From Desulforamulus ferrireducens (GTDB taxonomy: Bacteria; Bacillota; Desulfotomaculia; Desulfotomaculales; Desulfotomaculaceae), in NCBI RefSeq assembly GCF_002005145.1, contig NZ_CP019698.1, forward strand, positions 2,542,001 to 2,606,000: a stretch of 64,000 bases of DNA. The letters run 5' to 3'. The notes beneath the pieces were generated by a model that had not been told where the DNA came from, made no database searches, and was given only the letters and a program-made list of their open reading frames with translations. This document shows, one piece after another, positions 1-64,000 of the stretch. The stretch's first letter is position 1; each line of letters begins with the position of its first letter. A program made the translations under genes and the position numbers.

Positions 1-188
1 GGGCCGCCGGGAAACTCCAGAACGGGCGGTTGCACCAAAGGAGTTACCAGTACTGCCAGGGTAAAGGCAAAGCCTATTTTAACCAGGGAAGGTATCCCCG
101 TAATGGTATAAAGGGGACAGGCAACTATAAATGAGGCCATTCGGATCAAGACCAAAAAGAAAACGATAATTACTTCTAAATTCAGCAC
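1..188 (-). CDS. fliR: FliR, flagellar export gate protein (N-terminal part, cut by window edge)
   Basis: This is the first 62 codons of FliR, an inner-membrane subunit of the flagellar type III export gate that works with FliP and FliQ. Reading the minus strand from GTG at 188 gives a start of VLNLEVIIVFFLVLIRMASF, a hydrophobic first helix of the kind FliR has, followed by 'PLYTITGIPSLVKIGFAF'. An AGGAG site overlaps the fliQ stop codon about 9 nt upstream, which supports the GTG start and translational coupling. The rest of the gene lies before position 1. Order fliO-P-Q-R is the usual one. Confidence 0.88.
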   Translation of the reverse strand, partial: MLNLEVIIVFFLVLIRMASFIVACPLYTITGIPSLVKIGFAFTLAVLVTPLVQPPVLEFPGG

Positions 189-200
189 TGCCTGGCACTC

Positions 201-470
201 CTAGCCGATAATATGGGGTATCTGTTCATACAGCCTGGTGGTAAAATTAACGGCAATATTGAGCAACCAGCCCGCAGCCACAATCAAGGTGACAAACACC
301 GCTACAATCTTGGGTACAAAGGATAAGGTTTGCTCCTGAACCTGGGTGGTCGCTTGCAAAATACCGATAATTAACCCCACCAACATGGCCACAGCCAAGG
401 TGGGCAGGGACAAAATGACCACCATCATTAAGGCTTCCCGGGCCAAGTGTAATACGTAAGTCTGGGTCAC
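201..470 (-). CDS. fliQ: FliQ, flagellar export gate protein
   Basis: FliQ is a small two-helix membrane subunit of the flagellar export gate. The 89-residue product shows the family pattern of an N-terminal 'REAL' stretch and two long hydrophobic segments (about residues 14-40 and 52-77). I chose GTG at 470 because AGGGGGG lies 7 nt upstream and the product then begins (M)TQTYVLHLAREAL, the usual family beginning. An in-frame TTG at 476 sits almost on top of the ribosome site and is less likely. The gene lies 12 nt after fliP and just before fliR, in one operon. Confidence 0.93.
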   Translation of the reverse strand: MTQTYVLHLAREALMMVVILSLPTLAVAMLVGLIIGILQATTQVQEQTLSFVPKIVAVFVTLIVAAGWLLNIAVNFTTRLYEQIPHIIG

Positions 471-482
471 AGCCAAGCCCCC

Positions 483-1265
483 CTACCTAAAGCTTTCCAC
501 CAGAGATTTTACCACCAGGTACCAGCCGTCTACCATAACGAACAATAACAATTTAAAGGGCAGTGCCACCATGACCGGCGGCAGCATAAACATACCCATG
601 GACATCAGTATACTGGCTACCACCATATCAATAACTAAAAAGGGAACAAAAATTATAAAGCCAATCTGAAAGGCGGTTTTTAACTCACTTATGACAAAGG
701 CCGGTACCATAACCGACATGGGCACCTCATTAATATTCCTGGGCTTGTCCATTTTGGCAATATTAAGAAACAAAGCCAGATCCTTCTCCCTGGTTTGCCG
801 GGACATAAACTCACGTAAGGGTCCTATTGCTTCATCCGTGGCCTGTTCATAGGTTAATTGATTGGCTAAATAGGGTTGAATGGCATTTTGGTTGATCTCC
901 CTGTAAACCGGCGACATGATGAAGATGGTTAAAAACAAAGCCAAACCAATCAAGACTTGGTTCGGAGGCGTTTGTTGGGTACCCAGGGCATTGCGCAAAA
1001 AGGAAAGCACCACCACGATGCGGGTAAAGGAAGTCAGCATCATTAAAAAAGCCGGAACCAAGGACAGCAGTGTTAAAAATACTAATAATTTTACACTGTC
1101 CACCACTTGTTGTGGCTCGCTGGCAGTTTCCACATTTAAGTTGATATTGGGTATGGGAATAAGGGGTTCCGCTGCAACCCCTGCAGGCAGCAGAAACAGA
1201 TACAGTGCCGTAAGAACAAAAACTAACAGGCTACTTTTTTTGCTGATTATTTTCCGGACAGCCAC
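483..1265 (-). CDS. fliP: FliP, flagellar export gate protein
   Basis: FliP forms the core of the flagellar export pore with FliQ and FliR. The 260-residue product has a probable cleaved signal peptide (basic start, hydrophobic core, 'AGVAAEP') and then the conserved body with 'LTSFTRIVVVLSFLRNALGT', 'PPNQVLIGLALFLT' and C-terminal 'GMFMLPPVMVALPFKLLLFV'. I chose GTG at 1265 because AGGAAGGG lies about 11 nt upstream; an in-frame TTG at 1289 lacks a site. The start overlaps the end of fliO by 35 nt (59 nt with the longer form), which suggests coupled translation. Confidence 0.93.
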   Translation of the reverse strand: MAVRKIISKKSSLLVFVLTALYLFLLPAGVAAEPLIPIPNINLNVETASEPQQVVDSVKLLVFLTLLSLVPAFLMMLTSFTRIVVVLSFLRNALGTQQTPPNQVLIGLALFLTIFIMSPVYREINQNAIQPYLANQLTYEQATDEAIGPLREFMSRQTREKDLALFLNIAKMDKPRNINEVPMSVMVPAFVISELKTAFQIGFIIFVPFLVIDMVVASILMSMGMFMLPPVMVALPFKLLLFVMVDGWYLVVKSLVESFR

Positions 1266-1635
1266 TGCCGCTTCTTCCCTTCCTGCCAATTAATTGCTTC
1301 ATTTGCTGGGATAAAATATCTTTAAAGTCTGCCATCGAGCCAGACCCAGGGCCTGGGATAGTAAGAGGTTCCGGTAAGTCGGAAAATTCCTTTAACAAGG
1401 TAATATTGTTATCCTGCAAGGCCACTAAATAATACCGACTGCCAATTTCCACTAAAGCAAGCCCACCCTTTGGCCCCAAAGCCATATACTCCACCACCCG
1501 CATATAACGGGAGGTTCCGGGAGAAAAGCCCCTGGTCCTGGCCAATCCATATTTAATGGTGACATAGGCTAACCCTAGCACCAGTGGCAAAAGTATAATT
1601 AGTCTCAAAAATAACCAAAGGATTTCACTGTCCAT
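1231..1635 (-). CDS. fliO: FliO/FliZ-family flagellar biosynthesis protein
   Basis: FliO helps assemble the FliP ring. The 134-residue product has one N-terminal membrane helix (about residues 5-27), a short cytoplasmic domain containing 'YMALGPKGGLALVEIGSRYYLV', and a polar C-terminal tail. The pattern 'LGPKxxLALVEIGxRYYLV' is characteristic of FliO. Its start overlaps the end of fliN by 11 nt and its end overlaps the start of fliP, so three consecutive genes are overlapped and probably translationally coupled. Confidence 0.87.
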   Translation of the reverse strand: MDSEILWLFLRLIILLPLVLGLAYVTIKYGLARTRGFSPGTSRYMRVVEYMALGPKGGLALVEIGSRYYLVALQDNNITLLKEFSDLPEPLTIPGPGSGSMADFKDILSQQMKQLIGRKGRSGSGCPENNQQKK

Positions 1636-2023
1636 GATTAGTCTCTCGTTTCAATTTTTTGGGTGGAATCATGCTGTTAATGCGCACAGCAAAACTATCA
1701 TTAACAACAATTATTTCCCCCAAAGCAGCCTTTTTGTCATTAATATATATATTAATGGCATCACCGGCTGATTTGTTTAAGTCAATGACCGAATCTACAT
1801 CTAAATTCAGCACATCTCGAAACTTCATGGTTATTTCACCCAGCTCCGCACTAATGACCACCTTAACATCTTCAATGTGGCCAAGACCGGTTTTGATGGG
1901 CCGCTCCTGTGGCAAGGTATCCAGAGGAGAGAAGCGGACCTTTTTAATGGCCGCCTCCCCTCTGGTAGAGGTTCTTCCGTCTAGCTCACCCAGAAACGCT
2001 TCTATTTCTTTTTCAGTCATCAT
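1625..2023 (-). CDS. fliN: FliN-type flagellar motor switch protein (single SpoA domain)
   Basis: FliN is part of the cytoplasmic C-ring, which sets rotation direction and docks export cargo. The 132-residue product has a short N-terminal region ('TEKEIEAFLGEL') and one SpoA domain from about residue 48 to 122, with 'VKVVISAELGEITMKFRDVL' and 'GEIIVVNDSFAVRI'. ATG at 2023 follows AAGGGTGA by 5 nt; an in-frame GTG at 2032 overlaps that site. It follows fliL directly. In most operons of this type a fliM gene of about 330 codons stands between fliL and fliN/fliY; here it is absent. The protein is far too short to contain a FliM CheC-like middle domain. Confidence 0.85.
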   Translation of the reverse strand: MMTEKEIEAFLGELDGRTSTRGEAAIKKVRFSPLDTLPQERPIKTGLGHIEDVKVVISAELGEITMKFRDVLNLDVDSVIDLNKSAGDAINIYINDKKAALGEIIVVNDSFAVRINSMIPPKKLKRETNHGQ

Positions 2024-2034
2024 GTTTATCACCC

Positions 2035-2523
2035 TTACTGAGTGAGATATTCCGAAAAGTAGACTCTGTAAATTTCACCTTCATGGAGGTTTTTGTTAAC
2101 CTCCTCCTTAATTTCCGCAGCAACCTTATCAATGCTTTCAGGGGGTTGTACATCTGTCAGTTTTTTCTTACGGATAACTCGGATAATACAATCCTGTAAG
2201 GCTGCTTTTTTCTGGCTCAGCTCTTCGCCCAGCTTTTTGTTCTGCTTGTTCTGCTCGTATTCCAACACCGGGGTGAGTCGCATGAAATTGCTGCCGCCAG
2301 GATCAGCCAAGTTCACCAGCAAACTGCCCATGCTATAGGTAGCCATTTTTTGGGGATTTGGGCCTGCAACCCTAACTGTGCCGGTGGTGCCTGCATAAAA
2401 GATGTAACCCCCTACGCCCAACCCTGTCAGCAGTACTAAAATAATCAAAATAATCAACAGGGTTCTTACGGTAAAGAATTTCTTATTTTGCACCCGAGGT
2501 GCTGTTTCCTGTGGAGCCGCCAA
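2035..2523 (-). CDS. fliL: FliL, flagellar basal body-associated stator protein
   Basis: FliL is a single-pass membrane protein that surrounds the stator and supports torque. The 162-residue product has a short cytoplasmic N-terminus, one strong membrane helix (about 21-45, 'LLIILIILVLLTGLGVGGYI'), then an extracytoplasmic domain with 'YSMGSLLVNLADPGGSNFMR', matching FliL. The start is TTG at 2523, preceded by AAGGGTGA at a good distance. It ends 11 nt before the fliN ATG. A 46-nt gap separates it from the upstream hook gene. Confidence 0.92.
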   Translation of the reverse strand: MAAPQETAPRVQNKKFFTVRTLLIILIILVLLTGLGVGGYIFYAGTTGTVRVAGPNPQKMATYSMGSLLVNLADPGGSNFMRLTPVLEYEQNKQNKKLGEELSQKKAALQDCIIRVIRKKKLTDVQPPESIDKVAAEIKEEVNKNLHEGEIYRVYFSEYLTQ

Positions 2524-2569
2524 ACAAACTCACCCTTTGCATTTTAATTAATTAACTAAATTATATAGA

Positions 2570-3400
2570 CTATCGTTTGAGCTGAATAAGTTCCTCTAAT
2601 AAAGTGTCAGATACTGTAATTGTCCGAGCGTTAGCCTGGAAACCACGCTGGGTAACTATCATATCCACCATTTCTTGGGACAAATCGACATTGGACATTT
2701 CCAGGTAGCCGGAGGCAATAGTATTATTATTCACTGAGCTGGCTTCAACAAGGGTTGGATCTCCAGAGGCAGTGGTTTTGGTATATAAATTTCCACCTTC
2801 CTTCTTTAATCCTTCAGTATTGGCAAAGTTATACAAAACTATCTTATTTGCGTTTGCAAAGGTCAGTGTTGTACCATCAGTATAACTGCCAGATATAACG
2901 CCTTCCTCACTAATACTAATCTCTGCTACACGTTTTGGGGGTGTAGCTGCTATGTCGCTTATTTGAATATCATAGGTTGTTCCGGGTGCTCCCGCTACAA
3001 TTCCTTGAAGTCTTAAGCCCTGTGAATTTACTATATAACCCTGGTTATCTATGAAGAAGATACCATCTCTTGTATATTTTTCGCTACCAGCGGCGCCTCC
3101 TTCAGGCTTGACAGCGAAAAAACCATTCCCTTGAATTGCTAGGTCTAAGGTTCTGCCTGTGTTCTGTAAGGCACCCTGAGTGTAGTTATTATTTATGCTG
3201 CCAATTTTCATGCCAGTACCCACCTGGTTTTGTCCTATGGCTGGGTTGTTACTGTAATATTGGCTCAGGGAATCCATAAAGTTAACCCTTCCCGACTTAT
3301 ATCCCGTGGTATTAACATTAGAGATATTGTTACCCACCACGTCCATTCTTACCTGGTGGTTTTTTAGTCCAGAAATACCGGAGTAGAGCGATCTTAACAT
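2570..3400 (-). CDS. flgE: Short hook/rod protein of the FlgE/FlgF/FlgG family
   Basis: This family builds the hook and distal rod outside the cell. The 276-residue product has the N-terminal rod motif 'VVGNNISNVNTTGYKSGRVN' (about 22-41), a central core with 'LDLAIQGNGFFAV', and the C-terminal helix 'NVDLSQEMVDMIVTQRGFQA' common to FlgE/F/G. Its position directly after flgD and the TIGR02530 gene is where flgE sits. Its length, however, is that of FlgG (about 260), with little D2 insertion; many FlgE proteins exceed 400 residues. It may be a minimal hook protein. FlgG is the alternative name. The start is supported by GGAGG upstream. Confidence 0.85.
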   Translation of the reverse strand: MLRSLYSGISGLKNHQVRMDVVGNNISNVNTTGYKSGRVNFMDSLSQYYSNNPAIGQNQVGTGMKIGSINNNYTQGALQNTGRTLDLAIQGNGFFAVKPEGGAAGSEKYTRDGIFFIDNQGYIVNSQGLRLQGIVAGAPGTTYDIQISDIAATPPKRVAEISISEEGVISGSYTDGTTLTFANANKIVLYNFANTEGLKKEGGNLYTKTTASGDPTLVEASSVNNNTIASGYLEMSNVDLSQEMVDMIVTQRGFQANARTITVSDTLLEELIQLKR

Positions 3401-3430
3401 TGATAAATCCTCCTTGTCTTTAGACTGCGT

Positions 3431-3470
3431 CAGTCGGTCAGCAGTCTGCAGCTCCCTTTCGGACCGGCTG
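3431..3470 (-). other. Intercistronic hairpin before the hook gene
   Basis: In the 72-nt gap between the TIGR02530-type gene and the hook gene, CAGTCGGTC (3431-3439) can pair with GACCGGCTG (3462-3470) with one wobble pair. There is no T-run after it on the minus strand, so it looks like an mRNA processing or stability element ahead of a highly expressed structural gene rather than a terminator. Confidence 0.35.
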
Positions 3471-3472
3471 CA

Positions 3473-3919
3473 CTATTTAATGATGACGGCACTATCAATA
3501 TTGGTAAAGACATGGTCCTCCATACTCTTACTGTCTATTGCAGTTATTATTGTACGGTTGGTTATACTGGTAACCAAGGCCATGTCACCGTAAAGCAGCA
3601 GGGAATCCCGCGAACCTTTAGCCGCCGCTTGTTGCACTGCCCGGTTTATTTTGGCAAAATCCTGTTCAGACAGGGCGATGTTCCTTTCCTTGAGGCGCTT
3701 CTCGGCATGGGCAGAAAATTTAATTTCTTGTTGCCGGTTTACCTCTCTGTGTAGTAATTCTTCAAAAGAAACATTATTTAGTGGATTATTCTTCCCCGAC
3801 CGGTTTAGCTTCCGTGGTTGGTTCAGTTTCTCCGCTTGTTCCGTCTTCACTTCCGGTTGAACTGTCGGTTGCCGGTTGGGCGTTATTGATAAGTGATTGG
3901 AGTAATTCCTCAGTTCCAT
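3473..3919 (-). CDS. TIGR02530-type flagellar operon protein
   Basis: This family is found almost only in flagellar operons of Firmicutes between flgD and flgE; its exact role is not known. The 148-residue product has a polar, variable first 45 residues and a conserved core with 'SFEELLHREV' (about 51-60), 'KFSAHAEKRLKERNI' (67-81) and 'ALVTSITNRTIITAID' (114-129), the typical family signature. The ATG at 3919 follows a near-perfect AAGGAGG by 7 nt, so the start is secure. As a result its first 134 nt overlap the 3' end of flgD in another frame. Confidence 0.87.
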   Translation of the reverse strand: MELRNYSNHLSITPNRQPTVQPEVKTEQAEKLNQPRKLNRSGKNNPLNNVSFEELLHREVNRQQEIKFSAHAEKRLKERNIALSEQDFAKINRAVQQAAAKGSRDSLLLYGDMALVTSITNRTIITAIDSKSMEDHVFTNIDSAVIIK

Positions 3920-4370
3920 CTGTCGCCCTCCTTGTTACCGCGATCACCTGTTGGAGATCGTATGCTTTTAGAGCCTGCCCATTGTCATCACCTAACCAAA
4001 CCAAAACTCTATCGGAACTCATAGTAACTTTTTGAACCTTACCCGTTACCAGTTCTCCATTGTTTTCTCCACTTACCACTGTTACTTCATGTCCTATCAG
4101 AGAAGAGCCATAACTAATTTGCTGTAAGGAATACAACTTATTAAAACTGGTATTAAGGTTTGTAATTTGCTCCATCATGGTAAACTGTGCCATTTGTTCA
4201 ACAAACTTGTTTGTATCCATCGGGCTAGTGGGGTCTTGGTACTTTAACTGGGCAATCATGATTTGCAAAAAAGCGTTTTTATCCAGTTCTTTAACAGGTT
4301 CCCGTTTCGGTCTATTCTCATAATAGTAATCACTGTTTATTCCGTTGGTTTGATTCACCTCAGCCACCAT
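3786..4370 (-). CDS. flgD: FlgD, hook assembly scaffold (capping) protein
   Basis: FlgD caps the growing hook and is needed for hook subunit addition. The 194-residue product has the conserved FlgD N-terminus 'LDKNAFLQIMIAQLKYQDPT' (about 29-48) and 'NKFVEQMAQFTMMEQ', followed by a small beta domain with 'SLIGHEVTVVSGENNGE'. The last 35-40 residues are a Ser/Thr/Glu/Gly-rich tail. That tail is encoded in the 134 nt that overlap the next gene in a different frame, so it may have arisen through loss of an earlier stop codon. It lies 9 nt after fliK. Confidence 0.92.
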   Translation of the reverse strand: MVAEVNQTNGINSDYYYENRPKREPVKELDKNAFLQIMIAQLKYQDPTSPMDTNKFVEQMAQFTMMEQITNLNTSFNKLYSLQQISYGSSLIGHEVTVVSGENNGELVTGKVQKVTMSSDRVLVWLGDDNGQALKAYDLQQVIAVTRRATDGTEELLQSLINNAQPATDSSTGSEDGTSGETEPTTEAKPVGEE

Positions 4371-4379
4371 TTCACCCCC

Positions 4380-5672
4380 TTATATGGTGATGTTTACGCC
4401 GCGGGTTGCAGTTTGTCCAACTTCAACACCAGTCAACTCCGAGGCTTGAACTGCAAACAGATAGCCATTTTGGGTTTTGCCGTTATATTTGTACTGCCAA
4501 TTGTTATTCCTTCGGGCTCCTTGATCCCATTGCTGCGCCTGCTGATCCATAAAAACAGCAGCTTCACTTAAGCGTATATTCTGTTGGGCTAAAAGTTGTT
4601 TCAATTGGGGAAAAGAAGATTCTAAAGATTCCTTGGCCAATCCTGTTGCAGTAACAAATTGTGCTGATAATTCTCCCTTTGACCATGTCAGCTTGACAGT
4701 AACTTCTCCTAAGTGCTCGGGCTTAAGTTTCATCCTGATAGTTGTAGTTCCAGGGTCTTGCTGAATCATCATGGCTCTGATCATTTCTGTTAGTTTGTTG
4801 GGTAATTGGCTTAAGGAAGTCTCCAGCATCTGGTTTAACCTAGTACTTGAACCAACTTCTTTGGCGCTTAAGGAATTTTCCTGTTTGGTCATAACAAACT
4901 CAGCAGTAAACTGTTCATCCTTGTTAGTCAAGGACTTATGTCTATGGGGATTTTCATCAACTACCGTTTGCCTGTCAATAAAACCATGTTTTGACTGTTC
5001 TTCGTTGGAAAACTCCTTTTCCAAAACGGGAGTAACTTGAGCACCTGCCTCTTGCTCCTGTGAAGAACTAAGTACATTGTTAGGACTATCTGCAACCTGT
5101 AATACAGATTCATTTTTGGTGTTCCCTGAAACCATTAAGGTAGTCTGTATAGAATGTACAGCATCTACTTTTATTGCCTGTGAGGCTTGTTCCTGAATAT
5201 TTGTATTGGGAGCTTGTTGCAATAGTAATTCATTGCCTTCCTCAGCTTCACCCATTTCAGAGAAACCGTTACTCACATCAACCGGTATTACATCGTTATT
5301 CGTCAAATTTGTAGCTTGGCGAATATCTGTGGTTAATAATGGTATGCTGATCTGCTGCATTTGGGCTAAGTTTACTCCATTAGACTCGTCAGAGGAATAA
5401 CTGGGCTCTGTTGTTTCATTGTTGTTGCTTAATAAGTCAGGCAGGTTACCACTAATGTTATTTATGTCTTGAAATACATGAGTTTGGTTAGCTGCATCTA
5501 AGGATAGTGGTAATTCTTGGCATGCTGTTTCATCTTGCCCCGGCATTTGCTGAACTGGAGCGGTACTTAGTAAAAACTCCAGTACGCCAACGAAGCCTTC
5601 CGGTGAATCAACAGATTTACCATTGGTCTTAGGAAAATCGCCTTGGTTTAGCATAACATTTCTTACCTCCAT
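4380..5672 (-). CDS. fliK: FliK, flagellar hook-length control protein
   Basis: FliK is secreted, measures hook length and switches export specificity through FlhB. The 430-residue product has a long, low-complexity, Gln/Asn/Ser-rich N-terminal part (about 1-290) and the conserved C-terminal domain with 'TTIRMKLKPEHLGEVTVKLT' (about 313-332), 'GELSAQFVTATGLAKESLES' and 'LRESL/SEAAV'-type ending, which is typical of FliK. The ATG at 5672 follows AAAGGAGGTGA closely. The gene stands between fliJ and flgD as in other Firmicutes. Confidence 0.9.
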   Translation of the reverse strand: MEVRNVMLNQGDFPKTNGKSVDSPEGFVGVLEFLLSTAPVQQMPGQDETACQELPLSLDAANQTHVFQDINNISGNLPDLLSNNNETTEPSYSSDESNGVNLAQMQQISIPLLTTDIRQATNLTNNDVIPVDVSNGFSEMGEAEEGNELLLQQAPNTNIQEQASQAIKVDAVHSIQTTLMVSGNTKNESVLQVADSPNNVLSSSQEQEAGAQVTPVLEKEFSNEEQSKHGFIDRQTVVDENPHRHKSLTNKDEQFTAEFVMTKQENSLSAKEVGSSTRLNQMLETSLSQLPNKLTEMIRAMMIQQDPGTTTIRMKLKPEHLGEVTVKLTWSKGELSAQFVTATGLAKESLESSFPQLKQLLAQQNIRLSEAAVFMDQQAQQWDQGARRNNNWQYKYNGKTQNGYLFAVQASELTGVEVGQTATRGVNITI

Positions 5673-5711
5673 CTATTTCACCTCCTTTCAAAAAATTGTT
5701 AACCCAAAATT

Positions 5712-6149
5712 TTATGAATTATTAGCTCTGGCAAAACCCAGAGTTGCTAATTCATCAATTTCTTTTTGTTCTATGTACATTTCTAATTCCTTGTATTCTA
5801 TAAATTGTTTTTCCTTTAATTTTTCCAAGATCATGCGATCCTTTTTAGCATCCAGAACTTCTTTTTTTCGCAGTTCCAATATTTCTTTCGCACGAAGCAA
5901 AAGCCTGCGCTGGCGCTCTACAGTTTGTTTTAAATGCTCTACATAGATAAAGGATTGCATTTGTTCGCTGGGATGGCTAATTGTCCCTGCATAGCTAAAG
6001 GCCTGCTGTAGTTTATCTTCAGTGGCAGCCAGTGATTTTTCAATTTTGGTACATTCTTGTTGGGCTTTGGCCAACTCCAACAGCGCCTTTTCTTCTGCCT
6101 TAATCCTTTGCTCTAGAACCTGTTCCAATCGAAAGAGGAACTTTGCCAA
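5712..6149 (-). CDS. fliJ: FliJ, flagellar export ATPase stalk protein
   Basis: FliJ is a coiled-coil rod that enters the FliI hexamer and links the ATPase to FlhA, much like the gamma subunit of F1. The 145-residue product is almost all helix: 'FRLEQVLEQRIKAEEKALLE' at the start and long heptad-like charged stretches to the end. The N-terminal 'F-x-x-LEQVLxxR' pattern is a FliJ hallmark. It lies 2 nt after fliI, indicating tight coupling. Confidence 0.88.
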   Translation of the reverse strand: MAKFLFRLEQVLEQRIKAEEKALLELAKAQQECTKIEKSLAATEDKLQQAFSYAGTISHPSEQMQSFIYVEHLKQTVERQRRLLLRAKEILELRKKEVLDAKKDRMILEKLKEKQFIEYKELEMYIEQKEIDELATLGFARANNS

Positions 6150-6151
6150 GG

Positions 6152-7480
6152 CTATTTACCTCCTGCCAATATCGCCAGTCCATTTAGTGTTTCTTCGTAG
6201 CCGCTATATTCCAAAGGAGATTGTTTAAGAAAATTCTCAATATTATCATGCACGGCAATGGCCCGATCAATCTTGGGGTTGGAGCCTGCGGCATAGGCAC
6301 CAATATTAATCAGGTCCTCGGACTGCCGGTAAACTGCCATTAAATCCTTAATCAAGCTCGCTTGGGCTTGGTGCTCCTCAGAGGTAATATCTGGCATAAG
6401 CCGGCTGACGCTTTGCAGTACATCAATGGCTGGATAATGGTTGCTTGAGGCCAGTTTCCGGGATAATACAATATGGCCGTCAAGAATACCCCTAACGGTA
6501 TCGGCGATGGGCTCGTTTAAATCATCGCCATCCACCAGCACTGTATAAAAGGCAGTTATGGAACCCCTTTGTCCCATGCCGGAACGTTCCAAGAGCTTGG
6601 GCAACAGAGCAAAAACCGAGGGTGTATAACCTTTGGTGGCCGGTGGTTCCCCCACCGCCAAGCCTACCTCCCGTTGCGCCATGGCAAAACGAGTTACCGA
6701 ATCCATCATGAGCATGACATCCAGCCCTTGATCGCGGAAATACTCGGCAATGGCAGTGGCTACAAAGGCACCTTTTAACCTAACTAAAGCAGGCTGATCT
6801 GAGGTGGCCGCCACAATGATGGAGCGGGCCATACCTTCCGGCCCCAGGTCTTCCTGCAAAAACTCCAATACCTCGCGACCCCGTTCACCAATTAGGCCGA
6901 TGACGTTGACATCGGCACTGCCATGTCTGGCGATCATGCCCAGCAGGGTGCTTTTTCCTACACCACTGCCGGCAAAAATACCGATACGTTGTCCCTTACC
7001 GCAGGTGAGCAGCGCATCTATGGCTCTCACACCGGTGGGTAACACGGTATCTATGCGTTTACGCTTTAAGGGGTTGGGGGGGCGGTTATCTACTGGAAAA
7101 TCCTCACCCAAGCTACAGTCAAAATCACTGTCAATGGGTCTGCCTAAGCCATCCAACACCTGGCCATACAAGTGCCTGCCAACGCGAATCCTTAAATTAT
7201 GGCCAGTGGGCACCACGGCACAGCCGGGGAAGATACCCCGTAGTTCCCCCAGGGGCATGAGGAGGGAATGCTGATCACGAAAGCCAACCACCTCTGCTCG
7301 CACCGGCTCGGGTTCTCCTTGTACCACAATATCGCAAACCTCACCGATGCGGGCGGTGATACCCTGTACCTCGATCATCAAACCAATAACTCTGGTAACC
7401 TTACCAATAGGTTTGATTACTCTGGCCCGACTTACCCTTTCTTTATATGGATTAAGGTCTATGGAAACCCTAACTTCCAT
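6152..7480 (-). CDS. fliI: FliI, flagellum-specific export ATPase
   Basis: FliI is the ATPase of the flagellar export apparatus, related to the F1 beta subunit. The 442-residue product has Walker A 'GSGVGKST' at about 171-178, Walker B 'LDVMLMMDSVTRFAMAQREV' at about 255-274, and 'EPPATKGYTPSVFALLPKLL' typical of FliI. Length is normal. The gene starts with ATG 3 nt after the fliH stop and is followed at once by fliJ, forming the usual fliH-fliI-fliJ block. Confidence 0.97.
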   Translation of the reverse strand: MEVRVSIDLNPYKERVSRARVIKPIGKVTRVIGLMIEVQGITARIGEVCDIVVQGEPEPVRAEVVGFRDQHSLLMPLGELRGIFPGCAVVPTGHNLRIRVGRHLYGQVLDGLGRPIDSDFDCSLGEDFPVDNRPPNPLKRKRIDTVLPTGVRAIDALLTCGKGQRIGIFAGSGVGKSTLLGMIARHGSADVNVIGLIGERGREVLEFLQEDLGPEGMARSIIVAATSDQPALVRLKGAFVATAIAEYFRDQGLDVMLMMDSVTRFAMAQREVGLAVGEPPATKGYTPSVFALLPKLLERSGMGQRGSITAFYTVLVDGDDLNEPIADTVRGILDGHIVLSRKLASSNHYPAIDVLQSVSRLMPDITSEEHQAQASLIKDLMAVYRQSEDLINIGAYAAGSNPKIDRAIAVHDNIENFLKQSPLEYSGYEETLNGLAILAGGK

Positions 7481-7483
7481 AAA

Positions 7484-8218
7484 TTATTCCTCCTGGCCGT
7501 ATAACGCCTTGATTACTTCCTGCCAGCGGGTCTCCAAAGTAGCGTCCACCTGACCTTGGTCCGTCTCAAAACGACAGCCTCCTGGCTCTATACCATTATC
7601 TACCAATATGTTAAGCTCAACTTTACCTGGTAATCCTTGAAGTAATTGATTTTTTCCTTCCTCTACGATACCAAAATCAACCTGGTTGACGTAGACATTA
7701 ATAAAAGGACGGTTTTTAACCAGTTCGATACATTCCTTGGCAATTTCCATAATGGTACGGGGTTCAACTGCCAGTTGGGTCATCAGCACCCGTTCGGCAA
7801 TATCCACCGCCAAATCCACAATTTGGGGCTCCATCTGATCCAGGGTGCGTTTATAAACTTCCTGTGCCTGTCGCAGGACCTCCCTGGCCTGTTGGCGAAT
7901 GGTTTCTGCCTCGGCTTCCGCCGCATGAATACCTTCTTGCCAACCTGACTCTTTAGCCTGTTCCCTTAATTGTTGAGCCTCCATGCTTGCCTGTTCTTTT
8001 GCTTGTTGTAGTATCAGGCTAGCCTCTGACTTGGCCCTGGCTATCATTTCTTCCGCCTGCTGCTGGGCTAACTGGAGCAATTCCTCGGGGGAAATGGTTG
8101 GTTCCTCTTCCTCCACCTTTTCCACCTTCTCAGGCTCGAGGGCCAGTTCCCTTAAGGGTAACATCTGGTCAGCTTGATTTACAGGTGCACTCTTTATAAT
8201 CTTAAACAAGGATTGCAT
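7484..8218 (-). CDS. fliH: FliH, export ATPase regulator
   Basis: FliH binds FliI, holds it in check and brings it to the C-ring. Starting at ATG 8218, the product is about 244 residues: an acidic N-terminal part ('EKVEKVEEEEPTISPEEL'), a long Ala/Gln/Glu-rich helical region typical of FliH with GxxxG-like repeats ('EQAKESGWQEGIHAAEAEAE'), and a C-terminal domain related to V-ATPase subunit E ('VDLAVDIAERVLMTQLAVEP'). An upstream in-frame extension to 8275 exists but lies inside fliG; ATG 8218 gives a normal 17-nt overlap with fliG. Confidence 0.9.
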   Translation of the reverse strand: MQSLFKIIKSAPVNQADQMLPLRELALEPEKVEKVEEEEPTISPEELLQLAQQQAEEMIARAKSEASLILQQAKEQASMEAQQLREQAKESGWQEGIHAAEAEAETIRQQAREVLRQAQEVYKRTLDQMEPQIVDLAVDIAERVLMTQLAVEPRTIMEIAKECIELVKNRPFINVYVNQVDFGIVEEGKNQLLQGLPGKVELNILVDNGIEPGGCRFETDQGQVDATLETRWQEVIKALYGQEE

Positions 8219-9212
8219 CCTCCCCACCACGGGAAATGACAATCTCGCCGGCCTCTTCCAAACGTCTGATAACATTCACGATACGCTGCTGGGCCTCTTC
8301 CACATCCTTTAGTCTGACAGGACCCATGTATTCGATTTCTTCCTTCAGCATATCCGCTGCACGTTTGGACATATTTTTGTATATACGATTATTAACTTCC
8401 TGGTTGGCACCCTTCATAGCCAGAGCCAGATCCTTATTGTCCACCTCACGCAGTACCTTTTGGATGGAGATATCGTGAAGTTTCACCAAATCCTCAAAGA
8501 TAAACATCATCCTGCGGACTTCTTCACTAAGGTTAGGATCAGCCCGTTCCAGCTGTTCAAAGATGGCTTTTTCTGTGGCACGATCCACTTTATTGAGAAT
8601 GTTAACCAGACACTGTACTCCACCAACCACTGTTTCTTCATGCTGGGCAACAGAGGAAAGCTTTTTCTCCAGTACTTTCTCCACTTCCTTGGCCACATCC
8701 GGAGAAATGCGATCCAGGATAGCCACCCGGCGAGCCACTTCGCTTTGTATCTGGGGATCCAGTTCAGCTAAAATAACCGCGGCCTGATCCGGTTTTAGAT
8801 AAGACAAAACAAACGCAATGGTCTGTGGATGTTCTTCTCTGATAAAACTCAAAATGTGCTGGGGATCTGTCTTGCGCAAGGAACCAAAGGGAACCGACTG
8901 CATGGTAGCACTAATGCGTTCTAATATTTCTGAACCTTTCTCATACCCGTAGGTTTTCTCTAACAACTCTTTAGCGTAATCAACCCCGCCATTCAGCAAA
9001 TAATCCCTGGCTTGAATTAAATAGATAAACTCCTCAACAACCTGCTTTTGAATATCGTTAGGAACCTTATCAATTTCTGCAATGGCTGCGGTAAGACGTT
9101 CCACTTCTTCTTCAGTAAACTCTTGCCTTAATAATTTAGAGGCAATATCGGCTCCCAGGGATATCAATAATATGGCTGCTTTTTGTTCTCCGGTTAATTT
9201 ATCATAGTTCAT
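8202..9212 (-). CDS. fliG: FliG, flagellar motor switch protein
   Basis: FliG sits on the MS ring and transmits torque from the stator to the rotor. The 336-residue product shows all three parts: N-terminal 'LTGEQKAAILLISLGADIAS' (FliF-binding), the middle domain with the EHPQT motif in 'IREEHPQTIAFVLSYLKPDQ' (about 128-147), and the C-terminal domain with the charged torque helix region 'ISIQKVLREVDNKDLALAMK' and 'GPVRLKDVEEAQQRIVNVIR'. Length is normal. It lies 12 nt after fliF and overlaps fliH. Confidence 0.97.
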   Translation of the reverse strand: MNYDKLTGEQKAAILLISLGADIASKLLRQEFTEEEVERLTAAIAEIDKVPNDIQKQVVEEFIYLIQARDYLLNGGVDYAKELLEKTYGYEKGSEILERISATMQSVPFGSLRKTDPQHILSFIREEHPQTIAFVLSYLKPDQAAVILAELDPQIQSEVARRVAILDRISPDVAKEVEKVLEKKLSSVAQHEETVVGGVQCLVNILNKVDRATEKAIFEQLERADPNLSEEVRRMMFIFEDLVKLHDISIQKVLREVDNKDLALAMKGANQEVNNRIYKNMSKRAADMLKEEIEYMGPVRLKDVEEAQQRIVNVIRRLEEAGEIVISRGGEDAILV

Positions 9213-9224
9213 TTTCGATACCCC

Positions 9225-10775
9225 TTACTCCCTCAGCCAGACTTTCAATACAGCGGCAATATCGTTAGGTCGCTCTGTCGCTAAATCTTTAAGTTGTTTT
9301 TGTTTATCTCTAGGCGGAGGAATTTCCCAAGCCGGTTCTTCCTCCTCCTCTGTAGCGGCCAATTCTTCAACGGGCAAGCCTGCTGTTTCTTCTATAATGG
9401 CTTCGGCTGCCTTTTTCTTCCGACGACGGCGAATGAACCAAATAATTAGACCCAATAACAAAAGAATCCCTAGTGCTCCTGCAGCAATCATTACATATAA
9501 TTGCTCATTACTTGCCTTGGCATCTGCTAGCTCTTCATCTAAATCATATTGACTTCGGTCAAAGGTCATAGCCGATACATTTATTTGGTCTCCCCGCGCT
9601 TCATCGTAACCAATTGCTACGGCAACAATGCGTTCCACCTGGGCGCGATCCAGGTTTTTCACCGACTCATCCAGCACCACCGAAGTTGATAGCCTCAGCA
9701 CTCTGCCAGGAGCTTGTACCACCGTGTCAACCCTCTGGCCATGCTGGTAGTTCCTAATATCATCTGTTTTTTCGTAATTACTTGCTCCGGTATCAATTAA
9801 CCCGGGTATGCTCTGTCCGGGCATTTGCGTGGTACTGCCCGGCACACCACCACCGCCGGCGTCGTTACCGCTCTCCCTGGTGCTCCGTTCACTAACCACC
9901 GGCCCGGCCATTATCTCTGTGGTATTGGTTTGCTGTTGATTAAAATCCAGCTCGGCCGTAACCATGGCCACTGCCTTGTTGGGCCCCAACACCTTGGCCA
10001 ACATGGTTTGTACGCGGCTCTCCAATTCCTTTTCATAGGCTCGGCGAATCTGTTGCTGTTTTTCAACCACTGTTCCCGGGAAACCGGTACCCCCCAGACC
10101 CACAGGGTCTTTGAGGAACTCGTTTAAGACATTGCCTTCCGTGTCGATAATATGTACATTTTCTTGCTTTAAGCCTTCAACACTGCCAACCAGCAGGTCA
10201 TTGAGTCCCTTAACCTGTTCCGGCTTTAGCTGTGCCCGGGGTTTTAACTTAATCACCACCGAAGCCGAGGCCGTGCCCTCATCCTCAATAAAGACACTCT
10301 TTTTGGGAATCACTAAGTGGACCCTGGCTTGTTCCACACCTTCTACTCTGGTGATGGTTCGCCTAAGCTCTTCCTGGAGAGCCCTCTGGTAGGTAATTTG
10401 CTGTTCAAAGTCGGTTTCGCCAAACTTACTGGTATCAAATAGTTCCCAACCATGGCCTACACCGGTTAAAAGACCCTCACTGGCTAGCTTAACTCGGATA
10501 TCATCCACTTGTTCCTTGGGTACTAAAATGGTTGTTCCCTGATCAGTTAATTGATAAGGAATCTTCTCAGCTTCTAGCTGTGCAACAATATCTCCAGCCT
10601 CTTTAGGTTCCAAATCTCCCAACAGCATGGCATAGTTGGGACGTGAAAAACTTATCGCTGCATAGACTAACCCTGCCAGAAGCACTGCACTGACTAGGAT
10701 AAAAATTATTTTTCTCTTTTGGCTGGTCTCCTGCCACCGCTGTTTTAGTCTATCCAGCAGGTCTCTAACATTCAC
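9225..10775 (-). CDS. fliF: FliF, flagellar MS-ring protein
   Basis: FliF forms the membrane MS ring, the base of the flagellum. The 516-residue product has an N-terminal membrane helix (about 24-44), ring-building motifs with 'LLGDLEPKEAGDIVAQLEAE' and 'LVIPKKSVFIEDEGTASASV', a second membrane helix near residue 430-452 ('MIAAGALGILLLLGLIIWFI') and a cytoplasmic C-terminal tail ending 'ERPNDIAAVLKVWLRE', the FliG-binding helix. Length matches the family. It follows fliE by 18 nt and precedes fliG. Confidence 0.97.
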   Translation of the reverse strand: MNVRDLLDRLKQRWQETSQKRKIIFILVSAVLLAGLVYAAISFSRPNYAMLLGDLEPKEAGDIVAQLEAEKIPYQLTDQGTTILVPKEQVDDIRVKLASEGLLTGVGHGWELFDTSKFGETDFEQQITYQRALQEELRRTITRVEGVEQARVHLVIPKKSVFIEDEGTASASVVIKLKPRAQLKPEQVKGLNDLLVGSVEGLKQENVHIIDTEGNVLNEFLKDPVGLGGTGFPGTVVEKQQQIRRAYEKELESRVQTMLAKVLGPNKAVAMVTAELDFNQQQTNTTEIMAGPVVSERSTRESGNDAGGGGVPGSTTQMPGQSIPGLIDTGASNYEKTDDIRNYQHGQRVDTVVQAPGRVLRLSTSVVLDESVKNLDRAQVERIVAVAIGYDEARGDQINVSAMTFDRSQYDLDEELADAKASNEQLYVMIAAGALGILLLLGLIIWFIRRRRKKKAAEAIIEETAGLPVEELAATEEEEEPAWEIPPPRDKQKQLKDLATERPNDIAAVLKVWLRE

Positions 10776-10793
10776 GATACCACCTCAACGGCA

Positions 10794-11084
10794 TTATAGC
10801 TGCATCCGAGAAATTTCTTGATATGCTTCAACGATTTTGTTTCTTACTTCCACAGCCAACTGCATGGTCAGCTTGGCTTCTTGCATAGGAATGGTTACTT
10901 GGTGAATATCCTGAATATCTCCCACCAGAAAATCCTGCATAGCCTTATCTGCTTGTATTTGTGTCTGATTAAGATGATTGATGGCCTTGTTTAATACCTC
11001 TCCGAAACCCTTACCTTGCTCTGCCTTGGGGGCAGGGTTGCTCTCCGGCAGCTGCAGCGCCATGGGCACTGGCAATATATTCAT
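10794..11084 (-). CDS. fliE: FliE, flagellar hook-basal body protein
   Basis: FliE joins the MS ring to the rod. The 96-residue product has the family features: 'GFGEVLNKAINHLNQTQIQA' (about 26-45), 'AMQDFLVGDIQDIHQVTIPM' and a C-terminal 'AKLTMQLAVEVRNKIVEAYQ', which resembles rod-protein terminal helices. It sits between flgC (13 nt gap) and fliF in the usual flgB-flgC-fliE-fliF order. Confidence 0.94.
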   Translation of the reverse strand: MNILPVPMALQLPESNPAPKAEQGKGFGEVLNKAINHLNQTQIQADKAMQDFLVGDIQDIHQVTIPMQEAKLTMQLAVEVRNKIVEAYQEISRMQL

Positions 11085-11097
11085 TAACTATAACCTC

Positions 11098-11535
11098 CTA
11101 ACCACGGGATATTTCCAAGGCCTTGAGGGCCATGCTTTTGGCTGCATTTAAGGTGGTTACATTGGCCTCATAAGAGCGGCTGGCCGTAATCATATCCACC
11201 ATTTCATTAACAATGTTAATGTTGGGATAAGCAACATTGCCTTGTTCATCAGCCAAAGGATGATTGGGATCATTCACAATCCTTGGGGGTGCAGGATCTT
11301 CAACAATAGCTCTTACCTTAACCCCTATCCCTTTAGGCTGCAAGCCATTGGCAGCCATGCTTTGTCTGAGTTGTTCGGCAAAGAGCGGTACCCTGCGACG
11401 ATAGACAGGATCATTGGGATCATTTGGTCTACTGGCAGTATTCATGTTGGCCACGTTGTTGGCAATTAAATCCAATCTTAGCCGCTCAGAAGTCATGCCT
11501 GAGGCACTAATGCTAAAGGTATCAAACAAACCCAT
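11098..11535 (-). CDS. flgC: FlgC, flagellar proximal rod protein
   Basis: FlgC is one of the proximal rod subunits of the basal body. The 145-residue product has the N-terminal rod motif 'SGMTSERLRLDLIANNVANM' (about 12-31) and the C-terminal 'NINIVNEMVDMITASRSYEA', both standard for FlgC. Length is normal. It follows flgB by 6 nt and precedes fliE. Confidence 0.96.
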   Translation of the reverse strand: MGLFDTFSISASGMTSERLRLDLIANNVANMNTASRPNDPNDPVYRRRVPLFAEQLRQSMAANGLQPKGIGVKVRAIVEDPAPPRIVNDPNHPLADEQGNVAYPNINIVNEMVDMITASRSYEANVTTLNAAKSMALKALEISRG

Positions 11536-11541
11536 ACTTCA

Positions 11542-11940
11542 TTACCTCCTGCCACCAATAACAATACCTAAAATATTAAATTGATCTATTAAACCCTGGG
11601 CAATTACGTCATACTGGATGGTGGTTGCAGCTAGATTAACCATTTCCTCATCCACATCTACGTTGTTGCCATCATAACGCATGGTGGTATCCTTTACCTG
11701 CTTTACTTCGGGAATTAAAGGCCCACTTGCCGTACCTATATGTTTGGCATGGGTTCCCTTTAAAGTACCGCCTTCGTTTTTAATGACAGCTTTTAGTTGA
11801 TCCTCAAAACTTACATAGGATTTTTTAAAGCCAGGTGTATTTATATTGGCTACGTTATTGGCAATCACCCTTTGCCTTAGTGATGTGGCATCTAAGCCTT
11901 TTTGTAAAATGGTAAACATGGGGCTGTCAAAAATATTCAT
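11542..11940 (-). CDS. flgB: FlgB, flagellar proximal rod protein
   Basis: FlgB is the other proximal rod subunit and here the first gene of the basal-body operon. The 132-residue product has 'GLDATSLRQRVIANNVANIN' (about 15-34), 'TPGFKKSYVSFEDQL' and C-terminal 'VDEEMVNLAATTIQYDVIAQ', matching FlgB. The start ATG at 11940 has GGGGATG-type purines upstream. The 387-nt region in front of it, up to the aminotransferase gene, must hold the operon promoter. Confidence 0.95.
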   Translation of the reverse strand: MNIFDSPMFTILQKGLDATSLRQRVIANNVANINTPGFKKSYVSFEDQLKAVIKNEGGTLKGTHAKHIGTASGPLIPEVKQVKDTTMRYDGNNVDVDEEMVNLAATTIQYDVIAQGLIDQFNILGIVIGGRR

Positions 11941-12144
11941 ACCATCATCCCCTGCTAAAATATTTTTCTCTTTTCTCTAAAGTTCTTGCCCTAGGATACG
12001 ATAACTGTAATAAGGGTAATTTTACCATTCGACCTAGTAACAGGTAAAACTTCACCACCTTAAGAATTTCAACATATAAAAACAAAACCCTTCTATCGAG
12101 TTTATTTTGTCATTAAATTTTAATATTTTCATTTGATGTTCATT
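11941..12144 (-). promoter_or_regulatory. AT-rich leader/promoter region of the flgB-fliR operon
   Basis: This gene-free stretch lies between the terminator at 12145-12185 and flgB, and should carry the promoter of the long early flagellar operon. On the minus strand it is AT-rich. I see a perfect 7-bp inverted repeat, TTTTACC (around 12021) with GGTAAAA (around 12051), that could be an operator. No -35/-10 pair matches a consensus well enough to name: TTACCT-N17-TAAAAT is the best SigA-like candidate and is weak. Confidence 0.35.
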
Positions 12145-12185
12145 AAAAAACGCCTGTACCCCCTATTTGTACAGACGTTTTTTAA
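12145..12185 (-). terminator. Rho-independent terminator after the DegT-family gene
   Basis: AAAAAACGCCTGTAC (12145-12159) can pair with GTACAGACGTTTTTT (12169-12183), with one wobble or mismatch and a 9-nt loop. On the minus strand the stem is followed by a T-run, so it ends transcription of the aminotransferase-like gene. It is nearly symmetric and could also act on the plus strand. Confidence 0.8.
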
Positions 12186-12327
12186 TTATCGTTTGTTCGA
12201 CAATACGTATAGAAGCCAAAATATTTTAATAAATTAGTCGAAACTTGTATTTATTGTAAATTATTATTTTCCCTCTGTCTACCTACTTCCCATATGACTA
12301 TGGTCATTAATTTTCGGGACTTAAGTC
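12186..12327. other. Gene-free spacer downstream of the DegT-family gene
   Basis: No open frame with a ribosome site, no tRNA-like fold and no clear promoter is visible here. It forms the 3' untranslated region of the minus-strand aminotransferase-like gene, ahead of its terminator. Confidence 0.4.
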
Positions 12328-13416
12328 CTATATCCTGCCACTCACCCCTCCCAGTACTGCCGTGACAATTTTTAAAAATATGTTACACTCCCTCGCATCT
12401 TGAGGAAGAGGTAGATTGATTACCCTTTGATAAAACTCCTCCGCCTGGGGACAAAGTGGTCCTTCAATGGTACATACGTCCGGATGCCCCTGCCAGAGAT
12501 AAATGGGGTGCAGGTAAATTGGATAAAACTCAACCTCCGCCTGAACACCTTGTCGCAAAAGCTCTTCCACAATATCTTTGCGTCTTTCTTTTAACTGTCC
12601 CTTTAGTAAAATAGGAAAGGAATGCCAGGCCGGTTCGCAATGGCAGGAAATATGCAGCAGTTCTACTTCTTTAAGGGATGATAATTCCTCCCGGTATTGC
12701 GCTGCCATTAGCTTTCGCTGGGCCAACTTTTCTTCTGCCTGAGCCAACTGCCCCAGGCCCAACTCTGCCTGCATACTGGTAAGCCGATAATTAAAACCAA
12801 TCTCCTGGGCTTCAAAATGCCAGGGACCCTCATCCTTGACCAATTCCTCTTTAGTGTACATTATCCCCGTATCCCGGAATAACCTAAGCCAGTTATAATA
12901 CTCCTGGGAATCGGTTACCACCATGCCGCCTAATTCTGTATATAACCCTTGCGGATGGGAGAAATCAAATACCGTCAGCGGACTAATGGTGCCAAGCTTT
13001 TTTCCTTTGTATCTGCCACCCAGGGCCCGGGAAGCATCCTCGATGATGACAATCCCCTTATCTGCTGTTAACTGTGCCAGGTTATCTATGTCACAGGGCA
13101 GTCCGGCGTAATGGGTAGCAATAATGGCTTTGGTTTTGTCAGAGAGCCGCCAACGCACCGCCTCCGGATCCAGACAGCCGGTCCGAGGCTCAATATCTGT
13201 ATAAATTGGCACCCCATCCAAATAACGTATGGCATGGGCTACCTCCGGGTGAGCCAGAGGCGATAGAATCACTTCATCTTTATGGCTAACCCCTGCTGCA
13301 TATAAAGCGGCATGCAAAGCAGCGGTACCATTGGCAACGGCTACGGCATATTTAGCACCGATGTATTGGGCAAAGGCGGTTTCAAATTCTAGTACCTTTT
13401 GTTCCCTTGGGTTCAT
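12328..13416 (-). CDS. DegT/DnrJ/EryC1-family protein lacking the PLP lysine
   Basis: The family contains PLP-dependent sugar aminotransferases used in surface and flagellin glycan synthesis. The 362-residue product has the family fold motifs 'YAVAVANGTAALHAALYAAG', 'DEVILSPLAHPEVAHAI' and 'IVIIEDASRALGGRYKGKKL'. The segment that normally reads SFHxxK...TGEGG is here 'FDFSHPQGLYTELGGMV': the catalytic lysine position is Gln (codon CAA, 12949-12951). The usual His of 'EDAAHALG' is Arg. It is therefore either a non-aminating relative (as in the His-containing ColD dehydratases) or a non-catalytic protein. ATG 13416 follows AGGAG by 8 nt; the longer frame to 13470 lacks a ribosome site. It sits alone ahead of the flagellar operon. 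Confidence 0.82.
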   Translation of the reverse strand: MNPREQKVLEFETAFAQYIGAKYAVAVANGTAALHAALYAAGVSHKDEVILSPLAHPEVAHAIRYLDGVPIYTDIEPRTGCLDPEAVRWRLSDKTKAIIATHYAGLPCDIDNLAQLTADKGIVIIEDASRALGGRYKGKKLGTISPLTVFDFSHPQGLYTELGGMVVTDSQEYYNWLRLFRDTGIMYTKEELVKDEGPWHFEAQEIGFNYRLTSMQAELGLGQLAQAEEKLAQRKLMAAQYREELSSLKEVELLHISCHCEPAWHSFPILLKGQLKERRKDIVEELLRQGVQAEVEFYPIYLHPIYLWQGHPDVCTIEGPLCPQAEEFYQRVINLPLPQDARECNIFLKIVTAVLGGVSGRI

Positions 13417-13534
13417 TGTTCCGTCTCCTATCTGTGTAAGAATGTCGAATATTATTATATACCAAAACACGCTGGATGAACTTGGAATTAGTACTAACTG
13501 AGCATATAATATTCATAAGGGCAGGTGAATCTAA

Positions 13535-13927
13535 TTGTCCATTAACGAGCAGCAAGTAGAATTAATAACAGACTTTTTAGCAAAAAAAATCTCCCCCTAT
13601 CTTATCATCCTTTTTGGTTCGGCTGTGCGGGGTAATCTAAGAATCAATAGCGATATAGACATAGCTTTCTTGAGTAATCATAAACTAAATGATTATGAGG
13701 TTTTCATATTATCCCAGGAACTGGCTGATTTACTTCACAGGGAAGTAGACCTAATCGACTTGGCTAAAGCCTCCACTGTTTTTCAAGCCCAGATACTCAA
13801 CACCGGTAGAGTAATTCACTGTTCGGATTTTAGTAGAAAACTTCGTTTCCATGCCCTGGTCTTAAAAAAATACGCCATGTTAAATCAAGAAAGGGCCTGT
13901 GTTTTAAAAAGACTGGAAGGAAGATAA
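13535..13927 (+). CDS. mntA: MntA-type minimal nucleotidyltransferase (antitoxin)
   Basis: MntA proteins are minimal nucleotidyltransferases that AMPylate and silence the HEPN toxin HepT encoded next door. The 130-residue product has the catalytic signature 'FGSAVRGNLRINSDIDIAFL' (about 27-46), with the GSxxxG loop and the DxD pair at residues 40 and 42. The TTG start at 13535 follows AGGTGA by 6 nt. It is on the plus strand, opposite to the flagellar genes around it, and is followed 6 nt later by hepT. A stand-alone sugar/nucleotide transferase role is less likely given the partner. Confidence 0.86.
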   Translation: MSINEQQVELITDFLAKKISPYLIILFGSAVRGNLRINSDIDIAFLSNHKLNDYEVFILSQELADLLHREVDLIDLAKASTVFQAQILNTGRVIHCSDFSRKLRFHALVLKKYAMLNQERACVLKRLEGR

Positions 13928-13933
13928 ATTACT

Positions 13934-14347
13934 ATGCTAAATGATGTCATACTCAATAAGACCCAAATAATTAAACGCTGTCTAAAGAGAATCAATGAAG
14001 AATACCAGAATAATCCCCATAATCTTGAAAATTTTACTAAACAGGATTCTATTATTTTAAACCTACAAAGAGCCTGCGAGGCTTGTATAGACTTAGCCAT
14101 GCATATTGTGGCAGAAAACAACTTAGGCCTACCTCAAACAAGCAGGCAGGCCTTTGATATGTTATATGAGAATGGCTTTATCGAGAGGAATATGGCAGAA
14201 CGTTTAAAAGCTATGGTAGGTTTCCGTAATATATCTGTTCACGATTATCAAGCAATTAATCTAGGTGTTCTGCAAAACATCTTAGATAAACATCTAGAGG
14301 ATTTTAACCAATTCCTCAAAGATATTTCTAATAAGTGCAAAGGATAA
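13934..14347 (+). CDS. hepT: HepT-type HEPN RNase toxin
   Basis: HEPN toxins cut RNA through an RxxxxHxY motif. In this 137-residue, all-helical protein the motif is 'RNISVHDY' with Arg98, His103 and Tyr105. The N-terminal half 'IIKRCLKRINEEYQNNPHNL' and 'LQRACEACIDLAMHIVAEN' match the HepT/DUF86 family. It is the second gene of a two-gene plus-strand unit with mntA, ending just before a hairpin at 14351. The unit looks like a mobile stabilising module placed between flagellar blocks. Confidence 0.87.
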   Translation: MLNDVILNKTQIIKRCLKRINEEYQNNPHNLENFTKQDSIILNLQRACEACIDLAMHIVAENNLGLPQTSRQAFDMLYENGFIERNMAERLKAMVGFRNISVHDYQAINLGVLQNILDKHLEDFNQFLKDISNKCKG

Positions 14348-14350
14348 AAA

Positions 14351-14376
14351 AAGAACCAGTTAAACCTCTGGTTCTT
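14351..14376. terminator. Bidirectional terminator between hepT and flaG
   Basis: AAGAACCAG (14351-14359) and CTGGTTCTT (14368-14376) form a perfect 9-bp stem with an 8-nt loop. On the minus strand, after flaG, it is followed by a run of seven or more T, a strong terminator. On the plus strand, after hepT, the T-run is weak. Confidence 0.85.
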
Positions 14377-14385
14377 CGTTAGTTA

Positions 14386-14760
14386 CTAGGCAAATTTGTC
14401 CACCACAAGCCCAAGAATTTCTTTAAAATAAGCCACCATATCCAAAATCTTTTCCGGAGGGAGTTCTTTTACAATAGAATTGTCCTTGGGGTTAACAATC
14501 TTCACCATGTACTCGCCGCTCTTTTCATGCAACTGAAAACGCAGTTCTGTATGATAGGTTTCCATAGTTTTATTTAACTGGTTAACGGCCTGCTGCACCT
14601 GATCCTTGCTAAACTCGCCGGAAAGCTGATATTCTTCTCCCGTATTACTATCCTGTGGCATACCGTCATTTGCTTCTATCCCTTTAGCGGTTTCTGCTTT
14701 TTCCGATTTGCGAGGAAAGTTATCTGGTACCCTCACAACAGAACCAAGACTATCTATCAT
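14386..14760 (-). CDS. flaG: FlaG-family protein
   Basis: FlaG proteins affect filament length and are encoded near fliD. The 124-residue product has a variable polar N-terminal half and the conserved C-terminal FlaG domain: 'AVNQLNKTMETYHTELRFQL' (about 58-77), then 'VKIVNPKDNSIVKELPPEKI' and 'LDMVAYFKEILGLVVDKFA'. It is the last gene of the fliS-FliT-like-flaG unit and ends before a strong terminator. Confidence 0.92.
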   Translation of the reverse strand: MIDSLGSVVRVPDNFPRKSEKAETAKGIEANDGMPQDSNTGEEYQLSGEFSKDQVQQAVNQLNKTMETYHTELRFQLHEKSGEYMVKIVNPKDNSIVKELPPEKILDMVAYFKEILGLVVDKFA

Positions 14761-14775
14761 TTTTTCACCTCCCTG

Positions 14776-15183
14776 CTATTTTTTACGATCAATAAAATAC
14801 CCCGAGTTTTGCCGTTGCTGTGGGTAATAGGCTTGCTTCAGGTTTTTATTGCCTCTGAGTGTTTTTATCTTTTGTTTAAGGGAAACCATTTCCTGTCCCA
14901 GTCTGGCTTTAATCTCCCGGTCTAGTTCAATGGTCTCTTTGAGAATATCCTTTATTTCATTTAAAAAAGTGTTGTTAGCAGTGGCATCTATCTTCAACCC
15001 TTGCAATTCAATATCTACATCATTAACCTTATTCATAAGGCTTTGACGTTTGTCTAAGAGTTCCTCCAATTGGTCATAATCTTCCTGCTCAACAACATAT
15101 TTAATATCCTGGGTTAAGTCATGTATTTGCTGCAGCGTTTCTTTTTTTTGCTCAAATAAATCTGTTACCCTCACACTAAACAC
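14776..15183 (-). CDS. FliT-like coiled-coil flagellar chaperone candidate
   Basis: The product (up to 135 residues) is almost wholly alpha-helical and highly charged: 'FEQKKETLQQIHDLTQDIKY', 'LEELLDKRQSLMNKVNDVDI' and 'LKETIELDREIKARLGQEMV', with a basic, Tyr/Gln-rich tail. This is the size and character of FliT/FlgN-type export chaperones, and the position directly after fliS near fliD is where fliT sits in Bacillus. Sequence identity to FliT is weak, so the role is inferred from place and fold. The start may be GTG 15183 (8-nt overlap with fliS) or GTG 15174. Confidence 0.65.
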   Translation of the reverse strand: MFSVRVTDLFEQKKETLQQIHDLTQDIKYVVEQEDYDQLEELLDKRQSLMNKVNDVDIELQGLKIDATANNTFLNEIKDILKETIELDREIKARLGQEMVSLKQKIKTLRGNKNLKQAYYPQQRQNSGYFIDRKK

Positions 15184-15556
15184 CCTGTCTGGATAGTTTT
15201 ACGGCCTGCACCCAGGTATCACGAATCTCCTCGGCATAACCGGTAATTTCCCGGAGAATCTCTATATCTTTTTTTACATTAGCCTCTATTAAGCGGCGGT
15301 TCATGTACTCGTACATCATTTCTAAATTTTTACCAACTTCCAGTTCGATATTCAGAGTGTTCCTGAGATGAGATATAATATCCTGGGCATGACAAATGGA
15401 ACCATTGGCTGCAGGATAATCCTTTTTGGTCACTTGCTCCTGGGCTAATTTTAAATCTTTTACCAAACGATTATATAACATCGTAGTCAGTTCTTCGGGA
15501 CCAGCACTCAAAATGGCGTTTTGTTGGTAATTCTTATATGGGTCTTTAGCAAGCAT
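15176..15556 (-). CDS. fliS: FliS, flagellin export chaperone
   Basis: FliS binds the C-terminus of flagellin, keeps it unfolded and delivers it to FlhA; in Bacillus it also frees FliW. The 126-residue product has the family N-terminus 'YKNYQQNAILSAGPEELTTM' (about 7-26), 'LYNRLVKDLKLAQEQV' and the helical 'NISNLR-like' segment 'IISHLRNTLNIELEVGKNLE'. ATG at 15556 follows AATGGGGGAAAT. A SigD-like promoter lies about 40 nt upstream. Confidence 0.95.
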   Translation of the reverse strand: MLAKDPYKNYQQNAILSAGPEELTTMLYNRLVKDLKLAQEQVTKKDYPAANGSICHAQDIISHLRNTLNIELEVGKNLEMMYEYMNRRLIEANVKKDIEILREITGYAEEIRDTWVQAVKLSRQGV

Positions 15557-15596
15557 AGTATTTCCCCCATTCTCTATAAAACAAATCTTATTAATA

Positions 15597-15623
15597 AATT
15601 CGGATAATCTATGGGATTCTTAA
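15597..15623 (-). promoter_or_regulatory. SigD-like promoter candidate for fliS
   Basis: On the minus strand TTAA, 15 nt, TCCGAATT can be read, against a SigD/FliA pattern of TAAA-N15-GCCGATAA. The spacing is ideal, the -35 has one mismatch, and the -10 keeps CCGA. It stands about 40 nt upstream of fliS. Moderate support. Confidence 0.4.
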
Positions 15624-15684
15624 GAACTTTTGTGGTACATTAAAAACAAAAATATTGTCGTTTAATTAAGGAGGAACTCCCCAA

Positions 15685-16080
15685 TTGGATAAAATTATTT
15701 TTCCCCAAGGATTGCCAGGTTTTGAAAACCTAAGTGAGTTTAGTATCTCTCCATTGCCCGAAACACCCTTTTATTATTTAGAATCCCTGGAAGATGAAAA
15801 TATTTGTTTTTTACTGGTAAACCCCTTTGATTTTTCTCGCTCTTATGAATTTGAAATACCGGCCCCGGTAGAAGAACTGCTGCAAATTAAAGAACTAAAT
15901 GAGGTAACTGTATTTACCATTGTCAATACCAGCCAGGGCCTGGAAAAGGCCACAGTGAATCTTCAAGCACCGATCATTATCAATGTTACCAATGGGAGGG
16001 GCATGCAGGTGGTGTTAAATGACCCCTCCTATAAAATCCGGGAACCTTTACATAGTCTAGTGCAGGGGGCGGTAAAATAA
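15685..16080 (+). CDS. fliW: FliW, flagellar assembly factor and CsrA antagonist
   Basis: FliW binds either flagellin or CsrA; when free of flagellin it removes CsrA from the hag transcript, so translation follows export. The 131-residue product has '[20 protein letters not shown]' (about 4-23), '[20 protein letters not shown]' and 'VINITNGRG-like' '[18 protein letters not shown]', all typical of FliW. The TTG start at 15685 follows AAGGAGG. Its stop overlaps the csrA start (TAATG), giving coupled production of antagonist and target. It is on the plus strand, divergent from fliS. Confidence 0.96.
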
Positions 16081-16319
16081 TGCTTATTCTTTCCAGGAAA
16101 AAGAACGAATCCATACGTATTGGCGACGATATCGTGATTACCATTGTGGATATTGCCGGTGAAAACATTAAATTAGGTATAGATGCCCCCAGACATATTC
16201 AGATTTTCCGCAGTGAATTAATAAAAGAAATACAAAGGGAAAATCAACAAGCTGCTACATCTAAAACTGACTTAAAAAACCTCTCTAAATTCATCCTCTC
16301 CCCCGAAAAAAACACCTAA
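16080..16319 (+). CDS. csrA: CsrA, translational regulator (copy 1)
   Basis: CsrA is a small dimeric RNA-binding protein that blocks ribosome access at GGA sites. The 79-residue product has the canonical start '[20 protein letters not shown]', then '[20 protein letters not shown]' and '[13 protein letters not shown]', with Leu4, Arg6 and the C-terminal Arg of the RNA-binding face present. The first codon overlaps the fliW stop. A second csrA lies at 24524-24697 next to the flagellin gene. Confidence 0.97.
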
Positions 16320-16320
16320 A

Positions 16321-16353
16321 AATTGCCACCGGCATTTTACACCGGTGGCAATT
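16321..16353. terminator. Bidirectional terminator between csrA and fliD
   Basis: AATTGCCACCGG (16321-16332) and CCGGTGGCAATT (16342-16353) form a perfect 12-bp stem with a 9-nt loop, followed by T-runs on both sides. It ends the plus-strand fliW-csrA unit and the minus-strand fliD gene, whose stop codon lies 5 nt away. Confidence 0.92.
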
Positions 16354-16357
16354 TTTA

Positions 16358-18244
16358 TTAACCTAAACCAAACTGCTGCATCAGCCAAAGACTTTGCTGA
16401 TTCATTTTGCTAAGTGCCTTTTCCATGGCCGTAAACCTTTGCCAATAGCGGTCTTCGATTTGTTTTAAGCGAACTTCCCAGGCATCTATGCTATCGTTCA
16501 GGTCATCAATTCTTTTGCCCAGAAAACTTTGATCATCAGTTTTATTACCGGACATACCTGCTTTATCAATAATAGTATTAATGGTAGAGCCTATGGAATT
16601 GGATAGTTTCTGAGCCACACCCTGGGTGCTGTTAGTAAATAACTCCATCACACCCTCAATGTCATTGGCAATGGCCTCTCGTAAAATCCTATCCCCTTGC
16701 TCGGTTATTTCCAGTTTACCGGTGGTATAATCAGCCGTGGTGGTAATGCCAATTTTGGCCAGAGCGGCTACCGTCAGGCGCAACTGATCCCTGATTTGCC
16801 TGAGGGTATCATCATTACGCAGCAAGCCACTGCGGGCTCTTTCCTTCCACTGGTCAATCTGATCGTCGGTAAGCTTCTCCCTTTGCTCATCTGTTAAGGG
16901 CCAGGTATAGTCCTTATAGCGTTTCTCGTTTAGTTTGCCTTCGATTAACTCAAGAATTTTATTGTACTCATCCACAAAGGATTTAATGCTATTATAAACA
17001 CCCTCGGTATCCAAACTAATGGTAACCTTTACAGCCGTTTCCGTTGTATTGTAGATACTATAGGTAACACCGTTGAGGGTAAAGTTATTGCTGGTGTAGA
17101 CATCATCAATTACTAAACCGTCGATAACAACCTTGGCATTAGTACCTTGCTGATAGATAACTCCCTCAGGCACCTCACTACCTTCTATATCACTGGTATA
17201 GAGCTTTTGGCCTGCAGTTATCTTTAATGCATCGGAGAGAGTGGTATTATCCACATCGATGCGCTGATCCTTACCTGTTTTAGCGGTGGTCAGGAAAAAA
17301 CGATCCAAGGTTTCATCGTAGGAGGCGCGAACATCCCAGGCTTTCCCCCCGGTCACAGTTGCAGTTACAGCTTTAGAGATACCCTTTTCTTTAGAGGTAA
17401 TGGTTAAAGTGGTGAAACCATCTGATGTAGACATGGAAAGCTCATATTTATCGTTATCAGCACCCAAATCACTTATTATTTTATTAACTAATGCTTCGGT
17501 GGGATTTGCCGCTTCCTTCAATTCATCAACTTTATAGGCATAGTCAACTCCCATGGCTAACTTGGCCTCTGATTCAATATTGGTACCATCATAGAGACCT
17601 ATGGACTTATCACCAATTTTGATGATTAGCCCTGCCACCAGACAATTCTCAGAGAAATCAAGGGTTTGTACTTGATTTTCCCCCTCAATATTGTTCTCCT
17701 TGTCCGGCTCTACGGCGGTCTTGGTAATATGGGAAGTTACACCTTCTACCTTCTGGTTATTAATTCTCCTGACAACATCATAAATACTTTCTTTAGTGGC
17801 ATCAAATTTAAAAACGGTTCCATTGATAATTAGTTCTTGCTGATCTTCCAGACCAGATATTTGACTTTTTAAATTACTTTTATTACTGCTGGAACCAATG
17901 GTATTCCCGGTAATTGCTGCACCCTGAGCCAGTCTGTCTACTTTAATGGAGTGAACCCCTTCAGCAGCTCCGGCCCCGGCTGAAACAGCCACAGCATCTT
18001 TATTGGATGTCGTGGCTACTCTGGTTTGAAAGGTTGAAGTAAGCCTCAAATTAAAAACTTGTTTATCCCGAAATGTCCGCAAGGCGGAGTTAATTGTCCG
18101 AAAATCCTCCTGCTGCCATTCTAATATTTGCCTTTGCTGCTGTAGTTTATCTACTTTCAGGCGTTCGACTTTCATTAAGTCACTGACCAATTGATCAATG
18201 TCCATACCCGAAGCCAAGCCACCAATTCTCATATTAAAAGACAT
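16358..18244 (-). CDS. fliD: FliD, filament cap protein
   Basis: FliD caps the filament tip and directs flagellin folding. The 628-residue product has the FliD N-terminal domain 'IGGLASGMDIDQLVSDLMKV' (about 7-26), 'QRQILEWQQEDFRTINSALR', a long variable middle, and the C-terminal domain with 'LLRNDDTLRQIRDQLRLTVA', 'LAKIGITTTADYTTGKLEIT' and a terminal coiled coil. At 628 residues it is longer than the 450-500 of many relatives; the extra length lies in the middle, outward-facing part. A good SigD-like promoter precedes it. Confidence 0.95.
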   Translation of the reverse strand: MSFNMRIGGLASGMDIDQLVSDLMKVERLKVDKLQQQRQILEWQQEDFRTINSALRTFRDKQVFNLRLTSTFQTRVATTSNKDAVAVSAGAGAAEGVHSIKVDRLAQGAAITGNTIGSSSNKSNLKSQISGLEDQQELIINGTVFKFDATKESIYDVVRRINNQKVEGVTSHITKTAVEPDKENNIEGENQVQTLDFSENCLVAGLIIKIGDKSIGLYDGTNIESEAKLAMGVDYAYKVDELKEAANPTEALVNKIISDLGADNDKYELSMSTSDGFTTLTITSKEKGISKAVTATVTGGKAWDVRASYDETLDRFFLTTAKTGKDQRIDVDNTTLSDALKITAGQKLYTSDIEGSEVPEGVIYQQGTNAKVVIDGLVIDDVYTSNNFTLNGVTYSIYNTTETAVKVTISLDTEGVYNSIKSFVDEYNKILELIEGKLNEKRYKDYTWPLTDEQREKLTDDQIDQWKERARSGLLRNDDTLRQIRDQLRLTVAALAKIGITTTADYTTGKLEITEQGDRILREAIANDIEGVMELFTNSTQGVAQKLSNSIGSTINTIIDKAGMSGNKTDDQSFLGKRIDDLNDSIDAWEVRLKQIEDRYWQRFTAMEKALSKMNQQSLWLMQQFGLG

Positions 18245-18278
18245 AAAATAACCACCTTTCCGTGGGTTTCTAGTAACA

Positions 18279-18305
18279 TATTCGGTGGTTTAGTGTATTT
18301 CTTTA
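18279..18305 (-). promoter_or_regulatory. SigD-type promoter of fliD
   Basis: The minus strand reads TAAA, 15 nt, ACCGAATA, close to the SigD/FliA pattern TAAA-N15-GCCGATAA with correct spacing. It lies about 35 nt upstream of the fliD start, consistent with a late flagellar gene. Confidence 0.65.
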
Positions 18306-18381
18306 GCTTCTATCGGAATTTCTTTGCACCGCTGTTTTAACATGCTTATAGAAAGGCATTTTCTTGATAATTGAATAACTG

Positions 18382-18410
18382 TTGTAAAGGCCTAATTGCC
18401 ATGTTAACAT
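18382..18410 (+). promoter_or_regulatory. SigA-type promoter of trpB
   Basis: TTGTAA (18382-18387) and TAACAT (18405-18410) are separated by exactly 17 nt, a good vegetative promoter, and lie about 65 nt upstream of the trpB start. I saw no T-box or trp leader between them and the gene. Confidence 0.55.
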
Positions 18411-18473
18411 AAAAGAGATTTGGCTGCGGCTTTGCCAGCTGAGAATAGTTTGAAAAACCGAGGAGGAGATGAG

Positions 18474-19649
18474 TTGAGTAAGTTAACAGGATTTTTCGGT
18501 GAATATGGTGGTGCCTTTGTACCTGATGCACTAAAGAAGGTATTGGATAATCTCGAGGAGTCTTTTCTCCGTTACAAGGATGATCCTGATTTTATTGCCG
18601 AACTAAATTATTATTATCAGCAATATGTCGGACGGCCCAATCCCCTTTATTTTGCCGAAAGACTAACAAAAAAATTGGGTGGAGCCAAGATTTATCTGAA
18701 AAGAGAGGATCTTAACCATACCGGCTCACACAAAATTAATAATGTACTTGGTCAAGTATTACTGGCCAAAAGAATGGGGCTACAAAGGGTTATTGCAGAA
18801 ACAGGAGCTGGCCAACACGGCGTAGCCACAGCTACAGCCTGCGCCATGTTTAATATGGAATGTATAGTTTACATGGGTGAAGAAGATACCAAACGACAAG
18901 CCCTCAATGTTTTTCGCATGGAACTGCTGGGGGCCAAGGTTGTTAAGGTAACCACCGGTACCAAAACACTAAAGGATGCCGTTGATGTGGCTTTACAGGA
19001 TCTGGTGGAAAATTCACATAATACCTACTATATGTTAGGTTCTGCCGTGGGCCCACATCCTTACCCCTTGATTGTCAGGCACTTTCAGTCGGTCATCGGC
19101 AATGAAGCAAAGGCCCAAATTTTACAAAGCGAAGGACGTTTACCAGACTATATTATGGCCTGCGTAGGCGGCGGCAGCAATGCCATAGGTTTATTCTACC
19201 CTTTCCTGGAGGATAAAGAAGTTAATATTATTGGCGTCGAGCCAGGGGGAAAGGGTTTAGCCACCGGTCAACATGCCGCATCCATCTGTGCCGGCAAACC
19301 AGGCATCTTGCATGGATTTAAATGCTATGTAATGCAAGATGAACAGGGAGAACCTTTAGCCACCCATTCAATATCTGCTGGTTTAGATTACCCCGGGGTG
19401 GGACCTGAACACAGTTATTTGAAAGACTCCGGCAGGGCTGAATATGTGGCCATTAATGACGATGAGGCCCTGGCCGCCTTTCTGGAACTGTCCAAAACCG
19501 AAGGGATTATCCCGGCCCTGGAAAGTGCCCACGCAGTGGCCCAGGCCATCAAACTCGCCCCTACCCTGAAACAGAATCAAATTATTATAGTAAACATCTC
19601 CGGTCGTGGAGATAAGGATGTAGAGCAGGTTTTTCATATGCTAAAATAG
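18474..19649 (+). CDS. trpB: Tryptophan synthase beta subunit (TrpB1 type)
   Basis: TrpB makes tryptophan from indole and serine using PLP. The 391-residue product has '[14 protein letters not shown]', the PLP lysine in '[20 protein letters not shown]', '[19 protein letters not shown]' and the phosphate-binding loop '[16 protein letters not shown]'. The TTG start at 18474 follows AGGAGGAG. It stands alone on the plus strand, with its own promoter and terminator, between fliD and a small flagellin-linked gene and without trpA or other trp genes, which is unusual for a TrpB1 sequence. Confidence 0.95.
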
Positions 19650-19653
19650 AAGG

Positions 19654-19676
19654 GACTTGGCCCAGGCCAAGTCTTT
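19654..19676 (+). terminator. Terminator of trpB
   Basis: GACTTGG (19654-19660) and CCAAGTC (19667-19673) pair around a CCCAGG loop and are followed by TTTCTTTTT. It lies 4 nt after the trpB stop codon. Confidence 0.85.
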
Positions 19677-19680
19677 CTTT

Positions 19681-19926
19681 TTAATGTATCAGGTCAGGAG
19701 CCTCCAGCCGTTCCAAAAAAGTAATTTCACCGGCTAGCTCATTGACACGCTTTTGTATTATGTCAATCTCCCCTTGGTTGAGATCATGCCAAGCCACACG
19801 CTGGGCCAGGGCTTTCATTTCTCTCAGCCTATCCTCTATTAGGTCAAGTATTTGCATCCTGAATTTTACCCTTTTAAGTTGATCCTGTAAGATAGCTGCT
19901 GCATTGGTCATTGACATCAATCCCAT
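19681..19926 (-). CDS. Small coiled-coil protein coupled to flagellin 2
   Basis: I do not recognise this 81-residue protein. It is helical and charged ('LQDQLKRVKFRMQILDLIED', 'LNQGEIDIIQKRVNELAGEI'), which fits a small export chaperone or regulator. Its ATG touches the stop codon of the short flagellin (TAG|ATG), so it is very likely translated by coupling, with later in-frame ATGs at codons 4 and 6 as alternatives. Its only neighbour on this strand is that flagellin, so a role in handling this second flagellin is the natural guess, not shown. Confidence 0.6.
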   Translation of the reverse strand: MGLMSMTNAAAILQDQLKRVKFRMQILDLIEDRLREMKALAQRVAWHDLNQGEIDIIQKRVNELAGEITFLERLEAPDLIH

Positions 19927-20802
19927 CTACCACAATATATAATCGTTGTCAGCTTGTTTCAGCAGCCACAGGACACTTTTCGCCTGCTGATTGGCCTGAA
20001 CAAACATGGCCATGGCCACCTGCTGGAGAATGCTGTACTTTACCAGTTCCATTATTTCTCTGGCCATGTCCGCGTCCCTGATCCGGGATTCAGCGGCAAT
20101 GAGGTTTTCTGCGGTGGTGTCCAGGTTATTAATGGTGTGCTCCAGGCGGTTGATGTAAGCACCTATCCTGCCCCTCTCGCTGGAAACGTCCGCCAGGGCC
20201 TGATCCACCACGGCCATGTTGTCATCATAGGAGTTAGTCAGTATATTAATGCCACTCAGGGCAAAATCAGGGTTTGCGCCGGACCCCAACAGGTCGGGAT
20301 TCATATTGCTAAATTGTATATACATTCCCTGCCCGGCATTGGCTCCCAACTGAAGCCAAAGCCCATTGCCCGTCCCGGCGTCACAGCTGCCGTCCAGTAG
20401 TTTCCTGGTGTTAAATTCCGTCCCGCTGACTATTCCTCCAATTCCCTCAATTAGCTGGTCAATTTCTTGCTGAATAGTCCTGCGGTCAGCATCGCTTAAT
20501 GTACCGTTGTGCCCCTGTATCACCAGTTCCCTGATGCGCTGAATCATAGCGTGGGTCTCGTTTAAAGCACCCTCGGCGGTTTGCAGCAAGGAAATACCAT
20601 CCTGAGCATTACGACTGGCCTGCTGCAAGCCCCTGATTTGGGCTCGCATCCTCTCGCTGATGGCCAGTCCGGCAGGATCGTCCGCAGCCCGGTTTATTCT
20701 GAGGCCCGAAGAAAGCCTTTCTATAGCTCTGGCGACCATGTTGCCGGCTCTGGTCATGTTTCTGTAAGCGGTCAGGGCGGCAATATTGTGGTTGATGATC
20801 AT
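19927..20802 (-). CDS. Second, short flagellin with an extra C-terminal tail
   Basis: Flagellins form the filament. The 291-residue product has the full D0/D1 N-terminus ('[20 protein letters not shown]', '[20 protein letters not shown]', '[20 protein letters not shown]') and C-terminal D1/D0 ('ESRIRDADMAREIMELVKYS'). Compared with the main flagellin (565 residues) it lacks nearly all of the outer domain. Instead of ending in 'QNILQLLR' it ends 'SVLWLLKQADNDYILW', about nine residues longer and with aromatic residues in a region normally buried in the filament core and bound by FliS. Its base composition looks more GC-rich than the surrounding DNA. A minor, junction or cell-surface flagellin is possible. 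Confidence 0.9.
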   Translation of the reverse strand: MIINHNIAALTAYRNMTRAGNMVARAIERLSSGLRINRAADDPAGLAISERMRAQIRGLQQASRNAQDGISLLQTAEGALNETHAMIQRIRELVIQGHNGTLSDADRRTIQQEIDQLIEGIGGIVSGTEFNTRKLLDGSCDAGTGNGLWLQLGANAGQGMYIQFSNMNPDLLGSGANPDFALSGINILTNSYDDNMAVVDQALADVSSERGRIGAYINRLEHTINNLDTTAENLIAAESRIRDADMAREIMELVKYSILQQVAMAMFVQANQQAKSVLWLLKQADNDYILW

Positions 20803-20857
20803 GGTTGAAACCCCTTTTGGAAGTAGGTTGCAAGATTCACATAATTAACTTATACAA

Positions 20858-20874
20858 TATCACTACTTGTGATA
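20858..20874. promoter_or_regulatory. Palindrome upstream of flagellin 2
   Basis: TATCAC-TACTT-GTGATA is a perfect 6-bp inverted repeat about 55 nt upstream of the flagellin 2 start. It may be an operator or part of a promoter. On the minus strand TAAA followed by AGTGATAT nearby resembles a SigD promoter but the spacer is too short. Confidence 0.3.
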
Positions 20875-20885
20875 CTTTTACAACC

Positions 20886-20999
20886 TCACAGTTTGACCAG
20901 TTCACCCACCGGTTTCACATTCTGGTCATAAACAGCGAAAATTATCGGTTCCGTGAAAGCATGAGCCCCGGTATTGATTAATCCACATATTAATTGCAC
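20886..20999 (-). pseudogene. Short reading frame, possible gene remnant
   Basis: The minus strand from GTG 20999 to TGA 20886 encodes 37 residues that look like real protein: 'GLINTGAHAFTEPIIFAVYD' and then 'QNVKPVGELVKL'. The frame is open a little further upstream, overlapping the end of the next gene. There is no good ribosome site. It may be the tail of a decayed gene or a small protein; I do not recognise it. Confidence 0.25.
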
Positions 21000-21015
21000 G
21001 CATTGAAAAGTTAAG

Positions 21016-21309
21016 TTAATTGATATTCTTCTTGTTGTTAAAGTCCCAGTTATTCAGATAACCCAGAAATGAACTTGTTATTACTTCTTTTAAGCTAGCA
21101 AGATTGCCCTGCTCAATGTATTCTAACATCTGACCCATGCAGTTGTTAAGGTTTTGAATTTCCTGGAGGAAGAAGCAGTCTTTGTTCTTTTTTAGGAATT
21201 GGTCGAATAGCACAGAAAAACGTGCGATTTTCCGCATGGCAGCAGGGGTATCACCCATTTCTATATCTATTACAATATTGTTCAACAACTCCTTTAATTG
21301 CGGAATCAT
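21016..21309 (-). CDS. Small helical protein downstream of fliB
   Basis: I do not recognise this 97-residue protein. It is helical ('MIPQLKELLNNIVIDIEMGD', 'LFDQFLKKNKDCFFLQEIQN') and resembles in size and character the FliS/FliT-like or cofactor proteins found beside flagellin genes. It starts 13 nt after the fliB stop codon, so the two are probably one transcript. A role in flagellin handling or methylation is an inference from place only. Confidence 0.55.
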   Translation of the reverse strand: MIPQLKELLNNIVIDIEMGDTPAAMRKIARFSVLFDQFLKKNKDCFFLQEIQNLNNCMGQMLEYIEQGNLASLKEVITSSFLGYLNNWDFNNKKNIN

Positions 21310-21322
21310 GATACCCCGTCCT

Positions 21323-22570
21323 CTACAGATTTATTAGGGACAGTACATAGGGCAGTCGGTGGTAGTCCCCTTGCTTGATTTTCTTTAAAACATCCTCATA
21401 GAATGAGGAATTGTGCCCTATTGACCTCTCAATGGCGTTAATAACTCCTACCACCATGTCTTCATCTACGTTTCTTTCTTCAGCCATACAGCTACAGATA
21501 GTAAAAAAGCGAATCAGGGTATAGAAGAAGATCATCAGGAAGAATGCATCCATGTATTTATGTGTGTAAAACTTCTTAGAAAAGATAAAGTTAACAAAGT
21601 AGTTCTCATAGATATGACTAATTCCACTGACGTAAGGCTTGTAATATTTATTGTAATTCTCTAGTAGACTTTCTACTTTAGCATTAGAAATAATAGCTTC
21701 GTCCAGTAATTTTAATTGAATATATGACAGAGCTATCAGCTTACTCAGATTAGATTCTGTAATGCCACCTAGTATTCTTTTGTCCACCGCTTCCTTTACT
21801 AATTTCATCATAAATAATGGCTGAGAAGGTATGTTTTTTAGTTGGTCTATTAGCGTTTCATCTAGGTTCTGTAGGTACTTTCTAATACCTGCAGTATCAC
21901 CATCTTTTAGCTTGTCAACCACGATACCAGCAAGAATTAACCTGGTATCTACATCCATTTCCCGGAACTGCATTATATCAATAAGAAGTTCTTCCACCTC
22001 AAAATAACTGGTCTTGCCAGCCTTCTTTCTCTCTAACACATCCCCTATCTTAGTTAAGTGACCATTTAAGGTAGGAAAGTCAAACCCCTGGGGGTCCATA
22101 TAGAATTCCACGGGTTCCTTCTTCTTGAGGGTATTAGCAGCTGCAGCACAGGCATAAGTGAAGGCCATTTCATAGCCCCGTTCAGTGAACGCTATATTTC
22201 TGGGGAAGATCTTGCAGGTATCGGATAAGGCTTCAATGCCAAACTTCCTCTGGATGGCGCAAAAACCTTCTTCATCTAGGAAGGGGCAGACTCTAGCCTC
22301 TTGGACAGTTATTTCTTTCTTTTCCCCTTCTACCTCAGTGATAGCAGTCTTGTCTCTTTGTTTAAGCTGGATAAAAGCCCTTCCGTCTTTATTCTTTTTT
22401 AAATTATTCTCTACCAAGGCAGCAAACTCCTGGTCTGCAGCAGCATACTGTTCATATTTATCCACCGTCTTCTTATCTATGTCAATCCGCCAGCGCTTAC
22501 AACACTCGGTACACATGGCACATTTGAAGTTAAGTATATAATCCGGGATTAGGTAGTGTTTGGCAGCCAT
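21323..22570 (-). CDS. fliB: FliB, flagellin lysine-N-methylase
   Basis: FliB methylates surface lysines of flagellin and is thought to carry an Fe-S centre. The 415-residue product has the family's N-terminal cysteine cluster 'FKCAMCTECCKRWRIDID' (about 15-32), a second set in 'RVCPFLDEEGFCAIQRKFG' and 'LSDTCKIFPR' (about 90-125), then a helical C-terminal region. ATG at 22570 follows AAAGGGTGG; an upstream GTG at 22579 sits inside that site. It lies between the two flagellin genes, downstream of hag and its terminator. Confidence 0.9.
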   Translation of the reverse strand: MAAKHYLIPDYILNFKCAMCTECCKRWRIDIDKKTVDKYEQYAAADQEFAALVENNLKKNKDGRAFIQLKQRDKTAITEVEGEKKEITVQEARVCPFLDEEGFCAIQRKFGIEALSDTCKIFPRNIAFTERGYEMAFTYACAAAANTLKKKEPVEFYMDPQGFDFPTLNGHLTKIGDVLERKKAGKTSYFEVEELLIDIMQFREMDVDTRLILAGIVVDKLKDGDTAGIRKYLQNLDETLIDQLKNIPSQPLFMMKLVKEAVDKRILGGITESNLSKLIALSYIQLKLLDEAIISNAKVESLLENYNKYYKPYVSGISHIYENYFVNFIFSKKFYTHKYMDAFFLMIFFYTLIRFFTICSCMAEERNVDEDMVVGVINAIERSIGHNSSFYEDVLKKIKQGDYHRLPYVLSLINL

Positions 22571-22660
22571 AATTTCCACCCTTTATTAAGTACTAGAGTT
22601 TGCTTTTAATTATGTATTACTGTTTTTGTTAGCCACTTGACAGCTATTGTGTAGAAAGAA

Positions 22661-22683
22661 AGCCAACCGAAAACCGGTTGGCT
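22661..22683 (-). terminator. Terminator of the main flagellin gene
   Basis: AGCCAACCG (22661-22669) and CGGTTGGCT (22675-22683) form a perfect 9-bp stem with a 5-nt loop. On the minus strand it is followed by TTTCTTTCT. It separates hag from fliB. Confidence 0.85.
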
Positions 22684-22704
22684 CTCCTATAATGTTTGTT
22701 ATAA

Positions 22705-24402
22705 CTAACGGAGCAGTTGCAGTATGTTTTGGGGTTGCTGGTTGGCTTGAGCCAGCATGGCCTGAGCGGCTTGGGAGAGGATGTTCTGTTTGGTGAACTC
22801 CATCATTTCCTTGGCCATATCTACGTCGCGGATACGGGACTCAGCAGCGGTCAGGTTTTCACTGGAGGTTCCCAGGTTGTTGATGGTGTGTTCTAAGCGG
22901 TTTTGGAAAGCACCAAGGTTAGAGCGTTGGGCTGATACTTTTTCAATGGCATTGTTAATTACGGTAACAGCAGCAGCTGCACTTGTATGGGAAGTAACGT
23001 CAAGGGCTGCTTCTACCGCAGTGTTGTTGGTACCATTGGTTACGTTATATGTTGATGTAAAGTTGCCAGTACCTGCTTTACCAGATAATCCCAGAGCAGC
23101 AGCTCTCATGTCACCAATATTAATTGTCATACTTTGACCTTGGTTGGCACCAACCTGGAAGGTAGCAGTAAACTCTTGTTTTCTTCCTCCATCAGTAAAG
23201 GAGATACTATTACCATTGGTTCCAGCCTGCTTAGCTTCGATTACGAGATCATTAGCAGTGGTTCCTTGTTTAAGAGTAACATTAGTTAATTTGCCGGCAG
23301 TTTGGGCTATTAAATCGGCAACAATATCAGCTCCACTTTTGGCGTTGTGGATATCTACACCGATACCGATTCCTTCGTAATTGCCTTTACTTCCGTCATA
23401 GAATTCAATTACTTGGTTATCAATGGTAAAGCCTTTACCAACTAAGGCTGCAGCATCTGCTGCATTAGCAATGCTTGCAAAGCTGATATTTCCAGTTTTT
23501 GCTTTGGCACCGGCAACCATATTACCTGGGGTTACTACACCTTCGGTACCAACAGCAGCATCAGAATATGTGGTTGCTGCAATTGTTCCGGCTAAACCAT
23601 CAGCAGCACTACCTGCAATTGCGGAAATTGTCAACTGGTCGCCAGTTGCAGTTACCTGGTAATCACTGCCAATACCAAGTTTAGTTAAAGCACTATTTAG
23701 TGCATTAGCCAGTGCAGTAGCAGCAGCATTGGCATCAGCAAATGTACCGGCTTTTGTTCCAAGAGTAATTGTTTGACCATCGGCGCCAACAGTAGTAGTA
23801 TCCACAGATTTATCTAGAGTTACTGTAATTGTTTTACCACCGATATTATACGTTGCAGTTCCAGCAACATCATCAATATCTGCAATGGTATCAGTAACTT
23901 TAACTTGGGATAAACTGTCCGCTGTACCACCGGTTAGTGTACCTGCTGTAATCAAGTTTGTTGCTGTTACGTTAGCTGAACCATCTCCACCTTTTAATAA
24001 CTTCTGGGTGTTGAACTCGGTGGTGTTACCAATACGGTTAATTTCCGAGGTTAGCTGGTTAATTTCCTTCTGGATTTCATCACGGTCAACGGTTACGTTG
24101 GTGTCGTTGGCTGCTTGGACAGCCAGTTCACGCATACGTTGTAGGATGGCGTGGGTTTCGTTTAAACCACCTTCAGCGGTTTGAATCATGGAAATACCAT
24201 CTTGGGCGTTACGGGCAGCTTGGTCCAGACCACGGATTTGAGCGCGCATTTTTTCGGAGATAGCCAGACCAGCAGCATCGTCACCGGCACGGTTAATACG
24301 GAGACCTGAGGATAGTTTCTCTAAGGATTTTTGAGTGTTAGTATTGTTAAAGCTTAACTGACGATATGTGTTTAACGCAGCAATATTATGGTTAATTCTC
24401 AT
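22705..24402 (-). CDS. hag: Main flagellin (Hag/FliC)
   Basis: This is the main filament subunit. The 565-residue product has the conserved N-terminal D0/D1 ('[20 protein letters not shown]', '[20 protein letters not shown]', '[20 protein letters not shown]') and C-terminal D1/D0 ('[20 protein letters not shown]', ending '[11 protein letters not shown]'). About 300 residues in the middle form an Ala/Thr/Gly/Asp-rich outer domain with little conservation, making it about twice the size of minimal flagellins. Its mRNA leader carries an unusual hairpin between the ribosome site and the ATG (see 24409-24446). csrA2 lies 121 nt upstream in the same direction, and fliB is downstream. Confidence 0.97.
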
Positions 24403-24408
24403 TTATGC

Positions 24409-24446
24409 CCCTGTTACCTGCTCCGATAACAGGGTTACACCTCCTT
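24409..24446 (-). promoter_or_regulatory. hag leader: hairpin between Shine-Dalgarno and ATG, with CsrA-type sites
   Basis: On the minus strand a strong AAGGAGG (24446-24440) lies 37 nt from the hag ATG. Between them CCCTGTTA and TAACAGGG form a perfect 8-bp hairpin (24434-24409) with a 10-nt loop TCGGAGCAGG containing GGA. If the hairpin folds, the effective spacing from AAGGAGG to ATG drops to 11 nt. The ribosome site reads ACAAGGAGGT, an exact match to the CsrA consensus ACANGGANGT. A second weak ribosome site, AGGGG, lies in the 3' arm. This looks like a CsrA-controlled leader; see findings. Confidence 0.7.
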
Positions 24447-24523
24447 GTTAATTTAAAATTACGGCAGTTTGCCGCTGGGGAGAGGTTGACTTCCGTTCCA
24501 ACTCTCCCGCTTTTAGATCACTA

Positions 24524-24697
24524 CTATGCCCCTTGGGCTTGTCCCGGCATTTCCAGCAATTCCGAACGCACAATATCCACGCCATGGGGGGCCTGGATAC
24601 CGATTTTGACGGTGTTGCCGATTACCTCCAGGACCACTACTTTGATTTCTTTGTTAATAACTACCGATTGACTTTCTTTGCGTGTAAGTACCAGCAT
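24524..24697 (-). CDS. csrA: CsrA, translational regulator (copy 2)
   Basis: This second CsrA has 57 residues: 'MLVLTRKESQSVVINKEIKV', 'VVLEVIGNTVKIGIQAPHGV' and 'DIVRSELLEMPGQAQGA'. The RNA-binding residues (Leu4, Arg6 and the Arg in 'VRSE') are present. It has a shorter tail than copy 1. ATG at 24697 follows AAAGGAG; the reading frame continues upstream to 24829 but that part is untranslated leader. It lies immediately upstream of hag in the same direction, so regulator and target probably share a transcript. No fliW adjoins it. Confidence 0.95.
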   Translation of the reverse strand: MLVLTRKESQSVVINKEIKVVVLEVIGNTVKIGIQAPHGVDIVRSELLEMPGQAQGA

Positions 24698-24700
24698 GCT

Positions 24701-24720
24701 AATCACACTCCTTTGTGATT
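24701..24720 (-). promoter_or_regulatory. csrA2 ribosome site presented in a GGA hairpin loop
   Basis: On the minus strand AATCAC-AAAGGAGT-GTGATT forms a 6-bp stem whose 8-nt loop holds the AAAGGAG ribosome site of csrA2. GGA in a hairpin loop is the classic CsrA target, so csrA2 is likely to repress its own translation. Confidence 0.6.
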
Positions 24721-24748
24721 CTGTTGACCACCCTCTTTCGTGAACACC

Positions 24749-24764
24749 CTGCCTTCCCTGGCAG
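24749..24764 (-). promoter_or_regulatory. Second GGA-loop hairpin in the csrA2 leader
   Basis: On the minus strand CTGCC-AGGGAA-GGCAG forms a 5-bp stem with a 6-nt loop containing GGA, about 50 nt upstream of the csrA2 start. Paired GGA hairpins at this distance are the usual way one CsrA dimer bridges a leader. Confidence 0.5.
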
Positions 24765-24849
24765 TTGACCAACCAGCAGAATTGCTGCATTTTGATGTTA
24801 ACGTTGGTGTGCCTTTGTGTTTGCTTCATTTTGAAGCACCTAATTATAT

Positions 24850-24876
24850 AGTCGGTGGGTGGGGGGCTGGACTTTA
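24850..24876 (-). promoter_or_regulatory. SigD-type promoter of csrA2-hag
   Basis: The minus strand reads TAAA (24876-24873), 16 nt, ACCGACT (24856-24850), followed by ATATAAT. This is close to the SigD pattern TAAA-N15-GCCGATAA. A SigA-like TATAAT overlaps but has no matching -35. It would place the transcript start about 145 nt upstream of csrA2, leaving a long leader. Confidence 0.5.
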
Positions 24877-25020
24877 GGGTTTGTCTAAAATATTTTGCTA
24901 ACTATTATTGGCGGGAAAGATGGGGTATGCTAGCACTGTGCTGCAATTTGTGGCCAGAGCAAAGCCTTTGACTGCATTACCAGCAACCTGCGGTATAATA
25001 TTTTGTGTGGAAAGCAATAA

Positions 25021-25066
25021 ACTCCCTCCGGCAGCTTCGCTGCCACCTCCCTCGTCGAGGGAGGTT
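25021..25066. repeat. Two-hairpin GC-rich intergenic repeat, copy A
   Basis: CTCCCTCCGGCAGC-TTC-GCTGCC followed by ACCTCCCTC-GTCG-AGGGAGGT makes two adjacent hairpins. The same layout recurs in inverted orientation at 49395-49442 with altered but still paired stem bases. The copies share about three quarters of their bases. No gene lies in it. Confidence 0.6.
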
Positions 25067-25109
25067 TTGGTGCTACCGTTTGCTGGGAGGGCAATTTAAG
25101 GAGTTCCTG

Positions 25110-25223
25110 GTGGTTGGTTTGCCCTATGTTGAGCTGATTAAACTATGGCGGGCCAAGGGAATGTCCCCGGAGAAGGTAAAGGAAATATGGGGCAGAATTT
25201 TGGAAATAAAGTCCATTTTATAG
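25110..25223 (+). CDS. Small 37-residue helical protein
   Basis: I do not recognise this protein. GTG at 25110 follows AAGGAG by 6 nt, and the 37-residue product 'VVGLPYVELIKLWRAKGMSP' plus 'EKVKEIWGRILEIKSIL' looks like two short helices with a typical 'S-P-E-K-V' turn. The stop codon lies inside a strong terminator, so it has both a ribosome site and a transcript end. A TATAAT at 24994 with a TTGACT 20 nt upstream could be its promoter, though the spacer is long. It lies divergent from csrA2-hag. Confidence 0.55.
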   Translation: MVGLPYVELIKLWRAKGMSPEKVKEIWGRILEIKSIL

Positions 25224-25237
25224 GAATGGACTTTTTT
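25208..25237 (+). terminator. Terminator of the 37-residue gene
   Basis: AAGTCCATT (25209-25217) and AATGGACTT (25225-25233) form a perfect 9-bp stem with a 7-nt loop followed by TTTT. It overlaps the last codons of the small plus-strand gene. Confidence 0.85.
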
Positions 25238-25264
25238 CGGGCTTCCCTTTGGGCATAGGAAAGT

Positions 25265-25594
25265 TTAGCCTTTGGGTTTGCTCTGGCAGATATCCTGTAA
25301 GAAAAATTGTGCCAGTCGAAAGCCTTTGTGCAATCCTTCGCGGAAGGTAGCCGTCATGGTCAGGGCATTTAGGTTATTGATGACATCCTCGTATCGGGAT
25401 ATTAACTCACTTATGGGACCGTCGTGGGTGGCTGCCAATTCAGCTAACTGCCGGCGGAGGCTCTCATAGGTTTGTTCCAATTGCTGGTATTTATTTTGCT
25501 CTTCTTGGTTGAGCAGGAATTTGGATTGTTCTTCGTCGAAGGTAATTTCTTCTATGGGGTTAGGAAGTAAATAATCAAGAACAGGTATTTTCAT
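25265..25594 (-). CDS. Unrecognised 109-residue helical protein
   Basis: The product is soluble and helical: 'PIEEITFDEEQSKFLLNQEE', 'QQLEQTYESLRRQLAELAAT' and a C-terminal 'FREGLHKGFRLAQFFLQDIC'. The pattern F-x-x-G-x-x-x-GFRLA near the end resembles small Firmicutes proteins of unknown function that share a GFRLG-type ending. It lies just downstream of a flagellin relic on the same strand. No function can be named. Confidence 0.55.
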   Translation of the reverse strand: MKIPVLDYLLPNPIEEITFDEEQSKFLLNQEEQNKYQQLEQTYESLRRQLAELAATHDGPISELISRYEDVINNLNALTMTATFREGLHKGFRLAQFFLQDICQSKPKG

Positions 25595-25613
25595 AGTAAT
25601 TTCAGCTTGGGTA

Positions 25614-25946
25614 CTACAACTGCCAAATCAAAAATTCGGCAGTGAGACCTGGCTGACCTCCTTTATATCCGGGTATACCTACTTGGAAAGTAGCCGAGAA
25701 ACCAGTGCCAGCACCAGCGCCAGCGGCACCAGTTACGCCACCATCTAAAGTAATAGTTTCATTTAAACCGGTAGCTCCTGTAATATCACCGGTAAAGGCT
25801 ACAGTAAGGGCTGATGGCGCTGCGTCACCAGTAGCATTATCAATTAGGTTTTGAATAGCGGTAGCATCATATGTGTCACCGTCTACAAGTGATATTGTCA
25901 ATGTATCACCGGCCCAAACTGCTCCTGCTGCTGTATCTTCAGTGAA
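25614..25946 (-). pseudogene. Relic of a flagellin outer domain
   Basis: The minus strand from TTC 25946 to the stop at 25614 reads as the variable part of a flagellin: 'DTLTISLVDGDTYDATAIQN', 'LIDNATGDAAPSALTVAFTG', then 'GFSATFQVGIPGYKGGQPGL'. 'ATFQVG' is also where the main flagellin re-enters its conserved domain ('[14 protein letters not shown]'). The conserved N- and C-terminal D0/D1 parts are missing and a stop codon stands just upstream. It is either a decayed flagellin gene or a silent cassette. Confidence 0.7.
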
Positions 25947-26073
25947 TTATGGTTTTCGGTAGTAACAGTTGGGAGTTTAGGTGTTGCTTCATATCGTAGC
26001 TAGAATAATGCCTCGCATCCTAAAACGAGCTTTATCGAGTTTTGGATTATCTAAAACTACCTGGATTTAGGCA

Positions 26074-26127
26074 AACAAGGGGCTATCGCACAAAACCATG
26101 TGGTTCATTGTGCAATAGCCCCTTGTT
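26074..26127 (-). terminator. Long hairpin terminator after the FlaG-like gene
   Basis: AACAAGGGGCTAT (26074-26086) pairs with ATAGCCCCTTGTT (26115-26127); inside, GCACAA pairs with TTGTGC and AACCA with TGGTT. It ends 4 nt before the stop of the FlaG-like gene and serves the minus strand. Its outer stem and TCGCA core recall the other terminators near 41095 and 49617. Confidence 0.75.
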
Positions 26128-26131
26128 AACC

Positions 26132-26488
26132 TTAGGCATATCGATCCAATTCATTGCCCTTCTGGGGTTCTGCTTTATTAAGTAGTTCCTCAACTTCCTC
26201 CGGGGACAATTCAATTTCCCTGCCATCCCTGGCTTTAAGTTTAACTTTAGGTGGTTTACTATCTTTAACCAGTTTAAACTCAATACCTAAATTAAACATC
26301 TTGGCAAGTTGGTTAAGATGTTCAACAGCCTTGTTCAAATCCTTGGCCGAAAGGAGTTTTTTACAGACTTCCTGCGCCTGCATGTCCACCGGGTCCGGCA
26401 AGGGCTTAACTCTGTTAGCAAAATCACTAAATTTTGTGGCTATCTCCTGGGCAATAAGGTTTTGCAGACCACCTGCGCCAATTTTCAT
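26132..26488 (-). CDS. Divergent FlaG-like flagellar protein
   Basis: The 118-residue product has a helical N-terminal half ('LQNLIAQEIATKFSDFANRV') and a C-terminal part that follows the FlaG pattern: 'LNKAVEHLNQLAKMFNLGIE', 'FKLVKDSKPPKVKLKARDGR', 'EIELSPEEVEELLNKAEPQK'. FlaG proteins share a helix-strand-strand-'PPEEVLEL' layout, so the resemblance is of pattern more than identity. It is 28 nt downstream of flgL and likely in the flgM-flgL operon. A YviE-type or unrelated protein is possible. Confidence 0.5.
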   Translation of the reverse strand: MKIGAGGLQNLIAQEIATKFSDFANRVKPLPDPVDMQAQEVCKKLLSAKDLNKAVEHLNQLAKMFNLGIEFKLVKDSKPPKVKLKARDGREIELSPEEVEELLNKAEPQKGNELDRYA

Positions 26489-26516
26489 GGAAACTCACCA
26501 ACTTTAGAAACCTAAA

Positions 26517-27794
26517 TTACCGAAGGAAGTCTAATAGAGAAGTACTAAGAATCTTTGCCCCCACTGCCAGGGAAGCATTATAGGCTAATTCCTGTTGTGC
26601 CGCTTCTATGGACAGTCTGGCTACGTCTGCCCCCTCAATTTTTTCCATAGATTGCGTGAGTTTAACTTCCTGATCCAGCAACTGATCTTGCAATGATTCG
26701 AAATGCCTTACCCTGGCACCTTCGGCAACCCTTTGCTGCAAGATGTGATCGCTTTGTTGGCTTAATTTAGCGATTAATTCATCAACTTTTTGCTTAAAAT
26801 CAGGAATACTGTCATCCCTAAAGAGATCCCGGGCAGCAAATAAAACATCAAAAATGCCTTGATCTGCTTCACCCTTTACATTAGCATGATCATATACGGT
26901 TTTGGGCCCGGCTGTATTCTGGTCTACATTACCAAACAAGCCCTTTGTGCCAAAGGAAAAATTATACTCGGCACCATCATTAGCCTTTTGGGCAAACTGA
27001 ATTTCCAGGCCGGCTAAATCTGGATCTGTGACGGTAAGTTTATTGTTGGCATCCAATGCGAATTCACTATCGACGAAATCTCTGGTAACCGAACCATTCT
27101 TCAGTTGTCCGTTGATGATTACTTTGCCGGGACTGGCTGAAAGATCCAGCTTAAAGTTTAAAGTGCCACTAAAGCCCTGGTCGGATAATCCACTGAGAAT
27201 ATCCGGCGGTGGAACTGTTTTGGCTGCATTATTGAGTAGATCGTAACCAATTCCAATGGTAACCCCCGGAGTGTCAATGCGATAATCAGTTCCCGCCAGC
27301 ACCTCACGGTAAACCCCGTGTAAATCTCCCTTGTAGTAAATGACATCCCCCTGTCTTTCAAAGGGTGGGTTTCCGTTAGTGGTCCCGGCATAGATATATT
27401 TACCGCCCACGGTGGAGTTTCCTAAATCAACCACCTGGTCAATCATTTTGTCAATCTGCTCGGCGATGGCTTTTCTATCTTCCGAGTTATAAGTGTCGTT
27501 GGCACCTTGCAGGGTTAGTTCCTGAACTTTTTTCAGGACGTCGCCCAGGGTTCCCATGGCCGCATCATTCATATCCAGATAAGATAAACCATCATCAATA
27601 TTTCTCGCATACTGTTCGTTATAGGACAGGGTATTCTTAATGGACAGCAGTTGCCCCAGCATATTGGGGTCATCGCTTGGTCTTAACATTCTTTTGCTGG
27701 TAGCAATTTGTTCCTGGCTTCTGGCTAACTTACTGAGGTTATTCTGGATGTTATTGAGCATGTTGTTAGCCATATACCTATTGGTTATTCTCAT
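26517..27794 (-). CDS. flgL: FlgL, hook-filament junction protein
   Basis: FlgL joins the hook to the filament. The 425-residue product has the flagellin-like N-terminus 'NRYMANNMLNNIQNNLSKLA' (about 5-24), 'SKRMLRPSDDPNMLGQLLSI', a moderately large middle domain and a C-terminal helix 'ARLSIEAAQQELAYNASLAV' with 'GAKILSTSLLDFL'. It lies 6 nt after flgK. Length is somewhat above the 300 residues of the shortest homologues. Confidence 0.94.
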   Translation of the reverse strand: MRITNRYMANNMLNNIQNNLSKLARSQEQIATSKRMLRPSDDPNMLGQLLSIKNTLSYNEQYARNIDDGLSYLDMNDAAMGTLGDVLKKVQELTLQGANDTYNSEDRKAIAEQIDKMIDQVVDLGNSTVGGKYIYAGTTNGNPPFERQGDVIYYKGDLHGVYREVLAGTDYRIDTPGVTIGIGYDLLNNAAKTVPPPDILSGLSDQGFSGTLNFKLDLSASPGKVIINGQLKNGSVTRDFVDSEFALDANNKLTVTDPDLAGLEIQFAQKANDGAEYNFSFGTKGLFGNVDQNTAGPKTVYDHANVKGEADQGIFDVLFAARDLFRDDSIPDFKQKVDELIAKLSQQSDHILQQRVAEGARVRHFESLQDQLLDQEVKLTQSMEKIEGADVARLSIEAAQQELAYNASLAVGAKILSTSLLDFLR

Positions 27795-27800
27795 GATTAC

Positions 27801-29189
27801 CTACCCCCTGGATAGACGGTTAATGACCACATCCAGCATACCGTCAATGGTGTTAATCATACGGGCTGAAGCCATATAGCCATACTGGAACTGAATCATT
27901 TTGGTTAATTCTTCGTCCGTGGATACACCGGAAACAGAATCCCGCAAACTGGTAATCTGTTGCTTAATGGCTTGGTTGTTGGCAGCCAGGCCATCAGAAG
28001 TTTTCGATTTGTTACCCACAACGGTTACTAACTCGCTGAAATACTCCTCTAGATTATAGGGTATGGCAGCGGACATATCCTTGTCCCGCAAGTTTGCCAT
28101 AGCTCTCGCCCTTGTCCCGTCCAGCAGGGCCGGCGTTGTGTTCAGGGTCTGATTTACTTTAAAGGTACCCGAGGCTAAATCTCCTTCATAAAAGGTAGCT
28201 ACACCGACATCTTGAATGTTATCATAAAGAAATTTGGCAATTTCTCCCAGTCTGTCTTTATAGTCAATAATATCCTGTCTGGCTTTTTCAGCACCTAAAA
28301 GGCCGCCTCCCAAGTTGTAATCCCCAGCATTAGCAGTTAAATTAAAGTCTTCTGCCGGGGTTTTATTATACCGGAGAAGTATATCATCATTTATGTCTAT
28401 TTCCAGTGAAAACTGACTTAGATTTTGCAGATCAATGTTAATGCCAAAAAAGGTTAGATTAGAAATATTACCGGTTAATGGATCCTCCGTTAGTGTAACT
28501 GGACCAATTTCGCTCAGTTGTTCAAGCTTTTGATCTCTTAAATCTAGTAAGTCATTGGGCTGTTGCCCTAAGCTAGTGATCTTTTTAATGGTCTCGGATA
28601 AGCTACTAATTTCGGACAATAAATTATTAATCTGCGTGGTCAGTTGGTACATCTTACCGGTATTATTGGTGCTGTCATAAATACTATTTTGAATATCTGT
28701 TAATTGGCTATAGGTGGAGGACATTAAAGCAGCCAGTTCATCCCCAACCTGCACCACTGCTGCCTTGATGCCGGAATCCTGAGGTGTATTGTTTAAATCC
28801 ATCCAAGCCTTAAAAAAGTCGACAATTCTTTGACCTATACCGGCTCCGGCTGGTTCAGCAAATAACGCCTCAGCCCTCTGATGAAAGGAGATTTGTTCGT
28901 TCCAGTAAGCATAGTCGGTGGTGGCTTGTCTTACGTTGTTATCAAGATACTCATCCTTCACCCGACGTATCATTTCCACCAGAGAACCGGTACCAAATTG
29001 TCCCGGTGTTACGGATGTATTTATATCTGGACTGGTATAGGGAGAGGATGCCTTGATGACAGCCTCCTGCCTAGAATAACCCGGGGTACTGGCATTAGCC
29101 AGGTTATGCCCGGTGATGTCCAGGGCCTGCTGATGTACATTCATTCCTCTGCGTGCAGTCTCTATTCCAAACCAAGTTCCACCTGGCAT
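27801..29189 (-). CDS. flgK: FlgK, hook-filament junction protein
   Basis: FlgK is the first junction protein on the hook. The 462-residue product has 'TARRGMNVHQQALDITGHNL' and 'ANASTPGYSRQEAVI' near the N-terminus (about 11-45), a central 'QPNDLLDLRDQKLEQLSEIG', and the C-terminal 'SGVSTDEELTKMIQFQYGYM', all FlgK signatures. It sits between flgN and flgL. Confidence 0.96.
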   Translation of the reverse strand: MPGGTWFGIETARRGMNVHQQALDITGHNLANASTPGYSRQEAVIKASSPYTSPDINTSVTPGQFGTGSLVEMIRRVKDEYLDNNVRQATTDYAYWNEQISFHQRAEALFAEPAGAGIGQRIVDFFKAWMDLNNTPQDSGIKAAVVQVGDELAALMSSTYSQLTDIQNSIYDSTNNTGKMYQLTTQINNLLSEISSLSETIKKITSLGQQPNDLLDLRDQKLEQLSEIGPVTLTEDPLTGNISNLTFFGINIDLQNLSQFSLEIDINDDILLRYNKTPAEDFNLTANAGDYNLGGGLLGAEKARQDIIDYKDRLGEIAKFLYDNIQDVGVATFYEGDLASGTFKVNQTLNTTPALLDGTRARAMANLRDKDMSAAIPYNLEEYFSELVTVVGNKSKTSDGLAANNQAIKQQITSLRDSVSGVSTDEELTKMIQFQYGYMASARMINTIDGMLDVVINRLSRG

Positions 29190-29204
29190 ATGATTCCCAC
29201 CTAT

Positions 29205-29708
29205 CTAAATCGATTTATCAAACAAGGACCGATTACCGGATTGTTTAACTACCTCACCGGACCTTTGGTAAGTACTGTTATCCTTAGGTTGCATAATGTT
29301 CTTTAATTGTTGGGTAAACATAAGTCCTCTTTTAGCCATAATATCGTTTAATTTTAGAATGTCCTTTAACTGTGCTAGGTTGTTATTAATTGTCAGGGAC
29401 AGGTCGTTTATTTCTTGAACCACTTTTTGCTGCGCAGTGTGTTGCAAAATATGGCTGAGGGTACTTTCTGCCGGCAGCCCTAAGCTTAATGCTAGTTCTG
29501 TTTGAATTTCCTTTCTGGTTTCGTCCTGTGTTTGCAGTATATTACTTTTGTTCTCCAGTTGCTTGACAACTGCCAGTATTTGATTGGCATTGTTCTCTTT
29601 CATCGCCAGGGTATGTTCCTGGGCTAAGGAAACCAGTTCCAGTACCGTCTCCTGTTGCTTTATCAGAATATCCTTTAGCTTAAAAAATAAAGACTCCATC
29701 TGCACCAT
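29205..29708 (-). CDS. flgN: FlgN-type export chaperone
   Basis: FlgN keeps FlgK and FlgL soluble before export. The 167-residue product is helical: 'LFFKLKDILIKQQETVLELV', 'SLAQEHTLAMKENNANQILA', then a long heptad region and a disordered tail. The pattern and place (between flgM and flgK) match FlgN. Start at 29708, 3 nt after the flgM stop, indicates coupled translation. Confidence 0.87.
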   Translation of the reverse strand: MVQMESLFFKLKDILIKQQETVLELVSLAQEHTLAMKENNANQILAVVKQLENKSNILQTQDETRKEIQTELALSLGLPAESTLSHILQHTAQQKVVQEINDLSLTINNNLAQLKDILKLNDIMAKRGLMFTQQLKNIMQPKDNSTYQRSGEVVKQSGNRSLFDKSI

Positions 29709-29711
29709 CCT

Positions 29712-30005
29712 TTAAATCTCTTTGTCCAGGAGCCTCTCTTGCAGTATGCCCTTTGCAATTTTATGGGGATCCGGCTGATAGGTGCCGGATTTAACTTCTT
29801 TACTGAGCCTGTTAACTAAGTCTTCCCGTACTTCGGGGAGATTTTTTAAAGCTACTTCTATTTCCTTTTTAAAGGTTGCCTCTTTGGAAAGCTGCACGGT
29901 ATCACCTTGGTTTGAACTGACTTTGGGTTTACCGTTGGCAGCCTGATTACGGTTATAGGCCTTGAGTGCCTCGGTGGGTTTAAAGCCGGTTCCTGATATT
30001 TTCAT
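29712..30005 (-). CDS. flgM: FlgM, anti-sigma-28 factor
   Basis: FlgM binds SigD until the hook is complete, then is exported, releasing late gene expression. The 97-residue product has an unstructured N-terminal half ('KISGTGFKPTEALKAYNRNQ') and the sigma-binding C-terminal half with 'VQLSKEATFKKEIEVALKNL', 'PEVREDLVNRLSKEVKSGTY' and 'IAKGILQERL', the usual FlgM signature. I chose ATG at 30005 because the frame to 30038 runs through the -10 of a SigD promoter. Confidence 0.92.
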   Translation of the reverse strand: MKISGTGFKPTEALKAYNRNQAANGKPKVSSNQGDTVQLSKEATFKKEIEVALKNLPEVREDLVNRLSKEVKSGTYQPDPHKIAKGILQERLLDKEI

Positions 30006-30037
30006 ATTGATCACACCTTTTTCTCTATCTGGTAACA

Positions 30038-30065
30038 TTATCGGCAGGTCAAGGTCTTAACTTTA
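30038..30065 (-). promoter_or_regulatory. SigD promoter of flgM-flgN-flgK-flgL
   Basis: The minus strand reads TAAAGTTA (from 30065), then GCCGATAA (30045-30038), a perfect FliA/SigD -10; the gap from TAAA is 16 nt, one more than ideal. It lies between cheB and flgM, so the late flgM operon can be expressed apart from the chemotaxis genes upstream. This is the best SigD promoter in the window. Confidence 0.8.
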
Positions 30066-30074
30066 CATTAATAT

Positions 30075-31151
30075 TTAAAAAAACGCTTGAATTTCCTGGG
30101 CAATTTGTGGTAAGGGAACTATCTTTTGGGCTGCTCCCAAATCAATGGCAGCCTTGGGCATACCGTAGACCACACAGGTGCTTTCGTGTTCGGCAATGGT
30201 GGGGCCGCCCTGTTCCTTAATGCTGAGCATACCCTGGGCACCGTCCCGGCCCATGCCGGTGAGGAGTACGCCAAGGGCACGGCAGCCGTAGACCTCGGCG
30301 GCGGATTTCATCACCCAATCCACCGAGGGGCGAAAGCCGCCCGGGGCCAGGGGTTGTCCCTGGTTACTGAGGGTAACGATGGCACCATTGCCACGGGGTC
30401 GGAAATTTAGATCAAAACCAGCCGGGGCTATGAGTACCTGGCCGGGTTTTACTTCATCCCCTTCTTCGGCATGGCGAACGGTGATGGCACTCTTTTTGTC
30501 CAAGTGCTCGGCCATAGATTTAGAAAAGCCCACCGGTATATGCTGAACAACCACTACGCCGGCGGGCAGATTGGCAGGTAGGTAGGGAATAATTTGCTGC
30601 AGGGCAGCAGGACCGCCAGTGGAGCAACCAATGACCACCAGGTCTATTTTACCGCATACCTGTTTGCGTCTAATGGGAGTCTGGGCAGGTTTGGGCGGCA
30701 GCGGGGTCTTGGGTCTGGGCAACGGGGGTGGCGTAGTTTTCACCACCCGGCGCAGAGAAACCCTGGCCGCCACCTTAAGCTTGCTTTTGAGGTCTTCCAC
30801 CATTCTGGGCAGGTCTGCGGAAGTGCTGGGTTTGGACACAAAGTCCACCGCACCGGCGGACAGAGCATCCATGGTGGCCCGGGCACCCTCGTGGGTGTGG
30901 GCGCTGAGCATCACCGTCGGGGTGGGGCATTCCACCATCATGCGACGCAGGGTAGCTATGCCATCCAGTTTAGGCATTTCCACATCCAGGGAAACCACAT
31001 CGGGCTTGAGGGTTTTAATAAGCTGCAAGGCTTCCAGGCCATCGGCAGCGGTACCAATAACCTTTATGCTTTTATCCTCCTCCAACAGGCGACTGATTAG
31101 CCGCCGCATTAAGGAGGAATCATCAACCACTAAGACTTTAACCTGCAGCAT
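30075..31151 (-). CDS. cheB: CheB, protein-glutamate methylesterase/deamidase
   Basis: CheB removes methyl groups from chemoreceptors during adaptation. The 358-residue product has an N-terminal receiver domain ('VKVLVVDDSSLMRRLISRLL', phospho-acceptor Asp56 in 'SLDVEMPKLDG') and a C-terminal esterase domain with the catalytic Ser in 'VIGCSTGGPAALQQI', His in 'VVQHIPVGFSKSMAEHLD' and 'GVLLTGMGRDGAQGMLSIKE'. A Pro-rich linker (about 130-155) joins them. It overlaps the end of cheA by 14 nt. Confidence 0.97.
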   Translation of the reverse strand: MLQVKVLVVDDSSLMRRLISRLLEEDKSIKVIGTAADGLEALQLIKTLKPDVVSLDVEMPKLDGIATLRRMMVECPTPTVMLSAHTHEGARATMDALSAGAVDFVSKPSTSADLPRMVEDLKSKLKVAARVSLRRVVKTTPPPLPRPKTPLPPKPAQTPIRRKQVCGKIDLVVIGCSTGGPAALQQIIPYLPANLPAGVVVVQHIPVGFSKSMAEHLDKKSAITVRHAEEGDEVKPGQVLIAPAGFDLNFRPRGNGAIVTLSNQGQPLAPGGFRPSVDWVMKSAAEVYGCRALGVLLTGMGRDGAQGMLSIKEQGGPTIAEHESTCVVYGMPKAAIDLGAAQKIVPLPQIAQEIQAFF

Positions 31152-33222
31152 AGGCTGTCTCCTCGGTTCCCAGATCCTTCACCAGGCCACGCACGTCCAC
31201 AATGAGGGCTACTTTGCCGTCACCCAGGATGCAGGCACCGGATAAACCGTGAACTTGACCCAGGTAATCACCCAATGACTTAATCACAATTTCCTGTTCA
31301 CCCAGGAGTTTATCCACCACCACGGCAATACGCTTGTCGCCGGAACCCAGGATAACCACAAACATTTTGCTATCCTCGGCACAGTCCGGGCAGTTAAACA
31401 TTTGTCCCAAGCGAACCAGGGGCAGGATACGCTCCCGTACTACGATTACCTCGTTGTTACCAATACGGCGAATATCTTTATCGGTAATACGGATGGTTTC
31501 GGATACGTTGGTCAAGGGAAAAGCATAGACTTGCTTACCCAAGGTAATCATCAGGGCACGAATAATGGCCAAAGTCAAGGGCAAGCGAATGGTGATGGTG
31601 GTGCCGGCACCAAGTTTGGTGTCCAATTCCACCGTACCATTGATTTGCTCAATGGCTGTGTTCACCACATCCATACCCACACCACGACCGGAGAGGTCAC
31701 TCACCTCGTTGTTTTTCGTGGAAAGACCTGCTCTAAAGATAAGCTGCAGGGCTTCCTTATCACTCATGCGATCCGCGGTTTCCCGATCCACAAAACCCAT
31801 TTCCACGGCTTTGTTTCTAATTTTGTTGGCATCGATGCCACGGCCATCATCCTGGACAGTGATGACGATATGGCTTTCGGCATAGGAGGCTTTCAGCAGC
31901 AGGGTACCGGTGGCCGGTTTACCCGCAGCCAGACGTTCCTCTGGTGTTTCAATACCGTGGTCGATGGAGTTACGAATGAGGTGGATGAGGGGATCGCCAA
32001 TTACTTCAATAACGTTGCGGTCCAGCTCGGTTTCTTTACCTTCCACCACAAAGTCAATTTCCTTATTCAGCTTCTGGGCAGTATCCCGCACCATGCGGGG
32101 GAAGCGATTAAACAATTGAGCCACCGGCAGCATGCGAGCCTTCATAATTTGTTCCTGCAAATCGCCGGTTACTTGGCCTAAATGGTTAGAAATTTCATTA
32201 ATGGCTTCCACCAGGTCATCGGAACCATAACGGGATTCAAAAATCTCCGCAAAACGATTAAGGCGGGTTCGGTCAATAACCAGCTCGCCTACCAGGTTCA
32301 TAAGATTATCCAGTTTAGTAACATCCACCCGCACGGTTTTCACGGACTTTTTATCCGCACCCTCCTGCTGTTTAGCAGTACCGTTTTCCCGGGCTTGCGG
32401 AGCGTTTTCCACCACCTTGGTGTTGGTCTTTTCCGCATAGGGTTCCCCATGCTGTAAAACCACCGGTTGCACCTCGGCAGCGGTTACTTCAGAAATGGTG
32501 ATCATCAAGTTTTTAATGCGGTCGGCATCTTCCTTGGTAATAAAGAGTACTTGGAAGCCGACATCATATTTGCCGTCCTGAATATCTTCAGCGGACGGTT
32601 CACTTTTGATTATATCGCCAATTTGTTGCAGGGTTTCAAAGACCAGAAAAGCCCGTACATTTTTCATTTGACAATCCCGGTCGATATCGATAGCCACCCG
32701 GAAGCATTGAAAGCCTCTGAGCTCTGCTTCGCGAATAACAACTTCTTCTACCTCGCCAATCTCCAGCCAACGACGGTCAGGTATTGACTCCACAATAGGG
32801 GCGGTAGGCTGAACCACTTCTGCAACTGCCTGTTCCCCTTGGCCGTCCCCCTGCACAAAGGCTTTAATTTTCTCTACCACCCCGGAGGTATCCACAGCCG
32901 GCCCTTCCCCAATCACCTCATCCTTTAAGTCTTTCAGGGTATCAAGGGCCTCAAAAAGCACATTAATCATGGGGGAAGTAACATGAATCTCCCCATGACG
33001 GATTTTATCAAACAGGTTTTCCATTTCGTGAGTAAGACTGGCCATACCTTGGTAGCCCATAATGCCTGAGGAGCCTTTAATTGTGTGAGCCGCCCGGAAA
33101 ATTTCCTGAATAATATCCGGGTTCCCTTCATCTCGCTCCAGGGCCAGCAGCCCATCGTTAATTACTTGAATTTTTTCCTCCAGCTCATCTATAAAAACCC
33201 CGATTTCCAAATCTGAAAACAT
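31138..33222 (-). CDS. cheA: CheA, chemotaxis histidine kinase
   Basis: CheA is the kinase that phosphorylates CheY and CheB. The 694-residue product has the HPt domain with His46 in 'RAAHTIKGSSGIMGY', a CheY-binding P2-like domain (about 155-250), the dimerisation helices ('VDVTKLDNLMNLVGELVIDR'), the ATPase domain with the N box 'DPLIHLIRNSIDHGIETPEE' and 'GRGVGMDVV', and the CheW-like regulatory domain from about 560. It is in a cheW-cheA-cheB operon downstream of the stator genes. Confidence 0.98.
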   Translation of the reverse strand: MFSDLEIGVFIDELEEKIQVINDGLLALERDEGNPDIIQEIFRAAHTIKGSSGIMGYQGMASLTHEMENLFDKIRHGEIHVTSPMINVLFEALDTLKDLKDEVIGEGPAVDTSGVVEKIKAFVQGDGQGEQAVAEVVQPTAPIVESIPDRRWLEIGEVEEVVIREAELRGFQCFRVAIDIDRDCQMKNVRAFLVFETLQQIGDIIKSEPSAEDIQDGKYDVGFQVLFITKEDADRIKNLMITISEVTAAEVQPVVLQHGEPYAEKTNTKVVENAPQARENGTAKQQEGADKKSVKTVRVDVTKLDNLMNLVGELVIDRTRLNRFAEIFESRYGSDDLVEAINEISNHLGQVTGDLQEQIMKARMLPVAQLFNRFPRMVRDTAQKLNKEIDFVVEGKETELDRNVIEVIGDPLIHLIRNSIDHGIETPEERLAAGKPATGTLLLKASYAESHIVITVQDDGRGIDANKIRNKAVEMGFVDRETADRMSDKEALQLIFRAGLSTKNNEVSDLSGRGVGMDVVNTAIEQINGTVELDTKLGAGTTITIRLPLTLAIIRALMITLGKQVYAFPLTNVSETIRITDKDIRRIGNNEVIVVRERILPLVRLGQMFNCPDCAEDSKMFVVILGSGDKRIAVVVDKLLGEQEIVIKSLGDYLGQVHGLSGACILGDGKVALIVDVRGLVKDLGTEETAYAAG

Positions 33223-33239
33223 ATTTGTACCTCCTAGGC

Positions 33240-33722
33240 TTAGGCGCCAAAATTAGCCTGCATAAGTTGATCCTTTTCTTCGTCCAATAATATCTTGTTT
33301 TGATCCAGTAAGATAATTAACCTTTCTTCTAGAATGGCAATGCCCCTTAAATAGGCGGCATCCACACCGTTGACCACCGGCGGCGGTGGCTCAATGGTAT
33401 TAACAGGTATCCTGAGCACTTCCTGCACGGAGTCCACAATCATACCTATGGTTTGTCCGGAAACTTCCACAATGATAATTCGGCTGTCCTGGGTACGTTC
33501 ATTTTGACCCAGCCCAAAGCGCAAACCAAGATCAATGACCGGAATAATGCGTCCCCTTAGATTAATTACTCCCTCCACAAAATGTGGTGAACGTGGGATT
33601 TTGGTGATACTTTCCATGCGAATAATTTCATAAACGGAATTAATATCTACACCGTAAACCTGCTCCATCAGTTGAAACACAACAACTTGTTCTTCCTGGG
33701 CACTGGACAAATTGTTAGCCAC
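33240..33722 (-). CDS. cheW: CheW, chemotaxis coupling protein
   Basis: CheW links chemoreceptors to CheA. The 160-residue product shows the CheW pattern: 'VVFQLMEQVYGVDINSVYEI', 'ITKIPRSPHFVEGVINLRGR', 'IIPVIDLGLRFG' and C-terminal 'YLRGIAILEERLIILLDQNK'. It lies 6 nt after motB and 17 nt before cheA. Confidence 0.97.
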   Translation of the reverse strand: MANNLSSAQEEQVVVFQLMEQVYGVDINSVYEIIRMESITKIPRSPHFVEGVINLRGRIIPVIDLGLRFGLGQNERTQDSRIIIVEVSGQTIGMIVDSVQEVLRIPVNTIEPPPPVVNGVDAAYLRGIAILEERLIILLDQNKILLDEEKDQLMQANFGA

Positions 33723-33728
33723 CGGAGA

Positions 33729-34511
33729 TCACTCCTTTTTGTCTGTAGTTATGGATAAACTCCTGATAATTGCTTCAGGTTCTACTTCTTGGTACTTGGT
33801 TCTTAAAACTATTATATCAACCCGCCGGTTTTGTTGGCGGTTTGCATCCGTATCATTGGGCACCCGCGGACGGTATTCCCCGTAGCCGGTGGCCGAAAGG
33901 CGATCCGGCGGTATATCACTAAATTCTATCAGCCGATGTACCACTGTGGCGGAACGGGCCAGTGACAGTTCCCAGTTGGACGGGAACTTGCTGGTACGGA
34001 TGGGCAGGTTGTCCGTATGGCCTTCTACCCGGATATAGTTGGGGGTTTGCTGGAGAATGGCCCCAATCTTATCGACAATTTCTTTAGCGGAATTGTTTAA
34101 GGCATCACTGCCCAGAGGGAAAAGCACCATATCTTGAAAGCTCACCACAACCCCTCTTTCTTCAATGGTTACGGTTACTTTACCGGCTAAACCTTGCCCC
34201 TGGACATACTCTTCTATTTGTCTTTTAATCTTCTCCATACTTTGTTGTTCAGCGGTTTCTAAGAAGGACTCCAACTCTTTACTTTCATCCGCGCCAGGCA
34301 CCAGGGAAGGCCCACCACTGTCCATAATGCTCTGACTGCCACCCATAGTTTTGGCCAGGGAGGAGGCGATGGCATGGTATTTATTGGCGTCTATCTTACT
34401 AAGAGTATACATCACCACAAAGAAGATTAATAGCAGGGTAATTAAATCGGAGTAGGTAATTAACCATCTCTCGTGGTTTGGTTTTCCTCCCTCTTCGCCC
34501 CTTCTTCTCAT
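33729..34511 (-). CDS. motB: MotB, flagellar stator protein
   Basis: MotB anchors the stator to peptidoglycan and carries the proton- (or sodium-) binding Asp. The 260-residue product has a basic N-terminus, one membrane helix with 'WLITYSDLITLLLIFFVVMY' that contains the key Asp (about residue 22), a plug region, and an OmpA-like domain ('IRVEGHTDNLPIRTSKFPSN', 'LSATGYGEYRPRVPND'). It follows motA by 3 nt. Confidence 0.97.
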   Translation of the reverse strand: MRRRGEEGGKPNHERWLITYSDLITLLLIFFVVMYTLSKIDANKYHAIASSLAKTMGGSQSIMDSGGPSLVPGADESKELESFLETAEQQSMEKIKRQIEEYVQGQGLAGKVTVTIEERGVVVSFQDMVLFPLGSDALNNSAKEIVDKIGAILQQTPNYIRVEGHTDNLPIRTSKFPSNWELSLARSATVVHRLIEFSDIPPDRLSATGYGEYRPRVPNDTDANRQQNRRVDIIVLRTKYQEVEPEAIIRSLSITTDKKE

Positions 34512-34514
34512 TGG

Positions 34515-35300
34515 CTATTCTTCCTCTCCGTAGGATTGTTTGGTTTGGGCCGGTTTGATAAAGGCATTAAGTCTTTCTCTAATAATAGTGGGGTTATAGC
34601 CGGCTTGCAGAGCCAAAATGCCTTCTATCATCATTTCCCGCCTGATTAACTCCTTTTTACTTAGGTTCTTTAATTTGGCGCCAATGGGCAACCAAAAAAC
34701 GTTGGCGGAACCAACACCATAGAGGGTGGCAATAAAGGCCATGGCAATGGCCGGTCCCAGACTGTCTGGATCGGACAAACTACCCAACACATGCACCAAA
34801 CCCATAACGGTACCGATAATACCCATGGTAGGAGCGTAACCACCGGCTGATTCAAAAATATGTACACCCACTTGATGTCTTTCGTAGGAGGAATAAACCT
34901 CGGTTTCTAAAATACTGCGCACCATTTCAGGATCGGTGCCGTCAACCACCAGTTGCATGGCTTTGCGCAAGAATAAATCATCAATATTATCTAACTGGCT
35001 ATCCAGATAAAGTAAACCTTCCCGCCGCGCTTTCTCCGCTAATTCGACAATTAGGTTTATGGTCTCCTGAAAATCCGGCACTTTTTTGGATACCGCTGTT
35101 TTAATTAGGGTAGGAATTGTTAATACTTCCTGCGTGGAAAAAGCAATTATTGTGGCACCAATGGTGCCGCCAAAAACAATTATAAAGGCACTGGGTGCCA
35201 CTAAAGCGCTGGCATGGCCACCTTCCAAAAGAAATCCGCCAATTAGACAAAAACTTGCAATTAATAAACCCAAAGGGGTCATTATTTCCAATTTAGTCAC
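34515..35300 (-). CDS. motA: MotA, flagellar stator protein
   Basis: MotA surrounds MotB and drives rotor rotation. The 261-residue product has four membrane helices, with 'PLGLLIASFCLIGGFLLEGG' first, the ring 'PSAFIIVFGGTIGATIIAFS', and 'SAGGYAPTMGIIGTVMGLVH' for helix 3, plus 'IATLYGVGSANVFWLPIGAK' for helix 4. The cytoplasmic loop contains the usual charged residues. It is the first gene of the motA-motB-cheW-cheA-cheB operon. Confidence 0.97.
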   Translation of the reverse strand: MTKLEIMTPLGLLIASFCLIGGFLLEGGHASALVAPSAFIIVFGGTIGATIIAFSTQEVLTIPTLIKTAVSKKVPDFQETINLIVELAEKARREGLLYLDSQLDNIDDLFLRKAMQLVVDGTDPEMVRSILETEVYSSYERHQVGVHIFESAGGYAPTMGIIGTVMGLVHVLGSLSDPDSLGPAIAMAFIATLYGVGSANVFWLPIGAKLKNLSKKELIRREMMIEGILALQAGYNPTIIRERLNAFIKPAQTKQSYGEEE

Positions 35301-35560
35301 ATCCTTAACAATAGTAGAACTTTATGTAATTTTACGACTCTAAGCAAAGAAAATCCTGCATTTAGGGGTCGTTTTAGCAGAAAGTAGTTAATTTTTAATC
35401 TTTTAGGCTGTGTAGCTTTAATTTTTATTTAAATATTTAGTTCTTGGCCAATCCCAGCCAGTTGTTCATAACATGAATACCGTAATCGAGACAAAGCCAA
35501 TTATGTATAATATATAATATAATGAAAGTATTTTGGTGGTTAATTATCCGGAAAGGTTTG
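35301..35560. other. Divergent intergenic region, motA and comB
   Basis: About 260 AT-rich nucleotides separate the divergent motA and comB genes and should hold both promoters. TATAATATATAATATAATG just before 35525 is a good -10 region for comB. For motA I found only a weak TTGCTT-N17-TAAAGT on the minus strand and no SigD match. Confidence 0.4.
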
Positions 35561-36385
35561 GTGAAAAATTTGATCATCTCCCTTATACCCACAGCCCAAG
35601 ATATAATCCCAGAGTCCCTTAATAATAAATCGGCAGTTATGTTCGATATCTTAAGGGCAAGTAGTACCATCTCCACCGCCCTGGCCAACGGTTGTCAGCA
35701 GGTCATTCCTGTGCTGGAAGTGGCTGATGCCTTTGCATTGGCCAAAAAGTTGCCAGAAAATACCTACATTTTAGGCGGTGAAAGGGGTGCTATCAAGGTA
35801 CCTGGCTTTCACCTGGGCAACTCCCCTCTGGAGTATACCAGCCAGGTGGTGCGGGGAAAAACAGTTATCCTTACCACCACCAACGGGACCAAAGCTACCA
35901 GACTGGCGGCAGCTGGTGCCGGAGAGGTTTTCATTGGCAGTCTTTTAAATACCTCTGCTGTGGCCAACAGACTTTTGGCCAGGAACCGGGATGTGGCCTT
36001 AGTTTGCGCCGGCACCAGGGGTAAGTTTTCCCTGGAGGACACCTTGGCTGCGGGCATGGTGGTGCGGGAACTGGTCTATCTGTGGCAGGCTAAGGGCACT
36101 AAACCTTTAGCTGATGCAAAACAACCCGCTGTTACCCAGGAAATTTATTTGGACGAGGTGCCGCTGTTAGAAGGGGAAAACTTGGTCTTAGAGGACGCAG
36201 CGGTGGCTGCCCTGCGCTTGGCCGAATGTTATGGCGCCAACCCCCTCAGGGCTCTCTACGATTCTTTGCATGGCCAGAAATTATTGCAACTGGGGTTAGA
36301 GGATGATTTAGCCTATTGCTCGCAAGTAGATTTGTTTGATGTGGTGCCGGTATACCGAGACGGTAAAATCACCCTTAATCCATAG
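35561..36385 (+). CDS. comB: ComB-type 2-phosphosulfolactate phosphatase
   Basis: ComB removes phosphate from 2-phosphosulfolactate, a step in coenzyme M synthesis in archaea; bacterial homologues act in sulfolactate metabolism or have unknown roles. The 274-residue product has the family motifs 'AVMFDILRASSTISTALANG', 'ILGGERGAIKVPGFHLGNSP', 'VILTTTNGTKATRLAAAGAG' and 'DLFDVVPVYRDGKI'. GTG 35561 or TTG 35570 are the likely starts, both near GGAAAGG/GGTGA; a frame to 35522 is possible. A terminator follows at 36509. Confidence 0.88.
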   Translation: MKNLIISLIPTAQDIIPESLNNKSAVMFDILRASSTISTALANGCQQVIPVLEVADAFALAKKLPENTYILGGERGAIKVPGFHLGNSPLEYTSQVVRGKTVILTTTNGTKATRLAAAGAGEVFIGSLLNTSAVANRLLARNRDVALVCAGTRGKFSLEDTLAAGMVVRELVYLWQAKGTKPLADAKQPAVTQEIYLDEVPLLEGENLVLEDAAVAALRLAECYGANPLRALYDSLHGQKLLQLGLEDDLAYCSQVDLFDVVPVYRDGKITLNP

Positions 36386-36508
36386 GCCTACTTTGGCCAC
36401 TTCTGTAGCTTGTGGTCAAAGGGAAAGACCAAGTCTACCGCTTACAACCCCATTGATCTTCCATCTAAAATTAGATAATATATAGGAGTGTTCTATAGAT
36501 AGTTATAA

Positions 36509-36537
36509 CAGACTTCTTGAACCGGAAGTCTGTTTTT
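36509..36537 (+). terminator. Terminator between comB and the zinc-protein gene
   Basis: CAGACTTC (36509-36516) and GAAGTCTG (36525-36532) form an 8-bp stem with an 8-nt loop followed by TTTTT. It lies 120 nt after comB and 20 nt before the next plus-strand start, so it could also act as an attenuator in that gene's leader. Confidence 0.7.
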
Positions 36538-36555
36538 AGTTGAGAGGTGTTTTGT

Positions 36556-37383
36556 TTGAAAACCTGGTATGTGGAGGATGCGGGCGGCGGCTGCCAGGCC
36601 TTTGGTGAAGTGGTGGTACTGGTATGCGAAGAAACAGGCGAGATTTATTCTGCCAGAGTTCCCGTTACCTGGAGTAATAAAATGAGCTGGGAAGAATTGG
36701 TTTGCCAACTGATGCAAGAGCTGATGGAACAAGCCGGGGCCACCAAGGCGGATCAGTTCTTGGTCTGCTCCGGTAATATATTCCATACCTATCACAAATG
36801 GCTCACTGAAAAGGGCTACCACTGGCAAACCCATAAGATGGACGGCCTGGCTCATGATGCGGCAGAGGGTGCCTTTCATAACATGGTGGTAGAGGCAGGC
36901 TTCCCCGAGCATATCAAATTAATTGAGCGGGATTACCGCAGTTACTACTCGGATATTGAAAGATGGGTCGCTGCTGACCCTGAGAGGAAAAAGCTATACT
37001 GGAAGGATCGAGAAGTACGTAAAAAACCGTCCCTGCCAAGGTATGTCTTAAAGAGTACCCTGAGCAAGGCCAGAAGTTGTCACGGCTGTCATAAGCCAAT
37101 TCCTCCCTTTAGTCCCGCTGTGGAATTAAAGTATCGTCAGGACGGACGAAAGTTCAGATTCTTTTTTCATCCCCAGTGCAGTCCGGTGCAACCTCTTAAG
37201 TCCAATCTGTTGCAGCAGGAAGTGAATTGGCAGGGCGAGCGCTTGGCCGGTATTGTGGTGGTCTGCCCGGAGGAAGTCCCCTGTACCCTTTGCGGTAACC
37301 CCTTAGAAGTGGGCAAGAAAGCCTTTTACGCTTACCATGAAAATAAGCTGATATGCGGACATCTGGAATGTTTTGAATTATAA
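36556..37383 (+). CDS. Unrecognised protein with two Cys/His zinc-type clusters
   Basis: I do not recognise this 275-residue protein. The N-terminal 150 residues look like a compact alpha/beta domain beginning 'KTWYVEDAGGGCQAFGEVVV'. The C-terminal part has a CxxC cluster in 'SCHGCHKPI' (about 173-181) followed by 'FHPQC', and a second in 'CTLCGNPL' followed by 'CGHLEC' at the end, a treble-clef-like arrangement. This suggests a two-zinc nucleic acid or protein-binding module. TTG at 36556 follows GAGAGGTG by 6 nt; GTG 36547 overlaps that site. Confidence 0.7.
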   Translation: MKTWYVEDAGGGCQAFGEVVVLVCEETGEIYSARVPVTWSNKMSWEELVCQLMQELMEQAGATKADQFLVCSGNIFHTYHKWLTEKGYHWQTHKMDGLAHDAAEGAFHNMVVEAGFPEHIKLIERDYRSYYSDIERWVAADPERKKLYWKDREVRKKPSLPRYVLKSTLSKARSCHGCHKPIPPFSPAVELKYRQDGRKFRFFFHPQCSPVQPLKSNLLQQEVNWQGERLAGIVVVCPEEVPCTLCGNPLEVGKKAFYAYHENKLICGHLECFEL

Positions 37384-37409
37384 GAGGGCATCCCCTAAGG
37401 GTGCCCTCT
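37383..37409. terminator. Bidirectional terminator
   Basis: AGAGGGCA and TGCCCTCT pair, with CCC and GGG closing an inner stem, between two convergent genes. T-runs are short. The minus-strand partner's stop codon lies inside it. Confidence 0.65.
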
Positions 37410-37914
37410 AGTGATAGGTGGTGGTATTTGATTTTGCTCCCTCCAGAATTAACTTGAGTTTAGCCAGTTCCTCAATGTCTTGATTGACCTCCACCAGTTC
37501 TTTGACATGATGGTAGAGCTTCTCTAAGCCCAGGTGGACATCCCGGATCAGCAGGGCAAAGGGTTTATATTCTCCTTCTTGTTCTACCAGCAGCGGCGCC
37601 CCTTCCTCCAGTTGGTTCCAGTCGCCCAGGAGGACCAGGTTTTCCCTTTGGGCAATGAGGTGGATAAATTCCCACATTTCCGAGGAAAAGGCGACAATTA
37701 TCCCTTCTTCTATTTCCCAGTTTATCTCCAGTACCACCAGGTATTCTGCCGTATTGGTGACAACCAGATCCCAGGAAAACCAGTAGTCAATTTCTTCTCC
37801 GGCGTGAAACCGGGCGAATAGTTCGCTTATGTCTTCTTTTAGGGAAGGGATGACTACAACGACAGCTATTTCAGATTCCCCCAGGAATTCGGGGAATACT
37901 ACTTGTTTTTGCAA
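37408..37914 (-). CDS. Unrecognised 168-residue acidic protein
   Basis: I do not recognise this protein. It is acidic and aromatic-rich: 'IPSLKEDISELFARFHAGEE', 'IDYWFSWDLVVTNTAEYLVV', 'LLGDWNQLEEGAPLLVEQEG', with a C-terminal helix 'HHVKELVEVNQDIEELAKLK'. No signal peptide or membrane segment is seen. It is convergent with the zinc-protein gene and monocistronic, with no linked gene that hints at a role. Confidence 0.65.
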   Translation of the reverse strand: MQKQVVFPEFLGESEIAVVVVIPSLKEDISELFARFHAGEEIDYWFSWDLVVTNTAEYLVVLEINWEIEEGIIVAFSSEMWEFIHLIAQRENLVLLGDWNQLEEGAPLLVEQEGEYKPFALLIRDVHLGLEKLYHHVKELVEVNQDIEELAKLKLILEGAKSNTTTYH

Positions 37915-38041
37915 AATTATCGCCCCTTTGAGTGATTACCAATTACTAGGCATTATAACATATAAATTATCGTTAGATTATATTTTGTGGGATTTTATGT
38001 TCCTTGAGTGAAGGACTAGATTGCCAATGTAAGGTTGGTTT

Positions 38042-38249
38042 GGGTATGATATTATCCACCGCTCACTCCGTGCTCCGCGTCCACAGCACTAGGGCTCACC
38101 CGGGAGGAAATGGGGTCGCCTCAATTCAACTTCCTGTTTCAGTTCGGCTAGCGCGCACGTCCTGTGCGCGCTCCCCCATTTCCTCCCTACGTTCGCCAAG
38201 TGCTGTAACGACGCTGCGCAAGTCGTTTGCTATGGATAATATCATACCC
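38042..38249. repeat. 208-bp nested inverted-repeat element (MITE-like)
   Basis: This gene-free block has perfect 17-bp terminal inverted repeats, GGGTATGATATTATCCA (38042-38058) and its complement (38233-38249). Inside are nested arms: ACAGCACT (38083-38090) with AGTGCTGT (38199-38206); a 14-bp arm GGGAGGAAATGGGG (38102-38115) with its complement at 38174-38187; and AGCGCGCAC (38150-38158) with GTGCGCGCT (38164-38172). The whole can fold as one long cruciform. I see no open frame and no clear target-site duplication. A non-autonomous mobile element or a large structured RNA fits. Confidence 0.75.
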
Positions 38250-38342
38250 CACGAAACTTGGTACTTTTCTTTACTTAGCCTCAAATTGTGTGTTGTACCT
38301 AATCATGTGTTGTATGAATAAGGTAGTACCTGTCTTTGATTT

Positions 38343-39110
38343 TCACCACCGACGGGCAATTTCCCGGGCCAGCAGTTCCAGGGCTGCCGGTTGTTGGAAG
38401 TAGGCCAGGTGTCCTTTGACCGGATTTAGCTTTTCCAATTCACACTCCAGGTCAGTATCCGGCGGGCAGGCTTCATAGCTTACTAAATGAGGGCAAGCCA
38501 CGTCGATGCGGCCGGCCAGATTGGTCCAGTGGGCGGGGGTGGGACGCTGGCTGATTTTTGCTCTTTTTTGCAGCCATTTACGGAACCAGAAAATAGGACT
38601 GCCCAGGGTAATAAAGTGTTTAATTTGCTTCACCTGGTCCGGTCTTTGCTGCATGGCGCAAAAGGAAATCATGGTGCCCAGGCTGTAGGCAATGAGGGTA
38701 ACAGGACCCGGCAGGTTGGCTATGCTCTGGTAAAAGCGGTCGTTTACCTGTTGGTAAACCTGTTCATTCAAAATGTAGCTAAAAATATCGCCAAAGTTGT
38801 CTGCCACCAGATTAACAAAGTCCTTTAGTGGCCCCCGCCCCAGCCTCTCTTTCCCATCGCCTCGGGCAAGCTGAACCGCAAGATCCCTTTGCATTTCTTC
38901 CTCAATCTCTCTGGTCAACAGGTAAGTTAGTTTCTTCCAGCCATCCCCTGGTTGCGGCACTAAATCATAATAATAGATGCCACTGAAATGAATATCTGTT
39001 TCCTTAATACCCTGATTTATCAAATGAGGCAGCAGCGCATCGGCCCAGTGCCGCCAATATTCTCGGTTAGTGTCATGACCCATCCCGTGGATAAAAACGA
39101 TATAACCTAT
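38343..39110 (-). CDS. Alpha/beta hydrolase (lipase/esterase-like), unusual start
   Basis: The product has the nucleophile elbow in 'LIAYSLGTMISFCAMQQRPD' (AYSLG, normal GxSxG place) and an oxyanion strand 'YIVFIHGMGHDTNREYWRHW'. The catalytic Ser is in AYSLG; the acid and His candidates lie in the C-terminal third ('FITLGSPIFWFRKW', 'GHLAYFQQPAALELLAREI'). The first ATG is at 39083, but it cuts off the conserved 'YIVFIHG' strand. The frame is open to ATA 39110, which stands about 9 nt after AGAGGG; the codon before ACC ATA is a stop. ATA may be the start, or a base may be lost. See findings. Confidence 0.72.
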   Translation of the reverse strand: MGYIVFIHGMGHDTNREYWRHWADALLPHLINQGIKETDIHFSGIYYYDLVPQPGDGWKKLTYLLTREIEEEMQRDLAVQLARGDGKERLGRGPLKDFVNLVADNFGDIFSYILNEQVYQQVNDRFYQSIANLPGPVTLIAYSLGTMISFCAMQQRPDQVKQIKHFITLGSPIFWFRKWLQKRAKISQRPTPAHWTNLAGRIDVACPHLVSYEACPPDTDLECELEKLNPVKGHLAYFQQPAALELLAREIARRW

Positions 39111-39142
39111 GGTTCACACCCTCTTTCCGTGTTTACCACAGG

Positions 39143-39808
39143 TTATGTTTGATTTTTTTGCAGTAGACCAGGATTTAACTGTCCCAGGTGCTTAATAATC
39201 CATTCCTGACGTCCACAGTACTTAAAGAAATGCATGGAAAATTCCGTGGCCCAGCCAATGCTGAGGGAGAAAACCACTGTCCCTAATCCCACCGGCCCTC
39301 CCAGAAGAAAGCCCAGGCCAACCACCGTTAATTCGATGGCTGTTCTAACCACCCCAATGCGCCAGCCGGTTATTTTATGAAGGCCTACCATCAGGCTGTC
39401 CCGCGGTCCGGTGCCCATTCTGGCCGAGATATACATACCGGTGGCGAAACCACAGCCCATAACCCCAATAAAGAGGTAAAGGAGCCGCACCAGGTAGGAG
39501 TCGTAGGCGGGAATCCAGCCTTGGTTGAGGATGATGTCGGCAAATACTCCGATAAAGATCATATTTAAAATGGTGCCGCTACTTGGTTTAACCCCCATGG
39601 GGTAGGCCAGGAGGACACAAAGTAACCCGGTACCAATCATAATTTGGCCAAAGGTAAAAGGTAGATAACTGGTTAGGCCCATGTGCAAAACATCCCAGGG
39701 GCTAATCCCTAGCTGCGCCTGGATAATCAAGACTATGGACAGGCCAAAAAGAAAAAGACCCAGCATTAACCAGGACAGTTGGAGCAAATGAAAAATTGTC
39801 TTTTTCAT
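39143..39808 (-). CDS. YczE/YitT-type membrane protein
   Basis: The 221-residue product is an integral membrane protein with about five or six helices, beginning 'LQLSWLMLGLFLFGLSIVLI'. The pattern 'QAQLGISPWDVLHMGL' and 'ARMGTGPRDSLMVGLHKITG' marks the YczE/YyaS family, whose function is not established. It ends close to the hydrolase gene on the same strand, so a shared transcript is possible. Confidence 0.8.
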   Translation of the reverse strand: MKKTIFHLLQLSWLMLGLFLFGLSIVLIIQAQLGISPWDVLHMGLTSYLPFTFGQIMIGTGLLCVLLAYPMGVKPSSGTILNMIFIGVFADIILNQGWIPAYDSYLVRLLYLFIGVMGCGFATGMYISARMGTGPRDSLMVGLHKITGWRIGVVRTAIELTVVGLGFLLGGPVGLGTVVFSLSIGWATEFSMHFFKYCGRQEWIIKHLGQLNPGLLQKNQT

Positions 39809-39867
39809 ACTTTCCTCCTAAAATTATTAGCTAACTAAATTTTATTACATCTACAGTTCAAAGTAAA

Positions 39868-41004
39868 TTGGCAAGGAAACAAGAGTTCTACAATAAGCAA
39901 CAATATTTTACAAGGAGATTTTCGATTAAAAAGAGAAATGAACTTGGTAATAACACATTGGGGGCAAACGGTTTGGAACACCCGGAAATGATGAATAAAT
40001 ATAAAGAGTTGTTAAAAATTAACGAAAAACTTACCCAGTTGCATTGGATTGTGGCACAGGTGGCTGGGGAGAACGACCTCAATACTATGCACAATTTAAT
40101 CCTTAATGGCTTTATGCAAATCGCGGAAGTTCCTGGTTGTCATTTTATCATCTTGGACGATAATGGTCAGCCCATTCACATGGTGAAAAGAAGCATTAAT
40201 GATAACCCCTTTATTTCTTGTGCGGCCTATCAAAAGATTCTTAAACATGTTAATACCATTGGCCTGCAGGATTTGTTTTTACCCGATACCCACTTTTGCA
40301 GGGATTGCCAGGGGGAATGCGGCTTAGCTATGTTGCAGATACTTCCCCTCTATAATAAGCATGGCAATCCCCTGGCAGTGCTGTTAGCCCAACACCAAAA
40401 CCATCCTAAAAAAAGTGAAGAAACCCAAATGATTTTGGAGTTATTCACCATTCAGGTAAGTTTGGCGTTAGAAAATGCTATGTTAAATAAAAAATTTGAG
40501 AACCTTTCCATCACCGATGCGCTAACTGGATTATATAATCACCGTTATTTTGCTGAAAGGTTGCAAAAGGAAATAAACCTGTGCAGTTTTATGCCCAAAC
40601 AGCTTTGTTTAATCATGCTGGATGTGGATAGGTTTAAAAATTACAACGACAGCTTTGGTCATCCAGCGGGTGATCAAGTATTAAAAATCATGAGTAGGAT
40701 CTTTATCAAAAACATTGGTCCTAAAGATGTGGTAGCCCGCTATGGCGGAGAGGAATTCGCTTTTATTCTGCCTGATACCACTCTCCAGGAGAGTATTTAC
40801 CGGGCTGAAAAAATCCGCTTTGCCGTGGAAAATACCGAGTTTCCTTACCGCCCGGTAACAGCTTCCCTGGGCATTGCTCACTACCCGGCGCACACTCTGC
40901 AAATCAATGAACTGTTGCAGTTAGCTGATAAAGCCCTGTATCAGGCCAAAGCCGCCGGTCGCAATCGGGTGGTGGTGGCATCGGAGATTGTGGACGGCTC
41001 TTGA
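39868..41004 (+). CDS. GGDEF diguanylate cyclase with N-terminal GAF-like sensor
   Basis: The protein makes cyclic di-GMP. The C-terminal half has the catalytic motif in 'VARYGGEEFAFILPDTTLQE' (GGEEF, about residue 292) after 'LDVDRFKNYNDSFGHPAGDQ'. No clear RxxD inhibitory site is seen before it. The N-terminal half (about 45-205) looks like a GAF domain and holds a cysteine cluster 'HFCRDCQGECGLAML' that might bind a metal or an Fe-S centre. The TTG at 39868 has no ribosome site; an in-frame ATT at 39925 lies 7 nt after AAGGAG, so the true start may be there. Confidence 0.88.
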   Translation: MARKQEFYNKQQYFTRRFSIKKRNELGNNTLGANGLEHPEMMNKYKELLKINEKLTQLHWIVAQVAGENDLNTMHNLILNGFMQIAEVPGCHFIILDDNGQPIHMVKRSINDNPFISCAAYQKILKHVNTIGLQDLFLPDTHFCRDCQGECGLAMLQILPLYNKHGNPLAVLLAQHQNHPKKSEETQMILELFTIQVSLALENAMLNKKFENLSITDALTGLYNHRYFAERLQKEINLCSFMPKQLCLIMLDVDRFKNYNDSFGHPAGDQVLKIMSRIFIKNIGPKDVVARYGGEEFAFILPDTTLQESIYRAEKIRFAVENTEFPYRPVTASLGIAHYPAHTLQINELLQLADKALYQAKAAGRNRVVVASEIVDGS

Positions 41005-41019
41005 GCTTGAGTGAATTAC

Positions 41020-41093
41020 AGCCGACGGCCGATGGCTGAAGGCCGATAGCCAATTTTTAAGCCATAGGCCCAAAAGCTGACAGCCCAATAATA
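41020..41093. repeat. GGCC-rich degenerate repeat, copy 1
   Basis: A tract of short GGCC-based units such as GACGGCCGATGGCTGAAGG and ends with GGCCCAAAAGCTG, just before the terminator at 41095. The same layout recurs at 49540-49645 and 57998-58059. No gene lies in it. Confidence 0.6.
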
Positions 41094-41094
41094 G

Positions 41095-41128
41095 GGGGGT
41101 ATCGCATTTACCGTTATGCGACACCCCC
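41095..41128. terminator. Terminator between the GGDEF gene and oppF
   Basis: GGGGGTATCGCAT (41095-41107) pairs with ATGCGACACCCCC (41116-41128), one wobble pair, with an 8-nt loop. T-runs are short on both sides. It lies between convergent genes. Confidence 0.7.
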
Positions 41129-41133
41129 TTTGC

Positions 41134-42108
41134 CTATACTTCCGACTCTACCAGGTGGCAGGCCACCCAGTGCCCGGGTTTAATACGTTTAAAAATTGGT
41201 TCTTGATGTCGGCAGATATCCTGAGCACAGTAGCAACGGGTATGGAAGCGACAGCCCTGGGGTGGGTTTACCGGGCTGGGTACGTCACCACTCAGGATAA
41301 TCCGCTCTTTTTTCACCCTTGGGTCTGGAATGGGCACAGCTGAAAGCAGCGCTTTGGTGTAGGGATGCAGCGGGTTTTGGTATAGTTCTTCATCCCCGGC
41401 CAGTTCCACCATTTTACCCAGATACATCACGCCAATACGGTTACTAACATGTTTGACAACATTAAGTCCGTGAGCAATAAATAAATAGGTCAGCCCAAAT
41501 TCCTGCTGTAGATCCTTTAATAGATTAAGCACCTGAGACTGGATAGACACGTCTAAGGCCGATACAGGCTCATCACAAATAATCAGCTTGGGATTGAGGG
41601 CCAATGCCCTGGCGATACCTACCCTTTGTCTTTGCCCGCCGCTGAATTCATGGGGATAGCGCCTGGCGTGGTAAGTTGCCAATCCCACACAGGAGAGCAA
41701 ATACTCAACTTTCTTTTGTATTTCCGGCCCTTGGGCCAGTTTATACAGTTTAATAGGTTCAGCGATGATATCTCCCACGGACATACGAGGGTTTAGTGAA
41801 GCATAGGGATCCTGAAAGATAATTTGCATATCCTTACGCAGCGCTCGCATTTCCGCAGCAGTAGCCTCAAAGACATTTTTCCCCTCAAACTCCACCACCC
41901 CGGCGGTGGGTTCCAAAAGTCTTAAAATCAAGCGTCCGGTGGTGGACTTGCCACAGCCGCTCTCTCCCACCAAGCCCAGGGTCTCCCCTTGACGGATGTC
42001 AAAGCTTAGACCATCCACGGCCTTCACCTGGCCAGCCTCTTTGCCCAGCATGCCACTGTTGATGGGAAAATATTTTGTCAGGTTACTAATATGCACCAAC
42101 GTAGACAT
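41134..42108 (-). CDS. oppF: OppF, peptide ABC transporter ATPase
   Basis: OppF is one of the two ATPases of an oligo- or dipeptide importer. The 324-residue product has Walker A 'GLVGESGCGKSTTGRLILRL', the ABC signature 'HEFSGGQRQRVGIARALAL', Walker B 'LIICDEPVSALD' and the C-terminal oligopeptide/dipeptide extension with Cys residues ('GCRFHTRCYCAQDIC'), which may hold an Fe-S cluster. Its ATG overlaps the oppD stop (TAATG). Confidence 0.94.
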   Translation of the reverse strand: MSTLVHISNLTKYFPINSGMLGKEAGQVKAVDGLSFDIRQGETLGLVGESGCGKSTTGRLILRLLEPTAGVVEFEGKNVFEATAAEMRALRKDMQIIFQDPYASLNPRMSVGDIIAEPIKLYKLAQGPEIQKKVEYLLSCVGLATYHARRYPHEFSGGQRQRVGIARALALNPKLIICDEPVSALDVSIQSQVLNLLKDLQQEFGLTYLFIAHGLNVVKHVSNRIGVMYLGKMVELAGDEELYQNPLHPYTKALLSAVPIPDPRVKKERIILSGDVPSPVNPPQGCRFHTRCYCAQDICRHQEPIFKRIKPGHWVACHLVESEV

Positions 42109-43091
42109 TATAGCTTACCCCCTTCGTAGAGCCAGCAGCTCACGCGGCGGCCGGGCGATATTTCCCTCAGCACAGGCCGCTCCACATGGCAGCGGGGCGT
42201 AGCCTCCGGACAACGGGGAGCAAAGGCACAACCCACCGGCAGGTTGGTTAAGGGGGGCACCATACCCTCAATCATATATAGTTTTTCCTGCTTACTGTTG
42301 ATATGGGGAATGGATTTCAGCAGCCCTCTGGTGTAGGGATGCAATGGTTCGTCAAAAAGTTCCAGCACCGGTGCTTCTTCCACCAGCTTACCGCAGTACA
42401 TCACCACCGCCCGGTCCGCCACCTCTGCCACCACAGCTAAATCGTGGGTAATCATAATAATGGCCGTACCCATTTGTTCCTTTAGTTCCAACATGAGATC
42501 AAGGATTTGGGCCTGGATGGTCACATCCAGGGCGGTGGTCGGCTCATCTGCGATGAGTAATTCCGGGCGGCAGCACAGGGCCATGGCGATCATCACCCTT
42601 TGGCGCATACCCCCACTCATTTGGTGGGGAAAGTCGTGCACTCTTTTTTCCGGTGAAGGAATACCGGTTAACCGCAGCATCTCGATGCTCTTTTCCAAAG
42701 CATCCTTTTTATTTAATCCCTGGTGAATCATCAGAGATTCGGAAATCTGATGCCCCACCCGAAAGACCGGGTTAAGGCTGGTCATGGGCTCCTGGAAAAT
42801 CATAGAGATTCGGTTGCCCCGAATATCTCGCATTTCCTTTTCCGTCTTCTTGAGGAGATCCTGCCCATTGTACAGTATTTCTCCCCCCACAATACGTCCC
42901 GGGGGATTGGGAATAAGGCGCATAATGGATGTGGCGGTAATGCTCTTGCCACTGCCAGACTCTCCCACCACTGCCAGAGTTTCACCCCTATTAAGGTGAA
43001 AACTCACACCATCCACCGCGGGTACCACACCATCCTCCAGGAAAAAGTGGGTCTTTAAATCCTTTACTTGTAATAGTGTTTGTGATGACAT
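42108..43091 (-). CDS. oppD: OppD, peptide ABC transporter ATPase
   Basis: OppD pairs with OppF. The 327-residue product has Walker A '[20 protein letters not shown]', signature '[20 protein letters not shown]', Walker B '[20 protein letters not shown]', and the C-terminal '[15 protein letters not shown]' extension. ATG 43091 follows TAGGAGGTG; the frame runs further upstream to 43277, but that part lies inside oppC and is not coding. Confidence 0.94.
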
Positions 43092-43104
43092 TGATACCCA
43101 CCTC

Positions 43105-44004
43105 CTAGCGGCGCAACCGCGGATCCAGCGCATCCCTGAGGCCGTCCCCAAACAGGTTAAAGGCCATAACAGTGAGGGTAATGGCGATACCAGGGAAGAA
43201 CACCAGATGCGGTGCATTAAACATATAGCTACGTCCACTACCCAACATGGTACCCCATTCGGCATAGGGTGGTACAACTCCCAGGCCTAAGAATCCCAGT
43301 GCCGCGGTTTCCAAAATGGCAGTGGAGATACCCAGGGTGGCCCGCACAATAATGGGAGCCATGACGTTGGGCAGGATATGTTTAAAGATAATTTGCAAAT
43401 CGTTATTACCGATGGCCCGGGCAGCCTGGACATATTCGTTTTCCTTCACGGATAACACGGAACCTCGCACAATCCGGGCATATTCAGGTATGGACACAAT
43501 TCCAATGGCAATAATGGCGTTTTCTACCCCCCGGCCCAACACCGCCATCAAGGCTATGGCCAACAAAATAGACGGGAAGGCCAGCATGATATCCATGAAG
43601 CGCATAATGATAATATCGATGCGGCCGCCGTAGTAACCGGCCAGGGAACCAACCACCATGCCCACCGATAGGGCTATGCCCACGGCAATAAGACCAACTT
43701 TGAGGGAGATTCTGGCCCCGTAGATAATACGGCTAAGAATATCCCGGCCTAATTCATCGTTGCCCAATAGATGTTCGCCGCTGGGCCCGGCCAGGGCCTT
43801 AGGCATTTCACTGTAGTAGGGGTCATAGGGGGCAACCAGGGGGGCAAAAATGGCCACAAAGGTCAGGGCAAGCAAAAATACCAAACTGACCATGGCCAGT
43901 CTGTTCTTACGTAATCGGCGCCAAAAATCGGCCACCGGAGAATAGGCCTGCTCCGCAGACTCTGCAACAGAGGCGGATGCTTGAACTTGCTGCATAGAGT
44001 TCAT
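43105..44004 (-). CDS. oppC: OppC, peptide ABC transporter permease
   Basis: OppC is one of two membrane subunits. The 299-residue product has a first membrane helix near residue 37, the conserved '[20 protein letters not shown]' after it, six helices in all, and the EAA-like loop '[20 protein letters not shown]'. It follows oppB after a 78-nt gap that holds a GGCC-rich repeat fragment. Confidence 0.95.
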
Positions 44005-44082
44005 CCTCTCGGGTATAACTTTAAGTCGGTCTGTCGGCCTTTGCCAACCAAGCCAAAAAGCCGCCAGGCCGATGGCTATTTC
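44005..44082. repeat. GGCC-rich repeat fragment between oppB and oppC
   Basis: The gap contains GTCGGCC, GCCAGGCCGATGGC and related units like those of the other GGCC repeats, but without the terminator hairpin. It may be an eroded copy. Confidence 0.35.
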
Positions 44083-45087
44083 TTAGGAGTACTTAATCCT
44101 CGGATCAAGGTAAGCGTAGAGAATATCCACAATCAGATTCACCACTACAAACACCGTGGCTACCATGATCACGCCGCCTTGCACCACCGGGAAGTCGCCG
44201 GCCAGGATGGCATTGACAATAAAACTACCAATGCCCGGCCAGGAAAATACCGTTTCTGTTAATACCGCACCACCCAGCAAAGAGCCCATTTGCAAGCCAA
44301 TAACAGTAATCACCGGAATCAAAGCATTGCGCAGGGCGTGTTTAAAGATTACCACAGACTCCACCAGCCCTTTGGAACGAGCGGTACGAATGTAATCCTG
44401 GCGAATTACCTCCAGCATGGTGGAGCGGGTCATCCGGGCAATAATAGCCATGGAATAGGAAGCCAGGGCCACTGCTGGTAAAACTAAATGGCTAACCGCC
44501 GACTTAAAGGCTTCCCAGTTGCCGGTGAGTATACTATCGATCAGGTAAAAATTAGTAATGGTGGACGGTTCCATACCCACCGCGATACGACCTGACACTG
44601 GCAGCCAGCCAAGGGTGACAGAGAATAGGATAATTAGCATAAGGCCTAGCCAGAAGATGGGCATGGAAACACCCAACAGAGCACCTACCATGCTCAGGTA
44701 GTCGAAAATGGAGTACTGCTTGACAGCAGAGATTACACCTACTGTCACACCTACCACAGTGGCAATGAGCATAGCCGCAAAGGCCAGTTCAATGGTGGCC
44801 GGGAAGCGAGTCAATAATTCCTCGGTAACAGGCGAACGGGTCATCAGGGACATACCAAAATCCCCTTGCAAAATCTGGCTCAAAAATATGCCAAATTGAA
44901 CATATAAAGGTTTGTTAAAGCCCAGTTCTTCTCTCAGGGCAGCAACCTGTTCTGCGGTAGCGTGCTGGCCCAGCATCATGGCCGCCGGATCAGCCGTGAA
45001 AAGGTGCAGTACTAAAAAGACAAACAGGCTAACCCCAAAGAGCACCGGGATAAGCAGCAATAGCCTTTTAATGATATACTTCAGCAT
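44083..45087 (-). CDS. oppB: OppB, peptide ABC transporter permease
   Basis: OppB is the other membrane subunit. The 334-residue product has a first helix at about 10-28 ('LLLLIPVLFGVSLFVFLVLH'), the family loop 'LREELGFNKPLYVQFGIFLS', five further helices, and 'TARSKGLVESVVIFKHALRN' as the coupling loop. Order oppA-B-C-D-F is standard. Confidence 0.95.
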   Translation of the reverse strand: MLKYIIKRLLLLIPVLFGVSLFVFLVLHLFTADPAAMMLGQHATAEQVAALREELGFNKPLYVQFGIFLSQILQGDFGMSLMTRSPVTEELLTRFPATIELAFAAMLIATVVGVTVGVISAVKQYSIFDYLSMVGALLGVSMPIFWLGLMLIILFSVTLGWLPVSGRIAVGMEPSTITNFYLIDSILTGNWEAFKSAVSHLVLPAVALASYSMAIIARMTRSTMLEVIRQDYIRTARSKGLVESVVIFKHALRNALIPVITVIGLQMGSLLGGAVLTETVFSWPGIGSFIVNAILAGDFPVVQGGVIMVATVFVVVNLIVDILYAYLDPRIKYS

Positions 45088-45153
45088 GACAATCCCTCTT
45101 TCTGTTTCAGGGGGTAAAATGCAAAATCTTCCACGTTACCATAAACATGAAGA

Positions 45154-45182
45154 CACGAATATGGCCCTGGGCCATATTCGTG
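45154..45182 (-). other. Intercistronic hairpin between oppA and oppB
   Basis: CACGAATATGGCC (45154-45166) and GGCCATATTCGTG (45170-45182) form a perfect 13-bp stem with a 3-nt loop, without a T-run. It probably protects the oppA mRNA or lowers downstream expression, as is common after binding-protein genes. Confidence 0.75.
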
Positions 45183-45211
45183 CTTTGATGTAAGGTGCAA
45201 GTTAAGCGTTA

Positions 45212-46795
45212 CTACTTAATATCCACTTTATGGAAGTAAATAACACCTACGGGGTGCAGGTCGAAGCCTTCTACGTTCTTACTTACCGCAGCCATGTCTT
45301 TGCTGTGGCCCAGGAATACCCAAGGAGCTTCAGCTTGTACAATCTTTTGCAGTTCGCTGTAGTAAGCGTTACGCTCTTCTTGGTTCTGAGCAGTACGTGC
45401 CTTCACCAGCAGTTCGTCAACCTGCTTATTGGAGTATTTAGCAGCGTTCAGAGTGCTCTTAATTTCCTTGGTTTCCAACAGGGATAAGAAGTTATCCGGG
45501 TCACCGTTGTCACCGATCCAACCATAAAGCATGAAGTCACCGGCTTCAACAACCTCAGGGGTGTAAATTTCTTTGTACTCTTTCCAGGGATAAGTCTTAA
45601 TTTCAACTTCAATACCTACTTTACGCAGGTCAGCCTGAATGGCGGCAGCCAGTTTATCACCACCAACCGGGTTGTAAGGACGAACGGTGGAATAGGTAAG
45701 CAGGGTTACTTTTAAACCATTGGCATAACCGGCTTCCGCCAGCAGTTGCTTGGCTTTTTCAGGGTTATACTCAGGAGCTTGCAGGCTCTTATCATGACCT
45801 GGCATAAAGGAAGGCAGCATACTGTTGGGTAGTTCGGCCAAGCCCTGATACAGGAAGTTAATTAAGTTTTCACGGTTAATGGCATGGCTTACGGCCAGAC
45901 GTACTTTGGGATCATCAAAGGGCTTCTTGTTGGTAAAGAAAGCCAGATAGTTAATGTTCATACCAGGGTTTTTGATAACGTTAAGTCCAGCTTCTTCCAG
46001 CATCTTGACATCGTTAGGGTCCACACCGTTCATAGCCTGGATAGAACCGGTTCTTAACTCACTGGCACGCACAGAGTTTTCTTTAATAAATTTGTATACC
46101 AGCTTGTCCAGCTTGGGAGCACCATCCCAATACTCTTTGTTGGCTTCCAGCACAATTTGCTGGCCCTTCTTCCATTCCACAAACTTGAAGGGACCGGTAC
46201 CTACAGGATTTTCAATAAACCTATCGCCATATTTTTCAACAGCAGCGGGGCTAACAATGGGAGCAGCCAGTGCCATGGCTAAGTTAGCCAGGAAAGGAGC
46301 ATAAGGCTCACTTAAAATAAACTTAACGGTATAATCGTCAACCTTCTCTACCTTTTCTACCGGACCAAAGGTGAAGGAAGCATAGGGCATATCATCGGTA
46401 CGTTGGGGAGGTAATTGACGGTTAACACTAAAGACCACTGCATCGGCGTTAAAGGGGGTACCATCATGGAATTTTACGCCTTGGCGCAGCTTAAAGGTCC
46501 ATTCCTTGCCATCCGGGGAGGAACTCCACTCGGTTGCCAGTGCTGGTTCAATTTCGGTACTGCCGGCTTTATAACGTACAAGTCCATCATAAATATTAAC
46601 AATGGGGTTGGCAGATTCGCCATCATCCACAAAGGCAGGATCTAAGCCTCTGGGATCAGAGCCTTGGGCAAAAACAAAAACTTTGGGTTTGGTGTTGTCA
46701 GCGGCCTTTTCTTTGTCACCACCGCCGCAGCCAACCAGGGCCAGTGCCAGTAAAGATACCAGCATTAGCAACAAAAGACTCTTCCTACGTAACAT
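45212..46795 (-). CDS. oppA: OppA-type peptide-binding lipoprotein
   Basis: This is the extracytoplasmic binding protein of the importer. The 527-residue product has a lipoprotein signal peptide with lipobox 'LALVGC' (Cys about residue 23), and family motifs 'YDGLVRYKAGSTEIEPALAT', 'FKLRQGVKFHDGTPFNADAV' and 'EYWDGAPKLDKLVYKFI'. The substrate (oligo-, dipeptide or metal complex) cannot be told. ATG 46795 follows AGGAGAT; the frame continues upstream to 46852 without support. Confidence 0.93.
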   Translation of the reverse strand: MLRRKSLLLLMLVSLLALALVGCGGGDKEKAADNTKPKVFVFAQGSDPRGLDPAFVDDGESANPIVNIYDGLVRYKAGSTEIEPALATEWSSSPDGKEWTFKLRQGVKFHDGTPFNADAVVFSVNRQLPPQRTDDMPYASFTFGPVEKVEKVDDYTVKFILSEPYAPFLANLAMALAAPIVSPAAVEKYGDRFIENPVGTGPFKFVEWKKGQQIVLEANKEYWDGAPKLDKLVYKFIKENSVRASELRTGSIQAMNGVDPNDVKMLEEAGLNVIKNPGMNINYLAFFTNKKPFDDPKVRLAVSHAINRENLINFLYQGLAELPNSMLPSFMPGHDKSLQAPEYNPEKAKQLLAEAGYANGLKVTLLTYSTVRPYNPVGGDKLAAAIQADLRKVGIEVEIKTYPWKEYKEIYTPEVVEAGDFMLYGWIGDNGDPDNFLSLLETKEIKSTLNAAKYSNKQVDELLVKARTAQNQEERNAYYSELQKIVQAEAPWVFLGHSKDMAAVSKNVEGFDLHPVGVIYFHKVDIK

Positions 46796-46921
46796 CAATT
46801 GGCATCTCCTCTCCGTTTTAAGCTCAAAAAAAATTCCGATGCCCTCCGTCAAAGGTCCACCGGAAAGTTCAGTAACTAATTCTACAAAAAACTCAATTTT
46901 CCTTTAAATTTTCAGCAATAT

Positions 46922-46951
46922 ATTGTATACATCTTTGCACATTATTGTAAA
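46922..46951 (-). promoter_or_regulatory. SigA-like promoter of the opp operon
   Basis: The minus strand reads TTTACA (46951-46946), 18 nt, TACAAT (46927-46922), a good vegetative promoter. It lies about 130 nt upstream of oppA, leaving a leader of about 120 nt. Confidence 0.5.
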
Positions 46952-47055
46952 AACATATAGTCAATTGTATAATTATACCGTTAGGCTAATTTACATGAAT
47001 GTTATCTCTCCGCTTGGGCAAAATAAAATTATCCTGAGCATGGGAGGTGAATTAA

Positions 47056-47205
47056 ATGCCTAACATTAAATGCACCGTTACTGAGTGTGCTTATAACTCC
47101 AACGTTATGTGTGACGCACCAATGATTCAGGTGAATCATAGCCAATCCGAGCAGTCCAGCACCTCTGAAGAAACTCAATGCGATACCTTTAAGCCGAAAT
47201 CATAA
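47056..47205 (+). CDS. DUF1540-type small cysteine protein
   Basis: The 49-residue product 'MPNIKCTVTECAYNSNVMCD' plus 'APMIQVNHSQSEQSSTSEET' and a final 'QCDTFKPKS' follows the DUF1540 pattern (C-x4-C-x-Y-N-x4-C-x-A...C-x-x-F). This family is common in spore-formers; the cysteines probably bind a metal. Function unknown. ATG at 47056 follows GGGAGGTGA. A strong terminator follows. Confidence 0.85.
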   Translation: MPNIKCTVTECAYNSNVMCDAPMIQVNHSQSEQSSTSEETQCDTFKPKS

Positions 47206-47215
47206 ATTTTTCCCG

Positions 47216-47241
47216 GGAGCCAGCAAAAATTAGCTGGCTCC
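47216..47241 (+). terminator. Terminator of the DUF1540 gene
   Basis: GGAGCCAGC (47216-47224) and GCTGGCTCC (47233-47241) form a perfect 9-bp stem with an 8-nt loop, followed by TTTCTTT. Confidence 0.9.
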
Positions 47242-47313
47242 TTTCTTTATTGGCACCTTTTTACAATCCCTTCAATAAAATATAGCAAATCCTGATAGGA
47301 GGTTTGATATTGT

Positions 47314-47739
47314 ATGAATGAAAAAATGGGAGTTCAGGGCATGAGCCACCACACCATGCCTACGATGGTTGCTCCAAACTTTATGCAACGCCTTTGTCAG
47401 TTGCTGGGCCAGCGGGTCAATGTTTATCTTAATTGTGAAGGTTGCACTGCCCCCCTCACCGGTACCCTGCATGCTGTTGGCCAGGACTATCTGGAGCTCA
47501 CAAACGGTACACAGACCAATGCTCAGGTAACCATTGTACCTCTCTGGAATGTTTGTGCTGTCAATGTTGCCGGCTCCATGGATCAAATTTGCCCAGCCCC
47601 CACTAATCCTCCGGGAAGCATTACCGGTGGCATGGGTGGTATGACCCCGGGCTGCCCCAAGCCTGGTGGAGATTGCCCTCCCATGGGTTTTATGCCCGGC
47701 AGTCCCTTTATGGGTATGGATGCTAAAAAGGAAGAATAG
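47314..47739 (+). CDS. DUF2642-like protein with Gly/Pro/Met-rich tail
   Basis: The 141-residue product has a core 'FMQRLCQLLGQRVNVYLNCE' and 'GTLHAVGQDYLELTN' followed by 'VTIVPLWNVCAVNV', the layout of small SH3/Sm-like spore proteins (DUF2642 type). The last 45 residues are rich in Gly, Pro, Met and Cys ('GGMGGMTPGCPKPGGDCPPM'), as in coat proteins. A spore coat or cortex role is likely but not shown. ATG follows AGGAGG. Confidence 0.65.
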   Translation: MNEKMGVQGMSHHTMPTMVAPNFMQRLCQLLGQRVNVYLNCEGCTAPLTGTLHAVGQDYLELTNGTQTNAQVTIVPLWNVCAVNVAGSMDQICPAPTNPPGSITGGMGGMTPGCPKPGGDCPPMGFMPGSPFMGMDAKKEE

Positions 47740-47744
47740 AATTA

Positions 47745-47791
47745 AGCCACAAAAATAAGCCGTCCTGCGTTGACGGCTTATTTTTGTGGCT
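47745..47791. terminator. Bidirectional terminator, 20-bp stem
   Basis: A perfect 20-bp inverted repeat (47745-47764 with 47772-47791) around a 7-nt loop lies between two convergent genes, with A/T-rich stem ends. Its 3' arm is also the last codons of the minus-strand lipoprotein gene. Confidence 0.9.
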
Positions 47792-48203
47792 GTGGTTTTT
47801 CTAAAAAGCGCAAGGTAATAATCTTTGCTTCGGAGGTTATTACAGGGATTTCTGTCTTACCATATTCAAAGGTACTGTCAAAACTTAATACCTGTCCCGG
47901 TTCCAGCCGCTTCCCCTGGGCAAGGAGAAGATTTCTCGTATCAAAAACCCCATTATCACCGTTGAGGATAATCTGGGCTTCGATGGCGGTTACCGGATAG
48001 TCGGAGGTGTTTTTAACTGTACCGTTAACTCTGAGCCAACTACTTTCTTGATGACCAACAGCAGCATCAATCTTGACTTTGCTAATGACCTTATCCAAGG
48101 TAACAGGTTGCTCAGTTGTAGTTTTCTTAAACAGATTGCAGCCTTGCAGCAAGGTGGCAGTAATTAATAATAATGCCAGTAGAATTAATTTGGTATTTCT
48201 CAC
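47778..48203 (-). CDS. Small lipoprotein, FxLYD-like domain
   Basis: The product has a signal peptide with lipobox 'LLQGC' (Cys about residue 22), then a single beta-sandwich domain: 'KVKIDAAVGHQESSWLRVNG', 'TVKNTSDYPVTAIEAQIILN', 'LEPGQVLSFDSTFEYGK'. The 'GTVKNTS' pattern is typical of FxLYD/DUF3426-like domains outside the membrane. GTG 48203 follows GGGGG by about 6 nt; ATG 48227 has no site. Confidence 0.75.
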   Translation of the reverse strand: MRNTKLILLALLLITATLLQGCNLFKKTTTEQPVTLDKVISKVKIDAAVGHQESSWLRVNGTVKNTSDYPVTAIEAQIILNGDNGVFDTRNLLLAQGKRLEPGQVLSFDSTFEYGKTEIPVITSEAKIITLRFLEKPQPQK

Positions 48204-48280
48204 CAAAATCCCCCCTGGCCTTATCATATCATAATAAATACGCCACGAGGGGAGTTTTTTAGGGGGTACTAATAAACTTA

Positions 48281-48409
48281 TTAAAATTTTCTTGGGTTGT
48301 AGTAGGGTGCCAGACCGCTGAAGGCCCCATGTTGATGCATCATGCCGTTAAGGTGCCGCTGGCTTGTGAGATACAATGCCTTACCAGAATATTTTCTACG
48401 CAGGTTCAT
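48281..48409 (-). CDS. Unannotated 42-residue basic protein
   Basis: ATG at 48409 follows a strong TAGGAGGTG site, and the 42-residue product 'MNLRRKYSGKALYLTSQRHL' plus 'NGMMHQHGAFSGLAPYYNPR' and 'KF' is rich in Arg, His and Tyr. I do not recognise it. It sits among spore-type small proteins, so a spore role is possible. It is too short for many gene finders. Confidence 0.6.
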   Translation of the reverse strand: MNLRRKYSGKALYLTSQRHLNGMMHQHGAFSGLAPYYNPRKF

Positions 48410-48474
48410 GTCCACTCACCTCCTACACCCTTTTCTTTAGCTTAACCAGGATTGGCTGTCAAGATGTAGTAATC

Positions 48475-49203
48475 TTATATTTTTTCAAACTCTTCGGGAC
48501 CGACATTACAGACAGGACATACTTCCGGCGGCTGTTGGCCAGTATGGATATAGCCGCAGACCTTGCAACGCCATTGGGAAGCTTCCTGGGGAGGGGTGGC
48601 TGCAGGCTTATTTTTAATCTGATGATACAGGGCATAGGTCATAGGTTCGCCAGCACCCTTTGTCAGCGCACAAACAACCTCCCCGATAAATAGTGTGTGG
48701 GTTCCCAGATCCATGCTGCCCACCACTTTGCATTCCAGCGCAGCCAGACAGTCTTGCAGCAAAGGTGTAGCCGTAGTACCCAATTCATAATTTACGTCAG
48801 TAAACTTATCCACCTCTCTGCCCGAACGAAAGCCAAATTTTTTAACCAAATCCAAACCGTTGGTGTCCAGTATACTGACGGAAAATACCTGACTTGCTTG
48901 GATATATTCATGGGTAAGGTTGTTTTTGTTAATACCAATGGCCAGTCTCACGGGATCTGAGGTGATTTGGAAGACAGTGTTGGCACATTGGCCGTTAATT
49001 TTTTCACCCTGCCGCGAGGACACAATATATAAACCATAGCTAATATGACGCAGTGCCTTTTTTATAGCATCCTCACAATTTCCCGTCTTTTCCTCCACTA
49101 CCTTTTCAAAATGTGTTTTGTCCACACCACAAAGGGGGCAAGTTTCCGGTGGCTCCACTCCCTCATAAATATAACCACAGACAGTACAGCGCCATTTACT
49201 CAT
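48475..49203 (-). CDS. Flavin reductase-like protein flanked by two rubredoxin domains
   Basis: High-molecular-weight rubredoxins of anaerobes carry an FMN flavin-reductase domain and one rubredoxin domain and serve oxygen or NO reduction by flavodiiron proteins. This 242-residue protein has such a flavin domain (about 45-195, 'LRHISYGLYIVSSRQGEKIN', 'SVSILDTNGLDLVKKFGF') but a rubredoxin-type CxxC-CxxC domain at both ends: 'WRCTVCGYIYEGVEPPETCP' (1-30) and 'WRCKVCGYIHTGQQPPEVCP' (about 208-240). Both use the short rubrerythrin-like spacing. It stands alone in the opposite direction to rnhA. Confidence 0.88.
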   Translation of the reverse strand: MSKWRCTVCGYIYEGVEPPETCPLCGVDKTHFEKVVEEKTGNCEDAIKKALRHISYGLYIVSSRQGEKINGQCANTVFQITSDPVRLAIGINKNNLTHEYIQASQVFSVSILDTNGLDLVKKFGFRSGREVDKFTDVNYELGTTATPLLQDCLAALECKVVGSMDLGTHTLFIGEVVCALTKGAGEPMTYALYHQIKNKPAATPPQEASQWRCKVCGYIHTGQQPPEVCPVCNVGPEEFEKI

Positions 49204-49320
49204 GGTTAATCCTCCTTAAAAATAAAATAATTATATGCATACTATCATAAGAATATGTCCAATTAATAAAAAAAACTTACATTAATATTTTTACATAAAT
49301 GGGTTGTGCTCATTAAGAAT
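49204..49320 (-). other. Leader region of the rubredoxin-flavin gene
   Basis: About 120 AT-rich nucleotides upstream of the rubredoxin gene, before the repeats. GGAGG lies near the start codon. I see no clear -35/-10 pair. Confidence 0.3.
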
Positions 49321-49645
49321 GATGCTAACTGCCGTTAGCCATTAGCTTTTGAAAATTGGCCTTAGGCCCTAAGCCATAGGCCATAGGCCTTTTTTGACCT
49401 CCCTCTTTGAGGGAGGTGGCGGCTCAGCCGCCGGAGGGAGTTGGACCCGAAAGCAACTCCCCCAGTCGCTTCGAGACAGCCCCTCGCCGAGGGGCTTCTA
49501 AATCCCCTCTCCATGGGAAAGAGCTATGAGTACCAGGTTTAATCCAAAAGGCCGATGGCCGAGGGCTGACGGCCAAAGGCTAATGGCCTAAGGCCCAAAA
49601 GCTGGGAGGAAATAAAGAGTGTCGCAAAACAGTTATGCGACACTC
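49321..49645. repeat. Composite repeat: GGCC tracts flanking a two-hairpin element and a terminator
   Basis: From left: a GGCC tract (49330-49390, CTTAGGCCCTAAGCCATAGG and similar); an inverted copy of the two-hairpin repeat (49395-49442); a spacer with hairpin CCCCTCGCCGAGGGG (49480-49494); a second GGCC tract in the opposite sense (49548-49603) ending GGCCCAAAAGCTG; and GAGTGTCGCA/TGCGACACTC, a perfect 10-bp hairpin (49617-49645). No gene is present. The final hairpin terminates the minus-strand gene that stops at 49654. Confidence 0.65.
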
Positions 49646-49653
49646 CGGAGTTG

Positions 49654-50274
49654 CTAATGTTGCAGTGCTCTTTTCTTTCTCCATTTAACGAAGAAAACGA
49701 TGGGCAAAGCTATGACTAATATTAATATTAAAGTAGAAATGGTATTGGCCAGGGGATCTGCCGCCCAGTAGTCTCCTACACTGGGTGTATAGATACCATC
49801 CTGTGCCTCCTGGGATGATCCCTCTACCTTCTGCTCGGGGTTTTCCCCTGTTTGGGCCACCGCGGGCTGGCTATGACCAAAACTGCTCATCAGAAACATC
49901 CAAAACCAGAAGTTTCCTGAGAAGGGTGAAAAGGATGGCCGAAACCCTGCTAGATTGGAACGAGCTTGATTTGCTCCCACTCCGGCGGCAGTTGCCCCAC
50001 CCTGGGATACTTTGCTGGCAGGTAAGTTGGTATAGGGTATTTTATCCCCTGTGCCAGTGTTAGTTGTATTAGTTGTGTTAGATGGATTGGTTGTTGTGCC
50101 GCTAGCGGGCTGATCCGTTGTTTTACCAGCATTGCTTGCAGGATCGGTAGTGGTGGTTTTGGGTTTAGTAGAACCACCGGACTTAAATCCTCCGCCGCCC
50201 TTCTTCGCAAAGGCCGGACTGCTTACCAAAAATACCAGGCAAATAATTAGTATAATTGAAGTTAGTTTTTTCAC
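49654..50274 (-). CDS. Secreted/membrane protein with Thr-rich linker
   Basis: The 206-residue product has a signal peptide ('LTSIILIICLVFLVSSPAFA'), a Gly/Lys patch, a long Thr/Asn/Ser/Pro-rich linker (about 35-95), a hydrophobic Phe/Trp/Met-rich segment ('NFWFWMFLMSSFGHSQPAVA') and a C-terminal membrane helix ('LANTISTLILILVIALPIVF') before a basic end. It resembles surface-anchored hypothetical proteins of Firmicutes. Function unknown. Confidence 0.65.
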   Translation of the reverse strand: MKKLTSIILIICLVFLVSSPAFAKKGGGGFKSGGSTKPKTTTTDPASNAGKTTDQPASGTTTNPSNTTNTTNTGTGDKIPYTNLPASKVSQGGATAAGVGANQARSNLAGFRPSFSPFSGNFWFWMFLMSSFGHSQPAVAQTGENPEQKVEGSSQEAQDGIYTPSVGDYWAADPLANTISTLILILVIALPIVFFVKWRKKRALQH

Positions 50275-50397
50275 TAGATCACCTCTAGTAAATCATACCA
50301 TGACTTTCAAGCACTGCCAACATCATGGTATAATTATTTTTACCCTATGGAAAATAGTACCATTGGGTCTTGTAATATACAGAAATGGGGAACTAAC

Positions 50398-50865
50398 ATG
50401 AATAGCTTAAAAGAAGTAACCATTTATACAGACGGTGCCTGTTCCGGGAATCCTGGCCCCGGTGGTTATGGTGTAGTAATGCTTTACAAAGACCAACGCA
50501 AGGAGCTTTCAGCAGGATTTAATAATACCACCAACAATCGCATGGAACTGCTAGCTGCCATTGTGGGACTGGAAAATCTCAAAGAACCCTGTAAGGTTAC
50601 CCTCTACACAGACTCTCAATATTTAGTAAATGCGGTGGAAAAGGGCTGGGCCAAAAAATGGCGGGCTAACGGTTGGATGCGTAACAAAAAGGAACCGGCC
50701 CTCAACGCTGACCTCTGGGAAAGAATTTTACAACAGTTGGACCGACATCAGGTAAAATTCATCTGGGTCAAGGGCCATGCAGGTAATCCAGAAAATGAGC
50801 GCTGCGACCGTTTGGCAGTGGAGGCTGCAAAACAACCGAATTTACCGGATGATGTGAGAAGTTGA
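50398..50865 (+). CDS. rnhA: Ribonuclease HI
   Basis: RNase HI cuts RNA in RNA-DNA hybrids. The 155-residue product has the four acidic catalytic residues: Asp in '[18 protein letters not shown]', Glu in '[12 protein letters not shown]', Asp in '[16 protein letters not shown]', and Asp in '[13 protein letters not shown]', plus '[11 protein letters not shown]'. ATG 50398 follows GGGGA; the frame runs to 50347 without support. Confidence 0.95.
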
Positions 50866-50944
50866 CCGACTATCCCAAAGGATTGCTGATTCTTGCTGGA
50901 TTAGGCATACTATATGACAAATTAATTGATGGGAGGCATTGGCT

Positions 50945-52732
50945 TTGAACAGTAACATCAAGCACAGAGATGAAATAGAAGAACAATACAAATGGAACCT
51001 TACTACCATGTACCAAAGCCCCGAGGAAGTGGAGAAGGATTTAGCTCTGGTTAAGGAGCTATTGGCAAAGTTTATGGGCTATCAGGGGAAACTGGGGGAT
51101 CAAGATACTCTCTTAGAGGCCTTATTGTTACAGGATCAAATGGAGCAGCTGGTGGAAAAAAGCTACACCTATGCTCATATGAAGTTGGATGAAGACAATG
51201 CCAACACAATGTCCCTCGCCCTCTTTGATCGGGTTAGGAGTCTTTATGTGCATTACACCGAAAGCACCAGTTTCTTTATGCCAGAATTGATGAAACTGGA
51301 TTTTGCCACCTTGCAGAGTTATGCCGCAGATGAACGATTTAAGGATTACCGCCACTTCATTCAGGAAATTGGCCGGAATAAAGAACATGTCCTTTCGGAT
51401 GTAGAGGAGAAAATTCTCTCCTCCTTTGGCGAACTGGCCGGTGCACCTAAGAGTATTTTTCAAACCCTCAATAATGCAGATTTAAAATTTGGCGAGGTAC
51501 TGAGCGAGGACGGTTCCCCGGTGGAACTCACCCATGGGCGCTACCAAAGTCTGATCCAAAGTACTAACCGTGAGGTTCGTAAGTCTGCCTATAACGAGCT
51601 GTACCGTGTATATAAGTCCTTTAAAAATACCATTGCCCAAACCTATATTAATTCCGTAAAAAAGGATTGTCTTTTTGCCCGCTTGAGAAAGTTTAACAGT
51701 GCTCTGGAAGCCAGCACACACGCAGACAATGTTGACGTAGCGGTGTACAACAATTTAATAGACACTGTGCATAAAAACATTGGGCTGTTGCATCAATATA
51801 TAGATTTCCGCAAGCAGGTTATGGGATTACCGGAAATTTATATGTATGATTTATATGTACCCTTGGTGACAGAATTAAAGAAGACCTACCCCTATGAAGA
51901 GGCTGTTAAGCTTGTCTTGCAGGGCTTAGAAAAACTGGGGGATAAGTACGTCAGCGATTTACGGCATGGTTTAGAAAACGGTTGGGTGGATATCTATGAA
52001 AACAAGGGTAAAACCTCCGGAGCCTATTCCACCGGGGCCTATGGCTACCATCCCTACATTTTATTAAACTACAACGACACTTTAAATGATGTGTTCACCC
52101 TGGCCCATGAAGCCGGTCACGCCATGCACACCTTTTATTCGCACCAAAACCAACCCTACCGTAATGCCAGCTATACTATTTTTGTGGCCGAGGTGGCATC
52201 CACCCTGAATGAAAGTCTGTTAATGCATTACCTACTGAATAAAACCAACGATGCCAAAGAAAAATTATACCTGCTCAATTACAACCTGGAACAAGTTCGC
52301 ACCACCGTCTTCCGCCAAACCATGTTCGCGGAATTTGAAAAAATTGTTCACGAAAAGGTGGAACAGGGAGTCAGCCTAACACCGGATGCCCTTTGTGAAA
52401 TCTACTACGACCTAAACAAATTCTACTACCAGGGCGTGCAAATGGATGATGAAATTGCCCTGGAATGGACCCGCATTCCCCATTTTTACAACGCCTTCTA
52501 TGTCTATAAATATGCCACCGGTATGAGCGCAGCGGTGGCCCTGGCAAACGGCATTTTGCAAGGCGGCCAAACTGAGCTGAATAAATACCTGGAATTCCTG
52601 GCCAGTGGTGGTAAGGATTATCCCATCAACCTCCTGAAACAGGCAGGCGTGGATATGGCAACCCCGCAGCCGGTAGAGGCTTGCTTGCATTCCTTCCAGG
52701 AAAATTTGCAGGCGGCGGCAAAGCTGGTGTAG
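50945..52732 (+). CDS. pepF: Oligoendopeptidase F (PepF, M3B family)
   Basis: PepF is a zinc metallopeptidase that cuts short peptides in the cytoplasm. The 595-residue product has the HExxH motif in 'FTLAHEAGHAMHTFYS' (about residue 385) and 'EVASTLNESLLMHYLL' with the third zinc ligand Glu, plus the M3 C-terminal helices ending 'LHSFQENLQAAAKLV'. Length is normal. TTG 50945 follows GGGAGG by 8 nt; TTG 50939 lies too close to it. Confidence 0.94.
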   Translation: MNSNIKHRDEIEEQYKWNLTTMYQSPEEVEKDLALVKELLAKFMGYQGKLGDQDTLLEALLLQDQMEQLVEKSYTYAHMKLDEDNANTMSLALFDRVRSLYVHYTESTSFFMPELMKLDFATLQSYAADERFKDYRHFIQEIGRNKEHVLSDVEEKILSSFGELAGAPKSIFQTLNNADLKFGEVLSEDGSPVELTHGRYQSLIQSTNREVRKSAYNELYRVYKSFKNTIAQTYINSVKKDCLFARLRKFNSALEASTHADNVDVAVYNNLIDTVHKNIGLLHQYIDFRKQVMGLPEIYMYDLYVPLVTELKKTYPYEEAVKLVLQGLEKLGDKYVSDLRHGLENGWVDIYENKGKTSGAYSTGAYGYHPYILLNYNDTLNDVFTLAHEAGHAMHTFYSHQNQPYRNASYTIFVAEVASTLNESLLMHYLLNKTNDAKEKLYLLNYNLEQVRTTVFRQTMFAEFEKIVHEKVEQGVSLTPDALCEIYYDLNKFYYQGVQMDDEIALEWTRIPHFYNAFYVYKYATGMSAAVALANGILQGGQTELNKYLEFLASGGKDYPINLLKQAGVDMATPQPVEACLHSFQENLQAAAKLV

Positions 52733-52755
52733 AGTACAGCAGAGAGGGAGTTGCT

Positions 52756-53466
52756 CTAGTCCAAATCCAAAAACAATAACCGTCCACAGTGATTACAGTA
52801 AACCGGTTCCTCCTGGTATTTCAATTGCTTCAGCTTTTCAAAAGAAATCCCCAGGTGGCAACCAGAGCAGATGTCTTTGGCCACCCGCCCCAGGGGATTA
52901 CGATGCCTTTTCTTCAACTGCCGGTAGAGTTTTAAATCTTCTTCCCCAATTGCCTCACATAATTCCGTCATCTCACGGGCCAAAGCTGTGGCCCGTGCTT
53001 TTATTTCTTCCCTTTGCCGCAGATAGGTTTGGTGCAAAGCTTTGTATTGAGCTGTGCATTCCTCTAACCTTTGCTTTTTCTCTGCCCACAGTGCCCTAAT
53101 ATCATCCCGCTGCTGCATTAGGGCCAGTTCTTCATCCTCAGCTTGCGAGAGTTCTTGGTTCACTTGGGCCAACCTTTGTTGGTAGCTCTCAATTTCTTTA
53201 CCCTGCAGTGACCCACCGTAAATTTTTTCATTTAGTTGGCTCTGCTTGGCCCTAAGGTTTGTCCCTGCCAGTTCTAGCCTATTAACCTCTTCTTTTGCTT
53301 TTTGGTAGCGGTCTTTTAATTCCTTAAGTTGACCCTGCAAAGCTTCAATTTCTGCTTTCAGAGCTTTCAGTCGGTTTACCAGCTCAGGGTCAACTTTTTG
53401 CTGTTGTTGTTTTTCCTGTTGTTCTTCCAACTGTTGTAAAGCCCAGAGTTTGCGGAATTTTAGCAT
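52756..53466 (-). CDS. Coiled-coil protein with C4 zinc ribbon
   Basis: The 236-residue product has a long helical coiled coil (about 1-190: 'ELVNRLKALKAEIEALQGQL', 'KELKDRYQKAKEEVNRLELA') and a C-terminal zinc ribbon with 'ICSGCHLGI' and 'YCNHCGRLLFLD' (CxxC pairs). This is the DUF164/CdsZ layout that sits next to nif3 in many bacteria and may act in stress or DNA-related signalling. It follows nif3 by 50 nt on the same strand. Confidence 0.85.
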   Translation of the reverse strand: MLKFRKLWALQQLEEQQEKQQQQKVDPELVNRLKALKAEIEALQGQLKELKDRYQKAKEEVNRLELAGTNLRAKQSQLNEKIYGGSLQGKEIESYQQRLAQVNQELSQAEDEELALMQQRDDIRALWAEKKQRLEECTAQYKALHQTYLRQREEIKARATALAREMTELCEAIGEEDLKLYRQLKKRHRNPLGRVAKDICSGCHLGISFEKLKQLKYQEEPVYCNHCGRLLFLDLD

Positions 53467-53516
53467 ATGATCACTCCTCCTAAAAATAAAAGGAAAGGAG
53501 AAAAATATCCCCTTTC

Positions 53517-54635
53517 CTAAATGTACATAAACAAATCTGATTGACGTTTGGTAAGCATAAATTCAACAGCCAAACCTTTGGCCTGACAGGCTTGTGCCAG
53601 TTGGTTTTGTAAATGGGGCAGAATAAGGTGCTCGGTGGCAAAATGACCGGCATCAATAAAGTTCATACCCGCTGCCAGCATATCCTGCGCGGTATGATAT
53701 TTGATATCGCCGGTAATCAGCACTTCGGCACCCTTGGCAGCAGCAACCGGCCAGAGTTCAGAACCTGAACCACCACAAACAGCTACCCGACGGACATCCT
53801 TCCACATACCGCCGCCAACCTTAACCGTAGCCAGACCAAGGGCTTCTTTGACCTGAATAATCAGATCGGCAAAGCTCATGGTTTCTCTTAGTTGACCAAT
53901 TCTACCTAAACCCAGGGTAGTGTTCCGATTTTCCAGGGGATAAAGGTCATAGGCAACCTCCTCATAGGGATGGGCCTCCAACATAGCCTGCAAGACAGCT
54001 TTTAGTTTATGGGCCGGCACAATGGTCTCCAGTTTAATTTCCTCCAGCCGTTCTAATTGGCCCAACTCTCCCTTAAAGGGATTGGTACCCTCCAGCGGGC
54101 GGAAACTGCCGCTGCCTGAACTTTGAAAGGTGCAATCACTATAATTGCCAATCCAACCTGCGCCCGCCTGGCAGACAGCCTGGCGAACCGGCTCACAATG
54201 TTCCACCGGCACAAAGACAGCCAATTTAAGGTATTTTTCCCCTTTGGCCGGATGCATTATTTCTAATTTTTGCAGACCTAACCGTTGGGCTAATATCGTG
54301 TTCACACCATCTACAGCACTGTCTAAATTGGTATGGGCAGCATAAACCCCGATATCATGCTTGATTAGCTCAGCAATGAGAGCACCTTTGGGTTCATCCA
54401 AACGAATATTTTTGATGCCCTTCATTAGCAGGGGGTGATGACAGATAATTAAGTTGGCGTTTTTTTCCTGGGCCTCCCGCACAACCACCGCATCTACATC
54501 CAGAGCTAACAGGACTTTATTTACCTCCGCCCCTGGGTTGCCAATCTGCCAACCACTGTTATCCCATTCCTCTGCCAACCAGCGGGGTGCCAATTCCTCT
54601 ACCAGGTTGGTAATCTCTTGTGCAGTTACTGACAA
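53517..54635 (-). CDS. Nif3-like protein (DUF34) with PII-like insert
   Basis: Nif3 proteins are conserved metal-binding hexamers of unclear function, possibly GTP cyclohydrolase I-like. The 372-residue product has metal-binding 'ANLIICHHPLLMKGIKNIRL' (His pair), 'IGVYAAHTNLDSAVDGVNTI' and a C-terminal 'AAKGAEVLITGDIKYHTAQD' with further ligands. The middle (about 125-225) is the PII-like insert of the longer bacterial forms. TTG 54635 follows GGGGAG by 8 nt. Confidence 0.9.
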   Translation of the reverse strand: MSVTAQEITNLVEELAPRWLAEEWDNSGWQIGNPGAEVNKVLLALDVDAVVVREAQEKNANLIICHHPLLMKGIKNIRLDEPKGALIAELIKHDIGVYAAHTNLDSAVDGVNTILAQRLGLQKLEIMHPAKGEKYLKLAVFVPVEHCEPVRQAVCQAGAGWIGNYSDCTFQSSGSGSFRPLEGTNPFKGELGQLERLEEIKLETIVPAHKLKAVLQAMLEAHPYEEVAYDLYPLENRNTTLGLGRIGQLRETMSFADLIIQVKEALGLATVKVGGGMWKDVRRVAVCGGSGSELWPVAAAKGAEVLITGDIKYHTAQDMLAAGMNFIDAGHFATEHLILPHLQNQLAQACQAKGLAVEFMLTKRQSDLFMYI

Positions 54636-54672
54636 CCGTACTTCTCCCCTTTCCACCAAATATGTGGGTTAT

Positions 54673-55365
54673 TTAATAAGCCTTGATAAATGCCTCCAAA
54701 TTACTTAGCTTTTCTTTAATCTGGGTTGCCTTTTGTTGGGCGGCAGATTGGTTGCTCTTGTTCAGGCCAGCTAATACCCTTTGGTATTTTTGTTGTAAAC
54801 GGAGCAAAAGTTCCGGCAGTAAAGGGTGTTTTTTCTCCCATAGCCGTGGACCTATTTCCAGCAGCAAGGGTTCAGCGATTTCTTCCTGACCTCTTTCCGC
54901 CACAATAATCAAATAGAGTCGGTTATCCTCTAATAAAAGTTCCTCATCCAACAGTCGCCAGCCCTGGGTCACCAGAAACTGACGCAAATCATCTTCATCG
55001 GCCATGGGTTGGAGAATTAGCCGACGAGCCTGGCCAGCCACCAGTGGTGCCGCCTGTAGGATATCACGGATGGTTCCCCCGCCCATACCGGCAATGATGA
55101 TGGTATCCACCTCACCGGGTTTTAGTACCTGTAAACCGTTGCCCAAACGTAAATCCACCCGGTCGGCCACCTGGTACTGTATGACGTTGTTCCGGGCTGC
55201 TGCCAGGGGGCCGGCATTAATGTCCGCCGCCACAGCCCTGGGGCTAATACCTTGCAGCACCAGGTAAACCGGCAGGTAGCCATGATCAGTGCCAATATCT
55301 GCAATTATGCTGCCTGGCAAGACATAGTCAGCAAGAACTTTTAAGCGTTTACTGATGTTTAGCAT
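54673..55365 (-). CDS. trmK: TrmK, tRNA adenine-22 N1-methyltransferase
   Basis: TrmK methylates A22 of tRNA in Gram-positives. The 230-residue product has the SAM-binding 'SIIADIGTDHGYLPVYLVLQ' (about 22-41), 'AVAADINAGPLAAARNNV', 'DTIIIAGMGGGTIRDIL' and a C-terminal helical coiled coil. ATG 55365 follows GAGG by 6 nt. It is co-directional with nif3 and the zinc ribbon gene, the usual cluster. Confidence 0.92.
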   Translation of the reverse strand: MLNISKRLKVLADYVLPGSIIADIGTDHGYLPVYLVLQGISPRAVAADINAGPLAAARNNVIQYQVADRVDLRLGNGLQVLKPGEVDTIIIAGMGGGTIRDILQAAPLVAGQARRLILQPMADEDDLRQFLVTQGWRLLDEELLLEDNRLYLIIVAERGQEEIAEPLLLEIGPRLWEKKHPLLPELLLRLQQKYQRVLAGLNKSNQSAAQQKATQIKEKLSNLEAFIKAY

Positions 55366-55490
55366 AGTTAACCTCATAAATATATAGTTCGCCTTAGGAA
55401 AAGAAAAATCCTTTTCTGCCAGTGCTTTCCACAATTTATTCTCTATTATGTACCAAACTAGCTACCCTCAGCCCAAGCAATAAGAAAAAA

Positions 55491-55510
55491 CCCCGGGATT
55501 TCTCCCGGAG
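55491..55510 (-). terminator. Terminator of the chemoreceptor gene
   Basis: CCCCGGGA (55491-55498) and TCCCGGAG (55503-55510) pair around TTTC. On the minus strand it is followed by GTTTTTTCTT. The chemoreceptor stops at 55535. Confidence 0.85.
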
Positions 55511-55534
55511 TTACAAATTAAAAGCAGGCCTATG

Positions 55535-57412
55535 TTAATTTTTAAATTTACTAATTTGTTCTTTAAGCTCCTCGGCCAGTTGATCCAGCAGGTTGGCTGA
55601 GGCCGCCACCTGTTCCACAGCTGCGGCTTGTTCTTGAATGGCTGCAGCAATTTCTGAACTAGCTGCTGTGGCCTGAGTTCCGGCATTTGCCACCTCTGCT
55701 GAATGACGTACTAATCCCGCCACCAGTCCTTGGATGCTGTTAAATTTCTCACCGGTCTCTTCGATAAGTTGATGTCCTATTTTAACCTGCTGTAGGCCTT
55801 TATCCATGTTTTGCGTTAAGTCCTGGGCTTGCTGGATAATGCCTTCAATAATTTTCCTAACGTCCTTGGCTGCTTGGTTTGATTCGTCTGCCAGTTTTCT
55901 CACTTCCTGGGCTACCACCGAAAAGCCCCGGCCGTGTTCGCCTGCCCTGGCAGCCTCAATGGCCGCATTAAGGGCTAACAGATTAGTCTGTTCGGCAATA
56001 TCACCGATGAGCCGGACAAACTGATTAATATCCTGAATTTTTTGCCCCAATCTGTTGGTTTCTGAGGCCAGCTCCTCCACAATCTGGTGCAAAGTGGCCA
56101 TGCGATCCACAGTTTGCCTGACCACCTCACTACCCTCGGTGGCAGCAAGATTAACCTGCTGGGAATCCCTGGCAGCATTTTCTGCCAAGCTACCCAATTC
56201 CCGCATGGAAAGAGCCATTTTTTCTACCCGTGTGGAGGCATTCTGGGCTGAGCTACTGGTTTCATCCGCCGAACTACTAAGGGCTTTGCTGGAATCAATA
56301 AGCTGACCAGACACTCGCACAGTTTGTCCAATTAACTGTCTAAAGTTTTGTTGCATAGTACTAAAGCTACGCCCCAAGGCAGCTATCTCATCTTCTCCCT
56401 GGACGGTAAACTCTCTGGAAAGATCCCCTTCAGCCACAGACGCCATATGTTCCGAGAGTAAATTGATGGGGCTTAAAATTTTATTAATTACCCAGTACAT
56501 CACCATGCCCATTACCAGCAGGGTTATCAGTAGGTGAATGGCACTGTCTCTTAATAAATTATTGAGCTCGCTAATAATGTTTGAACGATCCAGATTAACT
56601 TTTACATAACTGATGGGTTCTCCCTTAAAATCAAAAACAGGAATGATAATTACCGCTGCCTTTTGTTGGTTCAGATTGACATAGTGATAACCTGGCTTGG
56701 ACATGGCCTTGTTAACTTCAGCGTCAGCAATGGCCAAACTATCTGTTTCTGCGGTGCCAACCAGGGGTTTGCTTAAATCAACCTTTTGCCAGGCTACCCC
56801 CGAACTGGCATAGGGATACATAAAAATTTCTCCCCCACACTGTTCCTTCCACCTTTTTAACAAGGCCGGACTAAATCCCATGCCAAATTCCGCGCTACCC
56901 ACATGCTGTCCTTGATATGTTACCGGTGTCACCACCCGAAAACCATAGCCACCCTTCCCCTCTTCCAGACCGGCTACCAGTTTTCTTTCTTTGTTGCTTT
57001 GTACCACGGTAGCCCGGAAGGAAGATAAATCATCGCCATATTTTTCAGGTTGGTGCAAGCGCAGAAATGAAATGGCAGGCGGTAAGTGAAACTGAAACTG
57101 TTCAATACCCTCCTTTTTCACCTGTTCAAAAACCGGTGCAGTAAGCCGCAAAAGTTCTTCTCGATTTCTTTCAGCAAAGGCTTGCTGTACCTCGGGGATG
57201 GCAATAACACTGTAAAGCCCCATGGTAGTGGAGGTAAAAACAGCTTCTAAATCGTTCCTGACAATTGATTCGATGTTATGGTAACCCACTTGTTCCTGGT
57301 CTAAGATTGCATTTCTCATTTGTTGGTAACCCAGTGCCACTGACATCATGAGGGACACTGTTACTAAAATCACTAGCGGAACCAAAAGTTTAGCTTTACA
57401 GCTTTTTACCAC
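55535..57412 (-). CDS. Methyl-accepting chemotaxis protein, sCache-type
   Basis: The 625-residue receptor has an N-terminal membrane helix (about 8-28), a large extracytoplasmic Cache-like sensor (about 35-270; '[20 protein letters not shown]'), a second helix ('[20 protein letters not shown]', about 278-300), a HAMP domain and a cytoplasmic signalling domain with the hairpin tip '[20 protein letters not shown]' and '[20 protein letters not shown]'. Ligand unknown. Start GTG 57412. It is separate from the che operon but will use its CheA/CheW. Confidence 0.93.
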
Positions 57413-57535
57413 CCCACCCTACATCCTTTCAAATTAGATTATTTTGCTTTTATAGTAAATAAATTACCATTACCTTTGTTAAGTCAATGTCTTGTAGAAT
57501 GCAAAATTTATGTCAATTTGACGACTTAATATCAA

Positions 57536-57571
57536 AAGCCTCCGTCAAAGGCTAAAGCTTGACAGAGGCTT
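57536..57571 (-). terminator. Terminator of the 91-residue gene
   Basis: AAGCCTCCGTCAA (57536-57548) pairs with TTGACAGAGGCTT (57559-57571), one G-T wobble on the minus strand, followed by TTGATAT. It lies 8 nt after the stop at 57579. Confidence 0.75.
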
Positions 57572-57578
57572 GTTAAAT

Positions 57579-57854
57579 TTAACTAACAACTTCTACTTTT
57601 GCTCCCGCTTTCCTTAGGGAATCCATCAGCCCACCGAAGTTATTATCAAGACCACCTAAAAGAGGGATTCTTACAATTAGGCAAATACCACTGGGAGAAG
57701 CAATCTCAACTAAACCTAAATTAATAGCAGCACCGGCAGGAATAAAGACGCGAATTAATGTACCAGGTAGCTGTGGGCAGGCTGACCCTTTCTGTGGAGC
57801 AAAACCACCACATTTTCTCTCTTTTTCTTCAGTAAATTGACCTTCGTAGAACAT
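57579..57854 (-). CDS. Unrecognised 91-residue cysteine-containing protein
   Basis: I do not recognise this protein. It begins 'MFYEGQFTEEKERKCGGFAP' and continues 'QKGSACPQLPGTLIRVFIPA', with three Cys (one more in 'GICLIVRIPLL') and a Gly-rich end. It looks like a small compact beta protein. AAGGAGG lies before the ATG, and a terminator follows, so it is likely a real single gene. Confidence 0.6.
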   Translation of the reverse strand: MFYEGQFTEEKERKCGGFAPQKGSACPQLPGTLIRVFIPAGAAINLGLVEIASPSGICLIVRIPLLGGLDNNFGGLMDSLRKAGAKVEVVS

Positions 57855-57997
57855 GTTATTACCTCCTTTTTATTTGGTAATACATGTTACGCCAACATCC
57901 GGAAAGATGTTACATTATATGGTAATTTTTTAAAATATATCCTACCTTGGCAGAATCTGATATGGTTAAAAGGCGTTGCAGTATAAGGTGATGATGC

Positions 57998-58059
57998 GTA
58001 TGGCCGAGGGCTGACGGCCCAAAATGAAAAATGCCGCATTACCTTAGTTATGCGGCACT
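57998..58059. repeat. GGCC-rich repeat with terminator, copy 3 (tRNA operon end)
   Basis: ATGGCCGAGGGCTGACGGCC followed by CAAAA and a TGCCGCAT/ATGCGGCA hairpin (58032-58057). On the minus strand the hairpin is followed by TTTTTCATTTT, so it terminates the four-tRNA transcript. It matches the layout of copies at 41020 and 49548. Confidence 0.65.
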
Positions 58060-58068
58060 TCCTTAAAT

Positions 58069-58144
<76 letters not shown>

Positions 58145-58232
58145 AAGAATTTGGTGACCCCTATGGGGAGGGGCTTTGAACAGTGTTACCAAATATCTAG
58201 TCTATAAAATTTTACAAATTATAGATTAATTA

Positions 58233-58308
58233 TGGTGACCCCTACGGGATTCGAACCCGTGTTACCGCCGTGAAAGGGCGGTGTCTTAGACCACTTGACC
58301 AAGGGGCC
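58233..58308 (-). tRNA. tRNA-Glu (UUC)
   Basis: The minus strand reads GGCCCCTTGGTCAAGTGGTC; anticodon loop CTTTCAC, anticodon TTC; T arm GGTTCGAATCC; CCA encoded. Cloverleaf complete. Confidence 0.96.
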
Positions 58309-58326
58309 AATTAAAACATAAAAAGC

Positions 58327-58372
58327 GAGAGGTTAGAAGCTTTGTGAAAGGCTTTCACACTTCCAACCTCTC
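58327..58372 (-). other. Hairpin in the tRNA spacer
   Basis: GAGAGGTT (58327-58334) pairs with AACCTCTC (58365-58372), with GTGAAA/TTTCAC inside. It lies between the tRNA-Glu and tRNA-Met genes and may be a processing site. Confidence 0.4.
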
Positions 58373-58389
58373 ACATTTAACTTCTATAT

Positions 58390-58464
58390 TGGTGGGCCCA
58401 CCAGGACTCGAACCTGGAACCCGCCGGTTATGAGCCGGATGCTCCACCATTGAGCTATAGGCCC
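58390..58464 (-). tRNA. tRNA with CAU anticodon (elongator Met or Ile2)
   Basis: The minus strand reads GGGCCTATAGCTCAATGGTG; anticodon loop CTCATAA, anticodon CAT; CCA encoded. It is not the initiator (no mismatch at the acceptor end). The acceptor and anticodon stems fit either elongator Met or the Ile2 tRNA whose C34 becomes lysidine; sequence alone does not settle it. Confidence 0.9.
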
Positions 58465-58471
58465 GATTATT

Positions 58472-58546
58472 TGGCTCCCCGAGTAGGATTCGAACCTACA
58501 ACCTACCGGTTAACAGCCGGTTGCTCTACCGTTGAGCTATCGAGGA
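58472..58546 (-). tRNA. tRNA-Asn (GUU)
   Basis: The minus strand reads TCCTCGATAGCTCAACGGTA; anticodon loop CTGTTAA, anticodon GTT; CCA encoded. First of the four tRNAs in transcription order. Confidence 0.96.
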
Positions 58547-58641
58547 GCATCACCACGAAAGTTATTATACTAAAACAGTTTCATCAGGTCAACCTTAAAT
58601 TAAACTTTACATTTAATTTTTTATTTTTAACCTAACTTATT

Positions 58642-59736
58642 CTAATCCAGGTAATCCTTTAATTTCTTGCTGCGGCTGGGATGACGAAGTTTTCTGAGCG
58701 TTTTTGCTTCAATTTGGCGAATACGCTCTCTGGTTACCCCAAACTTCTGTCCCACTTCCTCCAGGGTGCGGGCCCGGCCGTCATCTAACCCGAAACGCAA
58801 ACGTAAAACCTTTTGTTCGCGATCGGTTAAGGTCTTTAATACCTCATCCAATTGCTCCCGCAGCAGTGTAAAGGATGCTTCTTCTGCAGGTGCCCGGGCT
58901 TCAGCATCTTCAATGAAATCTCCCAGGTGGGAATCTTCCTCTTCCCCAATGGGGGTTTCCAAGGATACCGGTTCTTGAGCTATTTTCATGATTTCCCGAA
59001 CTTTTTCCCCGGAAATCTCCATTTCCTTGGCAATTTCATCAGGGGTTGGTTCTCTGCCCAGTTCTTGTAGTAACTGCCGGGAAACCCGAATTAATTTATT
59101 GATAGTTTCCACCATATGTACAGGAATACGAATGGTCCGGGCTTGGTCTGCTATGGCCCTGGTAATGGCTTGACGAATCCACCAGGTGGCATAGGTACTA
59201 AATTTGAAACCCTTACGGAAATCAAATTTTTCTACCGCTTTAATCAAACCTAAGTTACCTTCCTGAATTAAGTCCAGGAACAACATACCCCTACCAACAT
59301 AACGTTTGGCGATACTAACCACCAACCGCAGGTTAGCCTCGGCCAAACGGCGCTTGGCTTCTTCATCCCCTTGTTCCATGCGCTTGGCTAACTCAATCTC
59401 TTCCTCCGGGGTGAGCAAGGGAACCCGGCCAATTTCTTTGAGGTACATCCTTACTGGATCATCAATGCCAATGCCCTCAGGAATGCTGAGGTCGACTTCA
59501 ACTTCCTCCGTAGGGGGGTCTACGCTGTCGTCTACCTCTAGTGTTTCAAGGTCGGTAGCTTCGGGGACGACTTCAATACCCATGGCAGAGATTTTTTCGT
59601 ATATGTCATCAATTTGATCGGGCGTCAATTCTGTTCCTTGCAGGGTATCCATAATCTCAGTATAGGTTAAAGCCCCACGCTTTTTGCCCTTTTCAATTAG
59701 TTCTTTCACTTGTTCCACTTTTACTTCGTCCCTCAC
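58642..59736 (-). CDS. rpoD: RpoD/SigA, main sigma factor
   Basis: This is the vegetative sigma factor. The 364-residue product has region 1.2 ('[20 protein letters not shown]'), region 2 with '[20 protein letters not shown]' and '[20 protein letters not shown]', region 3, and region 4 with '[20 protein letters not shown]' and '[20 protein letters not shown]'. Acidic N-terminal region 1.1 is short, as in Firmicutes. Its GTG start overlaps the dnaG stop by 4 nt (GTGA). Confidence 0.97.
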
Positions 59737-61553
59737 GTTGCCACTCCCCTTTCGGGCCCGTCGGATTTCATTACTGCATTTATTTGCCGGCTCAAATCAT
59801 AAACCCTTTGGCTATCTCCTGCTTTTTCCGCCGCTGCTAACTGCATTAGTAAATCATCCAATTTAGCTTTTTCGTTGGTTTTCTTAATTGTATTAATGAA
59901 GTCTTTTAACATTTGTTCCAGATTATCCTTTGGAATTTCCTGTATCAGAAGTTTACTTGCCAATCTTTGCACAGGCTCCTCCAGCATATGCAAAACTCTA
60001 CCAGGAGAATATTCTTCCCCAAGTTTTAAACAGGCATGAAAAATTTTATGATATTCTTCGTTTTGAAAAAAGTTGGTGCCCAATTCATTGGTGATACGTT
60101 CCAGCCATAATTTATCTTCTAAAGCTAAGCGGAGCAATCCTGCCTCCGCCTGGGCTCTGGCATCTACTACTCTTCTCGGCTTGTCAAAATGGGATACACT
60201 CGCTTTATTATGGCTTTCTTTAGTAAATTTATCCCCAAACTGGGATTTTTTACTGGTATTTTTTTTAAAAATTCTAATGGCCTCCACTACGGTTTCCCAA
60301 TTCACTTGCAATACCGTGGCCGTATGTTTGATAGCGTCTTCACGTTCAATGGGACTGGCCACAGCAGCCAAATTGGGTAACACCTCCTGAAGAACTCTCT
60401 CTTTAGCAGCGCTATTTTGAATACCATGTTTCTTAATGGCTTGCGCCAGCTTAAACTGCACCAGTGGTTGGGCCTTTGCCATCAGTTGCTGCCAACCTGC
60501 CAAGCCTTGGGCCTGAATAAATTCGTCGGGATCTTTAGCTCCCCAAATGGTTGCCACAGATACTTGAGCGCCCAATTCCTGTAGTATTTCGGCGGCCCGC
60601 AAAGCCGCTTTGCTGCCGGCAGCATCAGCATCATAGGCAATGACGATATTGTGGGTGTAAGTCATTAATAGTTTACCCTGCTCTCGGGTAAAAGCTGTAC
60701 CCAGCGAAGCCACCGCATTGGTTACACCTTGCTGGAAGGTAGAGACAACATCCATATATCCTTCCATGATTACTGCATAACCCTGTTCCCTAATGCCTTT
60801 ACGGGCTATATGTAGGCCATATAGCAACTGACCTTTATTAAAGAATTCACCTTCGGGGGAATTGAGGTATTTTGGTGTATCCTCACCCAGGGTTCTACCG
60901 CCGAAACCCACCACCCGGCCTTGATGATCCCAGATGGGAAACATGATTCTGTTTCTGAAGCGGTCGTAAAAACCTCCTGATTCCTTGGCATGCACCAACC
61001 CTAATTGGGCCATTTCTTGGCCGGAAACCCCTTTGGCCAACAACAATTTGGTTAGGTTATCCCAACCCGGAGGTGCAAAGCCTATTTCGAAGGTGTTTCT
61101 TGCAACATCAGATAATTGACGTTGTTCCAGATATTGAATCGCCCCGGCACCAGCCTCCGAGGTAAGTAGGAACCGATAGTAATCCCTTACCAGACTGTAT
61201 ATCTTATAAGCCCGGTCTTTCTTCCTTTGGAAAGCATTATCCCGTGGAGAAGCTTCCTTGGGAATATCTACCCCTACCTTAGCCCCCAGGAATCTAACTG
61301 CATCTGGGAAAGAAAGACCTTCCACCATCATGACAAACTTAAAGACATTCCCCCCAACTCCACAACCAAAGCAGTGAAAAATCTGCTTTTCTGGATTAAC
61401 GTTGAAGGAAGGTGTCTTTTCCTGGTGAAAGGGGCAAAGGGCTAGATAGTTTTTGCCGCGCTTTTCCAATTGACGGTAGCGAGAAATCACTTCTACAATG
61501 TCGGTTCTTTGTCTGATATCTTCAATAATGGCATCTGGGATATATCCCGCCAT
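59733..61553 (-). CDS. dnaG: DNA primase
   Basis: DnaG makes RNA primers for replication. The 606-residue product has the zinc finger '[20 protein letters not shown]' and 'HCFGCG' (about 34-60), the Toprim core with '[20 protein letters not shown]' and '[18 protein letters not shown]' (about 255-320), and a helicase-binding C-terminal part. ATG 61553 follows AAAGGGTGA; the frame to 61574 is not supported. It is in the dnaG-rpoD operon. Confidence 0.96.
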
Positions 61554-61752
61554 AAAATCACCCTTTAACTGCAATTACTTACTTTTTCGCTACCCTGGGG
61601 TGATTCTCCTGCCATTGGAAGAATCCAACAACCGTCTACCAGTTTAAAGTTTATTCGCTATTGCTAAAAAATTTCCTGCAACACTTCGACATTTTTTCTA
61701 TGACAATAGCATTATTATTACCAATATTTGCAATGAATATATCATTCTAGTC
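61554..61752. other. Intergenic region, dgt to dnaG
   Basis: About 200 AT-rich nucleotides between the two minus-strand genes, with no ORF carrying a ribosome site. It must hold the dnaG-rpoD promoter; I cannot assign it securely. Confidence 0.3.
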
Positions 61753-62754
61753 CTATCCCAAGGGAAAACCTCTGGGAATGAACAGGTTTTTATACTGGGC
61801 CACGGCATATCGATCGGTCATCCCTGCAATATAATCTACCACCACTCGTTCAATACCTTCTTGCTCCACATTTTTTAGCATATAGGCTGGCAGATGGGAG
61901 GGGTTTTTGACATAGAAATAGTATAGTTTTTCCACCACATGCCGGGCTTTATCTTCCTCTTTTTTGGCTTCTGAACCAATATACACCTTTTGAAACATAA
62001 AAGCTCTTAAATTCTCCATGGCCTCATATACCTCTTGGCTCATGCAGATTTCAGCCTTGCCTCGGCTTGAGTTGATTAAGTCCAGCACCATGGTATTGAT
62101 TCGTTGGCTATGACTCTGACCCAGAACAGCTAAACAATCCTTCGGTAAATCTGATTGTTTTAGGACACTAGCCCGTAAAGCGTCATCAATATCATGATTA
62201 ATATAAGCAATGCGATCAGCTTTTTTGACAACCTGCCCTTCCAGGGTGGTACACCTGTTATCCCCTGTGTGATTGACAATACCATCCCGCACTTCCTGGG
62301 TAAGGTTAAGTCCGTTAACGCCCTCTAAATGATCCACCACCCGCAGACTTTGTTCATTATGTTTAAAACCAGGCGGATATACTCGGTCTAATACCTGCTC
62401 CCCAGCGTGACCAAAGGGAGTATGACCCAAGTCGTGACCCAGGGCAATGGCCTCGGTTAGGTCTTCATTGAGTCCCAGGGCCTTGGCGCAGGTACGGGCT
62501 ATCTGAGCCACCTCCAGGGTGTGGGTAAGTCTGGTACGATAGTGGTCACCTTCGGGTATAATAAATACCTGCGTTTTTAATTTCAGACGGCGGAAGGCCT
62601 TGGAATGGATAATTCGATCGCGGTCGCGCTGAAATACGGTGCGTACAGGGCAAGGCTCTTCCGGTCGTTGCCTGCCTTTACTTTCACTGCTGCGGCAGGC
62701 ATAGGGTGAGAGTATCCTATGTTCCAATTCCTCCGTTTGCAACCTGATCTCCAT
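61753..62754 (-). CDS. dgt: dGTPase-like HD phosphohydrolase
   Basis: The family hydrolyses dNTPs to nucleosides and triphosphate. The 333-residue product has the HD signature in 'TRLTHTLEVAQIARTCAKAL' and 'AIALGHDLGHTPFGHAGEQV' (HD pair), and 'RIAYINHDIDDALRASV' with the later metal-binding Asp. Sequence is the shorter Firmicutes form. ATG 62754 follows AAGGAG and AAAGGG. Its first 38 nt overlap the end of the upstream flavoprotein gene. Confidence 0.93.
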   Translation of the reverse strand: MEIRLQTEELEHRILSPYACRSSESKGRQRPEEPCPVRTVFQRDRDRIIHSKAFRRLKLKTQVFIIPEGDHYRTRLTHTLEVAQIARTCAKALGLNEDLTEAIALGHDLGHTPFGHAGEQVLDRVYPPGFKHNEQSLRVVDHLEGVNGLNLTQEVRDGIVNHTGDNRCTTLEGQVVKKADRIAYINHDIDDALRASVLKQSDLPKDCLAVLGQSHSQRINTMVLDLINSSRGKAEICMSQEVYEAMENLRAFMFQKVYIGSEAKKEEDKARHVVEKLYYFYVKNPSHLPAYMLKNVEQEGIERVVVDYIAGMTDRYAVAQYKNLFIPRGFPLG

Positions 62755-63367
62755 AAATTAATCCCTTTCTCCTTTGTCTTAAGGAAGCCGTGGCCAGGGC
62801 CACCATGGCCACCCGACGGCCCAAAATACGACAACGTTCCACCGACTGGGGATCTTCCGCGGCAGGCTTTTGGGCACTGGCCCCTTGGTGTCCCGGATCG
62901 TCTAAGTAATTGCCGTCCCCCACCAAAGTCATGCCGTGCACCAGCATCATATCCTGGAGTACTCGGACGGTGCTTTCTTGGCCACCAAAGCGGGAAGCTC
63001 CCACCGACAGCGCCGCACCAACCACATCAACCAAGGCCTTTTCCTTTCTTAGGGCACGGCTTTTATCCCAGAGTAGCTTTAAAGGTGCTGCCACGGTGCC
63101 AAAATAGACCGGACTTCCCATGATAATGCCATCGGCGGTTCTGATAAGTTCAAAAAGCTTTTCCAGCGGGGTATCTTGATAACAAACCCCCGCACAGGGA
63201 TTGGTGCAAGCATCACAAAATAATTTGTCCGCTGTTTCCACTAACTCTGCCACATGAATTAATTTGGTTGTGGCACCCATTTCCTCCGCCGCCTCCAGTG
63301 CTTGATTGAGCATAAAAACCGTATTGCCGGCGGTATTGGGACTGCCATTTAAGCCCAGTATTAACAT
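62717..63367 (-). CDS. Iron-sulfur flavoprotein (NADPH-dependent FMN reductase family)
   Basis: The 216-residue product has an FMN-binding flavodoxin-like fold beginning 'LILGLNGSPNTAGNTVFMLN' and 'DGIIMGSPVYFGTVAAPLKL', with a cysteine cluster 'LFCDACTNPCAGVCYQDTPL' (C-x2-C-x3-C-x3-C) that probably binds a 4Fe-4S centre, as in archaeal and clostridial iron-sulfur flavoproteins. The last 12 codons overlap the dgt start. It probably carries electrons in redox stress response. Confidence 0.88.
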   Translation of the reverse strand: MLILGLNGSPNTAGNTVFMLNQALEAAEEMGATTKLIHVAELVETADKLFCDACTNPCAGVCYQDTPLEKLFELIRTADGIIMGSPVYFGTVAAPLKLLWDKSRALRKEKALVDVVGAALSVGASRFGGQESTVRVLQDMMLVHGMTLVGDGNYLDDPGHQGASAQKPAAEDPQSVERCRILGRRVAMVALATASLRQRRKGLIYGDQVANGGIGT

Positions 63368-63458
63368 AAAAAAGCCCCCCTATCTGATAGTGAGAGGTGA
63401 AATGTTAGAAGTGAGTGGAAGAATAATATTAAGTGCTATAACACTTTATGCCTCAATT

Positions 63459-64000
63459 TTAGCGATTAGACCGAGTATCCGGAAAAGGAACCCTCCCCAG
63501 TACCTGATAAATCGGTCCGGCAGGGGTAAGGGTACTTTGCATTAGCTCCATGGCGTTAACCTGCCAAGGAGCGCTGCCTTGGTTTTTGAGTAAATTAATT
63601 CTGTCAGGCAAGTCCCCCAGGTTGGCAAATGCTTTAATTCTACCTAAGGTGAGATGGGGGGTATATTGACGTTGCTCCGGGGGAAAGCCGAAGGTAGCTA
63701 ATTTTTGTTCCAAGGATGCCTGAAGTGACACTAACTGACCTTTGTTGCCACCCAGACCTGCCCATACCACCTTTAGTCGCCCTCTGGCTGGGAAGGTACC
63801 AAGGCCTGTTATTCTTAGCTCAAAGGGATTGTAATTTTCCGCCACTTCCTCCATAGCCTGAATAATACCAGGGCATTTTGCTTGCGGGGTTGCCCCTAAA
63901 AATTTCAGAGTAAGATGAAAGTTTTCCCGCTCTACCCATTTTACCTGGTCCCCGCCGACCTGGAGATTTTTTTGTAACTCAGCTAAGCTTGCTTTAATAG
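63459..64000 (-). CDS. thpR: RNA 2',3'-cyclic phosphodiesterase (ThpR), partial
   Basis: ThpR belongs to the 2H phosphoesterase family and opens 2',3'-cyclic phosphates on RNA. About 180 residues are in the window; the N-terminal start lies beyond 64000. Two HxT motifs are seen: 'NFHLTLKFLGATP' (H1) and 'YTPHLTLGRIKAF' (H2). The open frame continues upstream of the ATG at 63854, through 'KCPGIIQAMEEV', so that ATG is internal. Confidence 0.9.
   Translation of the reverse strand, partial: IKASLAELQKNLQVGGDQVKWVERENFHLTLKFLGATPQAKCPGIIQAMEEVAENYNPFELRITGLGTFPARGRLKVVWAGLGGNKGQLVSLQASLEQKLATFGFPPEQRQYTPHLTLGRIKAFANLGDLPDRINLLKNQGSAPWQVNAMELMQSTLTPAGPIYQVLGRVPFPDTRSNR

What the first reader, a model, noticed from the sequence alone, without database searches (positions are those of the whole stretch)
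24403..24446. Flagellin mRNA leader: strong ribosome site held 37 nt from the start codon by a hairpin with a GGA loop
Sequence: AAGGAGG at 24446-24440 and ATG at 24402 on the minus strand are 37 nt apart, far more than a working ribosome site allows. A perfect 8-bp stem, CCCTGTTA/TAACAGGG, with a 10-nt loop containing GGA, fills the gap and, if folded, leaves 11 nt. The ribosome site is ACAAGGAGGT, exactly the CsrA consensus. Known: CsrA represses hag in Bacillus via a hairpin site and a site over the ribosome site, and FliW relieves it. Inference: here the hairpin may both bridge the ribosome site to the start and serve as a CsrA site, so folding would switch translation on and CsrA off. A weak AGGGG inside the 3' arm gives a competing model in which the hairpin blocks it. 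A ten-codon frame from CTG to the TAA just before ATG is a third option.
Basis: partly seen in the sequence, partly recalled or inferred. Interest (0 to 1): 0.78.

Follow-up and report, generated by a model that had tools for sequence, protein, structure and literature searches.

The report
Hairpin-bridged ribosome site before flagellin
The strong ribosome landing site of this bacterium's main flagellin gene lies 37 bases from the start codon, too far to work directly, and a stable hairpin, found in altered form in one other genus, probably folds the gap away; this trick is proven in a phage but scarcely described for normal bacterial genes.

Summary
AAGGAGG (24446-24440) and the hag ATG (24402) are 37 nt apart, with a perfect 8-bp stem between them (10 bp with U.G and C-G; insert z = -4.8). 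The stem occurs once in the genome. Of about 90 flagellin leaders read across the 113 held genomes of the order, one other has its strong site equally far away: Desulforadius tongensis, with a 51-nt gap. That gap also folds. Its basal stem CCC(A)UGU/ACA(A)GGG matches the window's, and folding leaves 8-10 nt (window: 11 nt).

Best reading: a split ribosome-binding site like T4 gene 25 (27 to 11 nt), set in an otherwise normal CsrA-type hag leader. The hairpin as a CsrA site is not supported. Its loop (UCGGAG) lacks the ANGGAN core, and the likely hairpin CsrA site is upstream (24508-24478, loop AACGGAAG), covarying in relatives. The second CsrA site is the ribosome site itself.

The main rival is a short upstream frame (CTG here, ATG in Desulforadius) ending TAA|ATG, with coupled re-initiation. 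Only two sequences carry the feature, and nothing has been tested at the bench.

The parts
24849..24876 (-). sigma28-like promoter TAAA-N16-ACCGACTA upstream of csrA2; hag is probably transcribed as csrA2-hag
   Evidence: consensus match only
24524..24697 (-). csrA2, short CsrA of 57 aa directly upstream of hag, without the C-terminal extension of CsrA1
   Evidence: Pfam CsrA 2.5e-20; alignment
24478..24508 (-). upstream CsrA-type hairpin (site 1), GGGAGAGTTGG-AACGGAAG-TCAACCTCTCCC
   Evidence: fold; covarying stem in six related leaders; such hairpins in 48 of 77 leaders of the order against 6% in shuffles
24461..24475 (-). small hairpin GCGGCA-AAC-TGCCGT of unknown role
   Evidence: fold
24439..24448 (-). 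ACAAGGAGGT: SD (AAGGAGG 24446-24440) and likely CsrA site 2
   Evidence: 16S 3' end CACCTCCTTTCT; duplex -15.1 kcal/mol; unpaired in the predicted fold
24409..24434 (-). bridging hairpin CCCTGTTA-TCGGAGCAGG-TAACAGGG
   Evidence: z -4.8 for the insert; unique in the genome; matching basal stem in Desulforadius
24408..24412 (-). weak proximal SD-like AGGGG, inside and next to the 3' arm
   Evidence: -5.7 kcal/mol; paired except its last base
24403..24432 (-). possible upstream frame CTG TTA TCG GAG CAG GTA ACA GGG GCA TAA, stop abutting the hag ATG
   Evidence: sequence; counterpart with ATG start in Desulforadius
22705..24402 (-). hag, intact flagellin of 565 aa
   Evidence: Flagellin_N 8.9e-51 and Flagellin_C 6.2e-31
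15685..16080 (+). fliW
   Evidence: Pfam FliW 1.2e-37
16080..16319 (+). csrA1, full-length CsrA of 79 aa
   Evidence: Pfam CsrA 3.8e-24; has the C-terminal extension

Best explanation
[quoted passage not shown] The 30S subunit pairs with AAGGAGGTG, which stays single-stranded. The 26-nt hairpin between it and the ATG stays folded and is carried on the ribosome, which shortens the path from 37 nt to about 11 nt or less and puts the hag ATG in the P site. This sits inside an ordinary CsrA-type flagellin leader: CsrA would bind the upstream hairpin (loop AACGGAAG) and the ribosome site and block the 30S, with FliW relieving it. Shown by computation: geometry, stability, uniqueness, a second example in another genus, and the place and covariation of the upstream CsrA-type hairpin. 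Inferred: use of the hairpin by the ribosome, CsrA binding, and relief by FliW.
For: Insert z -4.8; P(hairpin) 0.99 with the SD mostly open. Leaving the insert folded while SD and hag start are opened costs 0.2 kcal/mol, while opening the upstream-frame start costs 17.4. Desulforadius has the same parts with a 51-nt insert whose stem has the same base, CCC..UGU/ACA..GGG, and leaves 8-10 nt; with the SD held open the basal pair has P 0.998. All 113 held genomes scanned: only these two have this arrangement; other flagellin leaders have the SD close by. hag is intact, so it is presumably translated. Precedent with experimental support: T4 genes 25 (27 to 11 nt) and 38 (22 to 5 nt) (PMC3014915).
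Against: Two examples only. The shared basal stem is identical, so it shows no covariation, and the upper stems cannot be aligned with certainty. Homology of the two inserts is only suggestive (6 of 2000 mononucleotide shuffles as good; 45 of 2000 without the final TAA). A short residual spacing also arises in 39-51% of shuffled inserts, so stability rather than spacing carries the weight. In the unconstrained Desulforadius leader a fold hiding the SD is 0.5 kcal/mol better. The relative with the same csrA2-hag order (G006) has no insert and a spacing of 8 nt.
Confidence: 0.57

Rival explanations
1. Leader peptide with coupled re-initiation: the strong SD serves a short frame that starts at CTG 24432 (7 nt away), melts the hairpin while being translated, ends at TAA 24405-24403, and the terminating ribosome restarts at the abutting hag ATG, perhaps helped by the exposed AGGGG.
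For: In Desulforadius the same SD is followed at 6 nt by ATG in a 14-codon frame that also ends TAA|ATG, with AAGGG near the end. Upstream frames and coupled translation are common in bacteria.
Against: In the window the start is CTG, a poor start codon (general knowledge), while the stem is perfect. The CTG lies in the stem, and opening the footprint costs 17.4 kcal/mol here and 10.7 in Desulforadius. The two peptides show no evident likeness. A stop directly before a flagellin start is not rare in these leaders.
Confidence: 0.22
2. Repressive hairpin: hag is translated from the weak proximal AGGGG, which the hairpin hides; some factor or temperature opens it. The upstream AAGGAGG only serves as a CsrA site or a standby site for the ribosome.
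For: AGGGG sits 5 nt from the ATG and is paired in the predicted fold. Hairpins hiding ribosome sites are the commonest kind of leader control (general knowledge).
Against: AGGGG gains only -5.7 kcal/mol against a stem of about -17. It would leave the best possible SD, conserved in position relative to the upstream CsrA hairpin, unused by the ribosome.
Confidence: 0.1
3. Third CsrA site: the hairpin presents GGA to CsrA, and its main role is CsrA binding rather than bridging.
For: GGA lies in the loop; the Desulforadius loop holds AGGGAG, which fits ANGGAN.
Against: The loop here is UCGGAG or GGAGCA, which does not fit ANGGAN, and a proper CsrA-type hairpin already exists upstream with covariation.
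Confidence: 0.05
4. Recent damage or drift: an insertion separated the SD from the start, and hag is now poorly translated.
For: The closest csrA2-hag relative (G006) lacks the insert, and the genome has a second flagellin (19927-20802).
Against: The gene is intact over 565 codons, and Desulforadius has a like arrangement.
Confidence: 0.06

Closest known systems
Split (accommodated) ribosome-binding sites of phage T4 genes 25 and 38 (PMC3014915, citing Nivinskas 1999 and Malys and Nivinskas 2009)
   Same: Strong SD too far from the start; a hairpin between them brings it to a working distance (27 to 11 nt and 22 to 5 nt; here 37 to 11 nt, Desulforadius 51 to 8-10 nt)
   Different: Here in a chromosomal flagellin gene of a Gram-positive-type bacterium, with a longer gap, and with the SD also a likely CsrA site; not tested by experiment
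CsrA/FliW-controlled hag leader of Bacillus subtilis (PMC7652899, citing Yakhnin 2007 and Mukherjee 2011)
   Same: Two CsrA-type sites, one of them on the SD; fliW and csrA in the flagellar region
   Different: Extra hairpin between SD and ATG; a short csrA2 directly before hag in addition to full-length csrA1
E. coli thrS split ribosome-binding site (PMC3936740, citing Sacerdot)
   Same: The ribosome accommodates a long hairpin without unfolding it
   Different: From general knowledge, the thrS hairpin lies upstream of the SD, between it and a second contact region, not between SD and ATG

Membership tests
T4 gene 25-type split ribosome-binding site | Strong SD at a distance too long to work, and no good proximal SD | tested here: met
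   37 nt; distal -15.1 against proximal -5.7 kcal/mol
T4 gene 25-type split ribosome-binding site | Stable hairpin in between that leaves a working distance | tested here: met
   z -4.8, P 0.99, 11 nt left or fewer
T4 gene 25-type split ribosome-binding site | Structure kept in relatives | tested here: inconclusive
   one relative with a matching basal stem and like residual spacing; no covariation in that stem; absent from other species of the genus
T4 gene 25-type split ribosome-binding site | Breaking the stem lowers translation | not testable with these tools
   needs reporter fusions
CsrA/FliW-controlled flagellin leader | Hairpin with an A-N-GGA loop upstream of the SD | tested here: met
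   AACGGAAG at 24497-24490; stem covaries in six leaders
CsrA/FliW-controlled flagellin leader | Second site over the SD | tested here: met
   ACAAGGAGGT at 24448-24439, by sequence only
CsrA/FliW-controlled flagellin leader | csrA and fliW present | tested here: met
   Pfam matches
CsrA/FliW-controlled flagellin leader | CsrA binds and represses, FliW relieves | not testable with these tools
   needs binding and expression assays
Hairpin between SD and ATG as a CsrA site | ANGGAN in the loop | tested here: not met
   UCGGAG; no A.GGA in the insert
Leader-peptide coupled translation | Upstream frame with a good start codon at the right distance from the SD, stop next to the main start | tested here: inconclusive
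   CTG at 7 nt and TAA|ATG here; ATG at 6 nt and TAA|ATG in Desulforadius

The most novel reading that the evidence does not exclude
The hairpin is a two-way switch read by the ribosome. Folded, it sends a 30S docked on the single strong SD to the hag ATG; unfolded, it sends the same 30S to the upstream frame. CsrA on the upstream hairpin helps choose, which would give a CsrA-tuned choice of start site from one SD. The nearly equal SD-hidden and SD-open folds in Desulforadius (-29.9 and -29.4 kcal/mol) would be part of it.
Probability: 0.1. Interest if true: 0.8.

Novelty: new variant of a known kind. Interest (0 to 1): 0.52.

Why it matters
Ribosome sites bridged by a hairpin are proven for two phage T4 genes; no chromosomal example with the hairpin between SD and ATG turned up in the papers searched here. 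A flagellin gene would be a demanding case because its protein is made in large amounts, and here the same SD is also the likely site of a well-understood repressor. If true, gene finders and spacing-based expression models misjudge such genes, and the two leaders offer a simple test of whether bacteria use the trick for normal, regulated genes.

Tried and rejected
Intrinsic terminator: no run of T after the stem; rejected by sequence. Repeat element: the stem occurs once in the genome. Wrong start codon: TAA directly before the ATG blocks any in-frame upstream start, and [12 protein letters not shown] aligns with the relatives. Known RNA family: no Rfam match in the window other than tRNAs. 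More members: the class scan gave only the window and Desulforadius; in the phylum sample (gap 17-47 nt) the four other hits (L224, L226, L227, L228) all show a second SD-like run close to the start; nothing in viral contigs. The flagellin tree has too little support to say whether the two inserts share one origin. Alignment of the inserts is suggestive only. Residual spacing alone was tested and is not beyond chance.

Full report
What is there. On the minus strand the intact flagellin gene hag (22705-24402; Flagellin_N and Flagellin_C) is preceded by ACAAGGAGGT and then TGTAA-CCCTGTTATCGGAGCAGGTAACAGGG-GCATAA-ATG (in this notation the T of TGTAA is the last T of ACAAGGAGGT). The Shine-Dalgarno (SD) to ATG distance is 37 nt. 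The 16S 3' end of this genome reads CACCTCCTTTCT, so the SD pairs at -15.1 kcal/mol, against -5.7 for the only proximal match, AGGGG. The insert folds at -17.6 kcal/mol, z -4.8 against dinucleotide shuffles. In the leader the hairpin has P 0.99, the SD is about 85% open (its last G less so) and the hag ATG about half open. The stem is unique in the 3.24 Mb genome. In 864 kb with 817 ORFs no other distal-only AAGGAGG has a comparable bridging stem.

Surroundings. hag lies directly behind csrA2, a 57-aa CsrA without the C-terminal extension seen in CsrA1; in B. subtilis FliW binds that extension (PMC7652899). The nearest sigma28-like promoter is upstream of csrA2 at 24876-24849, so hag is probably on a csrA2-hag mRNA (inference). 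fliW and a full-length csrA1 lie at 15685-16319. Between csrA2 and the SD is a strong hairpin (24508-24478) with loop AACGGAAG. Flagellin leaders of the order have such a hairpin with an A-N-GGA core upstream of the SD in 48 of 77 cases, against 6% in shuffles. Among six leaders of the window's type its stem covaries clearly (93% of cells paired, 8 cells with double changes, no shuffle as good). This is the likely hairpin CsrA site and the SD the second one; B. subtilis hag likewise has two CsrA sites, one over the SD (PMC7652899). The SD-ATG hairpin is therefore an addition to a complete CsrA-type leader, and its loop (UCGGAG) does not fit the CsrA core.

Comparison. I read about 90 flagellin leaders from the 113 held genomes of the order. 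Most have an SD 5-12 nt from the start; some divergent flagellins have only weak matches. A pattern scan of those 113 genomes for AAGGAGG with 28-58 nt before a flagellin start found only the window and G048. In a 398-genome phylum sample (gap 17-47 nt) the window alone lacks an SD-like run close to the start. The G048 contig has the same length (109,980) as a named contig of Desulforadius tongensis DSM 29799 that carries a csrA2 relative. Its leader has the same parts: short csrA2, upstream loop AACGGAGG, ACAAGGAGGTG, a 51-nt gap and ATG. Those 51 nt fold into CCC-A-UGU-U-CUGGA...UCCAG-UU-ACA-A-GGG (z -2.3, p 0.025). The base of this stem, CCC..UGU/ACA..GGG, equals the base of the window's stem; the A.A mismatch in between is missing from both arms of the window. 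The upper stems differ in sequence and length. Folded spacing is 8-10 nt there and 11 nt here. When the SD is held open, the basal pair of the Desulforadius bridge has P 0.998. Without that condition a fold hiding the SD is 0.5 kcal/mol better, so that leader may be a switch.

Mechanism. The split-site reading needs almost no unfolding: opening the SD and the hag start with the insert left to fold costs 0.2 kcal/mol here and nothing in Desulforadius, while opening the upstream start costs 17.4 and 10.7 kcal/mol. The precedent is strong: T4 gene 25 goes from 27 to 11 nt and gene 38 from 22 to 5 nt, with mutational and chemical support (PMC3014915). Against it stand the small number of examples, the lack of covariation in the basal stem, the absence of the insert in the relative with the same gene order (G006, spacing 8 nt), and the fact that shuffled inserts often leave a short residual too (39-51%).

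The main rival is a leader peptide. In Desulforadius the SD is followed at 6 nt by ATG in a 14-codon frame ending TAA|ATG; here the matching start is CTG. Coupled re-initiation could work in both, and in Desulforadius it is a serious option. In the window the CTG start and the cost of melting make it second choice.

What is known and what is new. CsrA control of hag is known; a split site is known for phage T4; thrS of E. coli shows that a ribosome can carry a hairpin (PMC3936740). The combination in a chromosomal flagellin leader, in two genera with differing inserts and similar folded spacing, was not found in the papers searched. That library is open-access only, so other work may be missed. 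I rate it a new variant of a known kind, with no bench evidence yet.

Noticed in passing
25614-25979 (-): A 95-codon frame with flagellin-like text (GFSATFQVG) behind a sigma28-like promoter (25979-25953): it looks like the remnant of another flagellin gene upstream of csrA2.
   Followed up: partly
24524-24697 (-): Short csrA2 of 57 aa directly before hag, without the FliW-binding extension and probably co-transcribed with hag; among the leaders read, seen only here, in G006 and in Desulforadius. It may be a FliW-blind CsrA.
   Followed up: partly
L229 (G048:C5:3300-6700), about 110 nt before hag: The Desulforadius hag leader has two nearly equal folds: one hides the SD by pairing it with the CsrA hairpin region, the other frees the SD and forms the bridge (-29.9 and -29.4 kcal/mol).
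   Followed up: partly
19927-20802 (-): Second flagellin gene (291 aa) with an SD-like run AAAAGGGG at normal spacing and no such leader.
   Followed up: no
G000:C1 near 223996 (+), in L246: AAGGAGGAACCTCCGGGAGGTGTTTTAATATG: two SD-like runs, the second in a small hairpin, before a 311-aa ORF.
   Followed up: no

Follow-up and report, generated by a model that had tools for sequence, protein, structure and literature searches.

Does a csrA gene that stands directly in front of a flagellin gene control its own translation and, if so, through which CsrA protein? The question is raised by a 64,000-nt stretch of DNA (the window), in which the short gene csrA2 precedes hag on the minus strand and an ordinary csrA, csrA1, adjoins fliW at a distance. 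A preliminary description of the sequence had proposed that two GGA hairpins in the csrA2 leader make csrA2 repress itself. The reading we favor, with a probability of roughly one half, is that the leader is a two-site CsrA target, that CsrA2 is its likely binder and that csrA2 is thereby autorepressed on the SigD-driven mRNA of flagellin. The features of the locus are collected in Table 1, in which G006 is a congener of the genome of the window (G000) and G048 is Desulforadius tongensis DSM 29799, from another family.

Table 1. Features of the csrA2-hag locus, in window coordinates.
Feature	Position	Strand	Support or remarks
fliW and ordinary csrA1 (79 aa, N55 present), rival repressor	15685..16319	+	
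hag, 565-aa flagellin, second gene of the unit	22705..24402	-	
AAGGAGG of the hag leader, whose end is 37 nt from the hag start, followed by a 10-bp hairpin (loop GGAGCA)	24409..24446	-	
Probable CsrA site in the hag leader, a hairpin with loop AACGGAAG	24478..24508	-	G006: loop identical, stem different
csrA2, 57-aa CsrA without C-terminal extension	24524..24697	-	PF02599, 2.5e-20
Hairpin 2, AAUCACA-AAGGAG-UGUGAUU, containing the csrA2 Shine-Dalgarno	24701..24720	-	7 bp, hexaloop; GGA 24711-24709
Hairpin 1, CUGCC-AGGGAA-GGCAG, upstream CsrA-type site	24749..24764	-	5 bp, hexaloop; GGA 24757-24755
Conserved block CACCAACGUUAACA of the leader, predicted to pair with ACG-N6-GGUG at 24741-24729	24796..24809	-	Invariant in three species
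SigD-like promoter TAAA-N16-ACCGACTA of csrA2-hag	24849..24876	-	Motif; aligned copies in G006 and G048
xre remnant (divergent regulator)	25005..25223	+	tblastn, 58% over residues 95-137 of 143
ORF-X of the csrA2-hag cassette	25265..25594	-	43% over 112 aa to G006 ORF-X; DUF6809 match sub-threshold

Both hairpins were found on the minus strand within 24698-24770, where the preliminary description had placed them. Their stems are perfect and both loops are ANGGAN hexaloops, the loop that a review gives for high-affinity CsrA/RsmE sites (PMC7652899). A recount of hairpin 2, previously given as 6 bp and an 8-nt loop, yields 7 bp and the hexaloop AAGGAG. The gap between the hairpins is 28 nt, in agreement with the earlier figure of about 30 nt, and the two GGA triplets are 46 nt apart. 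The csrA2 start codon is the ATG at 24697-24695 (-). A longer frame from the ATG at 24829 (101 aa), which would make the hairpins intragenic, was rejected because the extension is not conserved in G006 or G048, where the open frame spans only 61 aa. The minimum-energy fold of the leader (RNAfold) includes both hairpins, and the whole leader has a z of -2.54, with 3 of 200 shuffles folding as well. A search of Rfam with the leader matched no family.

Hairpins of this kind are rare in the genome. In 464 kb of G000 (the window and 20 stretches of 20 kb, both strands), 20 NNGGAN hexaloop hairpins have at least five Watson-Crick pairs, seven of them with A as the first loop base, including both from csrA2. 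The only one with at least seven pairs is the csrA2 ribosome-site hairpin. We also scanned the 100-nt leaders of 342 control gene starts, called heuristically as ORFs of at least 100 aa with a Shine-Dalgarno, for which csrA2 is itself too short. At least one GGA-loop hairpin of 5 or more bp was present in 15 of these, two in none, and one at the ribosome site in four, with the caveat for hairpin 2 that a GGA inside any ribosome site is expected anyway. The other csrA leaders from the parsed loci (n = 89) gave the same picture, with no such hairpin in 85, one in four and two in none.

A short stand-alone csrA directly upstream of hag, hereafter the csrA-hag cassette, was found in six genomes from four families (G000, G006, G048, G061, G270 and G294). 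The strict hairpin count for their csrA leaders is two in G000 and G006 and none in the other four. That only two of six units carry strong hairpins speaks against the CsrA-target reading, as does the fact that the leaders of G061, G270 and G294 are GGA-rich without a 5-bp hairpin.

Close relatives of csrA2 are few. Among 113 genomes of the class, three match at E 1e-18 and only G006 and G048 are close; a scan of genome contigs returned 31 loci, of which only Desulforadius tongensis was close, and the csrA matches in the phage and plasmid record collections (6 and 95 records) were all distant. Because of this scarcity, covariation of the csrA2 leader rests on two or three sequences. Hairpin 1 of G006 reads CCACA-AAGGAU-UGUGG, with three of five pairs changed on both sides and a loop that is still ANGGAN, and its minimum-energy fold has six pairs around AGGA. 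The chance of five canonical pairs when 6 of the 10 stem bases are replaced at random is 0.0075. The three doubly changed pairs were counted directly from the sequences, outside RNAalifold; the MAFFT alignment of G000 and G006 is one base off at hairpin 1, and RNAalifold, in that other register, has only two. Hairpin 2 of G006, AAUCAC-AAGGGAUG-GUGAUU, has the same stem as in G000 and hence no covariation. In G048, site 1 is ACAAGGGAUU without a stem and hairpin 2 is absent; ACAARGGAUU at site 1 is common to G006 and G048.

As in the E. coli csrA leader, high-quality candidate CsrA sites are present, one of them over the ribosome site. Of the proposed self-repression, the target half is supported by the two ANGGAN hexaloops, the position of one of them on the ribosome site and the retention of the loops in G006, whereas the choice of CsrA2 over CsrA1 as the repressor is not. 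The csrA2 leader looks like a true CsrA target, and control of csrA2 by CsrA is likely.

The best conserved block of the leader in G000, G006 and G048 is CACCAACGUUAACA. Its predicted long-range helix with ACG-N6-GGUG appears when G000 and G006 are folded individually and again in the consensus of these two sequences. This block allows a different explanation, which we consider improbable, namely that the hairpins are not CsrA sites but part of a structured RNA in which the helix of CACCAACGU with ACG-N6-GGUG tunes initiation, the GGA loops being by-products of the ribosome site. The invariance of the block in three species agrees with this explanation, as do the whole-leader z values of G000 (-2.5) and G006 (-2.8) and the overlap of the GGUG partner with the ribosome site in G048. 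However, hairpin 1 is at some distance from the ribosome site and has retained its ARGGA loop despite a rewritten stem, both loops fit ANGGAN, and the whole leader of G048 folds no better than shuffles (z -0.74). The helix is only a suggestion from the folding models, because it shows no covariation beyond one GU/AU change and the G048 leader folds otherwise, its minimum-energy model alone not forming the helix. It is very unlikely that the block serves the divergent XRE regulator as a DNA operator, with the hairpins being incidental. G006 and G048 do have an intact xre divergent to csrA2, but in G000 it is reduced to a 43-residue remnant and the block is nonetheless unchanged.

The protein itself bears on which CsrA acts here. 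CsrA2 belongs to PF02599 (72.6 bits against a cut-off of 27). It keeps L4, R6 and the RNA-binding R44, and has P51 and Q55 in place of the FliW-contact residues V51 and N55 (positions from PMC7829508). CsrA1, which is fliW-coupled and 79 aa long, has I51 and N55, whereas CsrA2 ends at residue 57. FliW binding by Campylobacter jejuni CsrA is reported to be reduced by loss of the 20 C-terminal residues or by changes at N55 or V51, and not by loss of 15 residues (PMC7829508). We compared 67 distinct CsrAs from the parsed loci, six from short cassette genes and 61 others. R44 is present in all 67, and N55 in 56 of the 61 others as compared to one of the six cassette proteins (G048); in the five others without N55, the N is shifted by one residue towards the N-terminus or the tail is a variant. 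PDB 5dmb, a CsrA with a C-terminal extension that was the basis of FliW modelling (PMC7829508), aligns to residues 2-70 of CsrA1 and merely to residues 2-48 of CsrA2. A FliW-regulated CsrA is expected to have the extension, N55 and fliW directly upstream; CsrA2 has none of these, and the only FliW of the genome adjoins csrA1. CsrA2 appears to be FliW-blind, given the missing extension, the missing N55 and the short 5dmb alignment.

Single fliW genes were found in G000, G006, G061 and G294, two overlapping pieces with stops in G048 and no match in G270, so that two of the six cassette hosts are without an intact fliW. The resident fliW of G048 (L080, about 3200-3380, (-)) is split across two frames near a run of T, which may reflect either a genuine lesion or a sequencing error.

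By analogy with glgC and hag, we infer a mechanism in which a CsrA dimer would dock on the upstream AGGGAA hexaloop and bridge to the AAGGAG hexaloop with the csrA2 ribosome site, which would block translation of csrA2. With CsrA2 as the likely binder this would be autorepression, and the regulator would share its SigD-driven mRNA with its flagellin target. Because CsrA2 has no tail for FliW to grip, its activity would be set by feedback on its own leader and not by the FliW checkpoint. Each cell would hold a fixed pool of CsrA2; additional csrA2-hag transcripts beyond this pool would escape repression, and hag output would rise when SigD transcripts exceed the pool.

CsrA1 could equally be the repressor, the two proteins being inseparable as binders by sequence. 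If the csrA2 leader is bound by CsrA1 and released by FliW, csrA2 would be a client of the FliW-CsrA1 checkpoint, turned on together with flagellin and not self-repressed. We regard this as possible but rather doubtful. Within the genus, the ordinary FliW-coupled CsrA is CsrA1, which keeps N55, a CsrA match is present in 9 of 10 genomes of the family, and the csrA2 leader shares its two-hairpin plan with ordinary hag leaders, which are targets of the protein class of CsrA1. A counter-case is G270, which has the csrA-hag unit, no FliW match and a single csrA match, so that no FliW checkpoint can be involved in the action of its short CsrA. This counter-case is weakened by the G270 leader, which is without strong hairpins.

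The preliminary description also placed csrA2 and hag on one transcript. The gene order was confirmed, csrA2 lying directly upstream of hag with a gap of 121 nt, in which the sole terminator-like feature is a six-pair stem with a poor T tail (24475-24461). A SigD-like motif precedes hag in 24 of 37 ordinary hag leaders as compared to none of the six cassette hag leaders. Before csrA, the strict pattern occurs in three of the six cassette genes versus one of 89 others; csrA2 of G000 is missed, its -10 differing by a base. The apparent SigD promoter described earlier is a SigD-like motif whose TAAAGT and ACCGA do not vary among three species, whereas the loose pattern alone shows no clear excess over chance (7 found in the window, 3.8 expected). 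The absence of the motif before all cassette hag genes and the merely weak terminator-like stem in the gap make the proposed common transcript probable, and csrA2 and hag probably form a single transcription unit.

In five of the six cassette hag leaders a strong AAGGAGG/AGGAGG-type site is located some 37-100 nt upstream of the hag start codon, and the interval contains hairpins or a short frame (window 24409-24446 (-), L014 about 1735-1797, L015, L128 and L137). In G048 this site precedes a 14-codon ATG frame that ends with TAAATG at hag. The arrangement is similar to that of iraD, which CsrA represses via a coupled upstream ORF (PMC5574718). A 31-codon upstream frame ending at the hag start in G061, G270 and G294 is left unclaimed; its sole start codon, a GTG, overlaps the Shine-Dalgarno.

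The csrA-hag gap varies among the six cassettes (121 nt in G000, 74 in G006, 108 in G048, 139 in G061, 149 in G270 and 137 in G294), and all six CsrAs are without the C-terminal extension for FliW binding. Further short csrA-hag units may be present in the phylum, where 280 of 398 genomes have a csrA match; context was parsed for the best 29 new loci, 27 of which have a csrA row. The units of G000, G006 and G048 are accompanied by ORF-X and a divergent xre, intact in the latter two. The G061 unit lies in a prophage, flanked by a phage amidase and by tail genes. An integrase follows beyond the amidase, and the major tail protein and tape measure are located further out. The G294 unit adjoins a truncated amidase of the same family. 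In the window the unit is part of a flagellar cluster, with no phage genes seen alongside. In G048 the cassette is flanked by two near-identical copies of a membrane-protein gene (L043:1904-2809 and 7804-8700), an arrangement that would fit insertion or duplication of the cassette together with these genes. Overall, the csrA-hag gene pair looks like a transferable cassette.

A scan of 101 viral loci in IMG/VR identified three with flagellin, and in two of these csrA lies just upstream (L159:2714-3870 on a 130-kb contig and L161:2615-4239 on a 173-kb contig); the hag leader of L159 contains CAC-AUGGAU-GUG. The phrog_2 marker does not serve to call these contigs viral, as it also matches 11 of 14 control genomes. 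On IMG/VR contigs L082, L083 and L085, the csrA leaders contain several GGA-loop hairpins, five in L082, with one over the ribosome site. Self-controlled csrA may thus be common on phages, to judge from these leaders.

Ordinary hag leaders of the phylum follow a two-hairpin plan, an ANGGAN hairpin and then AUUC-ANGGAG-GAAU over the ribosome site, and this target covaries strongly. In an alignment of 24 such leaders, a subset of our choosing, it was 88.9% paired and 25 cells were doubly changed, as compared to 6.5 in shuffles; each of the five measures gave 0 of 500 shuffles. The strict count for the 37 ordinary leaders is 24 with the first hairpin, 14 with the ribosome-site hairpin and 10 with both. 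The csrA2 leader has this plan with a wider spacing (46 nt). When the hag-leader covariance model (R1) was run against the window, the csrA2 leader scored 8.6 bits (E 4, rank 10 of 24), which is not a hag-type match, and the model thus failed to detect the csrA2 leader independently. As far as the sequences go, the likeness of the csrA2 and hag leaders is one of plan, not of sequence.

The CsrA-site model of hag gave 58, 45.5 and 43.6 bits for the resident hag leaders of the three hosts with both flagellins, the first two of which were included in the training set and the third (G061) left out. Among the cassette hag leaders, G006 scored 31 bits and the other cassette-locus matches at most 13.2. 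Two Flagellin_N matches were found in each of G000, G006, G048 and G061 and one in each of G270 and G294, leaving out one lower-scoring FlgL-like match per genome; three of the six hosts have no second canonical hag. Judging by these counts, some hosts rely mainly or solely on the flagellin of the cassette. The second flagellin of G000 (291 aa, window 19927-20802 (-)) has a leader without a GGA hairpin by scan. Between FlaG and ORF-X, a flagellin-like fragment without a Pfam match was recognized by eye (window 25614-25901 (-)); it is perhaps a relic of a resident hag that the cassette has displaced.

The ordinary hag leaders contain a further element upstream of the first CsrA hairpin, mostly 65-100 nt before the hag start. 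It is a hairpin with the invariant core GCGGCCGAC (for example L080:2629-2661 (-), L077:4428-4460 (-) and L049:7260-7292 (+)). It is present in 18 of 37 ordinary leaders (25 with a looser pattern), in none of the six cassette hag leaders and nowhere in 800 kb of own-genome strand. Its stem covaries over the 18 copies (score 0.525 versus 0.170 in shuffles, 0 of 500). No Rfam family matched at six loci tested, and our literature search found nothing on it. The hairpin may be the element bound by FliW, since binding of FliW to the hag leader, with no reason given for it, is reported (PMC6529632).

Tentatively, the csrA-hag pair could be a flagellin-swap cassette of Firmicutes that is moved by phages and acts post-transcriptionally, its FliW-blind, self-checked CsrA silencing the resident hag, in whose leader strong CsrA sites are retained, and letting the cassette flagellin pass. 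The higher scores of resident over cassette hag leaders on the CsrA-site model and the three hosts without a second canonical hag agree with this suggestion, for which TldR-FliC prophages would be the counterpart. In descriptions of Firmicutes, flagellin homeostasis depends on a FliW-CsrA-Hag switch. A CsrA that moves with its flagellin, is out of reach of FliW and seems to be self-limiting through its own leader would constitute a second, FliW-free route of flagellin control, and would account for the import of a new filament by a prophage or island without upsetting the host checkpoint.

Self-control of csrA is already known. E. coli CsrA blocks its own translation from four leader sites (Yakhnin 2011, cited in PMC7652899), one of them over the Shine-Dalgarno as in csrA2. 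The csrA2 leader differs in having two sites, in being on a SigD-type unit with flagellin and in the presence of a second, FliW-coupled csrA. We noticed no report of csrA self-control in a Firmicute in the portions of the open-access literature covered, and the searches returned no description of a short or FliW-independent CsrA beside flagellin. The hag (fliC) leaders of Bacillus subtilis and Clostridioides difficile resemble the csrA2 leader in combining an upstream GGA (BS1) with a ribosome-site GGA (BS2), and both pairs are suited to bridging by one dimer (PMC8523840). BS1 and BS2 precede hag, whereas the csrA2 pair precedes csrA, is more widely spaced (46 nt) and is unmatched by the hag covariance model. 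The cassette shares with the FliW-CsrA-Hag partner switch a CsrA family protein adjoining flagellin; the switch needs the C-terminal extension and N55, both missing from CsrA2.

The closest parallel is the csrA-tldR-fliC loci published in 2026, in which csrA is linked to fliC and CsrA binds a stem-loop in the fliC 5' UTR, the TldR-FliC unit being prophage-borne and replacing or remodelling flagellin (PMC13418256). Linkage of csrA to a flagellin gene and carriage by prophages are thus already on record in that account. By ORF size alone, no TldR candidate lies between flgL and hag in the window or in the 3.1-kb loci of G270 and G294. What appears to be new in the csrA-hag cassette is that there is no sign of TldR, that three of the units are accompanied by xre, that the CsrA is short and that CsrA-type hairpins are located in the leader of csrA itself.
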